From an uncultured Opitutia bacterium (lineage in GTDB: Bacteria; Verrucomicrobiota; Verrucomicrobiia; Opitutales; Opitutaceae), in NCBI GenBank assembly GCA_903900845.1, contig CAIUOU010000061.1, positions 1 to 41,869 on the forward strand: 41,869 bases of DNA, written 5' to 3'. A program made the translations under genes and the position numbers. This document shows positions 1 through 41,869 of the stretch, in pieces; positions within the stretch are counted from its first letter, which is position 1; every line of letters begins with the position of its first letter. The notes beneath the pieces are model-generated. The model worked only from the letters and a program-made list of their open reading frames with translations. It was not told where the DNA came from and did not search any database.

Positions 1-672
1 CCAGCCACGCCGGGCGACCATGGTACGCGCGATGCCGTCGACGGGCGGCCGTTCCAGTACCGTCGCCCGCAGACCGGCGTGGTGCGCGACGAGGGTGCAA
101 GCGTACACGCCCGATCCTCCCGCGATGTCGAGCAGGCTGCGCCGGCCGGCCAACGGAGCGGCCTGGGCAAGCGCCGGCCCGAGATAGGCTCCGCGGCAGT
201 CCATCGCCGCGGTGAACGACGTTGCGAACGCCTCGGTCCTCATCGCGTCGTCCCAGGGCTTCTCGTCACGGTAGCTGCCCCAGTTCGCCGGATGCCCGGT
301 GCGCAGCACCACCCCGTAGTCGCGCGCGACCGGCCGGTCCTTGAGCGAGGCATAATACGGTCCGAGAAAAAACGGCGACGTGCTCACCAGATGCTCGCGG
401 GCCCGGGCGGTCAGGCGGTAGGTCCCACCCTCGCGCCGCAGAAAACCGTCCGCCGTGAAGAGCGTCAGCATCACATCGAGCGGCCGCGCCGCCAAACCAA
501 GCCCTCGGCCGATCGCGCCGGCGTCGCCCGGATGCGCGTCGAGCCACGTGAAGAAGTCGAACTCGCACACCGCCGCTGTGAGCAGGTCCACGGCGTAGAG
601 TCCGTCGCGGTAACGGTAGATCTCGAGCGGATCGGTGTGGGGAACGCGGGTGAGATCCTCGGGGGCTTGCAT
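1..672 (-). CDS. S-adenosylmethionine-dependent O-methyltransferase, 3' end cut by the window edge
   Basis: The frame is open from ATG at 672 to base 1, giving 224 residues without a stop, so the C-terminus lies outside the window. The first ~90 residues look like the winged-helix dimerisation domain of plant/hydroxyneurosporene-type O-methyltransferases (helical, ending in TADGFLRREGGTYRLT). The SAM-binding glycine motif LLDIAGGSGVYA follows at about residues 181-192, and an acidic residue that could bind ribose sits in TVLERPP. The C-terminal catalytic residues are not visible. It lies 55 bp downstream of an exported hydrolase on the same strand and may be co-transcribed with it. The substrate cannot be told from sequence; small-molecule O-methylation is the family's usual role. 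Confidence 0.85.
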   Translation of the reverse strand, partial: MQAPEDLTRVPHTDPLEIYRYRDGLYAVDLLTAAVCEFDFFTWLDAHPGDAGAIGRGLGLAARPLDVMLTLFTADGFLRREGGTYRLTARAREHLVSTSPFFLGPYYASLKDRPVARDYGVVLRTGHPANWGSYRDEKPWDDAMRTEAFATSFTAAMDCRGAYLGPALAQAAPLAGRRSLLDIAGGSGVYACTLVAHHAGLRATVLERPPVDGIARTMVARRGW

Positions 673-727
673 GGAACGGCTCCCAATCGGGCACGACCTC
701 CCGCGCGAAGCAACGCCCGCGCGCGGG

Positions 728-1999
728 TCACAGCCAGCGATCCAGCCAGGCGAACGCCTCCTCCTGCATCGCCGGCGTGAAGGAATGCGGCACGTCGTGG
801 AAGCTGCCGCGGAAGCGCTCCGGCCGCCCCGCCTTGGCGTAGACCCGGCCGATCTTTGCCACCGCGGCCTCCATTCCCGCCAGCGGGAACAGGTGATCGC
901 GCCGGCATTGCTGCACCAGCAGCGCACCAGGAGCGTGCAGCGCCGCCACGTCCGGCAGATCCAGCGCCCGGCGCAGCCCCGGCGTGAAGACCATCCAGGT
1001 GTGCCGCAGGTGCTGCGGCAGCAGGTCCGCGAAGCCCGTCATCCAGCCGGTGACACACGCCGCCTTGATCCGCGGATCCGCGCCGATCGCCATCGCGGTG
1101 CGGAAACCGCCACCCGAGAGCCCCGCGCAGCCGATGCGCGCCGGATCCACGTCGGCCCGCGAGCATAGGTAATCGATCGCGCGCCGGTCATCCCAGACGT
1201 GGATCCCGGCCCAGGAGGCTCCGGTCGCCGTGACGGCCTTCGCGGTGAGGTGCTCGTAAAAACCGCAGACCTTGTTCACCGCGGCGGTCCATTCCTCCGA
1301 ACCGGGGTTCGCGCGCCGCACCGTGGCGTGCGTGTCGCGCACTTCCGGGAAAACGCGCGCCGGGTCGAGGTCCTCCACCCGCAGCCGCCGTTCGCCGAAA
1401 TAGAATGCGTCGATCACAATCACCACGTAGCCGCGCCGCGCCAGCGCCTCGGCCCAAGGCCGCGCGTAGGTGCCGTCACGGAACGTCGTCAGGAACGCGG
1501 GCTCGCCGGGAGCCGACAGCACTTTCTCATGTCCCCACGTGTAGCGGCCGCTGTGGCAATGCAGCGCGAGCACGGCCGGGCGCCGCCCGGCTTTCCCCGC
1601 CGGCACCAGCACGCGCGCGGGAATGGAATAGGCCTCAGTGGCGTGGATGCGCACGACCTCGACGGAAAAACCATCACGCTCCTCGCGCCGGACCAACTCC
1701 GCGCCGAGCGGACGGGCCGCCGGCTGGTAGCCCAGCCGATCGAGCAGCACCCCGCGGGCGGCGGTCTTCCAGTCCTCGAGGGAGCTCCAGCGCGCGTCGA
1801 GGAACGACATCCCCGGGGCGTGATCTCGCGCCAGGTTTTCCAACATGGGATGAAGGTTGACGAGATCCGGAACCAACGGGGCGGTGGATGACATGGGGGC
1901 GGAGGTTGGGGAGGAAGCGGCGTGGACGAGGTTTCCCCGGGACAAGCAGAGCGGAAACGGGGCCAAGCTCACTATCCCGAGCGCACGACGCCGGGGCAT
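728..1999 (-). CDS. Exported alpha/beta hydrolase (acetyl-xylan-esterase / dienelactone-hydrolase-like)
   Basis: The protein has an alpha/beta-hydrolase fold with nucleophile elbow GLSGGG (Ser), a later Asp in CRRDHLFP and a His in HDVPHSF, which together make a plausible Ser-Asp-His triad. An oxyanion-side HCHSGRYTWG strand lies upstream. The arrangement resembles the Abhydrolase_7 / large esterase families often found with polysaccharide-degrading genes, so an extracytoplasmic esterase role is likely, though the substrate is unknown. I chose ATG at 1999 because it gives an N-terminus with three arginines, a hydrophobic stretch and an Ala-rich cleavage region (MPRRRALGIVSLAP...VHAA). The frame stays open to 2182, and ATG at 1894 would give a form with no signal. 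The start is therefore uncertain, but the gene is not. Confidence 0.85.
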   Translation of the reverse strand: MPRRRALGIVSLAPFPLCLSRGNLVHAASSPTSAPMSSTAPLVPDLVNLHPMLENLARDHAPGMSFLDARWSSLEDWKTAARGVLLDRLGYQPAARPLGAELVRREERDGFSVEVVRIHATEAYSIPARVLVPAGKAGRRPAVLALHCHSGRYTWGHEKVLSAPGEPAFLTTFRDGTYARPWAEALARRGYVVIVIDAFYFGERRLRVEDLDPARVFPEVRDTHATVRRANPGSEEWTAAVNKVCGFYEHLTAKAVTATGASWAGIHVWDDRRAIDYLCSRADVDPARIGCAGLSGGGFRTAMAIGADPRIKAACVTGWMTGFADLLPQHLRHTWMVFTPGLRRALDLPDVAALHAPGALLVQQCRRDHLFPLAGMEAAVAKIGRVYAKAGRPERFRGSFHDVPHSFTPAMQEEAFAWLDRWL

Positions 2000-2209
2000 G
2001 AGCCCGGAACCGGCGGGAGGCTGGGGCTCGGGCGGTCTTTCCTTCACGGGAACGCAACCTTTGGAACGCTTGGTGACGGACCAAGCCAAAACCAGCGTGC
2101 TGGCGATGATAGCGGGCCGGACCGTTCCGCTGAAGCTATCGGGATTCGCAGCCCCCGCCTGGAGCGAGGGCCGGCCACCCATGCCAGCCGCGGCCGCACC
2201 CGTCGCGGC

Positions 2210-3523
2210 CTAACGGGCTGAAAGGAAATCGCGTACGTGCAGCGCGACCTGATCCTTGGCCACCTCGACCTCCGCGCGCTGCGCGAGATCGCGCACCTTC
2301 ACGACGCCCCGCGCCACCTCGTCGCCGCCGTAGATCAGCGCCAGCCGCGCCCCCGATTCGGAGGCCGCCTTGAACTGTTTGCCAAAGGCGGAATCACGCA
2401 GGGGATACTCCACGCGGAAACCCGCCGCGCGCAGCGCATGGATGTCGGCGAACGCCGCCAACCGCCCCGCTTCCCCGTCGATCACGCAAAAGACATCCGG
2501 CCCCTGAAGGATTTTCGGCATGAGCCCGCGCTGCTCGAGCAGGAGGGCGAATGTCATGTCTCCGATCGCGAAACCAACGGCCGGCAACGCGGGGCCACCG
2601 AGCTTCTGGACCAAGTCATCGTAGCGCCCGCCGCCCGCCAGCGCACGCAGGTCGCCCTTGCGATCAAAGGCCTCGAAGACGAACCCCGTGTAGTAGGCGA
2701 GACCCCGCACCACGCCGAGATCGACCTCGACGTAACGGGCCAGCCCCATCGCCTCGAGGGCCCGCAGCAGCCGCCGCCAATCCGCCAGACGCGCGGCGAG
2801 GCGCTCATCAGCGATCCCCACGAGCGTTTGCTCGAGCGCGGCCAGCGAACGGATGGAAAGAAACGCCATCACACGATCCTTGAGGCCGGGATCGAGCGGA
2901 CCGAATTGCTCGGTGTAGACGGCGAAAGCCGCGTCGCCGTGCTTCTCGTGGCGGTCGACGGCGGTGAGGATCGCGCGGATGCGCGGCTCGTCGAGACCCA
3001 AGGCGCCAAGGTAGTGGAACCACAGGTTGCGGTCGCTCAGGCGCACGTAGAAATCCTGCTCGGTCAGCCCGAACGCGCGCAGGCACTGGATCAGCAGGGC
3101 GATGAGCTCGACCTCCGCCTCGGGCCCGGGCTCGCCGAAGATGTCCGCGTTGAACTGGCAGAAACACCGACCGCGCCCCTTTTGCATGCGCTCGTAGCGG
3201 AAGAACTCGCCGATGCTGAACCACTTGATCGGACGCCGCAGGGCATTGGCGCGCGCGCCGACCAGCCGGCAGACGGTCGGCGTCATCTCGGGCCGCAGCG
3301 CCACCTCGCGCCCGCCCTTGTCAGTGAAGCTGAACAACTGCGCCTCGATCTCGTCGCCTGATTTTGCCTTGTAGAGCTCCAGCGGCTCCAGCACCGGCGC
3401 ATCGTACTCGGCGAAACCGAAGGTCGAGGCAGTCTGCCGCCAAAGCCGGAAGATATGACTCCGCCCGGCGAGGTCCTCAGGGTAGAACTCACGGAATCCC
3501 GGCAGGGTCTGGAAAGTGGCCAT
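2210..3523 (-). CDS. hisS: Histidyl-tRNA synthetase
   Basis: This class II aminoacyl-tRNA synthetase charges tRNA-His in the cytoplasm. At 437 residues it has family length. It shows the N-terminal GFREFYPED segment, class II motif 2 (FFRYERMQKGRGR at about 107-119), the histidine-specific block LGVVRGLAYYTG (269-280), GGGRYDDL (297-304) and motif 3 (AVGFAIGDMTFALLLE, 315-330). An HGTP anticodon-binding domain makes up the C-terminal ~90 residues. ATG at 3523 is chosen because MATFQTLPGF matches the family start; the frame is open further upstream to 3622, but that part overlaps the upstream gene's terminator. It lies downstream of the HU gene on the same strand and is separated from it by that terminator, so it probably has its own promoter. 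Confidence 0.97.
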   Translation of the reverse strand: MATFQTLPGFREFYPEDLAGRSHIFRLWRQTASTFGFAEYDAPVLEPLELYKAKSGDEIEAQLFSFTDKGGREVALRPEMTPTVCRLVGARANALRRPIKWFSIGEFFRYERMQKGRGRCFCQFNADIFGEPGPEAEVELIALLIQCLRAFGLTEQDFYVRLSDRNLWFHYLGALGLDEPRIRAILTAVDRHEKHGDAAFAVYTEQFGPLDPGLKDRVMAFLSIRSLAALEQTLVGIADERLAARLADWRRLLRALEAMGLARYVEVDLGVVRGLAYYTGFVFEAFDRKGDLRALAGGGRYDDLVQKLGGPALPAVGFAIGDMTFALLLEQRGLMPKILQGPDVFCVIDGEAGRLAAFADIHALRAAGFRVEYPLRDSAFGKQFKAASESGARLALIYGGDEVARGVVKVRDLAQRAEVEVAKDQVALHVRDFLSAR

Positions 3524-3563
3524 GGTTGGCGATGGTTGCGCGACATCAAAGGACGGCGCCAAC

Positions 3564-3587
3564 AAAAAAGCCGCGCGAGGGCGCGGC
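3564..3587 (-). terminator. Rho-independent terminator of the HU/IHF gene
   Basis: Read on the minus strand, a 7-bp GC stem (GCCGCGC/GCGCGGC, 3570-3576 and 3581-3587) with a 4-base loop is followed directly by six T residues (3569-3564). It lies 38 bp past the HU stop codon and 40 bp before the hisS start. Confidence 0.85.
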
Positions 3588-3625
3588 CTTGACCCGTGGC
3601 GCAGCGCGCGCCGGGGAACCAAGCG

Positions 3626-3961
3626 TCAGGCCGGACCCGCGGCGGGCGGCGGGGTCTGCAGCTGGCTGAGGTTCAGATTTTTCAGCTGCTGCTTGAGAAT
3701 CTTGCCCGACTTGAACTTCACCACCGCGCGTTGCGGAATGATGACCTCGGCCTCGGGCTTGTTGGGATTGCGGCCCACACGTTGCTTGCGCACCTGGACC
3801 TCCAAGACGCCAAAGTTGCGCAACTCGACGTTTCGCCCGGAGGCCAGGGCCGCTTGGATGATGTCGAGCGTCTGTTGGACGGTGTCGACGATTTGCTTCT
3901 GGGGAAAGCCGGCCTTCTTGTAAATTTCCAAGACAATCTCGCGCTTCGTCAGGTTCGCCAT
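3626..3961 (-). CDS. HU/IHF-family nucleoid DNA-binding protein with C-terminal extension
   Basis: This small histone-like protein bends and compacts DNA. Residues 1-90 fit the bacterial HU/IHF fold: two N-terminal helices (LTKREIVLEIYKKAGF...), the ELRNFGVLEV strand and the DNA-arm motif GRNPNKPEA. The ~20-residue tail (LKNLNLSQLQ then a Pro/Ala run) goes beyond the usual ~90-95 residues. ATG at 3961 is preceded by an AAGGA-type ribosome binding site about 5 bases upstream on the minus strand, one of the few clear ones here. A promoter candidate lies in the divergent gap shared with menG, and a rho-independent terminator follows. Whether it is HU-like or IHF-like cannot be decided by eye. 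Confidence 0.93.
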   Translation of the reverse strand: MANLTKREIVLEIYKKAGFPQKQIVDTVQQTLDIIQAALASGRNVELRNFGVLEVQVRKQRVGRNPNKPEAEVIIPQRAVVKFKSGKILKQQLKNLNLSQLQTPPPAAGPA

Positions 3962-4003
3962 GGGGTTCCTTTTTGCTAAAGCTGAAGGATGTGGGTCTGA
4001 CCG

Positions 4004-4032
4004 AGATAATTACGCGCGCGGGCGTGCGTCAA
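4004..4032 (-). promoter_or_regulatory. Candidate promoter for the HU/IHF gene
   Basis: On the minus strand TTGACG (4032-4027) and an AT-rich -10 region (TTATCT at 4009-4004, within TAATTATCT) are separated by 17 bases, about 43 bases before the ATG at 3961. The -35 is close to consensus but the -10 is poor. The AT-rich patch stands out in this GC-rich background. Confidence 0.4.
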
Positions 4033-4087
4033 CCCTTATGACCAGCTTGCGCTCCGGCCGAAAATACCGCCCGTTAAACCCTTAACC

Positions 4088-4801
4088 ATGCCCGATCCCA
4101 AGGCCGTCAACTCGATGTTCGGGCGAATCGCGAAACGGTACGACACCGCCAACCGGGTGCTCTCGGCAGGCATCGACCGCGGGTGGCGCCGCCGCCTGGT
4201 GGAGGCGGTGGGCCGGCATCGACCGGCGAGGGTGCTTGATCTCGCAACTGGCAGTGGTGACGTGGCTTTCGCGATTGCGAGGGGGCTCCACCCCTCACCG
4301 GAAATCATCGGTATGGACTTCTGTCAGCCGATGCTGGACGAAGCGGAGGCAAAGCGCCGGATGAGCCGTGATCCGGAGGAGTCCAAGATCCGCTTTCTGC
4401 CGGGAGACGGCCTGGATTTGCCGCTGCCGGACGGCAGTCAGGACGCCGTGACCATCGCTTTTGGCCTGAGGAACCTCGCCGACCGCGCCCGAGGGCTGGC
4501 GGAAATGCGTCGGGTGCTGAGGCCCGGAGGCATTCTCCATGTGCTGGAATTCTCCCAGCCGCACGCGTGGTTCCGACCGTTTTACTACTTCTACCTGCGG
4601 CATCTGCTTCCCGCCCTCGCTCGGCTGCTCACGGGGGACCGGGACGCGTATCTTTATCTCGGTGACACCATCGGGAAGTTCCCCTCCCGCGAAGAATTGA
4701 CGGCGGAAATTTCCACGGCCGGCCTCGAGGTTATCGCGGCGGTGCCGCTTACCTTGGGGATAGTGGCGCTCCATTCCGCGCGGAAGCCGGCGGCCGGCTG
4801 A
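4088..4801 (+). CDS. ubiE: Demethylmenaquinone / ubiquinone C-methyltransferase (MenG/UbiE)
   Basis: This SAM-dependent methyltransferase carries out the last C-methylation of menaquinone (or ubiquinone) biosynthesis, supplying the membrane electron carrier. Diagnostic UbiE signatures are visible: the N-terminal MFGRIAKRYDTANRVLSAGID segment (residues 10-30), SAM motif I VLDLATGSGD (49-58), IAFGLRNL (123-130) and RVLRPGG (142-148). The 237-residue length matches the family. It is divergent from the HU gene and convergent with the A-type Fe-S carrier gene. If the organism is a verrucomicrobium the substrate is most likely demethylmenaquinone; this follows from the suspected taxon, not from the sequence. 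Confidence 0.95.
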   Translation: MPDPKAVNSMFGRIAKRYDTANRVLSAGIDRGWRRRLVEAVGRHRPARVLDLATGSGDVAFAIARGLHPSPEIIGMDFCQPMLDEAEAKRRMSRDPEESKIRFLPGDGLDLPLPDGSQDAVTIAFGLRNLADRARGLAEMRRVLRPGGILHVLEFSQPHAWFRPFYYFYLRHLLPALARLLTGDRDAYLYLGDTIGKFPSREELTAEISTAGLEVIAAVPLTLGIVALHSARKPAAG

Positions 4802-4891
4802 GACGCGCGGGACGGAAAAGACTCCCGGCGAGCGGGCGTGCTCCGACGGTTTGCCTGGAGCGTCCCGCCGCTCCGGCCCGGCGGCGAAGTT

Positions 4892-5209
4892 TCAGCTGAA
4901 GGATTTGCCGCATCCGCACGTGCTCTGCGCGTTCGGATTGCGGATTTCGAAGCCCTTGCCGTGCAGGCCGTCGTCAAAATCAATGTGAGAGCCCTGCATG
5001 TAGGCGAGGCTGGTGGGATCGATGACCAACGGGACCCCCTCGCTCTCGAAGTGCGCGTCGTCGGCCTTGGGGTCGTCGAAAGACATGCCGTATTGGAATC
5101 CCGAGCAGCCGCCGGACTCCACCAGCACCCGGAGCCGTTTGGCGGGGGCGTTCAACTCGGCGTGCATGGTGCGCACCTGCTGGGCGGCCCGGGGCGTTAA
5201 CGTGATCAT
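4892..5209 (-). CDS. A-type iron-sulfur cluster carrier (IscA/ErpA family)
   Basis: This small cytoplasmic protein receives and passes on Fe-S clusters during maturation of target proteins. At 105 residues it has the family size, and the three conserved cysteines are present: C35 in GGCSGFQY, and C98 and C100 in the terminal TCGCGKSF. The central strand LVIDPTSLAYMQGSHIDF is also typical. ATG at 5209 gives MITLTPRAA, the usual start. No isc or suf gene is nearby, so it is a single-gene unit here. ErpA, IscA and SufA cannot be separated on sequence inspection alone. Confidence 0.93.
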   Translation of the reverse strand: MITLTPRAAQQVRTMHAELNAPAKRLRVLVESGGCSGFQYGMSFDDPKADDAHFESEGVPLVIDPTSLAYMQGSHIDFDDGLHGKGFEIRNPNAQSTCGCGKSFS

Positions 5210-5321
5210 TTAACCAAGGTGGACACGTCCAAACCTCTGTCAACGAGCCCTACAGCAGATTTCGCGCCGAATCCGTGATGTTGCCTTGCCACTCTGCGCG
5301 CCGGGCGATCTGCTGCCAACC

Positions 5322-6296
5322 ATGGCGGCACTTCAGCAAATCTCCGGTGAGTTGCGGTATGAGATGACCCGCAAGCTCGCGGAAGGGGGCATGGGCGTGG
5401 TCTACGAGGCGGTGCAGCTCGGGGCCGGCAACTTCCGCAAGGTGGTCGCGGTGAAGCTCATTCGCGAGGAGTACTCGGCCATCGAGGAATTCCAGAACAA
5501 CTTCATCGGCGAGGCGCGCCTGGTCGCGGACCTCATTCACACCAACATCGTCCAAACCTATCACCTCGGGAAGATCGGCGGGCAGTACTACATGGTCATG
5601 GAGTTCGTGCGCGGGGTGAACCTCGAGCAGTTCATCGAGCAGCACCGGCGGCAGCGGGTCCCCGTGCCCGTCGATCTCGCCGTGTTCATCACGTCGCGCG
5701 TCGCGCGCGGCCTCGCCCACGCGCACACCAAATGCGACCGCGAGGGCCGCCATCTCAACATCGTCCACCGCGACGTCGGCCCGAAAAACATCCTCATGGC
5801 GCTCGAGGGCGACGTGAAGCTGACCGACTTCGGCATCGCGAAGGCCCTCGACCTCATGTACAATGAAGAAGGCAAGGTGATCGCCGGCAAGGACGAGTAC
5901 CTCTCGCCGGAGCAGGCGAACTACGGCATCACCGACGCGCGGGCCGACCTGTTCCCGCTCGGCATCGTCCTCACCGAGCTTCTGCTGGGCCGGAACGTCT
6001 TCCGCTCCTCCGACCGCGCCCAGTCGCGGCGCAACATCCTAGGGATGGCGATCCCCCGCTTCTCCTCCCTGCGTCCCGACATCGACGAAAAGCTCGAGGC
6101 CATCATCCAGCGCGCGCTCGAACGGGACCGCGACCAGCGCTACCAGTCCGCCCTCGAGATGCTGACGGCGCTGGAGATGTACATCTACGGGCACGGCTAC
6201 GGGCCGACCAACGAGAAGCTTTCCGTCTACCTGAAGAACCTGTTCGGAATCGTCGACCCCGTGATCCCCGCCCCGGGCTCCCGCCAACCGTCCTGA
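5322..6296 (+). CDS. Soluble Hanks-type serine/threonine protein kinase
   Basis: The 324-residue protein is almost entirely a eukaryote-like kinase domain. It has the glycine loop [10 protein letters not shown] (21-30), the ATP lysine K45 (VAVKLI), a likely C-helix Glu E64, HRD at 149-151 with Asn156, DFG at 169-171 and SPEQ at 195-198. The catalytic loop reads HRDVGPKN, without the usual Lys two residues after the catalytic Asp, as also occurs in some bacterial kinases. There is no transmembrane segment and no PASTA or other sensor domain, so it should act in the cytoplasm. ATG at 5322 is chosen; an upstream in-frame TTG at 5286 would add 12 residues. It ends 16 bp before rpoN on the same strand, suggesting co-transcription. 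Confidence 0.93.
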
Positions 6297-6312
6297 ACCA
6301 AACTGACTCCGC

Positions 6313-7827
6313 ATGAGCGGACCCGGGTTCAGTCACGAGCTGCGTCAGCGGCAGACCCAGTCACTGGTGCTGGCGCCGCAGCTGCGGCACTCCCTCAAGA
6401 TCCTGCAGGTCGCGGCGCTCGACCTGCGGTCCGTGATTCAAGAGGAACTCCAGACCAACCCCACCCTGGAGGAGCTGCCGATGGAGGGGGTGAGCCTCGA
6501 CCGCGAGGCGGAGCAGGCGACGGACGGCGAATCCGACGGTCCGGAAGCGGGCAACGAGGGTCGTGAGGGGCCAGGCGATGACGGCGAGCCGGGCAAGCGG
6601 CACGACGAGATGGATTTCTCCCGGGACCGGGAGTTCGAGATCCTGGGAAAAATCGACCAGGATTGGCGCGATCACCTTTCGCAGGCCGGGAGTGGCCAGG
6701 GGCACTCCGCCGAGGACGCGGAACGGAGGCAGCACTTCCTGGACTCACTGGTCAACGAGACCTCCCTGCAGGAGCATCTGATGCAACAAGCGGAGCTCTC
6801 CGACCTCGCCGACGCGGAGATGAAGGCGATGCGCCATCTGGTCGGGGGCATCGACGACCGCGGGTTTCTTACCCAGACGCCGTCCGATGTCGCCCTCCAG
6901 ACGGGTCTGCCGCTCGACGCGGTGCAACGGGCGTTGGCGGTGCTGCGGACGTTCGAGCCGCCGGGAATCGGCGCCGAGGACCTGGCCGGCTGCCTGCTCG
7001 CCCAATTGTCGGCCAAGGGGCGCGGGGAGTCCGTGGCCGCGCGAATCATCCGCGAGCACTTTGAACTGCTCAAACGGCGCCGGATTCCGGAGCTCTCCCG
7101 CAAACTCGGGGCCGACCCCGAGGATGTGCAATCAGCGATCGAGGAGATCGGCCGGCTCGACCCCGCCCCGGGCCGGCGCTTCGCCGAGGACAACAACCGC
7201 GTCGTCGTGCCCGATGTGACGGTGGAGCGCGACGGCGACGACTGGAAGATCATCCTGAACGGCGACTACATCCCGCGCCTCCGCATCTCTTCGGCCTACC
7301 GCGACCTCATCGCCAAGGGGTCGCTGTCCAAGGAGGACCGCGACTACCTGCGGGAACGGATGCGCTCGGGCAAATTCCTCATCGACTCCATCGAGCAGCG
7401 CCAGCGCACGATTGAACGCATCACCCGCGAGATCCTCAACGCGCAGGGCGATTTCTTCGAGCACGGCGTCTCGTCGCTGAAGCCGCTCACCATGACGCAG
7501 GTCGCGGATGTCGTCGGGGTCCATGAGACGACGGTGAGCCGGGCGATCGCCAACAAGTACATCCGCACGCCGCACGGCGTCTTCGACTTCAAGTATTTCT
7601 TCACCCCGGGCTACCAATCCGAAGCCGGGACGGCCGTCTCCAACACGAGCGTGAAGGAGATGATCGCCGATCTGATCAATCTCGAGGACCGCTCCCGGCC
7701 CCTGAGCGATCAGGACCTCGTGGCCAAGCTGCGCGAGCGCGGCATCACGATCGCGCGGCGAACGGTGGCCAAGTACCGCGAGGAGCTGGGCATCCTGCCC
7801 AGCAACCTCCGCCGCGACTACAAATAG
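6313..7827 (+). CDS. rpoN: RNA polymerase sigma-54 factor
   Basis: This alternative sigma factor recognises -24/-12 promoters and needs AAA+ activators to start transcription. The three classic regions are present: the Gln/Leu-rich activator-interaction region at the N-terminus (RQTQSLVLAPQLRHSLKILQ), an acidic linker (about 60-115), and the core-binding and DNA-binding part. A helix-turn-helix lies around MTQVADVVGVHETTVSRAIANKYI, and the RpoN box ARRTVAKYRE sits near residue 481. At 504 residues it is normal in length. It directly follows the kinase gene. No AAA+ sigma-54 activator is encoded in the window. Its stop is 6 bp from the tsaD stop on the other strand. Confidence 0.97.
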   Translation: MSGPGFSHELRQRQTQSLVLAPQLRHSLKILQVAALDLRSVIQEELQTNPTLEELPMEGVSLDREAEQATDGESDGPEAGNEGREGPGDDGEPGKRHDEMDFSRDREFEILGKIDQDWRDHLSQAGSGQGHSAEDAERRQHFLDSLVNETSLQEHLMQQAELSDLADAEMKAMRHLVGGIDDRGFLTQTPSDVALQTGLPLDAVQRALAVLRTFEPPGIGAEDLAGCLLAQLSAKGRGESVAARIIREHFELLKRRRIPELSRKLGADPEDVQSAIEEIGRLDPAPGRRFAEDNNRVVVPDVTVERDGDDWKIILNGDYIPRLRISSAYRDLIAKGSLSKEDRDYLRERMRSGKFLIDSIEQRQRTIERITREILNAQGDFFEHGVSSLKPLTMTQVADVVGVHETTVSRAIANKYIRTPHGVFDFKYFFTPGYQSEAGTAVSNTSVKEMIADLINLEDRSRPLSDQDLVAKLRERGITIARRTVAKYREELGILPSNLRRDYK

Positions 7828-7833
7828 CCGTGC

Positions 7834-8871
7834 TCAGGCCGGTGGAGCATCGGGCGCGACCCGCAGTCCCCGGGCCCCCGATCGGTCGCACCCCGCGGGA
7901 TCGACCCATGCCGCGAAAGCGACCATGCCGGCGTTGTCGCCAGTGTGGCGCGGCTCGGCTGCGAGGAACTCCACCCCCGAGCGGGCCGCCAACTTTCCCA
8001 GGGCCGCCCGGAGCGGGCCGTTGTTGGCGACCCCGCCCGAGACCCCGAGGCTCCGGTAGCCTCCGTCCCCTTGTTCCAGCGCCGCCCGCGTCTTGCGCGC
8101 GAGCGCGTCGACCACCGCGGCCTGGTAGCTCGCGCAAAGGTCGGCCATCCGTTCGCCGACCTGCGCGGGGGTCATTTCCTCGATCCGGTAGCGGAGGCTC
8201 GTCTTCAGGCCGGAGAAACTGAAGTCCAACTCATCCTTCCGCCCGATGCCGCGGGGAAAATCGAAAGCTTCCGGATCACCGCCGTCCGCGCGCCGCTCGA
8301 TCAGCGGTCCGCCCGGATACCCCAGCCCCAGCAACTTCGCGCCTTTGTCCAAAGCCTCCCCGGCGGCGTCGTCCCGCGTGCTGGATAGCACCCGCAACGA
8401 GCGATCCTCGCCGACACGGATGAGAAGGGTGTTGCCCCCGGAAACCACAAGCGAGAGGTGCGGCAGCGCCGCCGCCAGCGCGCGGGGGAAGGCCGCAGGC
8501 TCGCGCGCGTGCAGCGGAATGAAGGGCGACCAGACGTGGCCGCGCAGGTGGTTGACGCCCGTCACCGGCACCCCGAGCGCGAGAGCGAGCGCCTTGGCGG
8601 CCGACACCCCGATCGCCAGACAGGCGGCGAGCCCGGGACCATGCGTCACCGCGACCTCGTAGACCGATCCGAGGCCCGGCTTCTCGCGGAGCATCGCCAG
8701 CAATGGACCAAGTTGCCGCAGGTGCTCCCGGGTCGCGAGATCCGGCACGACGCCGCCGTGCCGGCCGTGCAGCGCGATCTGGCTGTGCACCAGCTCCGCC
8801 GCCAGTCCGTGTGCCGGGTCGAAAAGCGCGACCGCCGTCTCGTCGCAGGAGCTTTCGATCGCGAGGATCAC
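7834..8871 (-). CDS. tsaD: tRNA N6-adenosine threonylcarbamoyltransferase TsaD
   Basis: TsaD transfers the threonylcarbamoyl group to A37 of ANN-decoding tRNAs (t6A), working with TsaB, TsaC and TsaE, none of which is in this window. Evidence is the ASKHA-fold start ILAIESSCDETAVAL, the metal-binding His pair H108 and H112 in VNHLRGHVWSPF, the GGNTLL loop, and SGGVANNGPLR near the C-terminus. At 345 residues the length matches. Its ATG overlaps the ctpA stop by four bases (ATGA), so it is translationally coupled to ctpA. Confidence 0.96.
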   Translation of the reverse strand: MILAIESSCDETAVALFDPAHGLAAELVHSQIALHGRHGGVVPDLATREHLRQLGPLLAMLREKPGLGSVYEVAVTHGPGLAACLAIGVSAAKALALALGVPVTGVNHLRGHVWSPFIPLHAREPAAFPRALAAALPHLSLVVSGGNTLLIRVGEDRSLRVLSSTRDDAAGEALDKGAKLLGLGYPGGPLIERRADGGDPEAFDFPRGIGRKDELDFSFSGLKTSLRYRIEEMTPAQVGERMADLCASYQAAVVDALARKTRAALEQGDGGYRSLGVSGGVANNGPLRAALGKLAARSGVEFLAAEPRHTGDNAGMVAFAAWVDPAGCDRSGARGLRVAPDAPPA

Positions 8872-10151
8872 AGCTTGCCCCCCGGGGCGGCGCGACCGTC
8901 GAACAACCGCAGGCCCTCCAGCATCGCCAGCGCCGCCTCCAACTGGCGGTCGGTGACCGGCTCCTCGCCGAAACGCGCCTTGAAGTCGGCGGGGGACGCA
9001 AGGTCGGGCCGCGCCCGCTGCCGGGCCAGCATCGCGTCCTCCTCCGGCGTCATCACCACCTCGACGTGCGGCGTCACCCCGCGCTCGTGGATCGTGTCAC
9101 CGCCCGGCGTGAAGTAATGTGCGGTTGTCAGCCGCACGCCTTCACCTCCGTCCAGCGGGAACACCGTCTGCACGGAGCCCTTGCCGAACGTGCGCTCGCC
9201 GACGACGACGGCGCGTCCGGTGTCCTTGAGCGCCCCGGCCACAATCTCGGCGGCGCTGGCGCTCCCGGCGTTGACGAGCACCGCCATTGGCAGGGCCAGC
9301 GGCTCGCCCTCGGCCGCGGCGAGGAGATTCTCTCGGTCACGCGCCGAGCGGCCCTGTGTGTAGACCACCAACTCGCCCTTGCGGAAAAACGGCTCGGCGA
9401 CCTCGACCGCCGCCTCGAGGACCCCGCCGGGATTGTTGCGCAGGTCGATCACGAGGCTCCGCGCGCCGCGCGCGAGCAGGTCCTCCAGCGCGCGCCGGAA
9501 CTGCGCGCCCGTGTGATCCGTGAAGTCCGTGACCTGCACGTAGCCGACGCCGCCCGCGATGAGGCGGGCGCCGCGCACGCTCTCGATGCGGATGAGCTCC
9601 CGGGTGAGCGTGAGCGACAGGTTCTCCCGTGTCGCCGGGCGCACCAGACCGACCAGCACTCTCGTGCCCGGCGGGCCGCGCAGACGCCCCACGACGCCGT
9701 CAAGGGCGCCGGGCCCGGCCGTTCGCCCGTCGATACTCAATATCTCGTCGCCACGCTGGATGCCGGCGCGCTCGCCGGGACCGCCGGCGACCGGCGCGAT
9801 CACCACGATCCGGTTCTGGCGCGTCTCGACCTGGATGCCGATCCCACCGAACTCGCCCGATAGGTCCTCCTCGAAACCCGCGCGGGAATCCTTTTCCAGG
9901 AACTCGGAATGGGCGTCGAGGGACTCCACCATCCCGTGCAGCGCCTCGCGCGCGAGACGGTCATAGGCGGCCGCGCCCTGGTCCACATGGTGCTCGTGGA
10001 CCAGGCGCATCACCTCGCGCACGCGGGAGGAGGCGCGCGCCAGCTCCCGGTCGGGCCAGAAATTCCACGCCGCCGCGACCCGCGGCCAAGCCTCCACCAA
10101 GGCGGCGCCGAGGACGATCCCGGCCGCGAGGGTGAGAATGCGTTTGAACAT
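8868..10151 (-). CDS. S41-family C-terminal processing peptidase (CtpA/Prc type)
   Basis: This periplasmic serine protease cleaves protein C-termini. It has an N-terminal hydrophobic signal or anchor (about 4-20), a helical pre-domain and a PDZ domain (about 100-175, GIGIQV...GIQRGDEILSIDG). In the S41 catalytic core, DLRNNPGG (236-243), the nucleophile Ser299 in GSASAAEI and Lys324 in FGKGSVQT are present, spaced 25 residues apart as in characterised family members. ATG at 10151 (MFKRILTL) is preferred; ATG at 10169 would add six residues, and the frame is open to 10307 inside the divergent midA-type gene. It overlaps tsaD by four bases. Only 34 bp separate its start from the divergent gene. 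Confidence 0.94.
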   Translation of the reverse strand: MFKRILTLAAGIVLGAALVEAWPRVAAAWNFWPDRELARASSRVREVMRLVHEHHVDQGAAAYDRLAREALHGMVESLDAHSEFLEKDSRAGFEEDLSGEFGGIGIQVETRQNRIVVIAPVAGGPGERAGIQRGDEILSIDGRTAGPGALDGVVGRLRGPPGTRVLVGLVRPATRENLSLTLTRELIRIESVRGARLIAGGVGYVQVTDFTDHTGAQFRRALEDLLARGARSLVIDLRNNPGGVLEAAVEVAEPFFRKGELVVYTQGRSARDRENLLAAAEGEPLALPMAVLVNAGSASAAEIVAGALKDTGRAVVVGERTFGKGSVQTVFPLDGGEGVRLTTAHYFTPGGDTIHERGVTPHVEVVMTPEEDAMLARQRARPDLASPADFKARFGEEPVTDRQLEAALAMLEGLRLFDGRAAPGGKL

Positions 10152-10185
10152 CCGCGCCACTGTGGGCATCGGCAACGCCTTGTAA

Positions 10186-11157
10186 ATGGGTTCGTCGCCA
10201 GCGCTGCCTTCGCCGGAGTTCCTGGCCGTGTTCCGCGCCGCCGCGGGCCCCGGCGGCACCCTCCCGTTCGCGCGTTTCATGGAGCTCGCACTGTACCACC
10301 CCGCCACAGGCTACTACCGGCGCGACCGGCCCCGCGTCGGCCGGCGGCGCGAGGCTGACTTCTACACCGCGACAAGCCTCGGACCGGTCTTCGGCGAGCT
10401 CGTCGCCGCCGCGTGCGCCCGGCTGCTCGAGGGCCGGGATCCGCGGGCGCACACCTTCGTGGAAATCGGCGCCGAACCGGGTGCCAGCGTACTCGAGGGC
10501 GTGGCGCATCCGTTCGGCGCGACGCGCACGGTGCGTGTCGGCGAGCCCCCCGGGCTCTCCGGCGACTGCGTGGTGTTCTCCAACGAGCTGTTCGACGCGC
10601 AGCCGTTCACCCGGACGGTTTTCCGCCGCGGCCGGTGGTGGGAAACCGGAGTGACGCTCGAGGACGACCGGCTCGTGGAGACCGAGCTGCCCTTCGACGG
10701 CGACGAAGGGCCGGCGCCGGAGGGTTACCGCTTCGATCGACCGCTCGCGGCGGCCGCGCTGGCGGACACCATCGCGGCGCAACCGTGGCGCGGCCTCTTT
10801 GTCGCCTTCGACTACGGCAAGCCGCTCGCCGAACTGCTGGCCCACACGCCGGCCGGGACCGCCCGCGCCTACTTCCGGCATCAAATGTCCGACGACCTGC
10901 TCGCGCGCCCGGGCGAGCAGGACCTCACGTGCCATGTCTGCTGGGACTGGCTCTCCGCGGCGCTGGGCCGGCGCGGCTTCGCGGCGCCGCGGCTGGATTT
11001 CCAGGAGACTTTCCTGGTGCGGAACGCGCTGACCGCGCTGGCGGCAGCAAGCGAGGCCGAGGCGGGCGGGCTGAGCGCGCGCAAACTCGCGCTGCTCCAG
11101 CTGCTTCACCCCTCCGGGCTCGGCCAGAAGTTCCAGGTGCTGCACGCGCTTCGCTGA
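10186..11157 (+). CDS. MidA/NDUFAF7-family SAM-dependent methyltransferase
   Basis: The 323-residue protein fits the COG1565 (DUF185) family. It has the N-terminal block MELALYHPATGYYRRD, the DFYTATSLGPVFGELVA motif, the glycine-containing EIGAEPG segment where SAM should bind, and SNELFDAQPF. In mitochondria, family members methylate an arginine of a complex I subunit; the bacterial target is not generally known, so no substrate is assigned. ATG at 10186 is the first start. It ends 44 bp before the signalling cluster at 11202 on the same strand, so it may be read through into that cluster. Confidence 0.85.
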   Translation: MGSSPALPSPEFLAVFRAAAGPGGTLPFARFMELALYHPATGYYRRDRPRVGRRREADFYTATSLGPVFGELVAAACARLLEGRDPRAHTFVEIGAEPGASVLEGVAHPFGATRTVRVGEPPGLSGDCVVFSNELFDAQPFTRTVFRRGRWWETGVTLEDDRLVETELPFDGDEGPAPEGYRFDRPLAAAALADTIAAQPWRGLFVAFDYGKPLAELLAHTPAGTARAYFRHQMSDDLLARPGEQDLTCHVCWDWLSAALGRRGFAAPRLDFQETFLVRNALTALAAASEAEAGGLSARKLALLQLLHPSGLGQKFQVLHALR

Positions 11158-11201
11158 ATCCGGCGCTATCGCGCGGTTAGCGCAGCCTACGGGCGGACAC
11201 G

Positions 11202-12458
11202 TTGACCCCGGCGCGCAAGACTTCTGCGTTCTGGCACCCCGTGACCGACCCCGCCGAGCTGCTGACACCCCGCGTTCTCATCGTCGACGACGAGCGCCAG
11301 ATCCACGCGTCCCTGCGCCTGCGCATCGGCGCGGCCTGCGAGCTGGTCTCGGCCTTCGACGCGCGCGACGCCCTCGCGCGCATCCGGCAGACCCGCTTTG
11401 ATCTGTGCATAACGGACATCCACATGCCGCGGATGGACGGGCTCGCCTTCATCGACGCCGCCCGCGGCCTCGATCCCGGCCTGGGCTTCGTGGTGCTGAG
11501 CGCGTTCGACACCGAGGATAACCTGCGGCGGGCGATCCCGCTCTCGGTTTACGACTTCCTCGCCAAGCCGCTCGGCTCGCGCGCCGAGCTCGAGGAACGG
11601 CTCGGCGGCTGGATCGAACGGACGCGGGAACGCCGGCGCGAGCAGGAGCTGGCGCGCGCCGCCGGCACGATCGCAGACGATCGCGACGCCGCGCGGCTCG
11701 AGCGAGACGTGGAGGTCGTCGTTTCCGAGACGGCCCGCGAGGTCCTGCGTCAGAACGCTGGCCTGCTGACGACGATCCACGCGCACCTCATCTCCGCGGC
11801 CACCCAGCTGGCTCCGCGCAGCCGTGCGGATCCCGGCCTCGCGCTGATCCTGCGCGGGCTCGAGGAGGCCCGGAAAACCGCCGACGCGGCGATGGCGGCC
11901 ACGGGCGGGTTTTTCGACTCCTCGTACGGCAGCCGTGACGCCTCACCCGCCCAACCCAACGAGGGCATCCGGCAAGCGATCGACATCGCGCAACGGAGCG
12001 GGCGCGCCGAGGCGGAGGGCAAACGGGTGGATTTCCGGCCCGCGGACAGCGCGGCGATCGTGCGCGGGTTGTCCGGCATCGACTTCCTGCTGATGGCGAT
12101 TCCCGCCATCGGCGCCGCCCTCACCTGCGCCGCGCCCGGCACGACCGTCGGAATCCAGCTGGAGTTCGCGCCGCGGCTGGACGCGGTCACGCGCGATCCT
12201 CGGCGCCGGCGCCTGCTGTGGATCAACCGGCGCCGCGCCGTCTCCAGCCATCCGGTGATGGTGGTCGTGATCTCGGCCGACGGACCCTCACTCACCCCGA
12301 CGGAAGTGGAGGACTGGCTGAAGGGCGAACACGCGGCGCTCACCGCGATCACCCCGCGTGGCCTTCTCAGCGGCATCGCGAAATGCCGCGGCGCGCTCGG
12401 TGCGGCGGTGGCGCCGGATGCGACGAAGTTCCAACTCCTGCTCGTGCTGCCGGTCTGA
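11202..12458 (+). CDS. Response regulator receiver fused to a degenerate histidine-kinase-like domain
   Basis: Residues 24-140 form a receiver with all key residues: D29/D30, phospho-acceptor D72 (ITDIHMP), S100 and K122 (FLAKPL). After a charged coiled linker (about 138-170), the rest follows the outline of an HDxxNLLT-type histidine kinase with its chemistry missing. The phospho-His segment reads RQNAGLLTTI (Arg where His is expected), the N-box region reads LLMAIPAIGAAL without the Asn residues, and the first glycine box reads ISADGPSLTP. The end (FQLLLVLPV) looks like the closing strand of an ATPase domain. The start is uncertain: TTG at 11202 or GTG at 11241. It heads a three-gene cluster with two regulators. 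I infer a receiver with a pseudokinase output that may act by binding. Confidence 0.85.
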   Translation: MTPARKTSAFWHPVTDPAELLTPRVLIVDDERQIHASLRLRIGAACELVSAFDARDALARIRQTRFDLCITDIHMPRMDGLAFIDAARGLDPGLGFVVLSAFDTEDNLRRAIPLSVYDFLAKPLGSRAELEERLGGWIERTRERRREQELARAAGTIADDRDAARLERDVEVVVSETAREVLRQNAGLLTTIHAHLISAATQLAPRSRADPGLALILRGLEEARKTADAAMAATGGFFDSSYGSRDASPAQPNEGIRQAIDIAQRSGRAEAEGKRVDFRPADSAAIVRGLSGIDFLLMAIPAIGAALTCAAPGTTVGIQLEFAPRLDAVTRDPRRRRLLWINRRRAVSSHPVMVVVISADGPSLTPTEVEDWLKGEHAALTAITPRGLLSGIAKCRGALGAAVAPDATKFQLLLVLPV

Positions 12459-12468
12459 CCGCGCTCCC

Positions 12469-13188
12469 TTGATCCTCGTGCTTTCCAGCGCCGGGCGGGA
12501 ACGCTCCGCCCTCGTCACGCTCTCGGAAAGCGCCGGCTGGGTGGCGACGGAAGCGGGAGGCCTGCGCGAGGCGCGACGGCTGCTGGCGAGACAAAGTCCC
12601 CGCGTGATCCTGGCCCGGCACCAGCTGTCGGACGGCTTCGCGGACCATCTGCTGCGCGAGATCGGGCCCGAAACTCCCGGTCGGCCGCGGCTGATCATTC
12701 TCGCGTCGCCGGGGCTGGCGGCCGCCGAGGAGGCGCGCCAGATCTCCCTCGGGGCGGACTGCGTCCTGCGCGATCCCGTGCGTTCCGAGGTGCTGCTGGC
12801 GTACCTCGCGCGGTACCTGCGCCGGAAGGAGCAGGACCGCTCCGCTTCCGCCCGCGCCCCCAGCGTGCTGGCTTTCGCGGGGGGCGAGCTGCGGCCGGAG
12901 GACCGCACCCTGCGACTGCGCCGCGCGACGCGCACGCTGACGCCGCGCGAGGCGGCGCTGGCCGAAGTCCTCGCCGCCCGCCCGGGTGAGGTGGTGACGT
13001 ACGAGACACTTTACGGGGAGGTGCTCGGCCGGCGCTATCGCGGGGACACGAGCAACCTGCGGGTCCTGCTGGGCAAACTCGCCGCAAGCTGCGGCGAACT
13101 CGGCGGCGAATTGCGGGCGTGGGTGGAGGTCATCCCGAAGGCGGGCTACCGCCTGCACCCGCGGCGGCGCCCGCGCCCCCCGGCCTGA
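12469..13188 (+). CDS. Winged-helix transcriptional regulator with a non-phosphorylatable receiver-like domain
   Basis: The protein is built like OmpR/PhoB. A receiver-like domain spans about 1-125 and a winged-helix DNA-binding domain about 140-235 (LTPREAALAEVLA..., ending VIPKAGYRLHPRR). The receiver keeps its hydrophobic core but lacks the phosphorylation residues. The acidic pair near the start is SS (ILVLSS), the phospho-acceptor strand reads VILARHQL (Ala for Asp), the Thr/Ser strand reads LIILAS, and the conserved Lys is Asp (VLRDPV). TTG at 12469 is inferred as start, 10 bases after the previous stop, because it begins the first receiver strand; upstream codons overlap the previous gene. 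It probably binds DNA without phosphorylation control. Confidence 0.85.
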   Translation: MILVLSSAGRERSALVTLSESAGWVATEAGGLREARRLLARQSPRVILARHQLSDGFADHLLREIGPETPGRPRLIILASPGLAAAEEARQISLGADCVLRDPVRSEVLLAYLARYLRRKEQDRSASARAPSVLAFAGGELRPEDRTLRLRRATRTLTPREAALAEVLAARPGEVVTYETLYGEVLGRRYRGDTSNLRVLLGKLAASCGELGGELRAWVEVIPKAGYRLHPRRRPRPPA

Positions 13189-13211
13189 CGGCCGCCGGAT
13201 CGCCGGAGCGC

Positions 13212-13259
13212 TTACGGAAAAATTACGGCGCCGCAGTGGGCCCGCGCGCGGGCTTACGA
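13212..13259 (+). promoter_or_regulatory. Possible operator: phased TTACG repeats around a 14-bp GC palindrome
   Basis: The 83-bp gap between the two regulator genes holds TTACGG at 13212 and 13223 and TTACGA at 13254. They are 11 and 31 bp apart, close to one and three helical turns. A perfect 14-bp palindrome (GCCCGCGCGCGGGC, 13240-13253) lies between the second and third copies. This could be an autoregulatory site. The repeats are short and the reading is speculative. Confidence 0.25.
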
Positions 13260-13271
13260 CCGACTGGCGGC

Positions 13272-14027
13272 GTGAACAACCAACCGCTGCAAATCCTGAT
13301 CCTGAAGGCGGACCGGCTCTACGCCGAATTCCTGCGCCAGCATGTCGGGCACGCGTTCCCGCGCGTGCGAACCACGGTCGCCAGTTCCGTCGCCGAGGCC
13401 CGCGAGTTGCTCGGCCGGGTCGCCTTCGACCTCTTGCTCACCGGCTTGGGCGAACACACCGGCGGGGACGCGCTCGAGCTGGTCGCGCAGTGCAAGCGCG
13501 CGCCGCTGCGGGCGCGCCGGGTCGTCGTGCTGCTCGATCGCCACGAGTACCGGGTGCTCGCGGCGCTGCGGGCCCTGCCGGTCGACGGCATCTTCGACCC
13601 CGCGGAGGACTGCCCCGCGACCTTGGCCGCGGCGCTCCCGGCGGTGGTCCGCGGCTTGCGCTACCACAGTCCCGGCGCCGCGGCCCGCCTGCGCCAGCTC
13701 GCCGCGGCGCCCGGCGCGCTCTTCCGCATCCTGACGGACTTCGAGCAGGTCGTGCTCAGCGTCATCGGCGACGGCTGCGACGATCTCGCGGCCGCGGCGC
13801 AGCTCGGCCTGAGCCCCGCCACGATCTCGACCGTGCGGCGGGCGCTCCACCGGAAGCTGGGGGTCCAGCACCGCGGGGAACTCGTGCGGATGGCCGCCCA
13901 GAAGGGCTACGTGCGATTCACCCCGGCTGGAGTGGAGCGCCCCGGCTACGGCCTGCTAGCCGCCGCCTACCAGCCGCGCCATCGCCCGCGGATGCCGCGC
14001 GAGGAGGCGGTGCCCGCCACGGCCTGA
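13272..14027 (+). CDS. LuxR-type regulator with a non-phosphorylatable receiver-like domain
   Basis: The layout is NarL/FixJ-like. A receiver-like domain spans about 1-130 and a LuxR-type helix-turn-helix about 155-215 (DFEQVVLSVIGDG..., LGLSPATISTVRRALHRKLGV). The receiver has again lost its key residues: the acidic pair is replaced by KA (ILILKADRLY), the phospho-acceptor strand reads FDLLLTGLG (Thr for Asp), and the conserved Lys is replaced in GIFDPAE. A ~40-residue Pro/Arg-rich tail follows the HTH. GTG at 13272 is chosen because it begins the first strand of the fold; the frame is open upstream into the previous gene. It is the last member of the three-gene cluster. Its target genes are unknown. 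Confidence 0.85.
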   Translation: MNNQPLQILILKADRLYAEFLRQHVGHAFPRVRTTVASSVAEARELLGRVAFDLLLTGLGEHTGGDALELVAQCKRAPLRARRVVVLLDRHEYRVLAALRALPVDGIFDPAEDCPATLAAALPAVVRGLRYHSPGAAARLRQLAAAPGALFRILTDFEQVVLSVIGDGCDDLAAAAQLGLSPATISTVRRALHRKLGVQHRGELVRMAAQKGYVRFTPAGVERPGYGLLAAAYQPRHRPRMPREEAVPATA

Positions 14028-14079
14028 TCCCGTTTCGGCTCGGCGCGACCGGCCGCGCGTGGCACTGCTGTCCCGCGCC

Positions 14080-14904
14080 GTGCACCTTTCCGCGCTTTTC
14101 ATTTACCCCGTCAAATCGCTCCGCGGCTGCGCCGTGGACGAGGCAACCGTCGACCCCCGGGGACTCGCGGGCGACCGGCGGTTCATGGTCGTGGACGCCG
14201 ACGGGAAATTCCTTTCCCAACGCACCCTGCCCCGCCTCGCGTTGATCGGCACGAGGCTCGACGCCGCCACCCTCAGCCTCGAGGCGCCGCGGCACGGCGT
14301 CATCGAAATCCCGCGCGACGGCCAACCCGACGCCGACCAGCGGCAGGTTTCAGTCTGGAGCAGCGGCGATCTCACCGCAGAGGACTGTGGCGATGCCGTG
14401 GCCGGCTGGTTATCGGATTTCCTCTCAACGTCCTGCCGGCTGGTGCGGGCCGGCGCCGCGTTCCGGCGGCCGGTACGCAAGGTCCCCGCGGGGCTGGAGG
14501 CCAGCGAGGTGGCCTTCGCCGACGCCTTTCCGGGCCTGTTGCTCACCGAGGCCTCGCTCCGCGCGTTGAACGACCGCCTGATCGCCCGCGGCGAGGAGAT
14601 GGTGCCGATGGATCGCTTCCGGCCCAACCTCGTGGTCGCCGGCGCCACGCCCCACGCGGAGGACGGCTGGACGCGGGTGCGGATCGGCCGGGCGGTGCTC
14701 CGCTGCGCCGGCCCCTGCGCGCGCTGCGTGATGACAACGATCGATCAGCAGACGGGTGAACGCGGGGTCGAGCCGTTGCGGACGCTGTCCAGCTACCGGC
14801 GCGACGCGCGCCAGCCCGGAGACGTGAACTTCGGCCAAAACGTCATCCCGGAAGGCGTCACCGGGATCGTCCGGGTCGGGGATCCGGTCTCGACCGCGGC
14901 CTGA
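14080..14904 (+). CDS. MOSC-domain protein (YcbX/mARC-like)
   Basis: An N-terminal MOSC beta-barrel domain (LSALFIYPVKSLRG, then GLAGDRRFMVVD) is followed by a C-terminal MOSC domain with the conserved Cys region CAGPCARCVMTTID and the motifs RFRPNLVV and NFGQNVIP. Relatives (YcbX, mARC) bind molybdenum cofactor through a Cys and reduce N-hydroxylated compounds. YcbX also carries a ferredoxin domain, which is absent here, so an electron donor would have to come from elsewhere. GTG at 14080 fits the family start (HLSALFIYPVKS); GTG at 14059 is the alternative. It follows the LuxR-type regulator by about 50 bp and could be co-transcribed. Its stop is 9 bp from the stop of the convergent gene. 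Confidence 0.88.
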   Translation: MHLSALFIYPVKSLRGCAVDEATVDPRGLAGDRRFMVVDADGKFLSQRTLPRLALIGTRLDAATLSLEAPRHGVIEIPRDGQPDADQRQVSVWSSGDLTAEDCGDAVAGWLSDFLSTSCRLVRAGAAFRRPVRKVPAGLEASEVAFADAFPGLLLTEASLRALNDRLIARGEEMVPMDRFRPNLVVAGATPHAEDGWTRVRIGRAVLRCAGPCARCVMTTIDQQTGERGVEPLRTLSSYRRDARQPGDVNFGQNVIPEGVTGIVRVGDPVSTAA

Positions 14905-14913
14905 CTGCGCCTC

Positions 14914-15306
14914 CTACCACTCGCCGACCCGGCCCCGGCCGGACTTGCGCCGCGCCTCGCGCCGTTTGCCCTCGACCATCCGCCGTTTCTGTCCGCGCGA
15001 TTTCTGCCGCGTGCGGCGGCGCTCCGCCTCGGCGGCGTCCACCGCGGCCCGCACGGCGCCGCGGGCGCGTTCCTCAAGGCGGTCGCACAGCGTCCGCCAC
15101 GCGAGCTCCCGATTCGCGGCCTGCGACCGTTCACGCTGGCAGCGCACCTCGACGCCGGTGGGCCGGTGGCGGAGCCAGACGGTCGAGCTGGTCTTGTTGA
15201 TCTTCTGCCCGCCCGGACCGGCGCCGCGCACGAACGCCTCCTCCACCTCGGCGATGTTCCAGCCGAGGGCCGCGAACCGTTCCTCGATTTGGATTGGTAA
15301 AGCCAA
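14914..15306 (-). CDS. Small GGQ-domain release-factor-like protein (ribosome rescue type)
   Basis: The 130-residue protein has the peptidyl-tRNA hydrolysing motif GAGPGGQKINKTSS, with GGQ at 32-34. A strongly basic C-terminal tail (from about 85 to the end, rich in Arg and Lys) follows. It lacks the codon-recognition domains of RF1 and RF2. This is the architecture of ArfB/YaeJ and of the mitochondrial C12orf65-like group, which free stalled ribosomes by inserting the basic tail in the mRNA channel. The sequence after the GGQ (VWLRHRPTGVEVRCQRERSQ) looks closer to the second group. ATG at 15306 is divergent from moxR, with a 66-bp gap. Confidence 0.88.
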   Translation of the reverse strand: MALPIQIEERFAALGWNIAEVEEAFVRGAGPGGQKINKTSSTVWLRHRPTGVEVRCQRERSQAANRELAWRTLCDRLEERARGAVRAAVDAAEAERRRTRQKSRGQKRRMVEGKRREARRKSGRGRVGEW

Positions 15307-15372
15307 GCGCCGCTCCTTTACCTCGATTGAAACCTATCGGCCCCGCCGGGGTCAAATCGCGCCTCTCTCCGC

Positions 15373-16362
15373 ATGTCACAAACGCCCGCCTCCCCGTCCG
15401 CCGGTCCCGCCTGGTCCCGCAAGCTCCGTGATGAGATCGGCAAGGCCGTCATCGGCCAGGATGCCGTCGTCGAGCGCCTCCTCGTGGCGCTGCTCGCCAA
15501 CGGCCACGTCCTGCTGGAGGGCATGCCCGGCCTCGCGAAAACGCTGCTGATCCGCTCCCTCGGCACGGCCCTGGGCGTGCAGTTCGAACGCATCCAGTTC
15601 ACGCCCGACCTGCTGCCGAGTGACGTCGTCGGCACAATGATCTTCCAGCCGAAGACGGGCGAGTTCTCCGCGCACCGCGGGCCCATTTTTGCCAACCTCG
15701 TGCTGGCCGACGAGATCAACCGCGCCCCTGCCAAGGTGCAGAGCGCGCTGCTTGAGGGCATGCAGGAGCGTCAGGTCACCATCGGCGGCCGGACGCATCC
15801 CCTGCCGAAGCCGTTCTTCGTGATGGCGACGCAGAATCCGGTGGAGCAGGAGGGTACCTACCCGCTGCCCGAGGCGCAGACGGACCGTTTCCTGTTCAAG
15901 CTGCTCGTCGACTACCCCTCGCAGACCGAGGAATCAGCGATGATGGAACGCTGGGGCCAGGTCACCCGGCAACCGGCGCTCGCGCCCGTTTCGAACGGCG
16001 AGGAACTCCTGTCCCTCCGCACGGCGGTCGACCAGGTCCACGTCTCACCGGCCGTCCAGGGTTACATCCTCGCCGTCGTGCGCGGCACGCGCGCGCTGGC
16101 CGGCAAGTCCGGCGACGCGAAGCGCCACCTGACGTTCGGCGCCTCACCCCGCGCCTCGCTTGCCCTTTACCAGGCGGGCCGGGCGCTCGCCTGGCTCCGG
16201 GGGCAGGACTTCGTTTCGCCCGCCCTGATCCAGGATCTGGCGCCCGACATTCTGCGCCACCGCGTGGGCCTCACCTACGAGGCCGAGGCCGAGGAGATCA
16301 CCGCCGATCGCGTCATCGCCCAGGTACTTGAGCGCACGCCCGTACCCACCGGTGCAGCCTGA
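15373..16362 (+). CDS. moxR: MoxR-family AAA+ ATPase
   Basis: This AAA+ chaperone-like ATPase is typically encoded with DUF58 and von Willebrand proteins, whose assembly or activation it is thought to assist. It shows Walker A EGMPGLAKT (49-57), Walker B LVLADEIN (D113/E114), the MoxR signature APAKVQSALLEGMQE, and a sensor segment VMATQNPVEQEGTYPLPEAQ with the Arg-containing TDRF that follows. The 329-residue length is usual. It is the first gene of a five-gene operon. The gap to the DUF58 gene is 25 bp. Confidence 0.96.
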   Translation: MSQTPASPSAGPAWSRKLRDEIGKAVIGQDAVVERLLVALLANGHVLLEGMPGLAKTLLIRSLGTALGVQFERIQFTPDLLPSDVVGTMIFQPKTGEFSAHRGPIFANLVLADEINRAPAKVQSALLEGMQERQVTIGGRTHPLPKPFFVMATQNPVEQEGTYPLPEAQTDRFLFKLLVDYPSQTEESAMMERWGQVTRQPALAPVSNGEELLSLRTAVDQVHVSPAVQGYILAVVRGTRALAGKSGDAKRHLTFGASPRASLALYQAGRALAWLRGQDFVSPALIQDLAPDILRHRVGLTYEAEAEEITADRVIAQVLERTPVPTGAA

Positions 16363-16387
16363 GCGCGGCGCCCGCCGCACGCGCACG

Positions 16388-17305
16388 ATGGCGACCACCA
16401 GCCCGTCACCCGGCCTCGGGAACCCGCTCGCGCTGCTCCGGCGGCTCGAGTGGCGGGTGCGCCACGCCGTGGAGAATGTCCTCAGCGGCGAGTACCGCTC
16501 GGCGTTCCGCGGCCGCGGGATGGAGTTCGACCAGGTGGTGAAATACGAATTCGGCGACGACGTGCGCGACATCGACTGGAACGTCACCGCGCGCCTCGGC
16601 GAGCCGTACCGCAAGAAGTTCGTCGAGGAACGCGAGGTCACGCTGCTGCTCGTCTTCGAGGATTCGCCCTCGCTGCTGTTCGGCTCCGGAGCGCAATCGA
16701 AGCGCGAGGCGCTCCTCGAGATCGCGGGACTCGTCATGCTGCTGGGCGCGGTGAACCGCGACCGCGTCGGATTCGTCCATGCCGCCCCCGGGGGCACGCT
16801 GGTCCGGGAGCCGGTGCGTGGCCGGGGCCGGATCATGCACCTCGCCGCGAGCCTGCTCTCGCGGCCCGCGCCCGAACCCACCGCGGCGGCACCGGTGCCA
16901 CCTTGGAGCTTCCTCGCGCGCGCCGCCCCGAAGCACAGCATCCTGATCTGGCTCGGCGACTTTCCCCCCGCGGCCCGCGGACCGAGTGGCGCGACCCAGC
17001 CCGAGGGATGGGCGGTGCTGCGCCGCCGCTACCAGACCATGGGCTTCCGGGTGGATGACCCGTGGGAGCGCGAGTTTCCCGCGGCGCGGATGGCCGCCTA
17101 CGATCCCGCGGCGGGCCGCCTTGTGACGCTCGACGGCGGTTCCGCGGAGCGCGCCGCGCACGCGGCGTGGGTCCGCGAGCGCGAGGCCGCATGGCTGGAT
17201 CTTTTTCCCGACCAGCTCTCGCGCCTGGCGTTCACCACCGGGGAGAACCGCCTCGACGCGCTGGTGCGCTTTTTCCATGCCCGCATGCGCGCGGGCCGCG
17301 GCTGA
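16388..17305 (+). CDS. DUF58-domain protein of the Bat operon
   Basis: The 305-residue protein has the characteristic DUF58 segment GMEFDQVVKYEFGDDVRDID (45-64), followed by W-N-x-T-A-R. A von Willebrand-like fold follows (LLLVFEDSPSLLFG). No signal or membrane helix is evident, so it should be cytoplasmic. It sits between moxR and batA, as in Bat operons of Bacteroidetes, spirochaetes and Verrucomicrobia. ATG at 16388 is chosen because it lies after the moxR stop; the frame is open upstream inside moxR. The next gene starts 8 bp after its stop. The biochemical role of DUF58 proteins is not established. Confidence 0.93.
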   Translation: MATTSPSPGLGNPLALLRRLEWRVRHAVENVLSGEYRSAFRGRGMEFDQVVKYEFGDDVRDIDWNVTARLGEPYRKKFVEEREVTLLLVFEDSPSLLFGSGAQSKREALLEIAGLVMLLGAVNRDRVGFVHAAPGGTLVREPVRGRGRIMHLAASLLSRPAPEPTAAAPVPPWSFLARAAPKHSILIWLGDFPPAARGPSGATQPEGWAVLRRRYQTMGFRVDDPWEREFPAARMAAYDPAAGRLVTLDGGSAERAAHAAWVREREAAWLDLFPDQLSRLAFTTGENRLDALVRFFHARMRAGRG

Positions 17306-17313
17306 TCCAGGCC

Positions 17314-18333
17314 ATGGAGCGCATCATTCTCCACGACCCGCTCTGGCTGCTGGCGCTCGCCGCCCTCCCCCTGCTCGCCTGGCTGCGCGGACGCCGGAGC
17401 ACGCCGGTGCTGGTGATTCCGTTCGCGGCCGCCTGGCACCGCCCGTCCCTGGCCTCGCCCGCCCGCTGGCCGGCGGTGCTGGCGTTCGCCGGCCTCGCGC
17501 TGTTGGTGGTCGCCCTCGCCCGCCCGCAGCGCGTCGAGGACAAGCGCGAGGTGCGCTCCGAGGGTTACGACATTGTCCTCGCGATCGACCTGTCGACCTC
17601 GATGCGCGCCGAGGACTTCGAAAAGGACGGGGAGCGCATCAACCGCCTCCAGGCGATCAAGCCGGTCATCCAGGCCTTCATCGAGCGCCGGCCCACCGAC
17701 CGTATCGGCATCGTGCTTTTCGCCGGTCGCGCGTACACCATGGCGCCGCTCACGTTCGACCACGGGTGGCTGGCCCGGCAGCTCTCGCGCGTGAGGATTG
17801 GCATGATTGAGGACGGTACCGCGATCGGCGACGGCCTGGGCGTCGCCCTCACCCGGCTCGAGCAGGCCAAGCGCGACCGCGCGGGCCGTCGCATCGGGGC
17901 CTTCGTCGTGCTCATGACCGACGGCGCCAACAACCGGGGAGCCCTGCCCCCGCTGGATGCGGCGGGGATCGCGAAGTCCCGCGGCATCCCGGTTTACACC
18001 ATCGGTTCCGGCAAGGAGGGCATCGTGCCGGTGCCGGTCTACGACGACGAGGGCCGCAAGCGCGGCTACCAGCGGATGCTCTCGGACCTCGACGAGGGCA
18101 CCCTGCGCGAGATCGCGGAACAAACCGGCGGGAAGTTTTTCCGCGTGGCTGACACCGGCACAATCGAGGGCGCGTTCCGCGCCATCGACCGGGCGCAGAA
18201 GATCGAGTTCCAGGCCAAGAGCCACCTGGTGACGACCGAACTTTTCTGGTGGGCGGCCGCCCCGGGGCTCGCTGCCCTGCTTGCCGGGGCCGCCTTCGCC
18301 CGCCCGCTCCGCCTTCGGGAGGGTACCGCATGA
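17314..18333 (+). CDS. batA: BatA-type membrane protein with von Willebrand factor A domain
   Basis: The protein has N-terminal membrane segments (about 8-24 and 52-70). A periplasmic or cytoplasmic-face VWA domain follows, with a complete metal-binding MIDAS start D92-x-S94-x-S96 (AIDLSTS), the VLMTDGANN strand and TIGSGKEG. A C-terminal membrane helix lies at about 311-331. The Arg-Pro-Gln motif (ALARPQRVEDK) after the second helix is typical of BatA and BatB. The 339-residue length is normal. ATG at 17314 follows the DUF58 stop closely. Its stop overlaps the start of the next gene (ATGA), so translation is coupled. Bat proteins are linked to oxygen or stress tolerance; the exact mechanism is unknown. 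Confidence 0.93.
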   Translation: MERIILHDPLWLLALAALPLLAWLRGRRSTPVLVIPFAAAWHRPSLASPARWPAVLAFAGLALLVVALARPQRVEDKREVRSEGYDIVLAIDLSTSMRAEDFEKDGERINRLQAIKPVIQAFIERRPTDRIGIVLFAGRAYTMAPLTFDHGWLARQLSRVRIGMIEDGTAIGDGLGVALTRLEQAKRDRAGRRIGAFVVLMTDGANNRGALPPLDAAGIAKSRGIPVYTIGSGKEGIVPVPVYDDEGRKRGYQRMLSDLDEGTLREIAEQTGGKFFRVADTGTIEGAFRAIDRAQKIEFQAKSHLVTTELFWWAAAPGLAALLAGAAFARPLRLREGTA

Positions 18334-20234
18334 TCTTCGCCGCACCCAAGCTGCTGTGGCTTCTGCTCGTGCCCGCCACGGTCGCGGTCTGGGACCTCGC
18401 GCGACGACGCCGCCGGGGTGAAACGAACCATCCCAACATCCTGCGCGCCGAGGCGGGACCGACCTCCGTGACCCTGGCCTCCGAAAAAACCAAGCGCCCC
18501 GTCGACGGCGCCCCGCGCCTGCGCCCGTGGCTCTGGTTCGGCCTCGCGTTCGCCATCGTGGCGATCGCGCGTCCCCAGTGGGGACGCATCGAGGAACCCG
18601 TGTTCGACCAGTCGCGGGAGATCCTGCTGGCCGTCGACCTGTCGCGTTCGATGCTCGCCCCGGACGTGAGTCCCTCGCGCCTCGACCGCGCCAAGCTGCT
18701 CATCCAGTCGCTGCTCGAGAAGCTCGCGGGTGAACGCGTGGGTCTGGTCGTATTCGCCGGCACCTCCTTCCTGCAGGCGCCGCTCAGCGCCGACTACGAG
18801 ATCCTCCGCGAATTCCTCCCGGGGTTGAACCCCGGGTTTCTACCGGAGGCCGGCACGAACTACGGCGCCATGCTCGACACCGCCGCGCAGGCCTTCGGCA
18901 CCACGGGCGCCGCCGACCGCTTCCTGATCGTGCTCAGCGACGGCGAGGCGACGGACCCTTCCTGGAAGGAACGCATCGAGCCGCTCAAGAAACGCGGCAT
19001 CCGCGTGCTCGGGCTCGGCGTGGGCACCGCCGGCGGCGGCATGATCCCCGAGAGCGACGGCAGTTTCCTCAAGGATGAGCGCGGCGCCGTCGTGCTCTCG
19101 CGCCTGGAACCGGCCACCCTCCAGGAACTGGCGCGCGCGACCGACGGCGTGTACCGCGACGCGAGCGCATGGATCGACGTCGCCGGTCTCGTCGTCGAGA
19201 CGGTCGAACGCGGCCGCCGCGGCGAGTTCGTCGAGACCAGCACGGTCCGCCAGGTCGAGCGTTTCCAATGGCCGCTCGCGCTGGCGTTTTGGTGCCTGCT
19301 CGTCAGCCTCTATCACGAGTTTCCCGTGCGTCCGAAATCCCGCGCCATCGCCCTTCGTCCGTCCAAATCCTCCCCTCCGGTCGCCGCGGCGCTCCTCGTC
19401 TTGGCGTGGTCCGCGCTTGCACCGGACGAGGCGCAGGCCGCCGCGAAGCTGGCGCCAAACGCAAACCCGGCCCCGAATCCGTCGCCGAAAATCTCCGCGG
19501 AGGCTCCTCCCGGGGATCCCGCCGCCCTCGGCCGGATCGTGGGGCGTCTCGCGGCCGCGGACCGTCCGGGCGCGCGCGACTGGTCCGAGCTCGCCGGCGA
19601 GACACTCACCTGGGGCTCGCGCCTGCAGTCGCAGGGCCAACCCGTGCTGCCCGGCCCGGTCCATGACGCGCTCGCCGGGGTAAAACTGGGCGAGAAGCTG
19701 GACGCCAAGGCGGCGGACTGGGGCAAACTCCGCGGCGACCTCGAGGCCCTGCTCGATGAGCAGGAACGCGAGGACAAGAAGGACGACCAGAAGCAGGACC
19801 GGAAAGAGGATCAGAAGAAGTCAGACGAGCAACAGCAGCAGCAGGACCAGCCGAAGGACCAGCAAAGCGAGCAGCCGAAGAACGATCAGCAACAACAGCA
19901 GCAGCAAAACCAGCAGCGGAAATCGTCGGAGCAGAAGGATTCCTCGCAACCGCAGCAGGAGGAGGCGCAAGGAAAACCCGACGACGAGCAGGCCCTCGGC
20001 GACATGTCCAAGAAGGACCAGCCCCCGCCACCGGAGAACATGCAGCAGGTGGGAGGCGCCCCGGAGCGCAAGCCGGAGGACCAGCAGGAGAAGGCTGATC
20101 CCGCTCTGGCGCTGCCGCTCCAGAAACTTGACCAACTCCGCAACCAGGACTCCCCCGCCCAACTCTTCCAGATGATGGAGGGCGACCGGAAGGGGGAACG
20201 GAAGACCGCGCCCAAAACGGGCAAGACCTGGTGA
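18330..20234 (+). CDS. batB: BatB-type VWA membrane protein fused to a BatC-like Gln/Lys-rich region
   Basis: Residues 1-335 are BatB-like: a first helix (about 5-20), a second helix and ARPQWGRIEEP, a VWA domain with intact MIDAS D103-x-S105-x-S107, and a closing helix (about 313-330). At about 349-370 a second hydrophobic segment ends in an Ala-x-Ala-like site (PDEAQAAAK), as in a signal peptide, though it is internal. A BatC-like remainder follows: a helical region, a low-complexity Gln/Lys/Asp/Glu stretch (about 475-560, with Gln runs) and a C-terminal motif LDQLRNQDSPAQLFQMMEG. I infer a batB-batC fusion; no stop or frameshift is seen between the halves. Start and stop overlap both neighbours by four bases. 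Confidence 0.88.
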   Translation: MIFAAPKLLWLLLVPATVAVWDLARRRRRGETNHPNILRAEAGPTSVTLASEKTKRPVDGAPRLRPWLWFGLAFAIVAIARPQWGRIEEPVFDQSREILLAVDLSRSMLAPDVSPSRLDRAKLLIQSLLEKLAGERVGLVVFAGTSFLQAPLSADYEILREFLPGLNPGFLPEAGTNYGAMLDTAAQAFGTTGAADRFLIVLSDGEATDPSWKERIEPLKKRGIRVLGLGVGTAGGGMIPESDGSFLKDERGAVVLSRLEPATLQELARATDGVYRDASAWIDVAGLVVETVERGRRGEFVETSTVRQVERFQWPLALAFWCLLVSLYHEFPVRPKSRAIALRPSKSSPPVAAALLVLAWSALAPDEAQAAAKLAPNANPAPNPSPKISAEAPPGDPAALGRIVGRLAAADRPGARDWSELAGETLTWGSRLQSQGQPVLPGPVHDALAGVKLGEKLDAKAADWGKLRGDLEALLDEQEREDKKDDQKQDRKEDQKKSDEQQQQQDQPKDQQSEQPKNDQQQQQQQNQQRKSSEQKDSSQPQQEEAQGKPDDEQALGDMSKKDQPPPPENMQQVGGAPERKPEDQQEKADPALALPLQKLDQLRNQDSPAQLFQMMEGDRKGERKTAPKTGKTW

Positions 20235-22708
20235 AAATCATGCGCTTTTTTCGCCTTCTCCTGACCGCTCTCACGCTGTCCGTAGCCGTCTCGGCGCAAA
20301 CCGCACGCTGGGAGCAGGCCGAAAGCGGCCTCGGCACCAACCTCGCGCTCGTCTTCGAGAACTGCGAGCCCGACGGTCAACCCGCGCTGCCGTCGATCCC
20401 CGGATTGGCCTTCTCGTTCACCGGCCGCTCGGAGAGCGTCAACATCGTCAACTTCCAGATGACGCGCAGCGTGACGCTCGGCTACGCGGTCCGCTCGCAG
20501 GGCAACCAGCCGCTGCGCATCCCCGCGTTCAACGTGCGCACCAACAAGGGCGACGTGCGCGTGGAGGCCTTCGACGCCGCCCGACCGGCGGTGGCGATCG
20601 ATACCCTGGCAAACTCCCGGCTGGCGCCCGAGCGCCGGAGCGTGTGGGCGGGGGAAGTTTTCGGGCTCACGTATGAATTGTCCGCGGCGCGGCGTACCAA
20701 CCCCCAGATCAGCCCGACTTTCGACTGGAACCCCGCGCCACTCGTGGCCGAGGACTGGTCGAAACCCGAGGTCACCGAGCGCAACAACGGCGGCGAACGC
20801 CGGGTGAACGTGGTGTTCCGCAGCCGGGCCGTCGCCCGCCTGCCGAAAACCCTCAAGCTCGAGGCCGCCACCCATCTGATCAGCGTTCAGACCGGCACCA
20901 TCGGTTTCGGCATCATCTCCCAGCCCCGCATGGAGCAGGTCTCCGTCACCTCGGACCAGCCGGCCGTCGAGGTTAAGCCCCTGCCCGCCGGAGCGCCCGC
21001 GGGCTTCGGTGGTGCCGTGGGACAGTTCCGCTTCACCTCCAAGGTCGTTCCCGAGAAGGCCGCCGTCGGCGAGCCCGTGACCTGGACGCTGGAACTCAAC
21101 GGCACCGGCAACTGGCCCGACATCGTCGGCCTGCCCGCCCGCGGCGTCTCCAACGATTTCAAGGTCGTGCAACCGAAGGCCCGCCGGACACCCGCGGAGG
21201 GGAAGCTTTTCGACGCCACGTTGACGGAAGACGTCGTCCTCGTGCCGTCGAAGCCTGGAACCTACACCCTCGGGCCGGTCACGCTCACTTACTTCGACCC
21301 GCAGAGTGGCACGTACCGCACGGTGACCACGCCAAAGACCGCCCTCGTCATCGCCCCCGCCGCCGCGCCGCAGTTCAACGTCATGCCGGCCGCCCAGGGC
21401 GGAGCCGGCGAAACCAGCCCGACAAAGCCCGACGAAAGCGGACCGGCCAAGCCCGTCGCCGCGGCCGCCGCTCCGGGCGGGATCCCGCGCGATCCGCTGC
21501 CGGCCGCCCAACCCGTCCGTGTCCCGTTCTCCGGCCGCGGCCGGATTTTCGCCCTGCTCGCACCGTTCGCGCTCACCCTCCTGGTTTGGTTGTGGCTCGC
21601 GCTGCGGCGCGCTCGGGAAACCGATCCGGCCCGGTCGCAACGCGAGGCGCGCACCCGCCTGGCCGCCATGCTGCGCGAGTTCGATCTCGCGTCCGCGGAC
21701 CACCGGGCGCGCCTGCTCGTCGCCTGGCAGCGGGACGCCGCGGTGCTCCTGGGCGTGCGGCACGCCGCACCCTCGGCCGAAGCACTCGACTCCACCGAGT
21801 GGACCCTGTTGTGGCGCGAGGCCGACCGCGCGATCTACGGGGCGGAGGAAAGTCTGCCGCCCGATTGGGTGGCGCGCGCGCGGGACGCCCTCGCTCGCCG
21901 GAAGCCGGCGCCTTTCCGGTTCCACCGGCTTTTCCTCCCGCGCAACCTCATGCCGTTCGCGGCCGTGCTGACCGTCATGCTCGGCGCCACGCTCACGCTC
22001 CGCGCGGCCTCGGCCGACGGGACCGTCGCCTACCGGAAGGCAGACTTCGCCGCGGCGGAGAGCACCTGGCGGGAGTCGATCCGCCGGTCCCCGCTTGATC
22101 CGAACACCCGCCACAACCTGTCCCTCGCCCTTGAGCAACAGGACCGCGCCGCGGAGGCGGCGGCACACGCGGCGGTCGCGTTCGTCCAGAATCCCGCGGA
22201 ACCGGCCGTGCGCTGGCACTTCACGCGGACGGCGGAAAAACTCGGCGCCGCCGCTTCACCCCTGGCCGGTTTCGTTTCGCCGGGCATCCTGCGGACCCTG
22301 GCGCGCGAGGCCTCGCCGACCGCATGGGAGTTCCGCCTCGTCGGTTCGGCTTGGTTGCTCGCGGCGGCCCTGGTGCTCCTTTTGCTCCGCGCCTACGGCC
22401 ACGGAGCCGCGCCGTTCAAGTGGATCGCTGCGGCGATCGGCGCCGCCGCCCTGGCCCTCGCCACCGTGTCGATGAACGGCATTTTCGCGTTTGGCGCCGC
22501 CGGGCGTCCCGAGGCCGCGATCGTCGCCCGCGCCACCACGCTGCGATCCATTCCGACCGAGGCTGACACCGCGCAGAAGACCACTCCGCTGGCGGCCGGC
22601 GGCCTCGCGCTCATCGAACGATCGTTCCTCGGCTGGCACCGCCTCGCCTTCGAGGGCGGCCAGACCGGCTGGGTGCGCAAGGAGGATGTCGTTCCGGTCT
22701 GGAAGTGA
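20231..22708 (+). CDS. batD: BatD-type oxygen-tolerance protein fused to BatE-like TPR and SH3-like segments
   Basis: The 825-residue protein starts at GTG 20231, overlapping batB/C by four bases, and has a signal peptide (MKIMRFFRLLLTALTLSVAVSAQ). Residues ~24-380 form the beta-rich BatD ectodomain, with repeated Ig-like strands such as VGEPVTWTLELNGTG. A helix follows at about 437-460. The second half has helices near 571-590, 700-720 and 729-750, a TPR-like region (about 596-666, GTVAYRKADFAAAESTW...) and a C-terminal SH3-like segment (about 770-825, ending GQTGWVRKEDVVPVWK). The TPR plus SH3 arrangement is that of BatE, so I infer a BatD-BatE fusion. It closes the operon and is convergent with the next gene, 18 bp away. 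Confidence 0.87.
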   Translation: MKIMRFFRLLLTALTLSVAVSAQTARWEQAESGLGTNLALVFENCEPDGQPALPSIPGLAFSFTGRSESVNIVNFQMTRSVTLGYAVRSQGNQPLRIPAFNVRTNKGDVRVEAFDAARPAVAIDTLANSRLAPERRSVWAGEVFGLTYELSAARRTNPQISPTFDWNPAPLVAEDWSKPEVTERNNGGERRVNVVFRSRAVARLPKTLKLEAATHLISVQTGTIGFGIISQPRMEQVSVTSDQPAVEVKPLPAGAPAGFGGAVGQFRFTSKVVPEKAAVGEPVTWTLELNGTGNWPDIVGLPARGVSNDFKVVQPKARRTPAEGKLFDATLTEDVVLVPSKPGTYTLGPVTLTYFDPQSGTYRTVTTPKTALVIAPAAAPQFNVMPAAQGGAGETSPTKPDESGPAKPVAAAAAPGGIPRDPLPAAQPVRVPFSGRGRIFALLAPFALTLLVWLWLALRRARETDPARSQREARTRLAAMLREFDLASADHRARLLVAWQRDAAVLLGVRHAAPSAEALDSTEWTLLWREADRAIYGAEESLPPDWVARARDALARRKPAPFRFHRLFLPRNLMPFAAVLTVMLGATLTLRAASADGTVAYRKADFAAAESTWRESIRRSPLDPNTRHNLSLALEQQDRAAEAAAHAAVAFVQNPAEPAVRWHFTRTAEKLGAAASPLAGFVSPGILRTLAREASPTAWEFRLVGSAWLLAAALVLLLLRAYGHGAAPFKWIAAAIGAAALALATVSMNGIFAFGAAGRPEAAIVARATTLRSIPTEADTAQKTTPLAAGGLALIERSFLGWHRLAFEGGQTGWVRKEDVVPVWK

Positions 22709-22726
22709 CCGGGCCTCCGATCGCGA

Positions 22727-23647
22727 TCAGACGTCGCAGATCCGGATCGATTCGGCGAGCGAGGCGACCTTGTCCCGGCGCGGGATGAACTCCTGCCCGA
22801 CGAACCCTTTGTAGCCGGTCTCCGCGATCGCACGCATGATGGGCGGGTAGTTTATCTCCTGCGTGTCATCGATCTCGTTCCGGCCGGGCACGCCGGCGGT
22901 GTGGTAGTGGCCGATCCAGTCCTTGTGCCGGCGGAGGCGGGTGATGACGTCGCCGTGCATGATCTGCACGTGATAGATGTCGAAGAGGACCTTCACGCGC
23001 TCGGAACCGACGCGGCGGCAGATCTCCACCGAGCGGTCGATGTCGTCGCAGAAATAATCGGGGTGGCCCTTCATCTCTTCCGCGACCCGCGAGTTGAGCA
23101 TCTCGAGGCAGAGCGTGACGCCCTTCTGCTCGGCGTGACCGGCGATCTTCTTCAGACCGTCGACCATGTTGCGCATCCCGGCCTCGTCGGAGATGCCCTT
23201 CCGGAATCCGGAAAACGTGATCACGGCGGGGAACCCCGCGGCGGCAGTGGCGTCAATCCGCTCACGGAGGATGCGCAGGCACTCGGCGTGTTCCTCGGTG
23301 TGCGCGAATCCCCGCGAGAAACCATGGCTGCTCGTGAGGGCGCAAACGAGCCCGCGCTGGCGCAGCACGGGGAATTTATCGGGCGTGACGAGTTCGACCG
23401 AACGCAGCCCGAGCGCCACCGAGAGCTCGCAGAGCTCCTCGAGGCTCATCGGCCGGAAGCACCATGGCACGACCGACTGGTTGATGCGGCCGTGCCGCAC
23501 CGCCCGGCCCGCGGGCGCCGCGGCATCCGCGGCGGCGGCGATCCCCGCCGCACCCAGACCGGCCGCCATGGCGCGGCCCAGGAAAGCACGACGAGTCGCG
23601 GCGGGAACGGGGCCGGGGGAAGCGGGGTTCGACATGCGCTCAGGCAA
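22727..23647 (-). CDS. Tat-exported TIM-barrel protein of the hydroxypyruvate-isomerase / xylose-isomerase-like family
   Basis: The N-terminus has a twin-arginine motif (TRRAFLG, RR at 19-20) and an Ala/Gly-rich hydrophobic stretch, so export by the Tat pathway is likely. The mature part is an AP-endonuclease-2/Hyi-like barrel. Candidate metal ligands sit in CLEMLNS (Glu), LFDIYHVQ (Asp), IGHYHTAG (His) and GQEFIP (Glu), matching the pattern of the family. Similar proteins are common in Planctomycetes and Verrucomicrobia, but their substrates are mostly unproven. Start at 23647 or at the next in-frame ATG 23635. It follows the histidine kinase gene by 46 bp on the same strand. Confidence 0.88.
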   Translation of the reverse strand: MPERMSNPASPGPVPAATRRAFLGRAMAAGLGAAGIAAAADAAAPAGRAVRHGRINQSVVPWCFRPMSLEELCELSVALGLRSVELVTPDKFPVLRQRGLVCALTSSHGFSRGFAHTEEHAECLRILRERIDATAAAGFPAVITFSGFRKGISDEAGMRNMVDGLKKIAGHAEQKGVTLCLEMLNSRVAEEMKGHPDYFCDDIDRSVEICRRVGSERVKVLFDIYHVQIMHGDVITRLRRHKDWIGHYHTAGVPGRNEIDDTQEINYPPIMRAIAETGYKGFVGQEFIPRRDKVASLAESIRICDV

Positions 23648-23693
23648 ACAGCACCTGGCGGGCGGATGAAGCCCGAATTGAGGCGGCGGTCAG

Positions 23694-24770
23694 CTATCCG
23701 GCGGCCTTCGCCTCCGCGGCGGGCAGTTCGAACCAGAAACACGCGCCCTGCCCCGGCGCACTCTCCACCCCGACGTTGCCCCCCAGACGGGAGACGATGC
23801 GCTGCACGATGGAAAGCCCGAGACCATGCCCGTCGGCCCGCTGGCTGCCGATCCGCGAGAATGGCACGAACAGAGATGCCTGCAGCTCCGGGGAAATGCC
23901 GTCGCCGGCGTCCTGAACCCAGTAGCGGACGCATCTGTTTTCAGGCCGCGGGAGGAAACCAACCGAGATTCGCGCCGCGGGCCCGCCGTACTTGGCGGCG
24001 TTACTCAGGAAATTGGACCACAGGTGGCTGATCCACGGCGCATGCCCGAACGCCGGGGGCAGGGACGGCGGAGGTGCGACCACCGCCTCTCGATCGCGGA
24101 ACACACCCTCGCAATTCTCGAGCGCGTCCCGCAGCGGGGCGTTCATGTCGACGGGGACCATCGCCACGGACGCCTTCCGCACCCCGGCCAAAAGGAGGAG
24201 TTCGTCGATGATGGTGGCCAACCGCTCGGCGCTTTTCGCGGCCGACTCGACGTTTGCAGCCACGCGCGCGTGGTCACCCTGCTTGGCGAGGGAAGTGGCC
24301 AGTTCGAGCCTGCCCTTGAGCACGGCCAACGGGCCGCGCAGATCATGCGCCACCGTATGGGAGAATGAGTCGAGCTCATCGATCAGCTCGCGACGCTCGA
24401 GCCGAGCCTGCACCGAATGCACCAGTTCCTCCCGCGTGAAGGGCTTCGGAATGTAGTCGTCGGCTCCCAGGCCCATGCCGGTCCGCACGTGGGCGCGGGA
24501 ACCGAAGCCGGACACCACAATGACGGGCACCCTCCGCAGCGAGCGATCCGCGCGCAGCTCCCGCAGCAGGTCCAACCCCGACTGTCCCGGCATCTCGATA
24601 TCGGAAATGATCAGCTGCGGCTCCTTGCGCCGCGCCGCGGCGAGCGCGGACTGCGGCTCCTCGAACGCCGCCACCGCGAAACCGCTCGACGAAAGGATAT
24701 CCACCATCAATTGCCGCAGACCGGGGTTGTCCTCCACGACCATGATTTGCGTCCGTCCTGCCGAAAGCAT
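23694..24770 (-). CDS. Receiver-histidine kinase hybrid without a sensor domain
   Basis: The 358-residue protein begins with a complete receiver (E13/D14, phospho-acceptor D57 in IISDIEMP, S87, K109 in YIPKPF). A histidine kinase core follows directly: H142 in VAHDLRGPL, N-box SNFLSNAAKYG (252-262), DAGDGI and GHGLGLSIV glycine boxes. With the receiver first and no PAS, GAF or membrane part, it probably takes its input from another kinase. It then either signals through its own kinase domain or feeds back. ATG at 24770 is chosen at the first strand of the receiver; an open frame to 24974 has no domain content. A partner gene is not seen nearby. Confidence 0.93.
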   Translation of the reverse strand: MLSAGRTQIMVVEDNPGLRQLMVDILSSSGFAVAAFEEPQSALAAARRKEPQLIISDIEMPGQSGLDLLRELRADRSLRRVPVIVVSGFGSRAHVRTGMGLGADDYIPKPFTREELVHSVQARLERRELIDELDSFSHTVAHDLRGPLAVLKGRLELATSLAKQGDHARVAANVESAAKSAERLATIIDELLLLAGVRKASVAMVPVDMNAPLRDALENCEGVFRDREAVVAPPPSLPPAFGHAPWISHLWSNFLSNAAKYGGPAARISVGFLPRPENRCVRYWVQDAGDGISPELQASLFVPFSRIGSQRADGHGLGLSIVQRIVSRLGGNVGVESAPGQGACFWFELPAAEAKAAG

Positions 24771-24855
24771 CGGCCTAGGGAGAAGCTCCGGTCGCGGATC
24801 GCAACGCGTTTCCCGGCATCCGCGAAATTTTCCCACGAGGACCGCGCGCGGCGAT

Positions 24856-25236
24856 TCAGCGCGAACTACCCGGCGGATCCAGCGGCCCGTCTGGCCGGAA
24901 GAGGTAGGCGTTTCGCGCGACAAAGCGGAACGACAGCGTGCCGAGCACCGTGAGCACCGCCACCGTGCCCGCAAGGGTGCGCCCCCGCCAGAGACCCGCG
25001 AACCACGCCTGGAACTCCGCCATGGTCACATTCGCCGAGCCGCCCATCACGCGCAGCTCGTGCATGTGCTTTTTTTGCAGGAGGAGGTTGCCGAGCGGGT
25101 CGACCGGCTCCGCCCCGGACCGCAGCCAAAGCCAGAGCGCCGCGCCCCCTCCGAGAGCGACGAGCGCCACGGAAATCCGATTGATGCGACGATGATCCAA
25201 GCGCGCGAGGCTCGGCCCCGGTGCGCGCCGACACAA
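24856..25236 (-). CDS. Hypothetical small membrane protein with two predicted helices
   Basis: The 126-residue frame shows two hydrophobic segments (about 20-38 and 87-105) flanking a polar central region with NLLLQKKHMHELRVMGGSANVT. The pattern fits a two-helix inner-membrane protein with an external loop. The start is uncertain; the longest form begins at TTG 25236. I do not recognise a family. It lies between a small basic ORF and the receiver-histidine kinase on the same strand. Codon use and the clear membrane pattern make it likely to be real. Confidence 0.6.
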   Translation of the reverse strand: MCRRAPGPSLARLDHRRINRISVALVALGGGAALWLWLRSGAEPVDPLGNLLLQKKHMHELRVMGGSANVTMAEFQAWFAGLWRGRTLAGTVAVLTVLGTLSFRFVARNAYLFRPDGPLDPPGSSR

Positions 25237-25257
25237 CGGCTTTTCCCGCCGGCCGCC

Positions 25258-25443
25258 TCAGGCCGCGGGCGGATCGACCGGTTTTTCCAGCGGCGCGAAG
25301 GGCGTCGCGGTCGTCGCCGAGCGTCTTACCGGGCGCAGAGGGGAACTGAGCTGGCGGAAAGGAGACACCAGCGCGGCGCCGACCCGCTTGCGTTTGGGCG
25401 ACGGCTTCGCGGACACCGGAGAGGAGGAATGAATATTGGACAT
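25258..25443 (-). CDS. Hypothetical 61-residue basic protein
   Basis: A frame from ATG 25443 gives a short Ser/Pro/Lys/Arg-rich protein (KPSPKRKRVG, then LSSPLRPVRRS) that ends 21 bp before the next gene. There is no recognisable domain, no signal and no clear ribosome binding site. It may be a small conserved protein of this lineage or a chance frame. It fills the space between the thiolase gene and the small membrane protein gene. Confidence 0.35.
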   Translation of the reverse strand: MSNIHSSSPVSAKPSPKRKRVGAALVSPFRQLSSPLRPVRRSATTATPFAPLEKPVDPPAA

Positions 25444-25572
25444 GCGGTGAGAATACCAAAGGGCAGCGGCCAAACCCATCGGCCGGCCGGCCGAGGAAGG
25501 CCAAGCCCGACGGGGGAAGTGCGAAGCACGCACCCCAACGCCGCACCTCAGCAAGGCACCAGGTTCGCGCCG

Positions 25573-26736
25573 CTAAACCCGCTCGACCGCAATCGCCACG
25601 CCCATGCCGCCGCCGACGCACAGCGCGGCGATCCCGCGGCGCGCGCCACGATCCTCCAGGGTATGCAGCAAAGTCACCAGCACGCGCGCGCCGCTCGCGC
25701 CGAGCGGGTGGCCCAGCGCGACCGCACCACCGCGCGCATTCAGCCGCGCGGGGTCCAACGCGAGCTCTCGGGCGCAGCCGACCACCTGCGCGGAAAAGGC
25801 CTCGTTGATCTCGATGTGATCGACCGTTTCCAAGGGCCATCCGGTCTCGGCGAGCAGCCGGCGAACCGCCGGGACCGGCCCCAGGCCCATGGTCGCGGGA
25901 TCACAGCCCACCTCCGCCGCACCAACGATCCGCGCGCGCGGCTTGAGGCCGTGACGCGCGAGGCTCTCCTCGCTCGCCAAGAGCACGAGGGCGGCGCCGT
26001 CGGCGAGTGTGGACGCGTTGCCGGCGGTCACCGTTCCGTCAGGGCGAAAGACCGGCTGCAACCGCGCCAGCTTCTCCACCGAAGTGTCCGCGCGCGGCGC
26101 CTCGTCGGCCGCCAATTCTCCCTCCGCTCCCGGGACGGACACGATCTCCCGGGCCATTTCCGCCCGTGCGGCCACCGCCCGGCGGTGACTCGCGAGCGCA
26201 TGGCGGTCCTGTTCCTCGCGGGAAATGCCCAAGTGGGCGGCCACCCGCTCCGCCGTCTCGCCCATCGCGAGGCCCAGCACCGGGTCGGAGAGTCCGTCGG
26301 CGGCCAGCGCGTCGACCAGGACGCTGTCACCCAGCTTCTTTCCCCAGCGGACATCCGGCGCGTAGTGCGGCGCACGACTCATCGACTCGACACCTCCCGC
26401 CAAGGCGAGGTCACCGGCGCCGGAAGCGAGGCGGTCTGCCGCCAGCAGCACCGCCTTGAGCCCGGAAGCGCAGGCCATGTTTACCGTGAAGCCGGTCATT
26501 TCCTCACGCAGCCCGAGGCGCAGTCCGAGCTGACGCGCCACGTTCATGCCCCCACCCGCCGGAAGCATCTGGCCGAGCACGACCTGCCCGACCGCCGGCC
26601 GCAGCCCTTCCGGGACCAGCGATCTCGCCACCGGCAGCGCCAGCTCGACGGGAGAATGCGCGCGCAGCGCGCCGCCGAAGCGGCCGATGGCCGTGCGGCG
26701 CGCACCAACGATGAAGACCGGCTGGGGGTAGATCAT
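25573..26736 (-). CDS. Acetyl-CoA acetyltransferase (thiolase)
   Basis: This thiolase-fold enzyme catalyses reversible cleavage of 3-ketoacyl-CoA, probably acetoacetyl-CoA, to acetyl-CoA. Catalytic residues are visible: the acylated Cys89 (NMACASGLKAV), His343 in ALGHPLGASG and the second Cys373 in CVGGGMG. At 387 residues it has the length of biosynthetic or degradative short-chain thiolases. It is the last gene of a four-gene operon with a permease, an SDR dehydrogenase and a CoA-transferase, 43 bp after the CoA-transferase. That context favours breakdown of a C4 keto-acid over polyhydroxybutyrate synthesis, since no synthase gene is in the window. Confidence 0.95.
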   Translation of the reverse strand: MIYPQPVFIVGARRTAIGRFGGALRAHSPVELALPVARSLVPEGLRPAVGQVVLGQMLPAGGGMNVARQLGLRLGLREEMTGFTVNMACASGLKAVLLAADRLASGAGDLALAGGVESMSRAPHYAPDVRWGKKLGDSVLVDALAADGLSDPVLGLAMGETAERVAAHLGISREEQDRHALASHRRAVAARAEMAREIVSVPGAEGELAADEAPRADTSVEKLARLQPVFRPDGTVTAGNASTLADGAALVLLASEESLARHGLKPRARIVGAAEVGCDPATMGLGPVPAVRRLLAETGWPLETVDHIEINEAFSAQVVGCARELALDPARLNARGGAVALGHPLGASGARVLVTLLHTLEDRGARRGIAALCVGGGMGVAIAVERV

Positions 26737-26779
26737 GGAAGGAGGTCAGGTTGGAATGCCGGGCCGCGGTGGAACGGGT

Positions 26780-28315
26780 TCATTTCGCGGGGTCCGCGAA
26801 ACAGTCGGCGGGCATCACCACGGGTTGCCCGCGCAACGGGCCGAACTCCATCCCGGGCCAGAGATCGCGGTCCGGTTCGACGCCCGGCGCGACCTCGGCC
26901 AGACGCAGCCCGTCCGGGCCCAGCGCGAACACCGCGCGTTCCGTCACGTACAGCACCTGCTGTCCCCGCGCCACCGCGGACGGACCGTGGAAACACACCT
27001 GTTTCACCCGCCGCACGAATTTCGCGATCGAACCCTCGCGGGCGATGCGCAGCCGGCCACCACCGATCTCGACCGCGAGGCCTTCCGCCCGGAACGGGCA
27101 GCAGAACACCAGCCGCCGCGCGCTGTGCGCGATGTTGATGAAGCCTCCGGCCCCCGCGAAACGGTCGCCCAGCAGGCTCACGTTGACGCTGCCGTCCTCG
27201 CCCACTTCCGCGGCGCCCAGCACCGCGAGGTCGAGACCTCCACCATCGTAGAAGTCGAATTGCGCCGGTTGGTCGATGATCGCCTCCGGCCGGCGGCTGC
27301 ATCCGAAGCTCAAGCCGCCCGCCGGCAGGCCGCCGGTCGGCCCGCTCTCGACGGTCAGGGTGAACTCACCCAGGCGACCACGCTCGGCGGCCAGCGCGGC
27401 CACCGCCTCGGGCAGGCCGATGCCGAGATTCACGACATCGCCCGCGCGGATCTCGCGCAGCGCCCGTGCGCCGATCACCCGGCGCTCCGGGGCACGCACC
27501 GGCTCGGGCGCGGGCAACGGACCGCCCGCGGAGACGAAGTCCGCGTCGAAGGAAGTCCCGAAGGTTTGCGGATGCTCGCCGGGATCCGCGACCACCACCC
27601 GGTCGACCAGCACGCCCGGAACCCGCACGGCCTTGGGATCGGCGGCGCACTCGACGAGACGCTCGACCTGGGCGATGACGATTCCACCCCGGTTGTGCGC
27701 GGCCTGCGCCATGGGCAGCACTTCGCCGATCAGCCCCTCCCGCTCGAAGGAGAGGTTGCCCCGCCGATCCGCCGCGGTCGCGCGGATCAGCGCCACGTCG
27801 ATCGGAAAGCTCCGGTAGCGCAGCATCACCTCGCCGTCGATTTCCACCCGTTCCACCAGCGGCTCGGTGGTGCGGGCGTTGAGCCGGCCACCGCCGTGGC
27901 GCGGATCGACGAACGTCTCGAGACCGACGCGCGTGAATACCCCGGGGCGGCCCGCCGCGATCTCGCGCAGCAGCACGCTGATCACGCCCTGCGGCAGGTT
28001 GTATGCCTCGATTTCACCCGCCAGAGCGAGCCGTCCGAGCCGCGGAGCCAGGTTCCAATGGCCGCCGATCACACGGCGCACCAAGCCCGGATGCGCGAGA
28101 TGATTGAGGCCCCGGGACGCGCGGTCGCCCTGGCCGGCCGCGTACACCAGGGTTAGATCCCGCGGCGTGCCGGTCGCGAGGAAACGCCGCTCCAACGCGG
28201 TCGTCAGCGCCTCGGGATGCCCCGCGCCCACGAAGCCGCCCACCGCCAGGGTCGCGCCCGCCGGGATGGCCGCGACCGCCTCGTCCGCCCCGACAACCCG
28301 CGCCACTCCCCTCAT
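26780..28315 (-). CDS. Acetoacetate/3-ketoacid CoA-transferase, alpha and beta subunits fused
   Basis: The 511-residue protein carries two family-I CoA-transferase halves. The N-terminal half has the [12 protein letters not shown] segment and the C-terminal half the catalytic Glu323 in TVESGPTGG, with [11 protein letters not shown] before it. The one-chain arrangement is that of YdiF and similar propionate/acetoacetate CoA-transferases. It would move CoA from an acyl-CoA to a short-chain carboxylate. ATG at 28315 overlaps the SDR stop by four bases (ATGA), showing coupling; the longer open frame is inside the SDR gene. With the thiolase downstream, acetoacetate activation is a natural reading. 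Confidence 0.93.
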
Positions 28316-29073
28316 CCGCGCCAGCCCCCGTTCACCTCGATCGTCTGCCCCGTAAGGTACGAGGCCAGCGGCGAGCAGAGAAACAGCGCGACCGCGGCGA
28401 CCTCGTCGGTCCGACCGAAGCGCCCGAGCGGCACGTTGCGCAGCATCCCGGCGCGCACGTCCTCGGGAATGGTCGCCGCCATGGCGGTGTCGATCACCCC
28501 CGGCGCGATCGCGTTGGCGCGGATCCCCCGCCGCGCGCCCTCCCGGCTGAGGACGCGCATCATGGCCTGCACGCCGGCCTTCGCCGCGGCGTAGTTGGCC
28601 TGTCCGTGGAATCCCTGCAGCGCGGCGATGCTGCCCAGGCTCACGATCGCGCCGCCGTCGCGCATGACCGCCATCCCCCGCTGACAGCAATGGAAGACAC
28701 CGGTCAGATTCACCGCGATCACCTCGTCCCACTCCGCGGGCGACATCTTCGCCAGGGTGCGATCGCGGATGATGGCGGCGTTGTTCACGAGGAAGTCGAG
28801 TCCGCCGAAACGGTTCCGCGCGGCATCCATCATCGCGGCGACCGCCGCGTCGTCGGCCACGTCGGCGGCGACGACCAGCGTGCCGCCCGCGCGCTCCCGG
28901 TCCAGCTCGCCGGCGAGGGCTTCGGCATCGCGCGCGGTCGCCTCGGCACCGGGATGGTTCAGGACGACGGAGGCCCCGGCGCAGTGGAACAGGCGGGCGA
29001 CGGCGGCGCCAATGCCCTGCGACGCGCCCGTGACGAGGGCGACTTTACCGGCGAGGTCGATGGCGATGCTCAT
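28312..29073 (-). CDS. Short-chain dehydrogenase/reductase (FabG / acetoacetyl-CoA reductase / 3-hydroxybutyrate dehydrogenase type)
   Basis: This classical SDR has the nucleotide-binding motif TGASQGIG (15-22), NNAA (97-100) and the catalytic Ser148, Tyr161 and Lys165 (YAAAK). At 253 residues it has usual length. The C-terminal region ends [11 protein letters not shown], as in FabG and PhaB. The operon, with a permease upstream and CoA-transferase and thiolase downstream, suggests it interconverts a 3-hydroxy acid or acyl-CoA with the 3-keto form. Cofactor choice and exact substrate cannot be read from the sequence. Upstream gap to the permease gene is 48 bp. Confidence 0.92.
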
Positions 29074-29121
29074 GGGGAGGGCGGGGGAAGGAGCCTCACC
29101 GAAACGCCAGCCGGCGCCGGC

Positions 29122-30444
29122 TCAAGCGTCCTTTTCCCCCGAGTCCGCCCCGCCGGCCCGGGCGAGATCGCTGCGGCTGGTTTCCGGGATCAACAAAATG
29201 GAGACGATGGTGAGCACGGCGAGGACGGCGAGGTAGATGGCGACCGGCCACGGCGCTCCACCCGACCAGCTCAGAAGCGAGGAGGCGACCAGCGGCGCGA
29301 GGCCGCCCGCCAACGGGGCGGCGAGCTGGTAGCCGAGGGAGGCGCCGGTGTAGCGGGTGCGGGTGCCGAAAAGCTCGGCGAACAAGGCGGCCTGGGGGCC
29401 GTAGAGCGCGGCGTGGCCGAGCAGCCCCGCGATGATCGCCACCGAGATCCAGAGCGGATCCCGCGTACCCAGCAGCGGGAAGAGCGCAAACGCGAAGATG
29501 AGCAGGAAGACCGTGCCGCCGAGGTAGACCGGACGCCGGCCCACGCGGTCCGACAACGCGCCGAACCATGGCACGATCAGCAACTGGAGCGCGGAGCCGA
29601 GCAACACCGCGTTGAGCATGGTGCCCCGCGCGACGCCGAGCTTGGTCGTCGCGTAGCTCAGGACCCAGACGGTGAGGATGTAGAAGAATCCATTCTCGGC
29701 CAGACGCGCTCCCATGGCGAGGAGCACCTCGCGGCGCTGCGTGCGCCAGACCTCGAACAAGGGCACACGCGGGACCTTGCGCTCGTCCTTCACCGCGGCG
29801 AACAACGGGCTTTCCAACACGCGCAGGCGGATGAAGAGGCCGAGAAGCGTGAGTAGCGACCCGAGGAGGAACGGCACCCGCCAGCCCCACGACAGGAACG
29901 CGGCCTCGTCGAGTTTGCTGCACAGCATGAAGACGCCGTTGGCGAGCAGCAGTCCCACCCCGACGCCCGCCTGCACGAGGCTCACATGAAAGCCGCGGCG
30001 CCCGGGCTCGGCGTGCTCCGCCACCAGCAGCACCGCCCCGCCCCACTCGCCGCCGACCGCGATGCCTTGCACCACGCGGAGCAGCACCAGCAGCGCCGGG
30101 GCCCACAATCCGATCTGCTCGTAGGTCGGCAACACGCCGACGAGGCACGTGGCGGCGCCCATCATCACGAGCGTGGCGACCAGCGTCGACTTGCGCCCGA
30201 GGCGATCCCCGAAATGGCCGAAGATTATGCCGCCGAACGGTCGGGCGAAAAACCCCACCGCGTAGCTGGCGAACGACGCAAGGGTGCCGGTCAGCGGGTC
30301 CAGCTGAGGGAAGAAGAGCCGGTTGAAAACCAGCGCCGCCGCCGTGCCGTACAGGAAGAAATCATACCATTCGATGGCGGTGCCGAGCATGCTGGAGTAC
30401 AGCACGCGCCGAAAACCCGCCGGGTCGTGCTCGGGTGGTTTCAT
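29122..30444 (-). CDS. MFS transporter, metabolite:H+ symporter (MHS) type
   Basis: The 440-residue protein has about 12 predicted helices. It carries the MHS-subfamily start RRVLYSSMLGTAIEWYDFFLYG, the loop 2-3 motif GHFGDRLGRKS and, in the later half, GALSDRVGRRPVY. EWYDFFLYG is typical of carriers for dicarboxylates, shikimate, betaine and similar acids. ATG at 30444 gives MKPPEHDPAGFRR, a normal start; the frame is open further upstream without family content. It is the first gene of the operon that continues with the SDR gene. It is divergent from the GntR/LacI-type regulator, 147 bp away. The substrate is inferred to be a small carboxylate. Confidence 0.95.
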   Translation of the reverse strand: MKPPEHDPAGFRRVLYSSMLGTAIEWYDFFLYGTAAALVFNRLFFPQLDPLTGTLASFASYAVGFFARPFGGIIFGHFGDRLGRKSTLVATLVMMGAATCLVGVLPTYEQIGLWAPALLVLLRVVQGIAVGGEWGGAVLLVAEHAEPGRRGFHVSLVQAGVGVGLLLANGVFMLCSKLDEAAFLSWGWRVPFLLGSLLTLLGLFIRLRVLESPLFAAVKDERKVPRVPLFEVWRTQRREVLLAMGARLAENGFFYILTVWVLSYATTKLGVARGTMLNAVLLGSALQLLIVPWFGALSDRVGRRPVYLGGTVFLLIFAFALFPLLGTRDPLWISVAIIAGLLGHAALYGPQAALFAELFGTRTRYTGASLGYQLAAPLAGGLAPLVASSLLSWSGGAPWPVAIYLAVLAVLTIVSILLIPETSRSDLARAGGADSGEKDA

Positions 30445-30548
30445 AGGGTCGGGGTGTGAAGACCGTGCCCTTCCCGGCGACCGCCTGGCAATGCCGATTC
30501 CTCCGGCACGGGCCCGGGCGCTGATCACCACTTCCGGCCGCGCCGCGA

Positions 30549-30556
30549 AACCGGTT
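30549..30556. promoter_or_regulatory. Possible operator half: AACCGGTT palindrome in the divergent gap
   Basis: The 147-bp gap between the permease gene and the regulator holds an 8-bp perfect palindrome with a central CG, as LacI/GntR-type regulators often prefer. It is short enough to arise by chance. Confidence 0.2.
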
Positions 30557-30591
30557 GAACCGACCCCGCGAGAAGGTGAACTGGCGTCGCC

Positions 30592-31668
30592 TTGAACCTC
30601 CTGCCCCAGCGTCAATCCCTCGTGGCCCAGACCGCCGCCTGTTTGCGCGCCGGCATCGCCGCGGGCCGCTGGCGCGACTGGCTGCCGGCGGAGCGGGCGC
30701 TGGCCCGAGAGCTTTCCGTCGGGCGCAACACCCTGCGCCGGGCCCTCGCCGCCCTCGAGGGCGCGAACCTGCTGCGACCGGAGCCGGGGCGCGGCCACCG
30801 CTTGACGGGAAGACCGCGCCGGCCACGCGGTGCCACGGCGGCGACCGTGGGGATGCTGATCCCGCACGCGTTCGGCCAGTTGCGACCCACCACGATCGAG
30901 TGGATCGACCGCCTCCGGGAAAAACTGGCGGATCAGGGCACCCGCCTGCAGGTGCACGCCGCCCCCGCGTGTTACGGAAAGAGACCCGCCGCGGCGCTGG
31001 CCCGGATCTGCGACCGCCAACCCGCGGAGTGCTGGGTTCCGGTACTCTCGACCGAGCCGATGCAGGAGTGGTTCGCCACGCAGTCGCGACCCTGCGTCGT
31101 CGCCGGATCCAATTTCCCCGGCATCGACCTTCCCTCCGTCGACCTAGACCACGCCGCCACCGCGCGCCACGCCGCCGGGGTGCTCATCGCGCGAGGCCAC
31201 CACCGGATCGCGCTGCTGCTGAAGGCCGTGAACTCCGCGGGCGATCTCCGCACCGCCGAGGGCTTCCTCGCGGCCGCCCGCTCCGCCTCGCGCCCAGCCG
31301 AGGCCGTGGTCATCCACACCGGCGAAAGCCGGGAGGAGGCCATCAAGCCGCTCGCCAGCCTGCGGAACCGCGGCGGCCCCACCGGCCTGCTCGTCGCGAA
31401 CCCCTACCGGCTGCTCGCCATCGCGGGCTGGCTGGCCGCGCAACCGGACCGCGGCGCGGGCGTCGCCCTGCTCTCGCGGGACGACGATCCCTTCCTGCGC
31501 TTCCTCAAGCCCCGGCCGCCACGCTACCGCTTTGATCCCGCCGCGTTCGCCCGCGCGATGGGAACCTCGATCGGCCAGGTCCTCGCGTACGGCGCTCCCG
31601 CGCGACGCCATGCGCGTTTGCTGGCGGAGTTCGACGCCGGAGACGGCGTGGTCGCCGCCAGGGTCTGA
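30592..31668 (+). CDS. GntR-type helix-turn-helix regulator with LacI-type ligand-binding domain
   Basis: The N-terminal ~70 residues are a GntR winged helix (LPAERALARELSVGRNTLRRALAALEGANLL). After a basic linker, a periplasmic-binding-like sensor domain of the LacI/GalR kind runs to the end (TVGMLIPHAFG..., VARHAAGVLIARGHHRIALLL region). The same domain order is seen in the Bacillus AraR repressor. It should bind a small metabolite, probably a sugar or acid, and change DNA binding. The start is a TTG at 30592 with an AAGG about 15 bases upstream, a long spacing. It is divergent from the permease operon and runs into the TonB receptor gene, so it may control either one. Confidence 0.88.
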   Translation: MNLLPQRQSLVAQTAACLRAGIAAGRWRDWLPAERALARELSVGRNTLRRALAALEGANLLRPEPGRGHRLTGRPRRPRGATAATVGMLIPHAFGQLRPTTIEWIDRLREKLADQGTRLQVHAAPACYGKRPAAALARICDRQPAECWVPVLSTEPMQEWFATQSRPCVVAGSNFPGIDLPSVDLDHAATARHAAGVLIARGHHRIALLLKAVNSAGDLRTAEGFLAAARSASRPAEAVVIHTGESREEAIKPLASLRNRGGPTGLLVANPYRLLAIAGWLAAQPDRGAGVALLSRDDDPFLRFLKPRPPRYRFDPAAFARAMGTSIGQVLAYGAPARRHARLLAEFDAGDGVVAARV

Positions 31669-31672
31669 CTGC

Positions 31673-31715
31673 GGTTCCCCGAGGGAACCACACCGCCGGC
31701 TTGTCGTGGCCGGCG
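31673..31715. repeat. Two adjacent inverted repeats between regulator and TonB receptor
   Basis: GGTTCCC-CGA-GGGAACC (31673-31689) and CGCCGGC-8 bases-GCCGGCG (31694-31715) lie one after the other just past the regulator stop. Neither is followed by a T run, so they are not standard terminators. They could be an operator pair or attenuator-like hairpins ahead of the receptor gene. Confidence 0.4.
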
Positions 31716-31804
31716 ATCCCACCTCTTCTCCTGCTCGTCAGTCTTCTCCCCGCCGTCGGTATCATGTCCGGTCGCGCGGCGCTTCAACCCCCTACCTGCC
31801 CTTC

Positions 31805-34800
31805 ATGAGAGCGATTCGCCTGTCCGCCGTGCTTGCCTTGTTGCTCCCGGTCGTCGCACCGGAGCCGCTACCCGCCCAACCGGCCCCGGCCCGCTCCTCC
31901 GGAAACGCGGTCGGCGTGATCGAGGGCCGCGTGTTCAACGCCGCCACCGGCTCGACCCTCGCGAACGCGCGCGTCACGCTCGACGGCCTGGCGCGCGAGG
32001 TGTTCACGGACGACGCGGGCGAGTTTCGTCTGATCGGTGTGCCCGCCGGGGCGGCGGGCATCAGCGTCACCTACCTGGGGATGGTCCCGCAACGCGCGGA
32101 GGTCACGGTCGCCGCCGACGCCACGGCCCGCCGCGACTTCGAACTGCAGCTGGTGCGCGCGGGCGGCGCGGTCGCCGCCGGCCAGACGGTGAAACTCGAC
32201 GCCTTCAACGTCGTGGAGGCGCGGGAGATGAGCGCGCAAGCCATCTCGATGAACGAGCAGCGCAACGCCCCCAACATCAAGAACGTGGTCGCGATCGACG
32301 AGTTCGGGGACCGCGGCGCGGAGAACATCGGCGAGTTCCTGCTCTTCCTCCCGGGCGTCTCGATCACGACCTCCGGCTCCGAGCCGACGACCGTCTCCCT
32401 GCGCGGATTTCCCGGCAACAACACGGGGCTGACTCTGGACGGCGGCGAGATGGCGACGTCCTTCAACGGCAACAGCCGGTCGCTCGACCTGCGCGAGATG
32501 CCGATGAACAACGTCTCCCGCGTCGAGGTGACCAAGGTGCCCACGCCCGACATGCCCGCGGCCGGCCTCGGCGGATCGATCAACCTCATCTCGCGGAGCG
32601 GCTTCGAGTCCCGGCAGCGCCGGCTCTCCTTCAACGCCTACACGATGTTCCACCACCGCGGCGGCTTCACGTTCGACGGCGGCCCGCGCAACCACAACGC
32701 CGACAACTCGCCCCGCTTCATCCAGCCGTCGTTCGACTTCTCCTACCAGCACCCGGTCAACCGCGACTTCGCCCTCACCGTCGGCGGCTCGCGCACGTGG
32801 CGCTTCAAGCCGATGGAGACCGGCGAAAAGGAGACGGACGAGTCGCCCACCTGGGATCTTGTCCGCCTCGTGCAGACGTCGAGCCAGTGGAACTCCCTCG
32901 CGCAGACCTTCCAGACGCTCCAGGGCTCGCTCGGCTTCGACTGGCGCCTGAGCCCGACGGACTCGATCTCCGCCTCGGTGAACTTCCGCGACTACGCGCT
33001 CTACATCACGCGCAGCGTCCTCGGCTTCAACTACGGCGCCGGCGCGACCGGCGGCGCCACGTTCACGCAGGGCGCGCCCGCCGGGGTCGGCGTCGTGACG
33101 ATGAACGGCAGCGGCGAGAACGTCGACATCACCACCACGACCAAGCACTACACCCTGCGCTACCGCCACCGCGGCGACGTCTGGCGCTGGGACGCCCACG
33201 GCGCATTCTCCACCTCGGCCACCGACCGCCTCGACGTCGACGCCGGCTTCTTCAACCTGGCGCCCGCCACCCTCACGGGCCTCGTCCTCCGCGGCGACGG
33301 CATTCCCTTCTCGGGCGGCACGATCCCGACCCGCTACAGCGCCACGCGCGCCGGCGTCCCCGTCGATGTCTATGACGGCGGCAACTACACGCTCGGCAAC
33401 CCGACCACCAACCAGCCCGACTGGAACACCCGCAAATCGAACCTCCGCCTCGACCTCGCGCGGGAGTTCGCGGCCGGTTTCCCGTTCACGCTCAAGGTCG
33501 GCGGCGCGCTCGATACCTACCTCAGCGACCAGCGTCGCTACGGGAAAACCTGGAACTTCCGTCCCAACGGCTCCTCCAACGCCGCGGACCGCCTCGCAGG
33601 CCGCTTCGACGTGTTCGACGCTGCTTTCCTCCCGGAGGCGCCGACCCTCTTCGGACAAAAGGTCCGCTGGATCAGCGGCCAGAAGCTGTTCGACCTCTAT
33701 CGCGCCAACCCGTCGTGGTTCGTGCTCGACGACGCGCAGGTGCACCAGGACTTCGTCAACAACTCCCGCCAACTCCGGGAAACGATCACCGCCGGCTACG
33801 TCCGCGCCGATGCCCGCCTGCTGCGCAACCGCCTCTGGATCGTGGCGGGGGCACGCTACGAGCGCACCGCCGACCGCGGCAACGGGCCCCGGAACGACAT
33901 CAACGCGCAGTTCCAACGGAACCCGAACGGATCGCTCGTCGACGGCAATCCCGCGCTGGCCGGGATCCAGCGCGTGCCGCTCTCGGCGGATCCGCTCGTC
34001 CTCCGGCGCCTCCGCTACGTCGAGCGCGCCGCCGCCGCCGACCGCTCCTACGACGGCCTCTACCCGAGCCTGAACGCTTCCTTCAACCTCACCGAGAATC
34101 TCATCCTCCGCGCGGCGTACGCGCACACCCTCGGCCGGCCCAACATCAACAACATCATCCCGAGCACCAACATCTCGGAGCCCGATGTCGCGACGCCGCT
34201 CATCACCGTCAACAATGCCGGCCTAAATCCATGGAGCGCAAAGAGTTACGACCTGTCGCTCGAGAGCTACCAGATCAAGGACGGCTTCGGCTCCATCGGG
34301 GTCTTCCAGAAGAGCATCGCCGACTTCTTCACCTCCGTGACGACCGCCGCCACGCCCGAGCTCCTCGAGCAGTACGGGCTCGAGGGCGATCCCTCGCTGC
34401 TCGGCTATCAGGTTCGGACGCTGGCCAACGGCGGCGACGCGAAAATCCAGGGCTTCGAGTTCAGCTACCGCCAGTCGCTCACCTTTCTTCCCGCCTGGGC
34501 CCGCGGCCTGCAGGTGTTCGTCAACTTCACCAAGTTGAACCTGAGCGGATCGCGCACCGCCGACTTCTCGGGTTACAACCCCGAGTCCGTCGCCGGCGGG
34601 ATCAATTTCGTCCGCGGCCGCTTCGCATTGAAGACCACCATCAGCCACCTCGGGGACACCCGCACCGGCGCCGTCGCGGTCAACGCCACCACTCCCGCGA
34701 ACACCTTCAACTACCAGAAGAAGCGCACGCGCATCGGCGCCAACGCCACCTTCAGCCTGTCCCGCCGCTATTCGCTCTACGCCTCCGTGGTCGATCTCGG

Positions 34801-34915
34801 AGGCTTTGTGCAGAACCAGCAGCGCTATGCGCCGGACACCCCGGAGTACGCGCGGCCCATCCGCTGGCAGGAACTCGGCTTCTACACCAATGTCGGTGTG
34901 CGCGGGTCGTTCTGA
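31805..34915 (+). CDS. TonB-dependent outer-membrane receptor with N-terminal carboxypeptidase-regulatory-like domain
   Basis: The 1036-residue protein starts with a signal peptide (MRAIRLSAVLALLLPVVAPEPLPA). A carboxypeptidase-D-like Ig domain follows (about 38-115, VIEGRVFNAATGSTLANARV), then the plug with NIGEFLLFLPGV and VSLRGFPGNN, and a ~750-residue beta-barrel ending in Phe (VGVRGSF). It should import a large substrate using TonB energy. The plug style (APNIKNVVAIDEFGDRGAENI) is common among receptors for carbohydrates in Xanthomonas and Opitutaceae. ATG at 31805 is chosen at the signal peptide. It is followed after 10 bp by a sialidase gene, so uptake of a glycan fragment is plausible. 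Confidence 0.93.
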   Translation: MRAIRLSAVLALLLPVVAPEPLPAQPAPARSSGNAVGVIEGRVFNAATGSTLANARVTLDGLAREVFTDDAGEFRLIGVPAGAAGISVTYLGMVPQRAEVTVAADATARRDFELQLVRAGGAVAAGQTVKLDAFNVVEAREMSAQAISMNEQRNAPNIKNVVAIDEFGDRGAENIGEFLLFLPGVSITTSGSEPTTVSLRGFPGNNTGLTLDGGEMATSFNGNSRSLDLREMPMNNVSRVEVTKVPTPDMPAAGLGGSINLISRSGFESRQRRLSFNAYTMFHHRGGFTFDGGPRNHNADNSPRFIQPSFDFSYQHPVNRDFALTVGGSRTWRFKPMETGEKETDESPTWDLVRLVQTSSQWNSLAQTFQTLQGSLGFDWRLSPTDSISASVNFRDYALYITRSVLGFNYGAGATGGATFTQGAPAGVGVVTMNGSGENVDITTTTKHYTLRYRHRGDVWRWDAHGAFSTSATDRLDVDAGFFNLAPATLTGLVLRGDGIPFSGGTIPTRYSATRAGVPVDVYDGGNYTLGNPTTNQPDWNTRKSNLRLDLAREFAAGFPFTLKVGGALDTYLSDQRRYGKTWNFRPNGSSNAADRLAGRFDVFDAAFLPEAPTLFGQKVRWISGQKLFDLYRANPSWFVLDDAQVHQDFVNNSRQLRETITAGYVRADARLLRNRLWIVAGARYERTADRGNGPRNDINAQFQRNPNGSLVDGNPALAGIQRVPLSADPLVLRRLRYVERAAAADRSYDGLYPSLNASFNLTENLILRAAYAHTLGRPNINNIIPSTNISEPDVATPLITVNNAGLNPWSAKSYDLSLESYQIKDGFGSIGVFQKSIADFFTSVTTAATPELLEQYGLEGDPSLLGYQVRTLANGGDAKIQGFEFSYRQSLTFLPAWARGLQVFVNFTKLNLSGSRTADFSGYNPESVAGGINFVRGRFALKTTISHLGDTRTGAVAVNATTPANTFNYQKKRTRIGANATFSLSRRYSLYASVVDLGGFVQNQQRYAPDTPEYARPIRWQELGFYTNVGVRGSF

Positions 34916-34925
34916 ACGTTATCGG

Positions 34926-36200
34926 ATGCACCTCTTCCCCATCCTCCTCGCCGCGGCCGCGCTCGCTCCGGCGGCCGGGCCGGGGCTCCTCGCCGCCGTG
35001 CCTTTCCTCGAAAGGATCGACGTGCACGAGGAGCAAACCGGCGGCTTTGTTTCCTACCGTATCCCGGGCCTCGTGGTGACGGCCCGGGGCACCGTGCTGA
35101 CGTTCTGCGAGGCGCGGAAGTTCTCGGGTCTGGACTGGGGCGAGATCGAGATCCACCAGCGCCGGAGCACCGACGGAGGTCGCACCTTCGCGCCGGTCCG
35201 CCAGGTGGCCCATCTCGGCCTGCGCCTGCCGCGCAACCCCGCCAACGCCGCGCAGCCGCCCGGCAAGGTGATCGGCGAACCCGGCCAGCAGACGGTGAAC
35301 AACCCGGTCCCCATCGCCGCCCGCGACGGCACCGTGCACCTGATCTACTGCGTCGAATACATGCGGGTTTTCCACGTGCGCAGCACCGATGACGGACAAA
35401 CCTGGAGCCGGCCGGTGGAGATCACCACCGCGGCGGAACGGTTCCGGCCGGAATGGAATTGGCGGGTGATCGCCACGGGGCCGGGCCACGGCCTGCAGCT
35501 GCGCGGCGGCCGTCTGATCGTGCCGGTCTGGCTCGCGAAGGCCGACGACGGCGCGCACGGCAACTCGGTCGTGGCCACCCTCTTCAGCGACGACCAAGGC
35601 GCGACCTGGCGGCGCGGCGAGATCGCGGTGCCCCGGAAAACGAAAGACACCCCGGGCACCACCGAGCCGATGACGGCCCAGCTGGGCGACGGTCGCGTCA
35701 TGCTCATCGCCCGCAACCGCGCCGCCCCGCACCGCAAGATCGTCACCTACAGTCCCGACGGCGCGACCGGCTGGACCCCGTTCCGATTCGCGGACGCCCT
35801 CGTCGAACCGGTTTGCCAAGCCAGCCTGCTCGGGCCCGACGATCCCGCCACCCCGGGGAAAACCCGGCTGTTATTTTCCGGCCCGGATTCGCTGGAGCGC
35901 GCCGACGGCAAGGCCGCGCCCGGCGGCCGCCGCGACCGGCGGAATCTTTCAGTGAAGCTCAGCCTCGACGACGGCCGCTCGTGGATCGCCACCCGCGCGC
36001 TGGAACCGGGCCCCAGCGCCTACAGCGACCTCGCGGTGTTGCCCGACGGCACGATTCTGTGCCTCTACGAGAGCGGTCGCCCCGGTGCCACCCGCCCCGG
36101 CTCGAAACGCACCGACTGGCCCTACGCGCGACTGACGCTCGCGCGCTTCAACCTCGAGTGGCTCACGGAGTCCGGGGAGGCCCGCCTCCCCAAGCCCTGA
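34926..36200 (+). CDS. Exported GH33-type exo-alpha-sialidase (BNR-repeat), first copy
   Basis: The six-bladed propeller family is recognised by YRIPGL, four Asp-box-like repeats (RSTDGGRTF, RSTDDGQTW, FSDDQGATW, LSLDDGRSW) and the C-terminal active-site strand [11 protein letters not shown]...CLYE, which holds the Tyr and Glu expected for catalysis. The signal peptide is MHLFPILLAAAALAPAAGPG. At 424 residues it is a single catalytic domain. The catalytic Asp should be in the SGLDWGEIE stretch. It would release terminal sialic acids outside the cell or in the periplasm. It is coupled to the TonB receptor gene (10-bp gap). Substrate may differ from sialic acid; some BNR proteins have other specificities. 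Confidence 0.88.
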   Translation: MHLFPILLAAAALAPAAGPGLLAAVPFLERIDVHEEQTGGFVSYRIPGLVVTARGTVLTFCEARKFSGLDWGEIEIHQRRSTDGGRTFAPVRQVAHLGLRLPRNPANAAQPPGKVIGEPGQQTVNNPVPIAARDGTVHLIYCVEYMRVFHVRSTDDGQTWSRPVEITTAAERFRPEWNWRVIATGPGHGLQLRGGRLIVPVWLAKADDGAHGNSVVATLFSDDQGATWRRGEIAVPRKTKDTPGTTEPMTAQLGDGRVMLIARNRAAPHRKIVTYSPDGATGWTPFRFADALVEPVCQASLLGPDDPATPGKTRLLFSGPDSLERADGKAAPGGRRDRRNLSVKLSLDDGRSWIATRALEPGPSAYSDLAVLPDGTILCLYESGRPGATRPGSKRTDWPYARLTLARFNLEWLTESGEARLPKP

Positions 36201-36517
36201 TGCGGCGGAGCCGGCCCGTATTCCGTCTGGGAAATCCCGCGGCGCCGCCGGGAATCTCCTTGAGCGGAGCATCGGCGGAACGGAACATTCCCTCGAGCCG
36301 ACGAATGGACATCGCCGCCAAGATTCCCGCCGAAAGTCCCGCCCGCCACGGGATGGGCTCCTCAGCCGGAACCCCGCGGTCGATCTGGCGGAAGTGCGTG
36401 CCGTTTGCGCCCGATACCCATCGGAGGGCGTCGACGAATTAATCACGGAAGCGCGCTCCGCCGGTGACACCGGACTCTGCCCCGACTCCGATCTCGTTTA
36501 GAAATCTCCCTTACCCC
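36201..36517. other. Intergenic stretch between the two sialidase genes
   Basis: The 317 bp between the two sialidase genes hold no supported gene, repeat or terminator. Short frames on both strands have arbitrary composition. Near the right end it becomes less GC-rich (GAATTAAT around 36438), which may mark a promoter for the second sialidase. Confidence 0.5.
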
Positions 36518-37687
36518 ATGAACCGACTCCTCGCTCTCCTCACCGCGATCCTCGCCGCCTCGTCGGCCGTCGCGCTCCGAGCCGCACCGGCCCCCGAGTT
36601 CTTCGACGTCTTCCCGGCCAAATCGAATGGCGTAACCCGCCATCGTATCCCGGGCATGGTCATTACAACCAAGGGCACCGTGCTCGCCTACTGCGAGGCG
36701 CGGGTCAACAACAGCTCCGACTGGGGCGAGATCGAGGTGCACCTCCGCCGCTCCACCGATGGCGGCAAGACGTGGGACGCGCCCCGCCGGATCGCCCACC
36801 GCGGCGCCCGCCTCGAGGGCAACCCACGCAAGAAATCCGGCGGCGAGCGCGAGCAGACCGTCAACAACCCCGTCGCCATCGTCGACCGCGTCACCGGCGC
36901 GATCGAGTTCGTCTACTGCGTGAACTACGCCCGCGCCTTCGCGATGCGCAGCACCGACGACGGCGCGACCTGGACCGATCCCGTGGACATCACCGCCAGC
37001 TTCGAGGCGTTCCGCCGGCATTACGACTGGAAGGTCATCGCGACCGGCCCGGGACACGGCCTCCAGCTGAAGAACGGCCGACTCGTGGTGCCCATCTGGC
37101 TGGCCTACGGCGCAGTCGGCGACCACAAGCCCTCCGCCTCGGCGACGATCTACAGCGACGATCACGGCCGGACCTGGCGCGCCGGCGAAATCGCCTTCCC
37201 GAACGCGGGCGATTTCGGTGATCCCAACGAGACCATGATCACCACGACGGCCGACGGCCGCGTGCTGCTCGTCGCCCGCAACGTCTCCAAGGCGAATCGC
37301 AAGCTCGTGAGCGTCAGTGGCGACGGCGCCACCGGCTGGAGCACGCCGCGCTTCCACGAGCAGCTCTGGGAGCCGGTCTGCATGGCGAGCATCGTCGCGC
37401 ATCCCTCGAACCCGGGGATCCAGCTCTACTCCGCGCCCCACACGCTCGCGCGCGACGCGGCCGGCCGCGAGATCCCCGCCGGCCGGGGCAAGCGCGAGAA
37501 TCTCTCGATCAAGCTCAGCCGCGACGACGGCAAGACTTGGACCTTGAATCGCACCCTCGACGCCGGTCCATCGGCCTACTCTGACCTCGCGGTACTGCCC
37601 GATGGCCGGGTGCTCTGCCTTTACGAGGCCGGTAACGATATCCGCCTGGCCCGCTTCGACCTCGCGTGGGTGGAGGGCGGCCGCTGA
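36518..37687 (+). CDS. Exported GH33-type exo-alpha-sialidase (BNR-repeat), second copy
   Basis: This is a paralogue of the preceding sialidase, with the same landmarks: [52 protein letters not shown] and [11 protein letters not shown]...CLYE. Signal peptide: [22 protein letters not shown]. At 389 residues it is shorter, mainly through a shorter C-terminal end. It should act on the same kind of glycan. ATG at 36518 follows the intergenic stretch, so it may have its own promoter. The two copies have clearly diverged, so they probably differ in linkage or substrate preference. Confidence 0.88.
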
Positions 37688-37852
37688 ACCACCGGGGACA
37701 GACTGCACGGGACGTCCGAAAGCGCCCGTTCCCGCCCAGTGTGGCGCTCCGACCGGGGCGAAGCGGCGGAAAATGGCGCCGGAACGCAACGTCACTCCCG
37801 GCGAACCGTCTTGCCCCGCCGGCCTGAAGGTCGGCTCCGTCTCGGTCTCACC

Positions 37853-39040
37853 ATGCGCCTCAATTTCGCCGGTCCGGTCCTAGCGTGCTGCCTCCTGCTT
37901 GCCGCCGGTTGCCAGCACACGCCGCGCGCCTCGGCGCCGGCGCGAAGCCGCCCGACCGCCTACGCCCTCGCGGTGACGGTGCGGGGAGGCCTGCATCCGT
38001 CCCCCTCCCAGTGGGCCTTGATCCAAGCCGCCTTCGCGCGAGCCTTCGCCGCGAACGGGCTGGTCCTGGTCACCGACGTGGGGTTGGCGGACCGGATCCT
38101 ACGGGTTGACTTCATTCCTGATCCGAAGGATCCGGAAAACCGGGGGCAGGCGATCATGGTGGGCGTGCGCGCCAATGAGCTGCGCGAAATCACCTTGGCC
38201 CCTTCACCGCTCGTCACGGGCGCCTACCCTTTCCCCTCCTCGTTCGGCTGGAACGGATACGCCTGGGGTGGCCTCTACCCCGGTTTCGGCTGGGATCCTT
38301 TCTACGGGTACGGCAACGCCTACTTCGACGGCTACACCTACGCCACCCCGACGCTGAACCCGCGCCGCCCGAAGCCTGCGCCAGGCTTCTGCCCGCCGGA
38401 CCTGGCGCATCATCCTCGTCACCCCCGCCCACCCGAGGGTCCGTCACCGCGTCGCGGCACGGTGCCTCCCGCGGAGGACCCGAGGCCGCCGCTCCTCGCG
38501 GCCGCGGAGCCGGCGCAGGCGGCCGCTGCGCCCCGGGCGTACCCGTCATCCGATCCGCGCGAACTCGTCTTTGCGGACGATGTGCGCCGCCTGGCCTTTA
38601 ACCGGCAGGCCGGTTGGTCCGCTTCGGGCGACCCGGAGAACCGCCGATATCCGGGCGATCGCGCCGTCGGCGCCGGGGACTCGTCCGCCATGAACAGCGG
38701 GCATCCCCGCACCCGGGGCGATCCGGACCGCGGTTACGCGCGAGCCGAAAACGGCCCCTCCCGCGAGGGACGTACCCGGGAGGACTACGGCCGCCACCGG
38801 AGTGACGATGGGCACAGAGATCGGTCCGCGCACGCTTCGTCCCTGACCTCCCAGCAGAACTCCAACCCCCACGCGTCATCCTCCACGTCCTCCGCCTCGT
38901 ACTCGGCTCCGACCTACTCGGCACCTGACGCAGGTGGAGCTTTCTCGTCGGCGTCCTCGTCCGCAGGCGGCGCCTCGATGCCGGTCGGAGGTTCCGGTCC
39001 GGCCGCGGCTCCGACCACCATCAACACCGAGGAAAAATAG
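37853..39040 (+). CDS. Lipoprotein with aromatic/Gly segment and Ser-rich low-complexity tail
   Basis: The signal peptide ends in a lipobox (LLLAAGC), so the protein should be lipid-anchored. Residues ~35-110 form a compact domain (YALAVTVRGG...ILRVDFIPDPKD). A Tyr/Gly/Phe-rich stretch (about 128-165) follows. The rest is low in complexity, rich in Pro, Arg, Ser and Ala, with a Ser-rich C-terminus. I do not recognise a family; the first part is reminiscent of small DUF4136-like lipoproteins, but this is weak. ATG at 37853 is preceded by a 165-bp gap without visible features. Confidence 0.75.
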   Translation: MRLNFAGPVLACCLLLAAGCQHTPRASAPARSRPTAYALAVTVRGGLHPSPSQWALIQAAFARAFAANGLVLVTDVGLADRILRVDFIPDPKDPENRGQAIMVGVRANELREITLAPSPLVTGAYPFPSSFGWNGYAWGGLYPGFGWDPFYGYGNAYFDGYTYATPTLNPRRPKPAPGFCPPDLAHHPRHPRPPEGPSPRRGTVPPAEDPRPPLLAAAEPAQAAAAPRAYPSSDPRELVFADDVRRLAFNRQAGWSASGDPENRRYPGDRAVGAGDSSAMNSGHPRTRGDPDRGYARAENGPSREGRTREDYGRHRSDDGHRDRSAHASSLTSQQNSNPHASSSTSSASYSAPTYSAPDAGGAFSSASSSAGGASMPVGGSGPAAAPTTINTEEK

Positions 39041-39170
39041 GCCGCAGGCCCGCGCGCCTCGCCGGCCGTTGCCGCCTTTTTTGTCGCGCGAATCCCGGCG
39101 CGCCGTAGGAATTTTTGCAGGTTTCGGGTGCCGGCCCACGGCGCCGCGAAGTCCTAACCACAAACCCCCC

Positions 39171-41444
39171 ATGCCCAACAAAGCATCCCACCGGGTCAGC
39201 TTGCTGCTGACCCTTTTGACCGCATCCGCCGTTCCGGGCCTCGCCCAGGCCGGCGCCAAATCCGCCGGAGACGCGATCCAGTTGTCCGAGTTCAATGTCT
39301 CGGCCGAGCGCGCCTCCGGTTACCGCGCCCAGAGCGCCATCACGGCGACCGGCTTCGGGGCCAACATCCTCGACGTACCGGTCTCGATCAACGTGCTCAC
39401 GAGCGAGTTCGTCTCCGACTACGGGGCGAACCTGCAGAGCGAGGTGCTCCGGCTGGTGCCGGGCGTGATCACCAGCCCGAACTACGAGTCGCAGATGATC
39501 ATACGCGGGTTCAACGGCCTCCAGGCCTACCGCAACGGCCAGTACCGCCGGCAGCTTTACTCGACCTGGGGCATGGACCGCATCGAGGTGATCAAGGGAT
39601 CCTCCTCGATTTTCTTCGGGCTCGTACGCCCCGGCGGCGTGGTGAACTACATCACGCGCAAGCCCGAGTTCAAAAAAACCGGCGGTGACGCGAGCGTGAG
39701 CTTCGGCAGCTGGGAATTCAAAAAGGCCGAGGTCGGCTACAATCTCGGCGGGGAGAACTTTGCGGCGCGCTTCGGCGCCGGCGGGATCGACGCCGGAGGC
39801 TGGCGCAACGACGACTTCAAGAAGGAGCACTACCTCGGCGGCACCGCCGCGTGGAAGGTCTTCAAGGACGGCATCGTCACGCTGGACCTCGAGACCGTGC
39901 GCCGCGTGAACCAGGACCGCGAGTCGGCGGCGGTGCTGCGCAGCAACTCCCGCTACCTCGGCAATCCCGCCGCGGTCACCAGCGGCCTCGCGCCCCGCGC
40001 GTGGCTCAACGCCAACGGCCTCGCGAGCGCGCCGACGTTCGACATTTTCGCGCCGGTCTTCCCGGCCGGCGACCCGTACGGCCGCAAGGTCACCATGGGC
40101 AAGGAGACCTATTCCTTCTACCAGTCGTACACCGTCGACCTCGATTACACCCAGAAGATCGGCTCGAACCTGGTCTACCAGCTGCAGTGGAACTACGCGA
40201 TCGATGACTTCGAGATCCTGCGCTCGATCGGCGGCGACCAGGAGCCGTTCGCCGACGGCACCGTGCGCTTCCGCTTCGGCAATTTCGCGAACTACCGCGA
40301 CTCGTACAATTTCGACAACAAGCTGACCTACCGCTTCACGGTGGGCGCCTCCCAGCACACGCTCTCGCTCGGGCAGGAATCCCAGCGGGTCAACCAGGAC
40401 ACCCCGGGCTGGTTCGACTCCGCCAGCCGCTTCCAGGACGGCCGCTACGGCGCGTTCGCCGTCTGGAATCCGCGCACGCAAGCCCTGCGCAGCGCCCCGT
40501 CCGAGCGCGCCGCCAGCGCCGAGACCTGGAATATCACCCGCCGTCGCGCCGAGAAGCAGCTCGGTTACTACCTCGGACTCCAATCGGAGTTCCTCGACGG
40601 CCGCGTGCGCACGATCGTCGGCGCCCGCCGCAGCGAGTACTCGCGCGTGAGCTTCTATGAGCGGACGGTGACCAATCCCGAGATCGCCACCCCGACCACG
40701 AGCAAGACCACGCCGCTCTACGGCGCGCTGGTCAAACTCACGCCGCAGCTCTCCGCGTTCGCCATGTTCTCCGAGTCCCTCGAGCCCCAGCTCGGCGCCG
40801 ACGCCGACGGCCGCGGCCTCTCGCCGGTCTCCGGTCAGGGTTACGACATCGGCCTGAAGAGCGCGCTGCTCGAGGGTCGCCTGGCCGGTTCAGTCTCATT
40901 CTACGGGGTGAAGCGCGAGAACATCGCCTCGCGGGACAGCGCCCGCGAGGTCGCCAGCGCCCGCCAGCCGTGGTTCATCTACGGCGACGCCGAGGAGTCG
41001 CAGGGCGTCGAGGTCGACATGTCCTACAACCCGCGCGCCAACTGGCAGATCCTCGTCAGCTACTCCCACATGACCAAGGCGGAGACGGTGGCCTCGACGG
41101 TACCTGCCCGCCTCGGCCTGCCGCTCGCCGCGGTGCCGAAGGACGTGCTGCAGCTGTGGACCAAGTATGACTTCCGCGCGGGTCCGCTCGCGGGCTGGTC
41201 CGTCGGCGGTGGCCTGCGCGACAGCTCCTCGGCGCGCTTCGCCGCGGACCAGAACGTCACCGCCACGATGCCGGCCTACACGACCGTCGACCTGCTGCTG
41301 CAGTACCGCTTCAAGCTCGCCGGCAAGGACTCGCGGGTGCAGCTCAACGTGAAGAACCTCGCCGACCGCGAGTATCGGGAGAGCGGCTTTGCCGCCTTCG
41401 GCGATCCGAGGAACATCGTTCTCTCGCTAAGCACCAAGTTCTGA
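39171..41444 (+). CDS. TonB-dependent siderophore-type receptor
   Basis: The 757-residue protein has a signal peptide (MPNKASHRVSLLL...GLAQA), a TonB-box-like stretch, a plug domain (VPVSINVLTSEFVSDYG, MIIRGFNGLQAYRNGQYRR, DRIEVIKGSSSIFFGLVRPGGVVNYITRKPEF) and a beta-barrel ending in Phe (LSLSTKF). The plug signature VRPGGVVNYITRKP is that of ferric-siderophore receptors such as FhuE/FpvA-like proteins, but it lacks the N-terminal signalling (STN) domain. No siderophore synthesis or iron-transport gene is nearby. The ligand is not proven; some relatives import other complexes. Confidence 0.92.
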   Translation: MPNKASHRVSLLLTLLTASAVPGLAQAGAKSAGDAIQLSEFNVSAERASGYRAQSAITATGFGANILDVPVSINVLTSEFVSDYGANLQSEVLRLVPGVITSPNYESQMIIRGFNGLQAYRNGQYRRQLYSTWGMDRIEVIKGSSSIFFGLVRPGGVVNYITRKPEFKKTGGDASVSFGSWEFKKAEVGYNLGGENFAARFGAGGIDAGGWRNDDFKKEHYLGGTAAWKVFKDGIVTLDLETVRRVNQDRESAAVLRSNSRYLGNPAAVTSGLAPRAWLNANGLASAPTFDIFAPVFPAGDPYGRKVTMGKETYSFYQSYTVDLDYTQKIGSNLVYQLQWNYAIDDFEILRSIGGDQEPFADGTVRFRFGNFANYRDSYNFDNKLTYRFTVGASQHTLSLGQESQRVNQDTPGWFDSASRFQDGRYGAFAVWNPRTQALRSAPSERAASAETWNITRRRAEKQLGYYLGLQSEFLDGRVRTIVGARRSEYSRVSFYERTVTNPEIATPTTSKTTPLYGALVKLTPQLSAFAMFSESLEPQLGADADGRGLSPVSGQGYDIGLKSALLEGRLAGSVSFYGVKRENIASRDSAREVASARQPWFIYGDAEESQGVEVDMSYNPRANWQILVSYSHMTKAETVASTVPARLGLPLAAVPKDVLQLWTKYDFRAGPLAGWSVGGGLRDSSSARFAADQNVTATMPAYTTVDLLLQYRFKLAGKDSRVQLNVKNLADREYRESGFAAFGDPRNIVLSLSTKF

Positions 41445-41453
41445 CCGGGCTCC

Positions 41454-41478
41454 GCGCGCCGCCCCGCGGGCGGCGCGC
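41454..41478. terminator. Strong GC hairpin after the TonB receptor gene
   Basis: A perfect 10-bp stem (41454-41463 with 41469-41478) and a 5-base loop lie 9 bp after the receptor stop. No T run follows, so on its own it is not a classical terminator. It probably helps RNA end formation or stability with the hairpin downstream. Confidence 0.5.
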
Positions 41479-41493
41479 CCCGGATCAAAAAAC

Positions 41494-41529
41494 AAAGGCC
41501 CCGCGCGCGGTTGCGAGCGGGGCCTTTTT
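41494..41529. terminator. Bidirectional rho-independent terminator
   Basis: An 11-bp stem (AAAGGCCCCGC at 41494-41504, GCGGGGCCTTT at 41517-41527) has an A-rich left side and a T run on the right. It can serve both the receptor gene on the plus strand and the rhodanese gene on the minus strand. Confidence 0.85.
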
Positions 41530-41547
41530 GCGGACCGGAGGAGGACG

Positions 41548-41869
41548 TCAGCTCTTGTCGAGCTTGCCGCCGGCCTTCTTCCAACCGTCGATCCCGCGGG
41601 AGAAGTGCTTCACGTTGGTGTAGCCCAGGTCCATCGCGGCGGTGGCGGCCGAGAGGTAGGCGCTGCAGTACTCGTTGCCGCAGTAGGCGACGATCAGGGC
41701 GCCTTTATCCTTGGGGAGCATCGCGGCGAGCTTCGCCTTGGCGGAGGCGTAATCGATCGCGCCGGGGATCCGGCCTTCCTTGAAGGACTCGGTGCCGTTG
41801 GCGTCGAGGAGGGTCACGGCCTTGGCGGCCACGGCTTTCTGGAGGTCGGCATGGGATATGTCCGGAACC
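41548..41869 (-). CDS. Rhodanese-domain protein, 5' end cut by the window edge
   Basis: The frame is open to the last complete codon at the right edge (residues VPDISHADLQKAV before an internal GTG at 41832), so the N-terminus is missing. The visible part is a rhodanese fold: VTLLDANGTESFKEGRIPGAI, then the active-site loop AYCGNEYCSAYL with a catalytic-type Cys, and HFSRGIDGWKKAGG near the end. It could be a sulfurtransferase or a redox-type single-domain rhodanese; the N-terminus would show whether it is exported. It ends 18 bp before the bidirectional terminator. Confidence 0.85.
   Translation of the reverse strand, partial: VPDISHADLQKAVAAKAVTLLDANGTESFKEGRIPGAIDYASAKAKLAAMLPKDKGALIVAYCGNEYCSAYLSAATAAMDLGYTNVKHFSRGIDGWKKAGGKLDKS

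Follow-up and report, generated by a model that had tools for sequence, protein, structure and literature searches.

LvrB of Leptospira, part of the LvrA-LvrB-LvrC system, has been described as the prototype of receiver-controlled histidine kinases (PMC13269768). In that description, an upstream kinase acts on a protein made of a receiver, a linker helix, a DHp domain and a CA domain, and LvrB itself autophosphorylates at its His and hands the phosphate to LvrC. The Caulobacter pseudokinase DivL, which has its own sensor domains, displays a histidine kinase fold in which the phosphorylated His is replaced, and this fold is thought to be reused to read the state of a receiver, that of the separate protein DivK (PMC5361649). 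In Clostridioides difficile, CmrRST encodes together a kinase, an intact-receiver protein (CmrR, itself an OmpR-family DNA-binding regulator) and an OmpR-type pseudo-receiver regulator (PMC12632262, PMC12548384). The atypical OmpR/PhoB-type regulators HP1043 and ChxR have lost receiver residues, and HP1043 is described as an orphan (PMC12632262, PMC3960148). A 2025 review calls the switching of bacterial pseudo-receivers a mystery (PMC12632262).

The locus described here combines a receiver-pseudokinase, an intact kinase and a candidate operator with a pair of conserved pseudo-receiver regulators. It was found in a stretch of 41,869 nucleotides from an uncultured Opitutia bacterium (the window), where the open reading frames placed three genes in tandem on the plus strand, as the original prediction had located them. 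No description of such a composition was found in the literature search, most subscription journals and preprints lying outside its scope. The features were as follows:

11202..12458, plus strand: gene 1, receiver followed by a dead histidine kinase core (REC, pseudo-DHp, pseudo-CA); TTG start, 418 aa
11265..11621, plus strand: intact receiver of gene 1 (Pfam Response_reg, E 9.2e-19); codon of Asp72 at 11415-11417
11622..11936, plus strand: pseudo-DHp helices of gene 1, from profile alignment and helices in the predicted model; Arg183 in place of His, codon at 11748-11750
11937..12455, plus strand: pseudo-CA of gene 1, predicted ATPase fold (model residues 246-418) without the N-box Asn and G1 Asp
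12469..13188, plus strand: gene 2, pseudo-receiver and OmpR/PhoB-type winged helix; TTG start, 239 aa; codons of Arg50 at 12616-12618 and of Asp102 at 12772-12774
13212..13228, plus strand: direct repeat TTACGG-AAAAA-TTACGG, candidate operator 5' of gene 3
13272..14027, plus strand: gene 3, pseudo-receiver and LuxR/GerE-type helix-turn-helix; GTG start, 251 aa; codon of Gly58 at 13443-13445
contig C110 of the same genome, 131455-133479, minus strand: membrane histidine kinase, unlinked to gene 1

The longest open frame of gene 3 began at 13119, and the GTG at 13272 was adopted as start. Pfam recognized Response_reg and no other domain in gene 1, Trans_reg_C in gene 2 and GerE in gene 3; Response_reg was not detected by Pfam in genes 2 and 3.

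The unit really comprises four genes: in most relatives gene 1 is immediately preceded by a gene for an intact membrane histidine kinase. In 15 genomes, scored matches to this kinase lay 7 to 91 bp ahead of gene 1, and kinase pieces or a full copy were read at the same place in G005, G011 and G040. The His, N-box and G-box residues were kept in all 14 aligned copies. The module therefore has a catalytic kinase, this intact histidine kinase being a member of it. Among the 57 genomes searched, all 20 kinase matches scoring roughly 710 bits or above came from genomes harboring gene 1, and the five genomes of the same genus that lack gene 1 yielded no orthologue (342 bits at best). The kinase was retained though unlinked in G000, G026, G002 and G022, and displaced in G018. 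Two copies deviated, one being short with altered N and G1 boxes (G007) and the other cut (G005), with an assembly error possible in both. Partnership of the kinase with gene 1 is well supported. The intact kinase had not been noticed in the original prediction. Its assignment to PrsK, the PEP-CTERM histidine kinase, was rejected, NCBIfam TIGR02916 giving 86 to 91 bits in five kinases including the own-genome copy, against 300 needed.

The residues and predicted fold of gene 1 mark it as a dead relative of LvrB and other receiver-controlled kinases. Across 25 aligned orthologues, window included, the receiver retained the acidic pair (positions 29 and 30), Asp72 and Lys122 without exception, with Ser or Thr at position 100 in every copy. 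None of the three proteins has another canonical phosphorylation site, as had been anticipated. The position of the kinase His (183) was occupied by Leu in 12, Arg in 10, Gln in two and Ser in one, and never by His. Neither Asn at the N-box positions 301 and 305 nor Asp at the G1 position 359 occurred in any orthologue, these positions being placed by low-score profile alignments. Some G2 box glycines were still there (387 in 25/25, 391 in 24/25). The predicted loss of His and N-box Asn beside an intact receiver stood, and that of the glycine-box residues was partly borne out. The predicted kinase fold kept without its His corresponds to what defines a pseudo-histidine kinase.

Kinship to receiver-kinases was displayed by an alignment of gene 1 to an intact REC-HisKA-HATPase family (hhalign E 6e-22, 193 columns). 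LvrB chains gave the six best fold matches in a full-length search with the predicted model, a likeness that holds per domain only (whole-length rmsd about 19). Model residues 246-418 were superposed on MprB with Z 16.2 and rmsd 2.7 over 141 aligned residues. Sequence searches with the pseudo-CA gave nothing significant, whether against Pfam, against PDB profiles (best matches spurious, E 0.17) or in profile comparisons with the upstream kinase and the receiver-kinase, and its identity was therefore settled by the predicted fold alone. Like LvrB, gene 1 combines an N-terminal receiver bearing an intact phosphorylation site with a predicted linker helix, DHp and CA; unlike LvrB, it has neither the His nor the residues of the ATP site, and the two genes after it encode DNA-binding proteins with pseudo-receivers. 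It shares with DivL a histidine kinase fold deprived of its His, but carries the receiver in the same chain. In contrast to CmrR, gene 1 joins its intact receiver to a dead kinase, with a kinase-like C-terminus and no Pfam DNA-binding domain, and compared with CmrRST there is one more pseudo-receiver here, of the LuxR type.

Several relatives encoded a live receiver-kinase a few kilobases from dead gene 1. It was rejected as an obligate partner, as this genome and others with gene 1 gave no match at E 1e-60 and four genomes lacking gene 1 had it (G001, G013, G017, G020). The window gene at 23694-24974 was likewise discarded as a copy of it (no match at 1e-20). The live and dead pair offers a natural contrast for the role of the kinase fold after catalysis is lost.

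The receivers of genes 2 and 3 were assigned by profile matches, to KdpE for gene 2 (profile positions 2-231, E 3.5e-11), its closest solved sequence relative, and to RcsB for gene 3 (E 3.9e-8), with VraR and NarL matched too. The gene 2 model (mean pLDDT 92.6) displayed a receiver and a winged helix, and its fold matches included RitR (5u8k, 5vfa) and HP1043 (2hqr). Among 24 aligned gene 2 orthologues, window included, the phospho-Asp position was Arg50 and the Lys position Asp or Glu102 in all, and the pocket residues Arg50, Arg101 and Pro103 were each invariant; no conserved cysteine was present among the invariant columns. Among 20 aligned gene 3 orthologues, also with the window, the phospho-Asp position held Gly in 15 and Ser in five, and the first acidic residue was replaced by Lys in 19. 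The predicted loss of phospho-Asp in both regulators and of the Lys in gene 2 held; that of the acidic pair has a limit in gene 2, where five of the 24 orthologues retained Asp at the first acidic position (Ser in the window copy). A receiver fold without phosphotransfer residues, by which pseudo-receivers are defined, is suggested by sequence and model for gene 2 and by sequence profile for gene 3. Gene 2 has the same architecture as HP1043 and ChxR, but differs from the orphan HP1043 by a conserved receiver-pseudokinase neighbour and, mostly, a kinase nearby.

Of 23 genomes, 22 had genes 1 and 2 next to each other and 18 had the three in a row, and the same residues were lost throughout (gene 1 His in 0/25, gene 2 Arg in 24/24, gene 3 Gly or Ser in 20/20), which agrees with the synteny and shared losses on which the original prediction had been made to depend. 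Flanking genes varied between genomes while genes 1 and 2 remained side by side. Gene 1 was present in 22 of 27 same-genus genomes, and orthologues of the module genes were retained even where unlinked. Gene 2 was split off in G003, and gene 3 was separated from genes 1 and 2 in G002 and G022; since it was missing from G015 and G040, gene 3 is not indispensable. The relatives retaining the module were freshwater bacteria. Values of dN/dS between 0.00 and 0.32 in every domain (seven pairs) showed purifying selection, dead domains included. The idea of phosphorylation sites lost step by step along the cluster was not supported. The losses of gene 3 recurred in LuxR-type pseudo-receivers of the family that lie away from the cluster, and the kin of gene 1 were a different type of protein, the receiver-kinase, so the losses in the three proteins look like separate histories brought together.

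The repeat TTACGG-N5-TTACGG upstream of gene 3 was recognizable in 21/21 upstream regions and occurred once in this genome. It showed the same 6-5-6 layout as the site described as bound by KdpE (PMC3264566). A longer form with TTGG at +25 was found in only 12 of the 21, the window having TGGG. In L119, genes 1 and 2 were followed by the same repeat, 3' of gene 2 and before a HlyD-type exporter gene, and the 9.4-kb contig showed no match to gene 3. The extended repeat was also present between a relaxase gene and trbC in the conjugation operon of G017 and G020, where no gene 1 or gene 2 orthologue was found; gene 2 therefore cannot be its only reader, and its candidacy as sole reader was weakened. 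Gene 3-type regulators were weakened as readers by G029, G065 and G068, which had such a regulator (its helix-turn-helix differing from that of gene 3) and no repeat in the corresponding gap, and further by L119. Gene 2 is still the most likely candidate for the reader through which gene 3 transcription would be set. Twelve more near-matches were inspected in relatives, one of them also with TGGG at +25 (G016, C639). Two, in G009 and G014, preceded the same reductase-like gene (labelled by eye) as a further one in G019, and the remaining ones shared no context; no regulon could be defined.

Tentatively, with somewhat less than an even chance of being right, the locus can be read as a modified two-component system of four genes, in which the signal would pass from the kinase to the gene 1 receiver, on to the dead core and, by binding, to genes 2 and 3. 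The membrane kinase, unlinked in this genome, would autophosphorylate, as its intact motifs suggest, and would phosphorylate Asp72 of gene 1, a step to which adjacency in relatives and co-inheritance when unlinked point. From fold and ancestry, the receiver may then switch linker helix and kinase-like core in the manner of LvrB-type kinases, the output without catalysis being an altered shape and binding surface of gene 1. The switched core might bind or release gene 2, gene 3 or both, or feed back on the kinase. Genes 2 and 3 would act on DNA without phosphorylation at the usual site, gene 3 transcription being set via the conserved direct repeat with gene 2 as candidate reader. Against this reading stand the likeness to LvrB that holds per domain only, the move of the kinase away from gene 1 in five genomes and its altered or cut copies in G007 and G005, the lack of gene 3 in G015 and G040, and the repeat in G017 and G020. 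In its boldest form, which is rather unlikely, the phosphorylated receiver and the dead core would be an allosteric hand controlling by contact two DNA-binding pseudo-receivers that are non-phosphorylatable by design; if true, this would identify where phosphorylation enters a pseudo-receiver system.

A scheme of two layers with no contact between them, as proposed for CmrT of C. difficile, is a real if somewhat unlikely possibility: kinase and gene 1 would form their own loop, gene 1 modulating the kinase or acting as a phosphate sink, and genes 2 and 3 would be always active and set by amount, gene 3 via the repeat. The conserved element upstream of gene 3 and its separation from genes 1 and 2 in G002 and G022 agree with this, which leaves unexplained, however, the complete kinase-like fold of gene 1, under purifying selection without catalysis. 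That genes 2 and 3 sense a ligand or redox state through an altered receiver pocket, gene 1 being a mere neighbour, is improbable; the redox-sensing, aspartate-less RitR among the gene 2 fold matches and the pocket kept in 24/24 would fit, but gene 2 has no conserved cysteine among its invariant columns and the gene 1-2 neighbourhood in 22/23 genomes would need another reason. That same adjacency amid changing flanks, with orthologues retained even if unlinked, also makes it hardly probable that these are independent regulators with no common function, kept together by chance or by a common transcript, although gene 3 relatives with the same losses sit elsewhere, after conjugation genes, and gene 3 (G002, G022) or gene 2 (G003) can split off. 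Loss of catalytic residues would by itself fit pseudogenes on their way out, but with low dN/dS in every domain, invariant replacement residues and gene 1 kept in 22 of 27 same-genus genomes, decay is nearly refuted.

Contact, amount and ligand are competing modes of switching that can be distinguished here in one small system. The module is thus a natural test case for how disabled regulators are switched.

Three genes lie in tandem in the window, each ending or beginning in a recognisable domain:

11202-12458, plus strand: gene 1, a Pfam receiver (E 9.2e-19) followed by some 280 residues that matched no Pfam family
12469-13188, plus strand: gene 2, Pfam Trans_reg_C at the C-terminal end
13272-14027, plus strand: gene 3, Pfam GerE at the C-terminal end

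The Pfam search gave no receiver match in gene 2 or gene 3. The profile of gene 2 orthologues matched KdpE over positions 2-231 (E 3.5e-11), and RpaA, KdpE and PmrA were among the top fold matches of its predicted model (mean pLDDT 92.6). The gene 3 orthologue profile matched the response regulators RcsB (E 3.9e-8), VraR and NarL, and its putative receiver is assigned from sequence. Elsewhere in the window, a Ser/Thr-kinase-like gene (5286-6296) stood directly before a sigma-54-like gene (6313-7827) on the same strand, both labelled by eye.

Full-length gene 1 orthologues were found in 23 of the 115 genomes searched (E 1e-113 or better), namely in 22 of the 27 same-genus genomes (the window's own counted) and in one of the 88 others (G040); matches in genomes G017 and G041 were weak and partial. 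Gene 2 orthologues occurred in all 23 gene 1 genomes (E 2.3e-48 or better) and gene 3 orthologues in 21 (E 1.1e-55 or better), no close gene 3 being found in G015 and G040. Conserved synteny, which the original prediction had looked for, was borne out: gene 1 and gene 2 matches adjoined in 22/23 genomes with a gap of 2-44 bp, and all three genes were in tandem in 18/23. Gene 2 was on a separate contig in G003, as was gene 3 in G002 and G022. Genes flanking the cluster varied from genome to genome.

The degenerate kinase core and receivers that had been read from the single sequence also held across orthologues, the same losses being kept in 25 gene 1, 24 gene 2 and 20 gene 3 sequences. The orthologue set comprised 28 related loci, 24 with the whole protein, titled uncultured Opitutae, Opitutaceae or Verrucomicrobia. 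Loci L124-L127, whose weak matches were confined to the receiver, were excluded. Gene 1 receiver residues were complete in all 25 sequences (window included), while the kinase His position was occupied by Leu (12), Arg (10), Gln (2) or Ser (1). Asn was found in 0/25 at the N-box positions 301 and 305, and Asp in 0/25 at the G1 position 359, all placed from weak profile alignments. In gene 2, the phospho-Asp was replaced by Arg and the Lys by Asp or Glu in 24/24 sequences; Asp was retained at the first acidic position in five of the 24, which blurs the picture of a clean loss. In gene 3, the phospho-Asp was replaced by Gly (15) or Ser (5) in the 20 sequences, and the first acidic residue by Lys in 19. 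The dN/dS ratios ranged from 0.00 to 0.32 across seven genome pairs in each domain, dead domains included. Genes 1-3 encode working proteins rather than debris.

Regulators with gene 3-type receiver losses were also encoded directly behind conjugation genes in G017, G020, G029, G048, G065 and G068:

Loci L089, L090, L092, L093, L055-L059, L061, L175, L176: gene 3-like LuxR-type regulators after trb-like genes

Pfam confirmed the relaxase and TrbI for G017, the remaining conjugation gene names being given by eye. Gene 3-like regulators stood apart from conjugation genes in G032 and G051, and the G067 relative has the phospho-Asp (by eye). The position behind conjugation genes suggests that integrative conjugative elements, too, make use of the gene 3-like pseudo-receiver group. 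Since the same losses occur beyond the cluster, those of gene 3 are not private to it, which speaks against the stepwise series of losses within the cluster initially proposed.

In several relatives, the neighbourhood of the locus encoded a receiver-HisKA-HATPase protein of 383 aa. The alignment of gene 1 with this family covered 193 columns (E 6e-22); it began in the receiver and extended into the DHp helix, where the family's His aligned with gene 1 Arg183; sequence and profile comparisons of the pseudo-CA part gave no significant match. The predicted gene 1 model (mean pLDDT 79) shows an ATPase fold, residues 246-418 resembling the MprB kinase (Z 16.2, rmsd 2.7, 141 residues aligned). LvrB chains made up its top six Foldseek matches (E 3e-13 to 2e-12). 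These covered the full length at an rmsd near 19, so that the predicted domains agree and their relative placement does not. Phosphorylation of the LvrB receiver by LvrA leads to coiled-coil formation and frees the CA domains (PMC13269768). Compared with LvrB, gene 1 as modelled appears to have retained the switch parts and lost catalysis. A second receiver-HisKA-HATPase protein of the window (23694-24974, minus strand), with kinase domains intact at the Pfam level, was rejected as a close relative of gene 1, since a search with the 383-aa family gave no hit to it at 1e-20.

Directly 5' of gene 1 and in the same orientation, most relatives encoded a membrane histidine kinase of some 680 aa, at a distance of 7-91 bp (scored matches, 15 genomes). 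It was also read as a full copy in G040 and as pieces in G005 and G011. Pfam found just HATPase_c in the five copies searched and in the own-genome copy; the His, both N-box Asn and the G-box residues were present in 14/14 aligned copies. The own-genome copy was unlinked to gene 1:

C110 (a different contig), 131455-133479, minus strand: membrane histidine kinase

The kinase was likewise unlinked in G026, G022 and G002, and in G018 it was located roughly 5 kb downstream of gene 1. When 57 genomes were searched with the kinase alignment, 20 matches reached about 710 bits or more, every one of them in a gene 1 genome, and fragments were found in G005 and G011. Among the matches listed for the five same-genus genomes lacking gene 1 (G001, G013, G017, G019, G020), the best was a paralogue at 342 bits; the G019 assembly is only 70% complete. 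A perfect 22-and-5 split of kinase and gene 1 corresponds to p ~1.2e-5 assuming 27 independent genomes, which these are not. The G007 kinase (L071, 10895-12265, minus strand) looked damaged, with a short N-terminus, altered N and G1 boxes and a retained His, and that of G005 was cut; both defects were read by eye and may be assembly errors. Live receiver-kinases adjoined a second membrane histidine kinase (L082 14134-15282; L085 9260-10408, 11589-13604). In several relatives this pair was close to the gene 1 locus; it also occurred in genomes without gene 1, and its duplication is possibly the origin of the kinase/gene 1 pair.

A direct repeat, a candidate operator, preceded gene 3:

13212-13228: TTACGG-AAAAA-TTACGG, upstream of gene 3

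It was recognisable in 21/21 gene 3 upstream regions (<=3 substitutions) and within one mismatch of a degenerate pattern in 19 (exceptions, G002 and G005). The own genome had a single site for this pattern and none for the reversed control, and 0/100 window shuffles contained the repeat (up to 3 mismatches). Gene 2 is a candidate reader of the repeat, in agreement with locus L119, where genes 1-2 occur with no gene 3 match on the contig and the repeat (3313-3329) follows gene 2 and stands before an HlyD-family gene (3386-4777, E 2.4e-17). However, G017 and G020 have the repeat without genes 1 and 2, in extended form at the beginning of a conjugation operon, where it separates a TrwC-type relaxase gene from trbC:

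L175, 13382-13410, minus strand: extended repeat
L176, 13327-13355, minus strand: extended repeat

Farther along L119 was a peptidase-containing ABC exporter (by-eye label). Strikingly, where genes other than gene 3 stand behind the repeat, they belong to export or conjugation. The near-match TTAGGGAAAA(A/T)TTACGG, found before the same reductase-like gene in L156, L188 and L189 (genomes G019, G009 and G014), is probably another regulator's site.

The module, its residue losses, the kinase and the repeat are conserved, and the dead core has a predicted kinase-like fold. Pseudo-receivers, pseudo-histidine kinases and receiver-controlled kinases are each known singly; their combination was not found in the literature searched. 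The closest parallel to a kinase fold that reads a receiver is DivL (PMC5361649), and that to a co-encoded kinase, receiver protein and pseudo-receiver is CmrRST (PMC12632262; PMC12548384). The main rival explanation is that the products of genes 2 and 3 are constantly active and regulated through their amount. In the signalling route proposed here, the membrane kinase would transfer phosphate to gene 1, whose dead core would switch and may thereby contact the products of genes 2 and 3.
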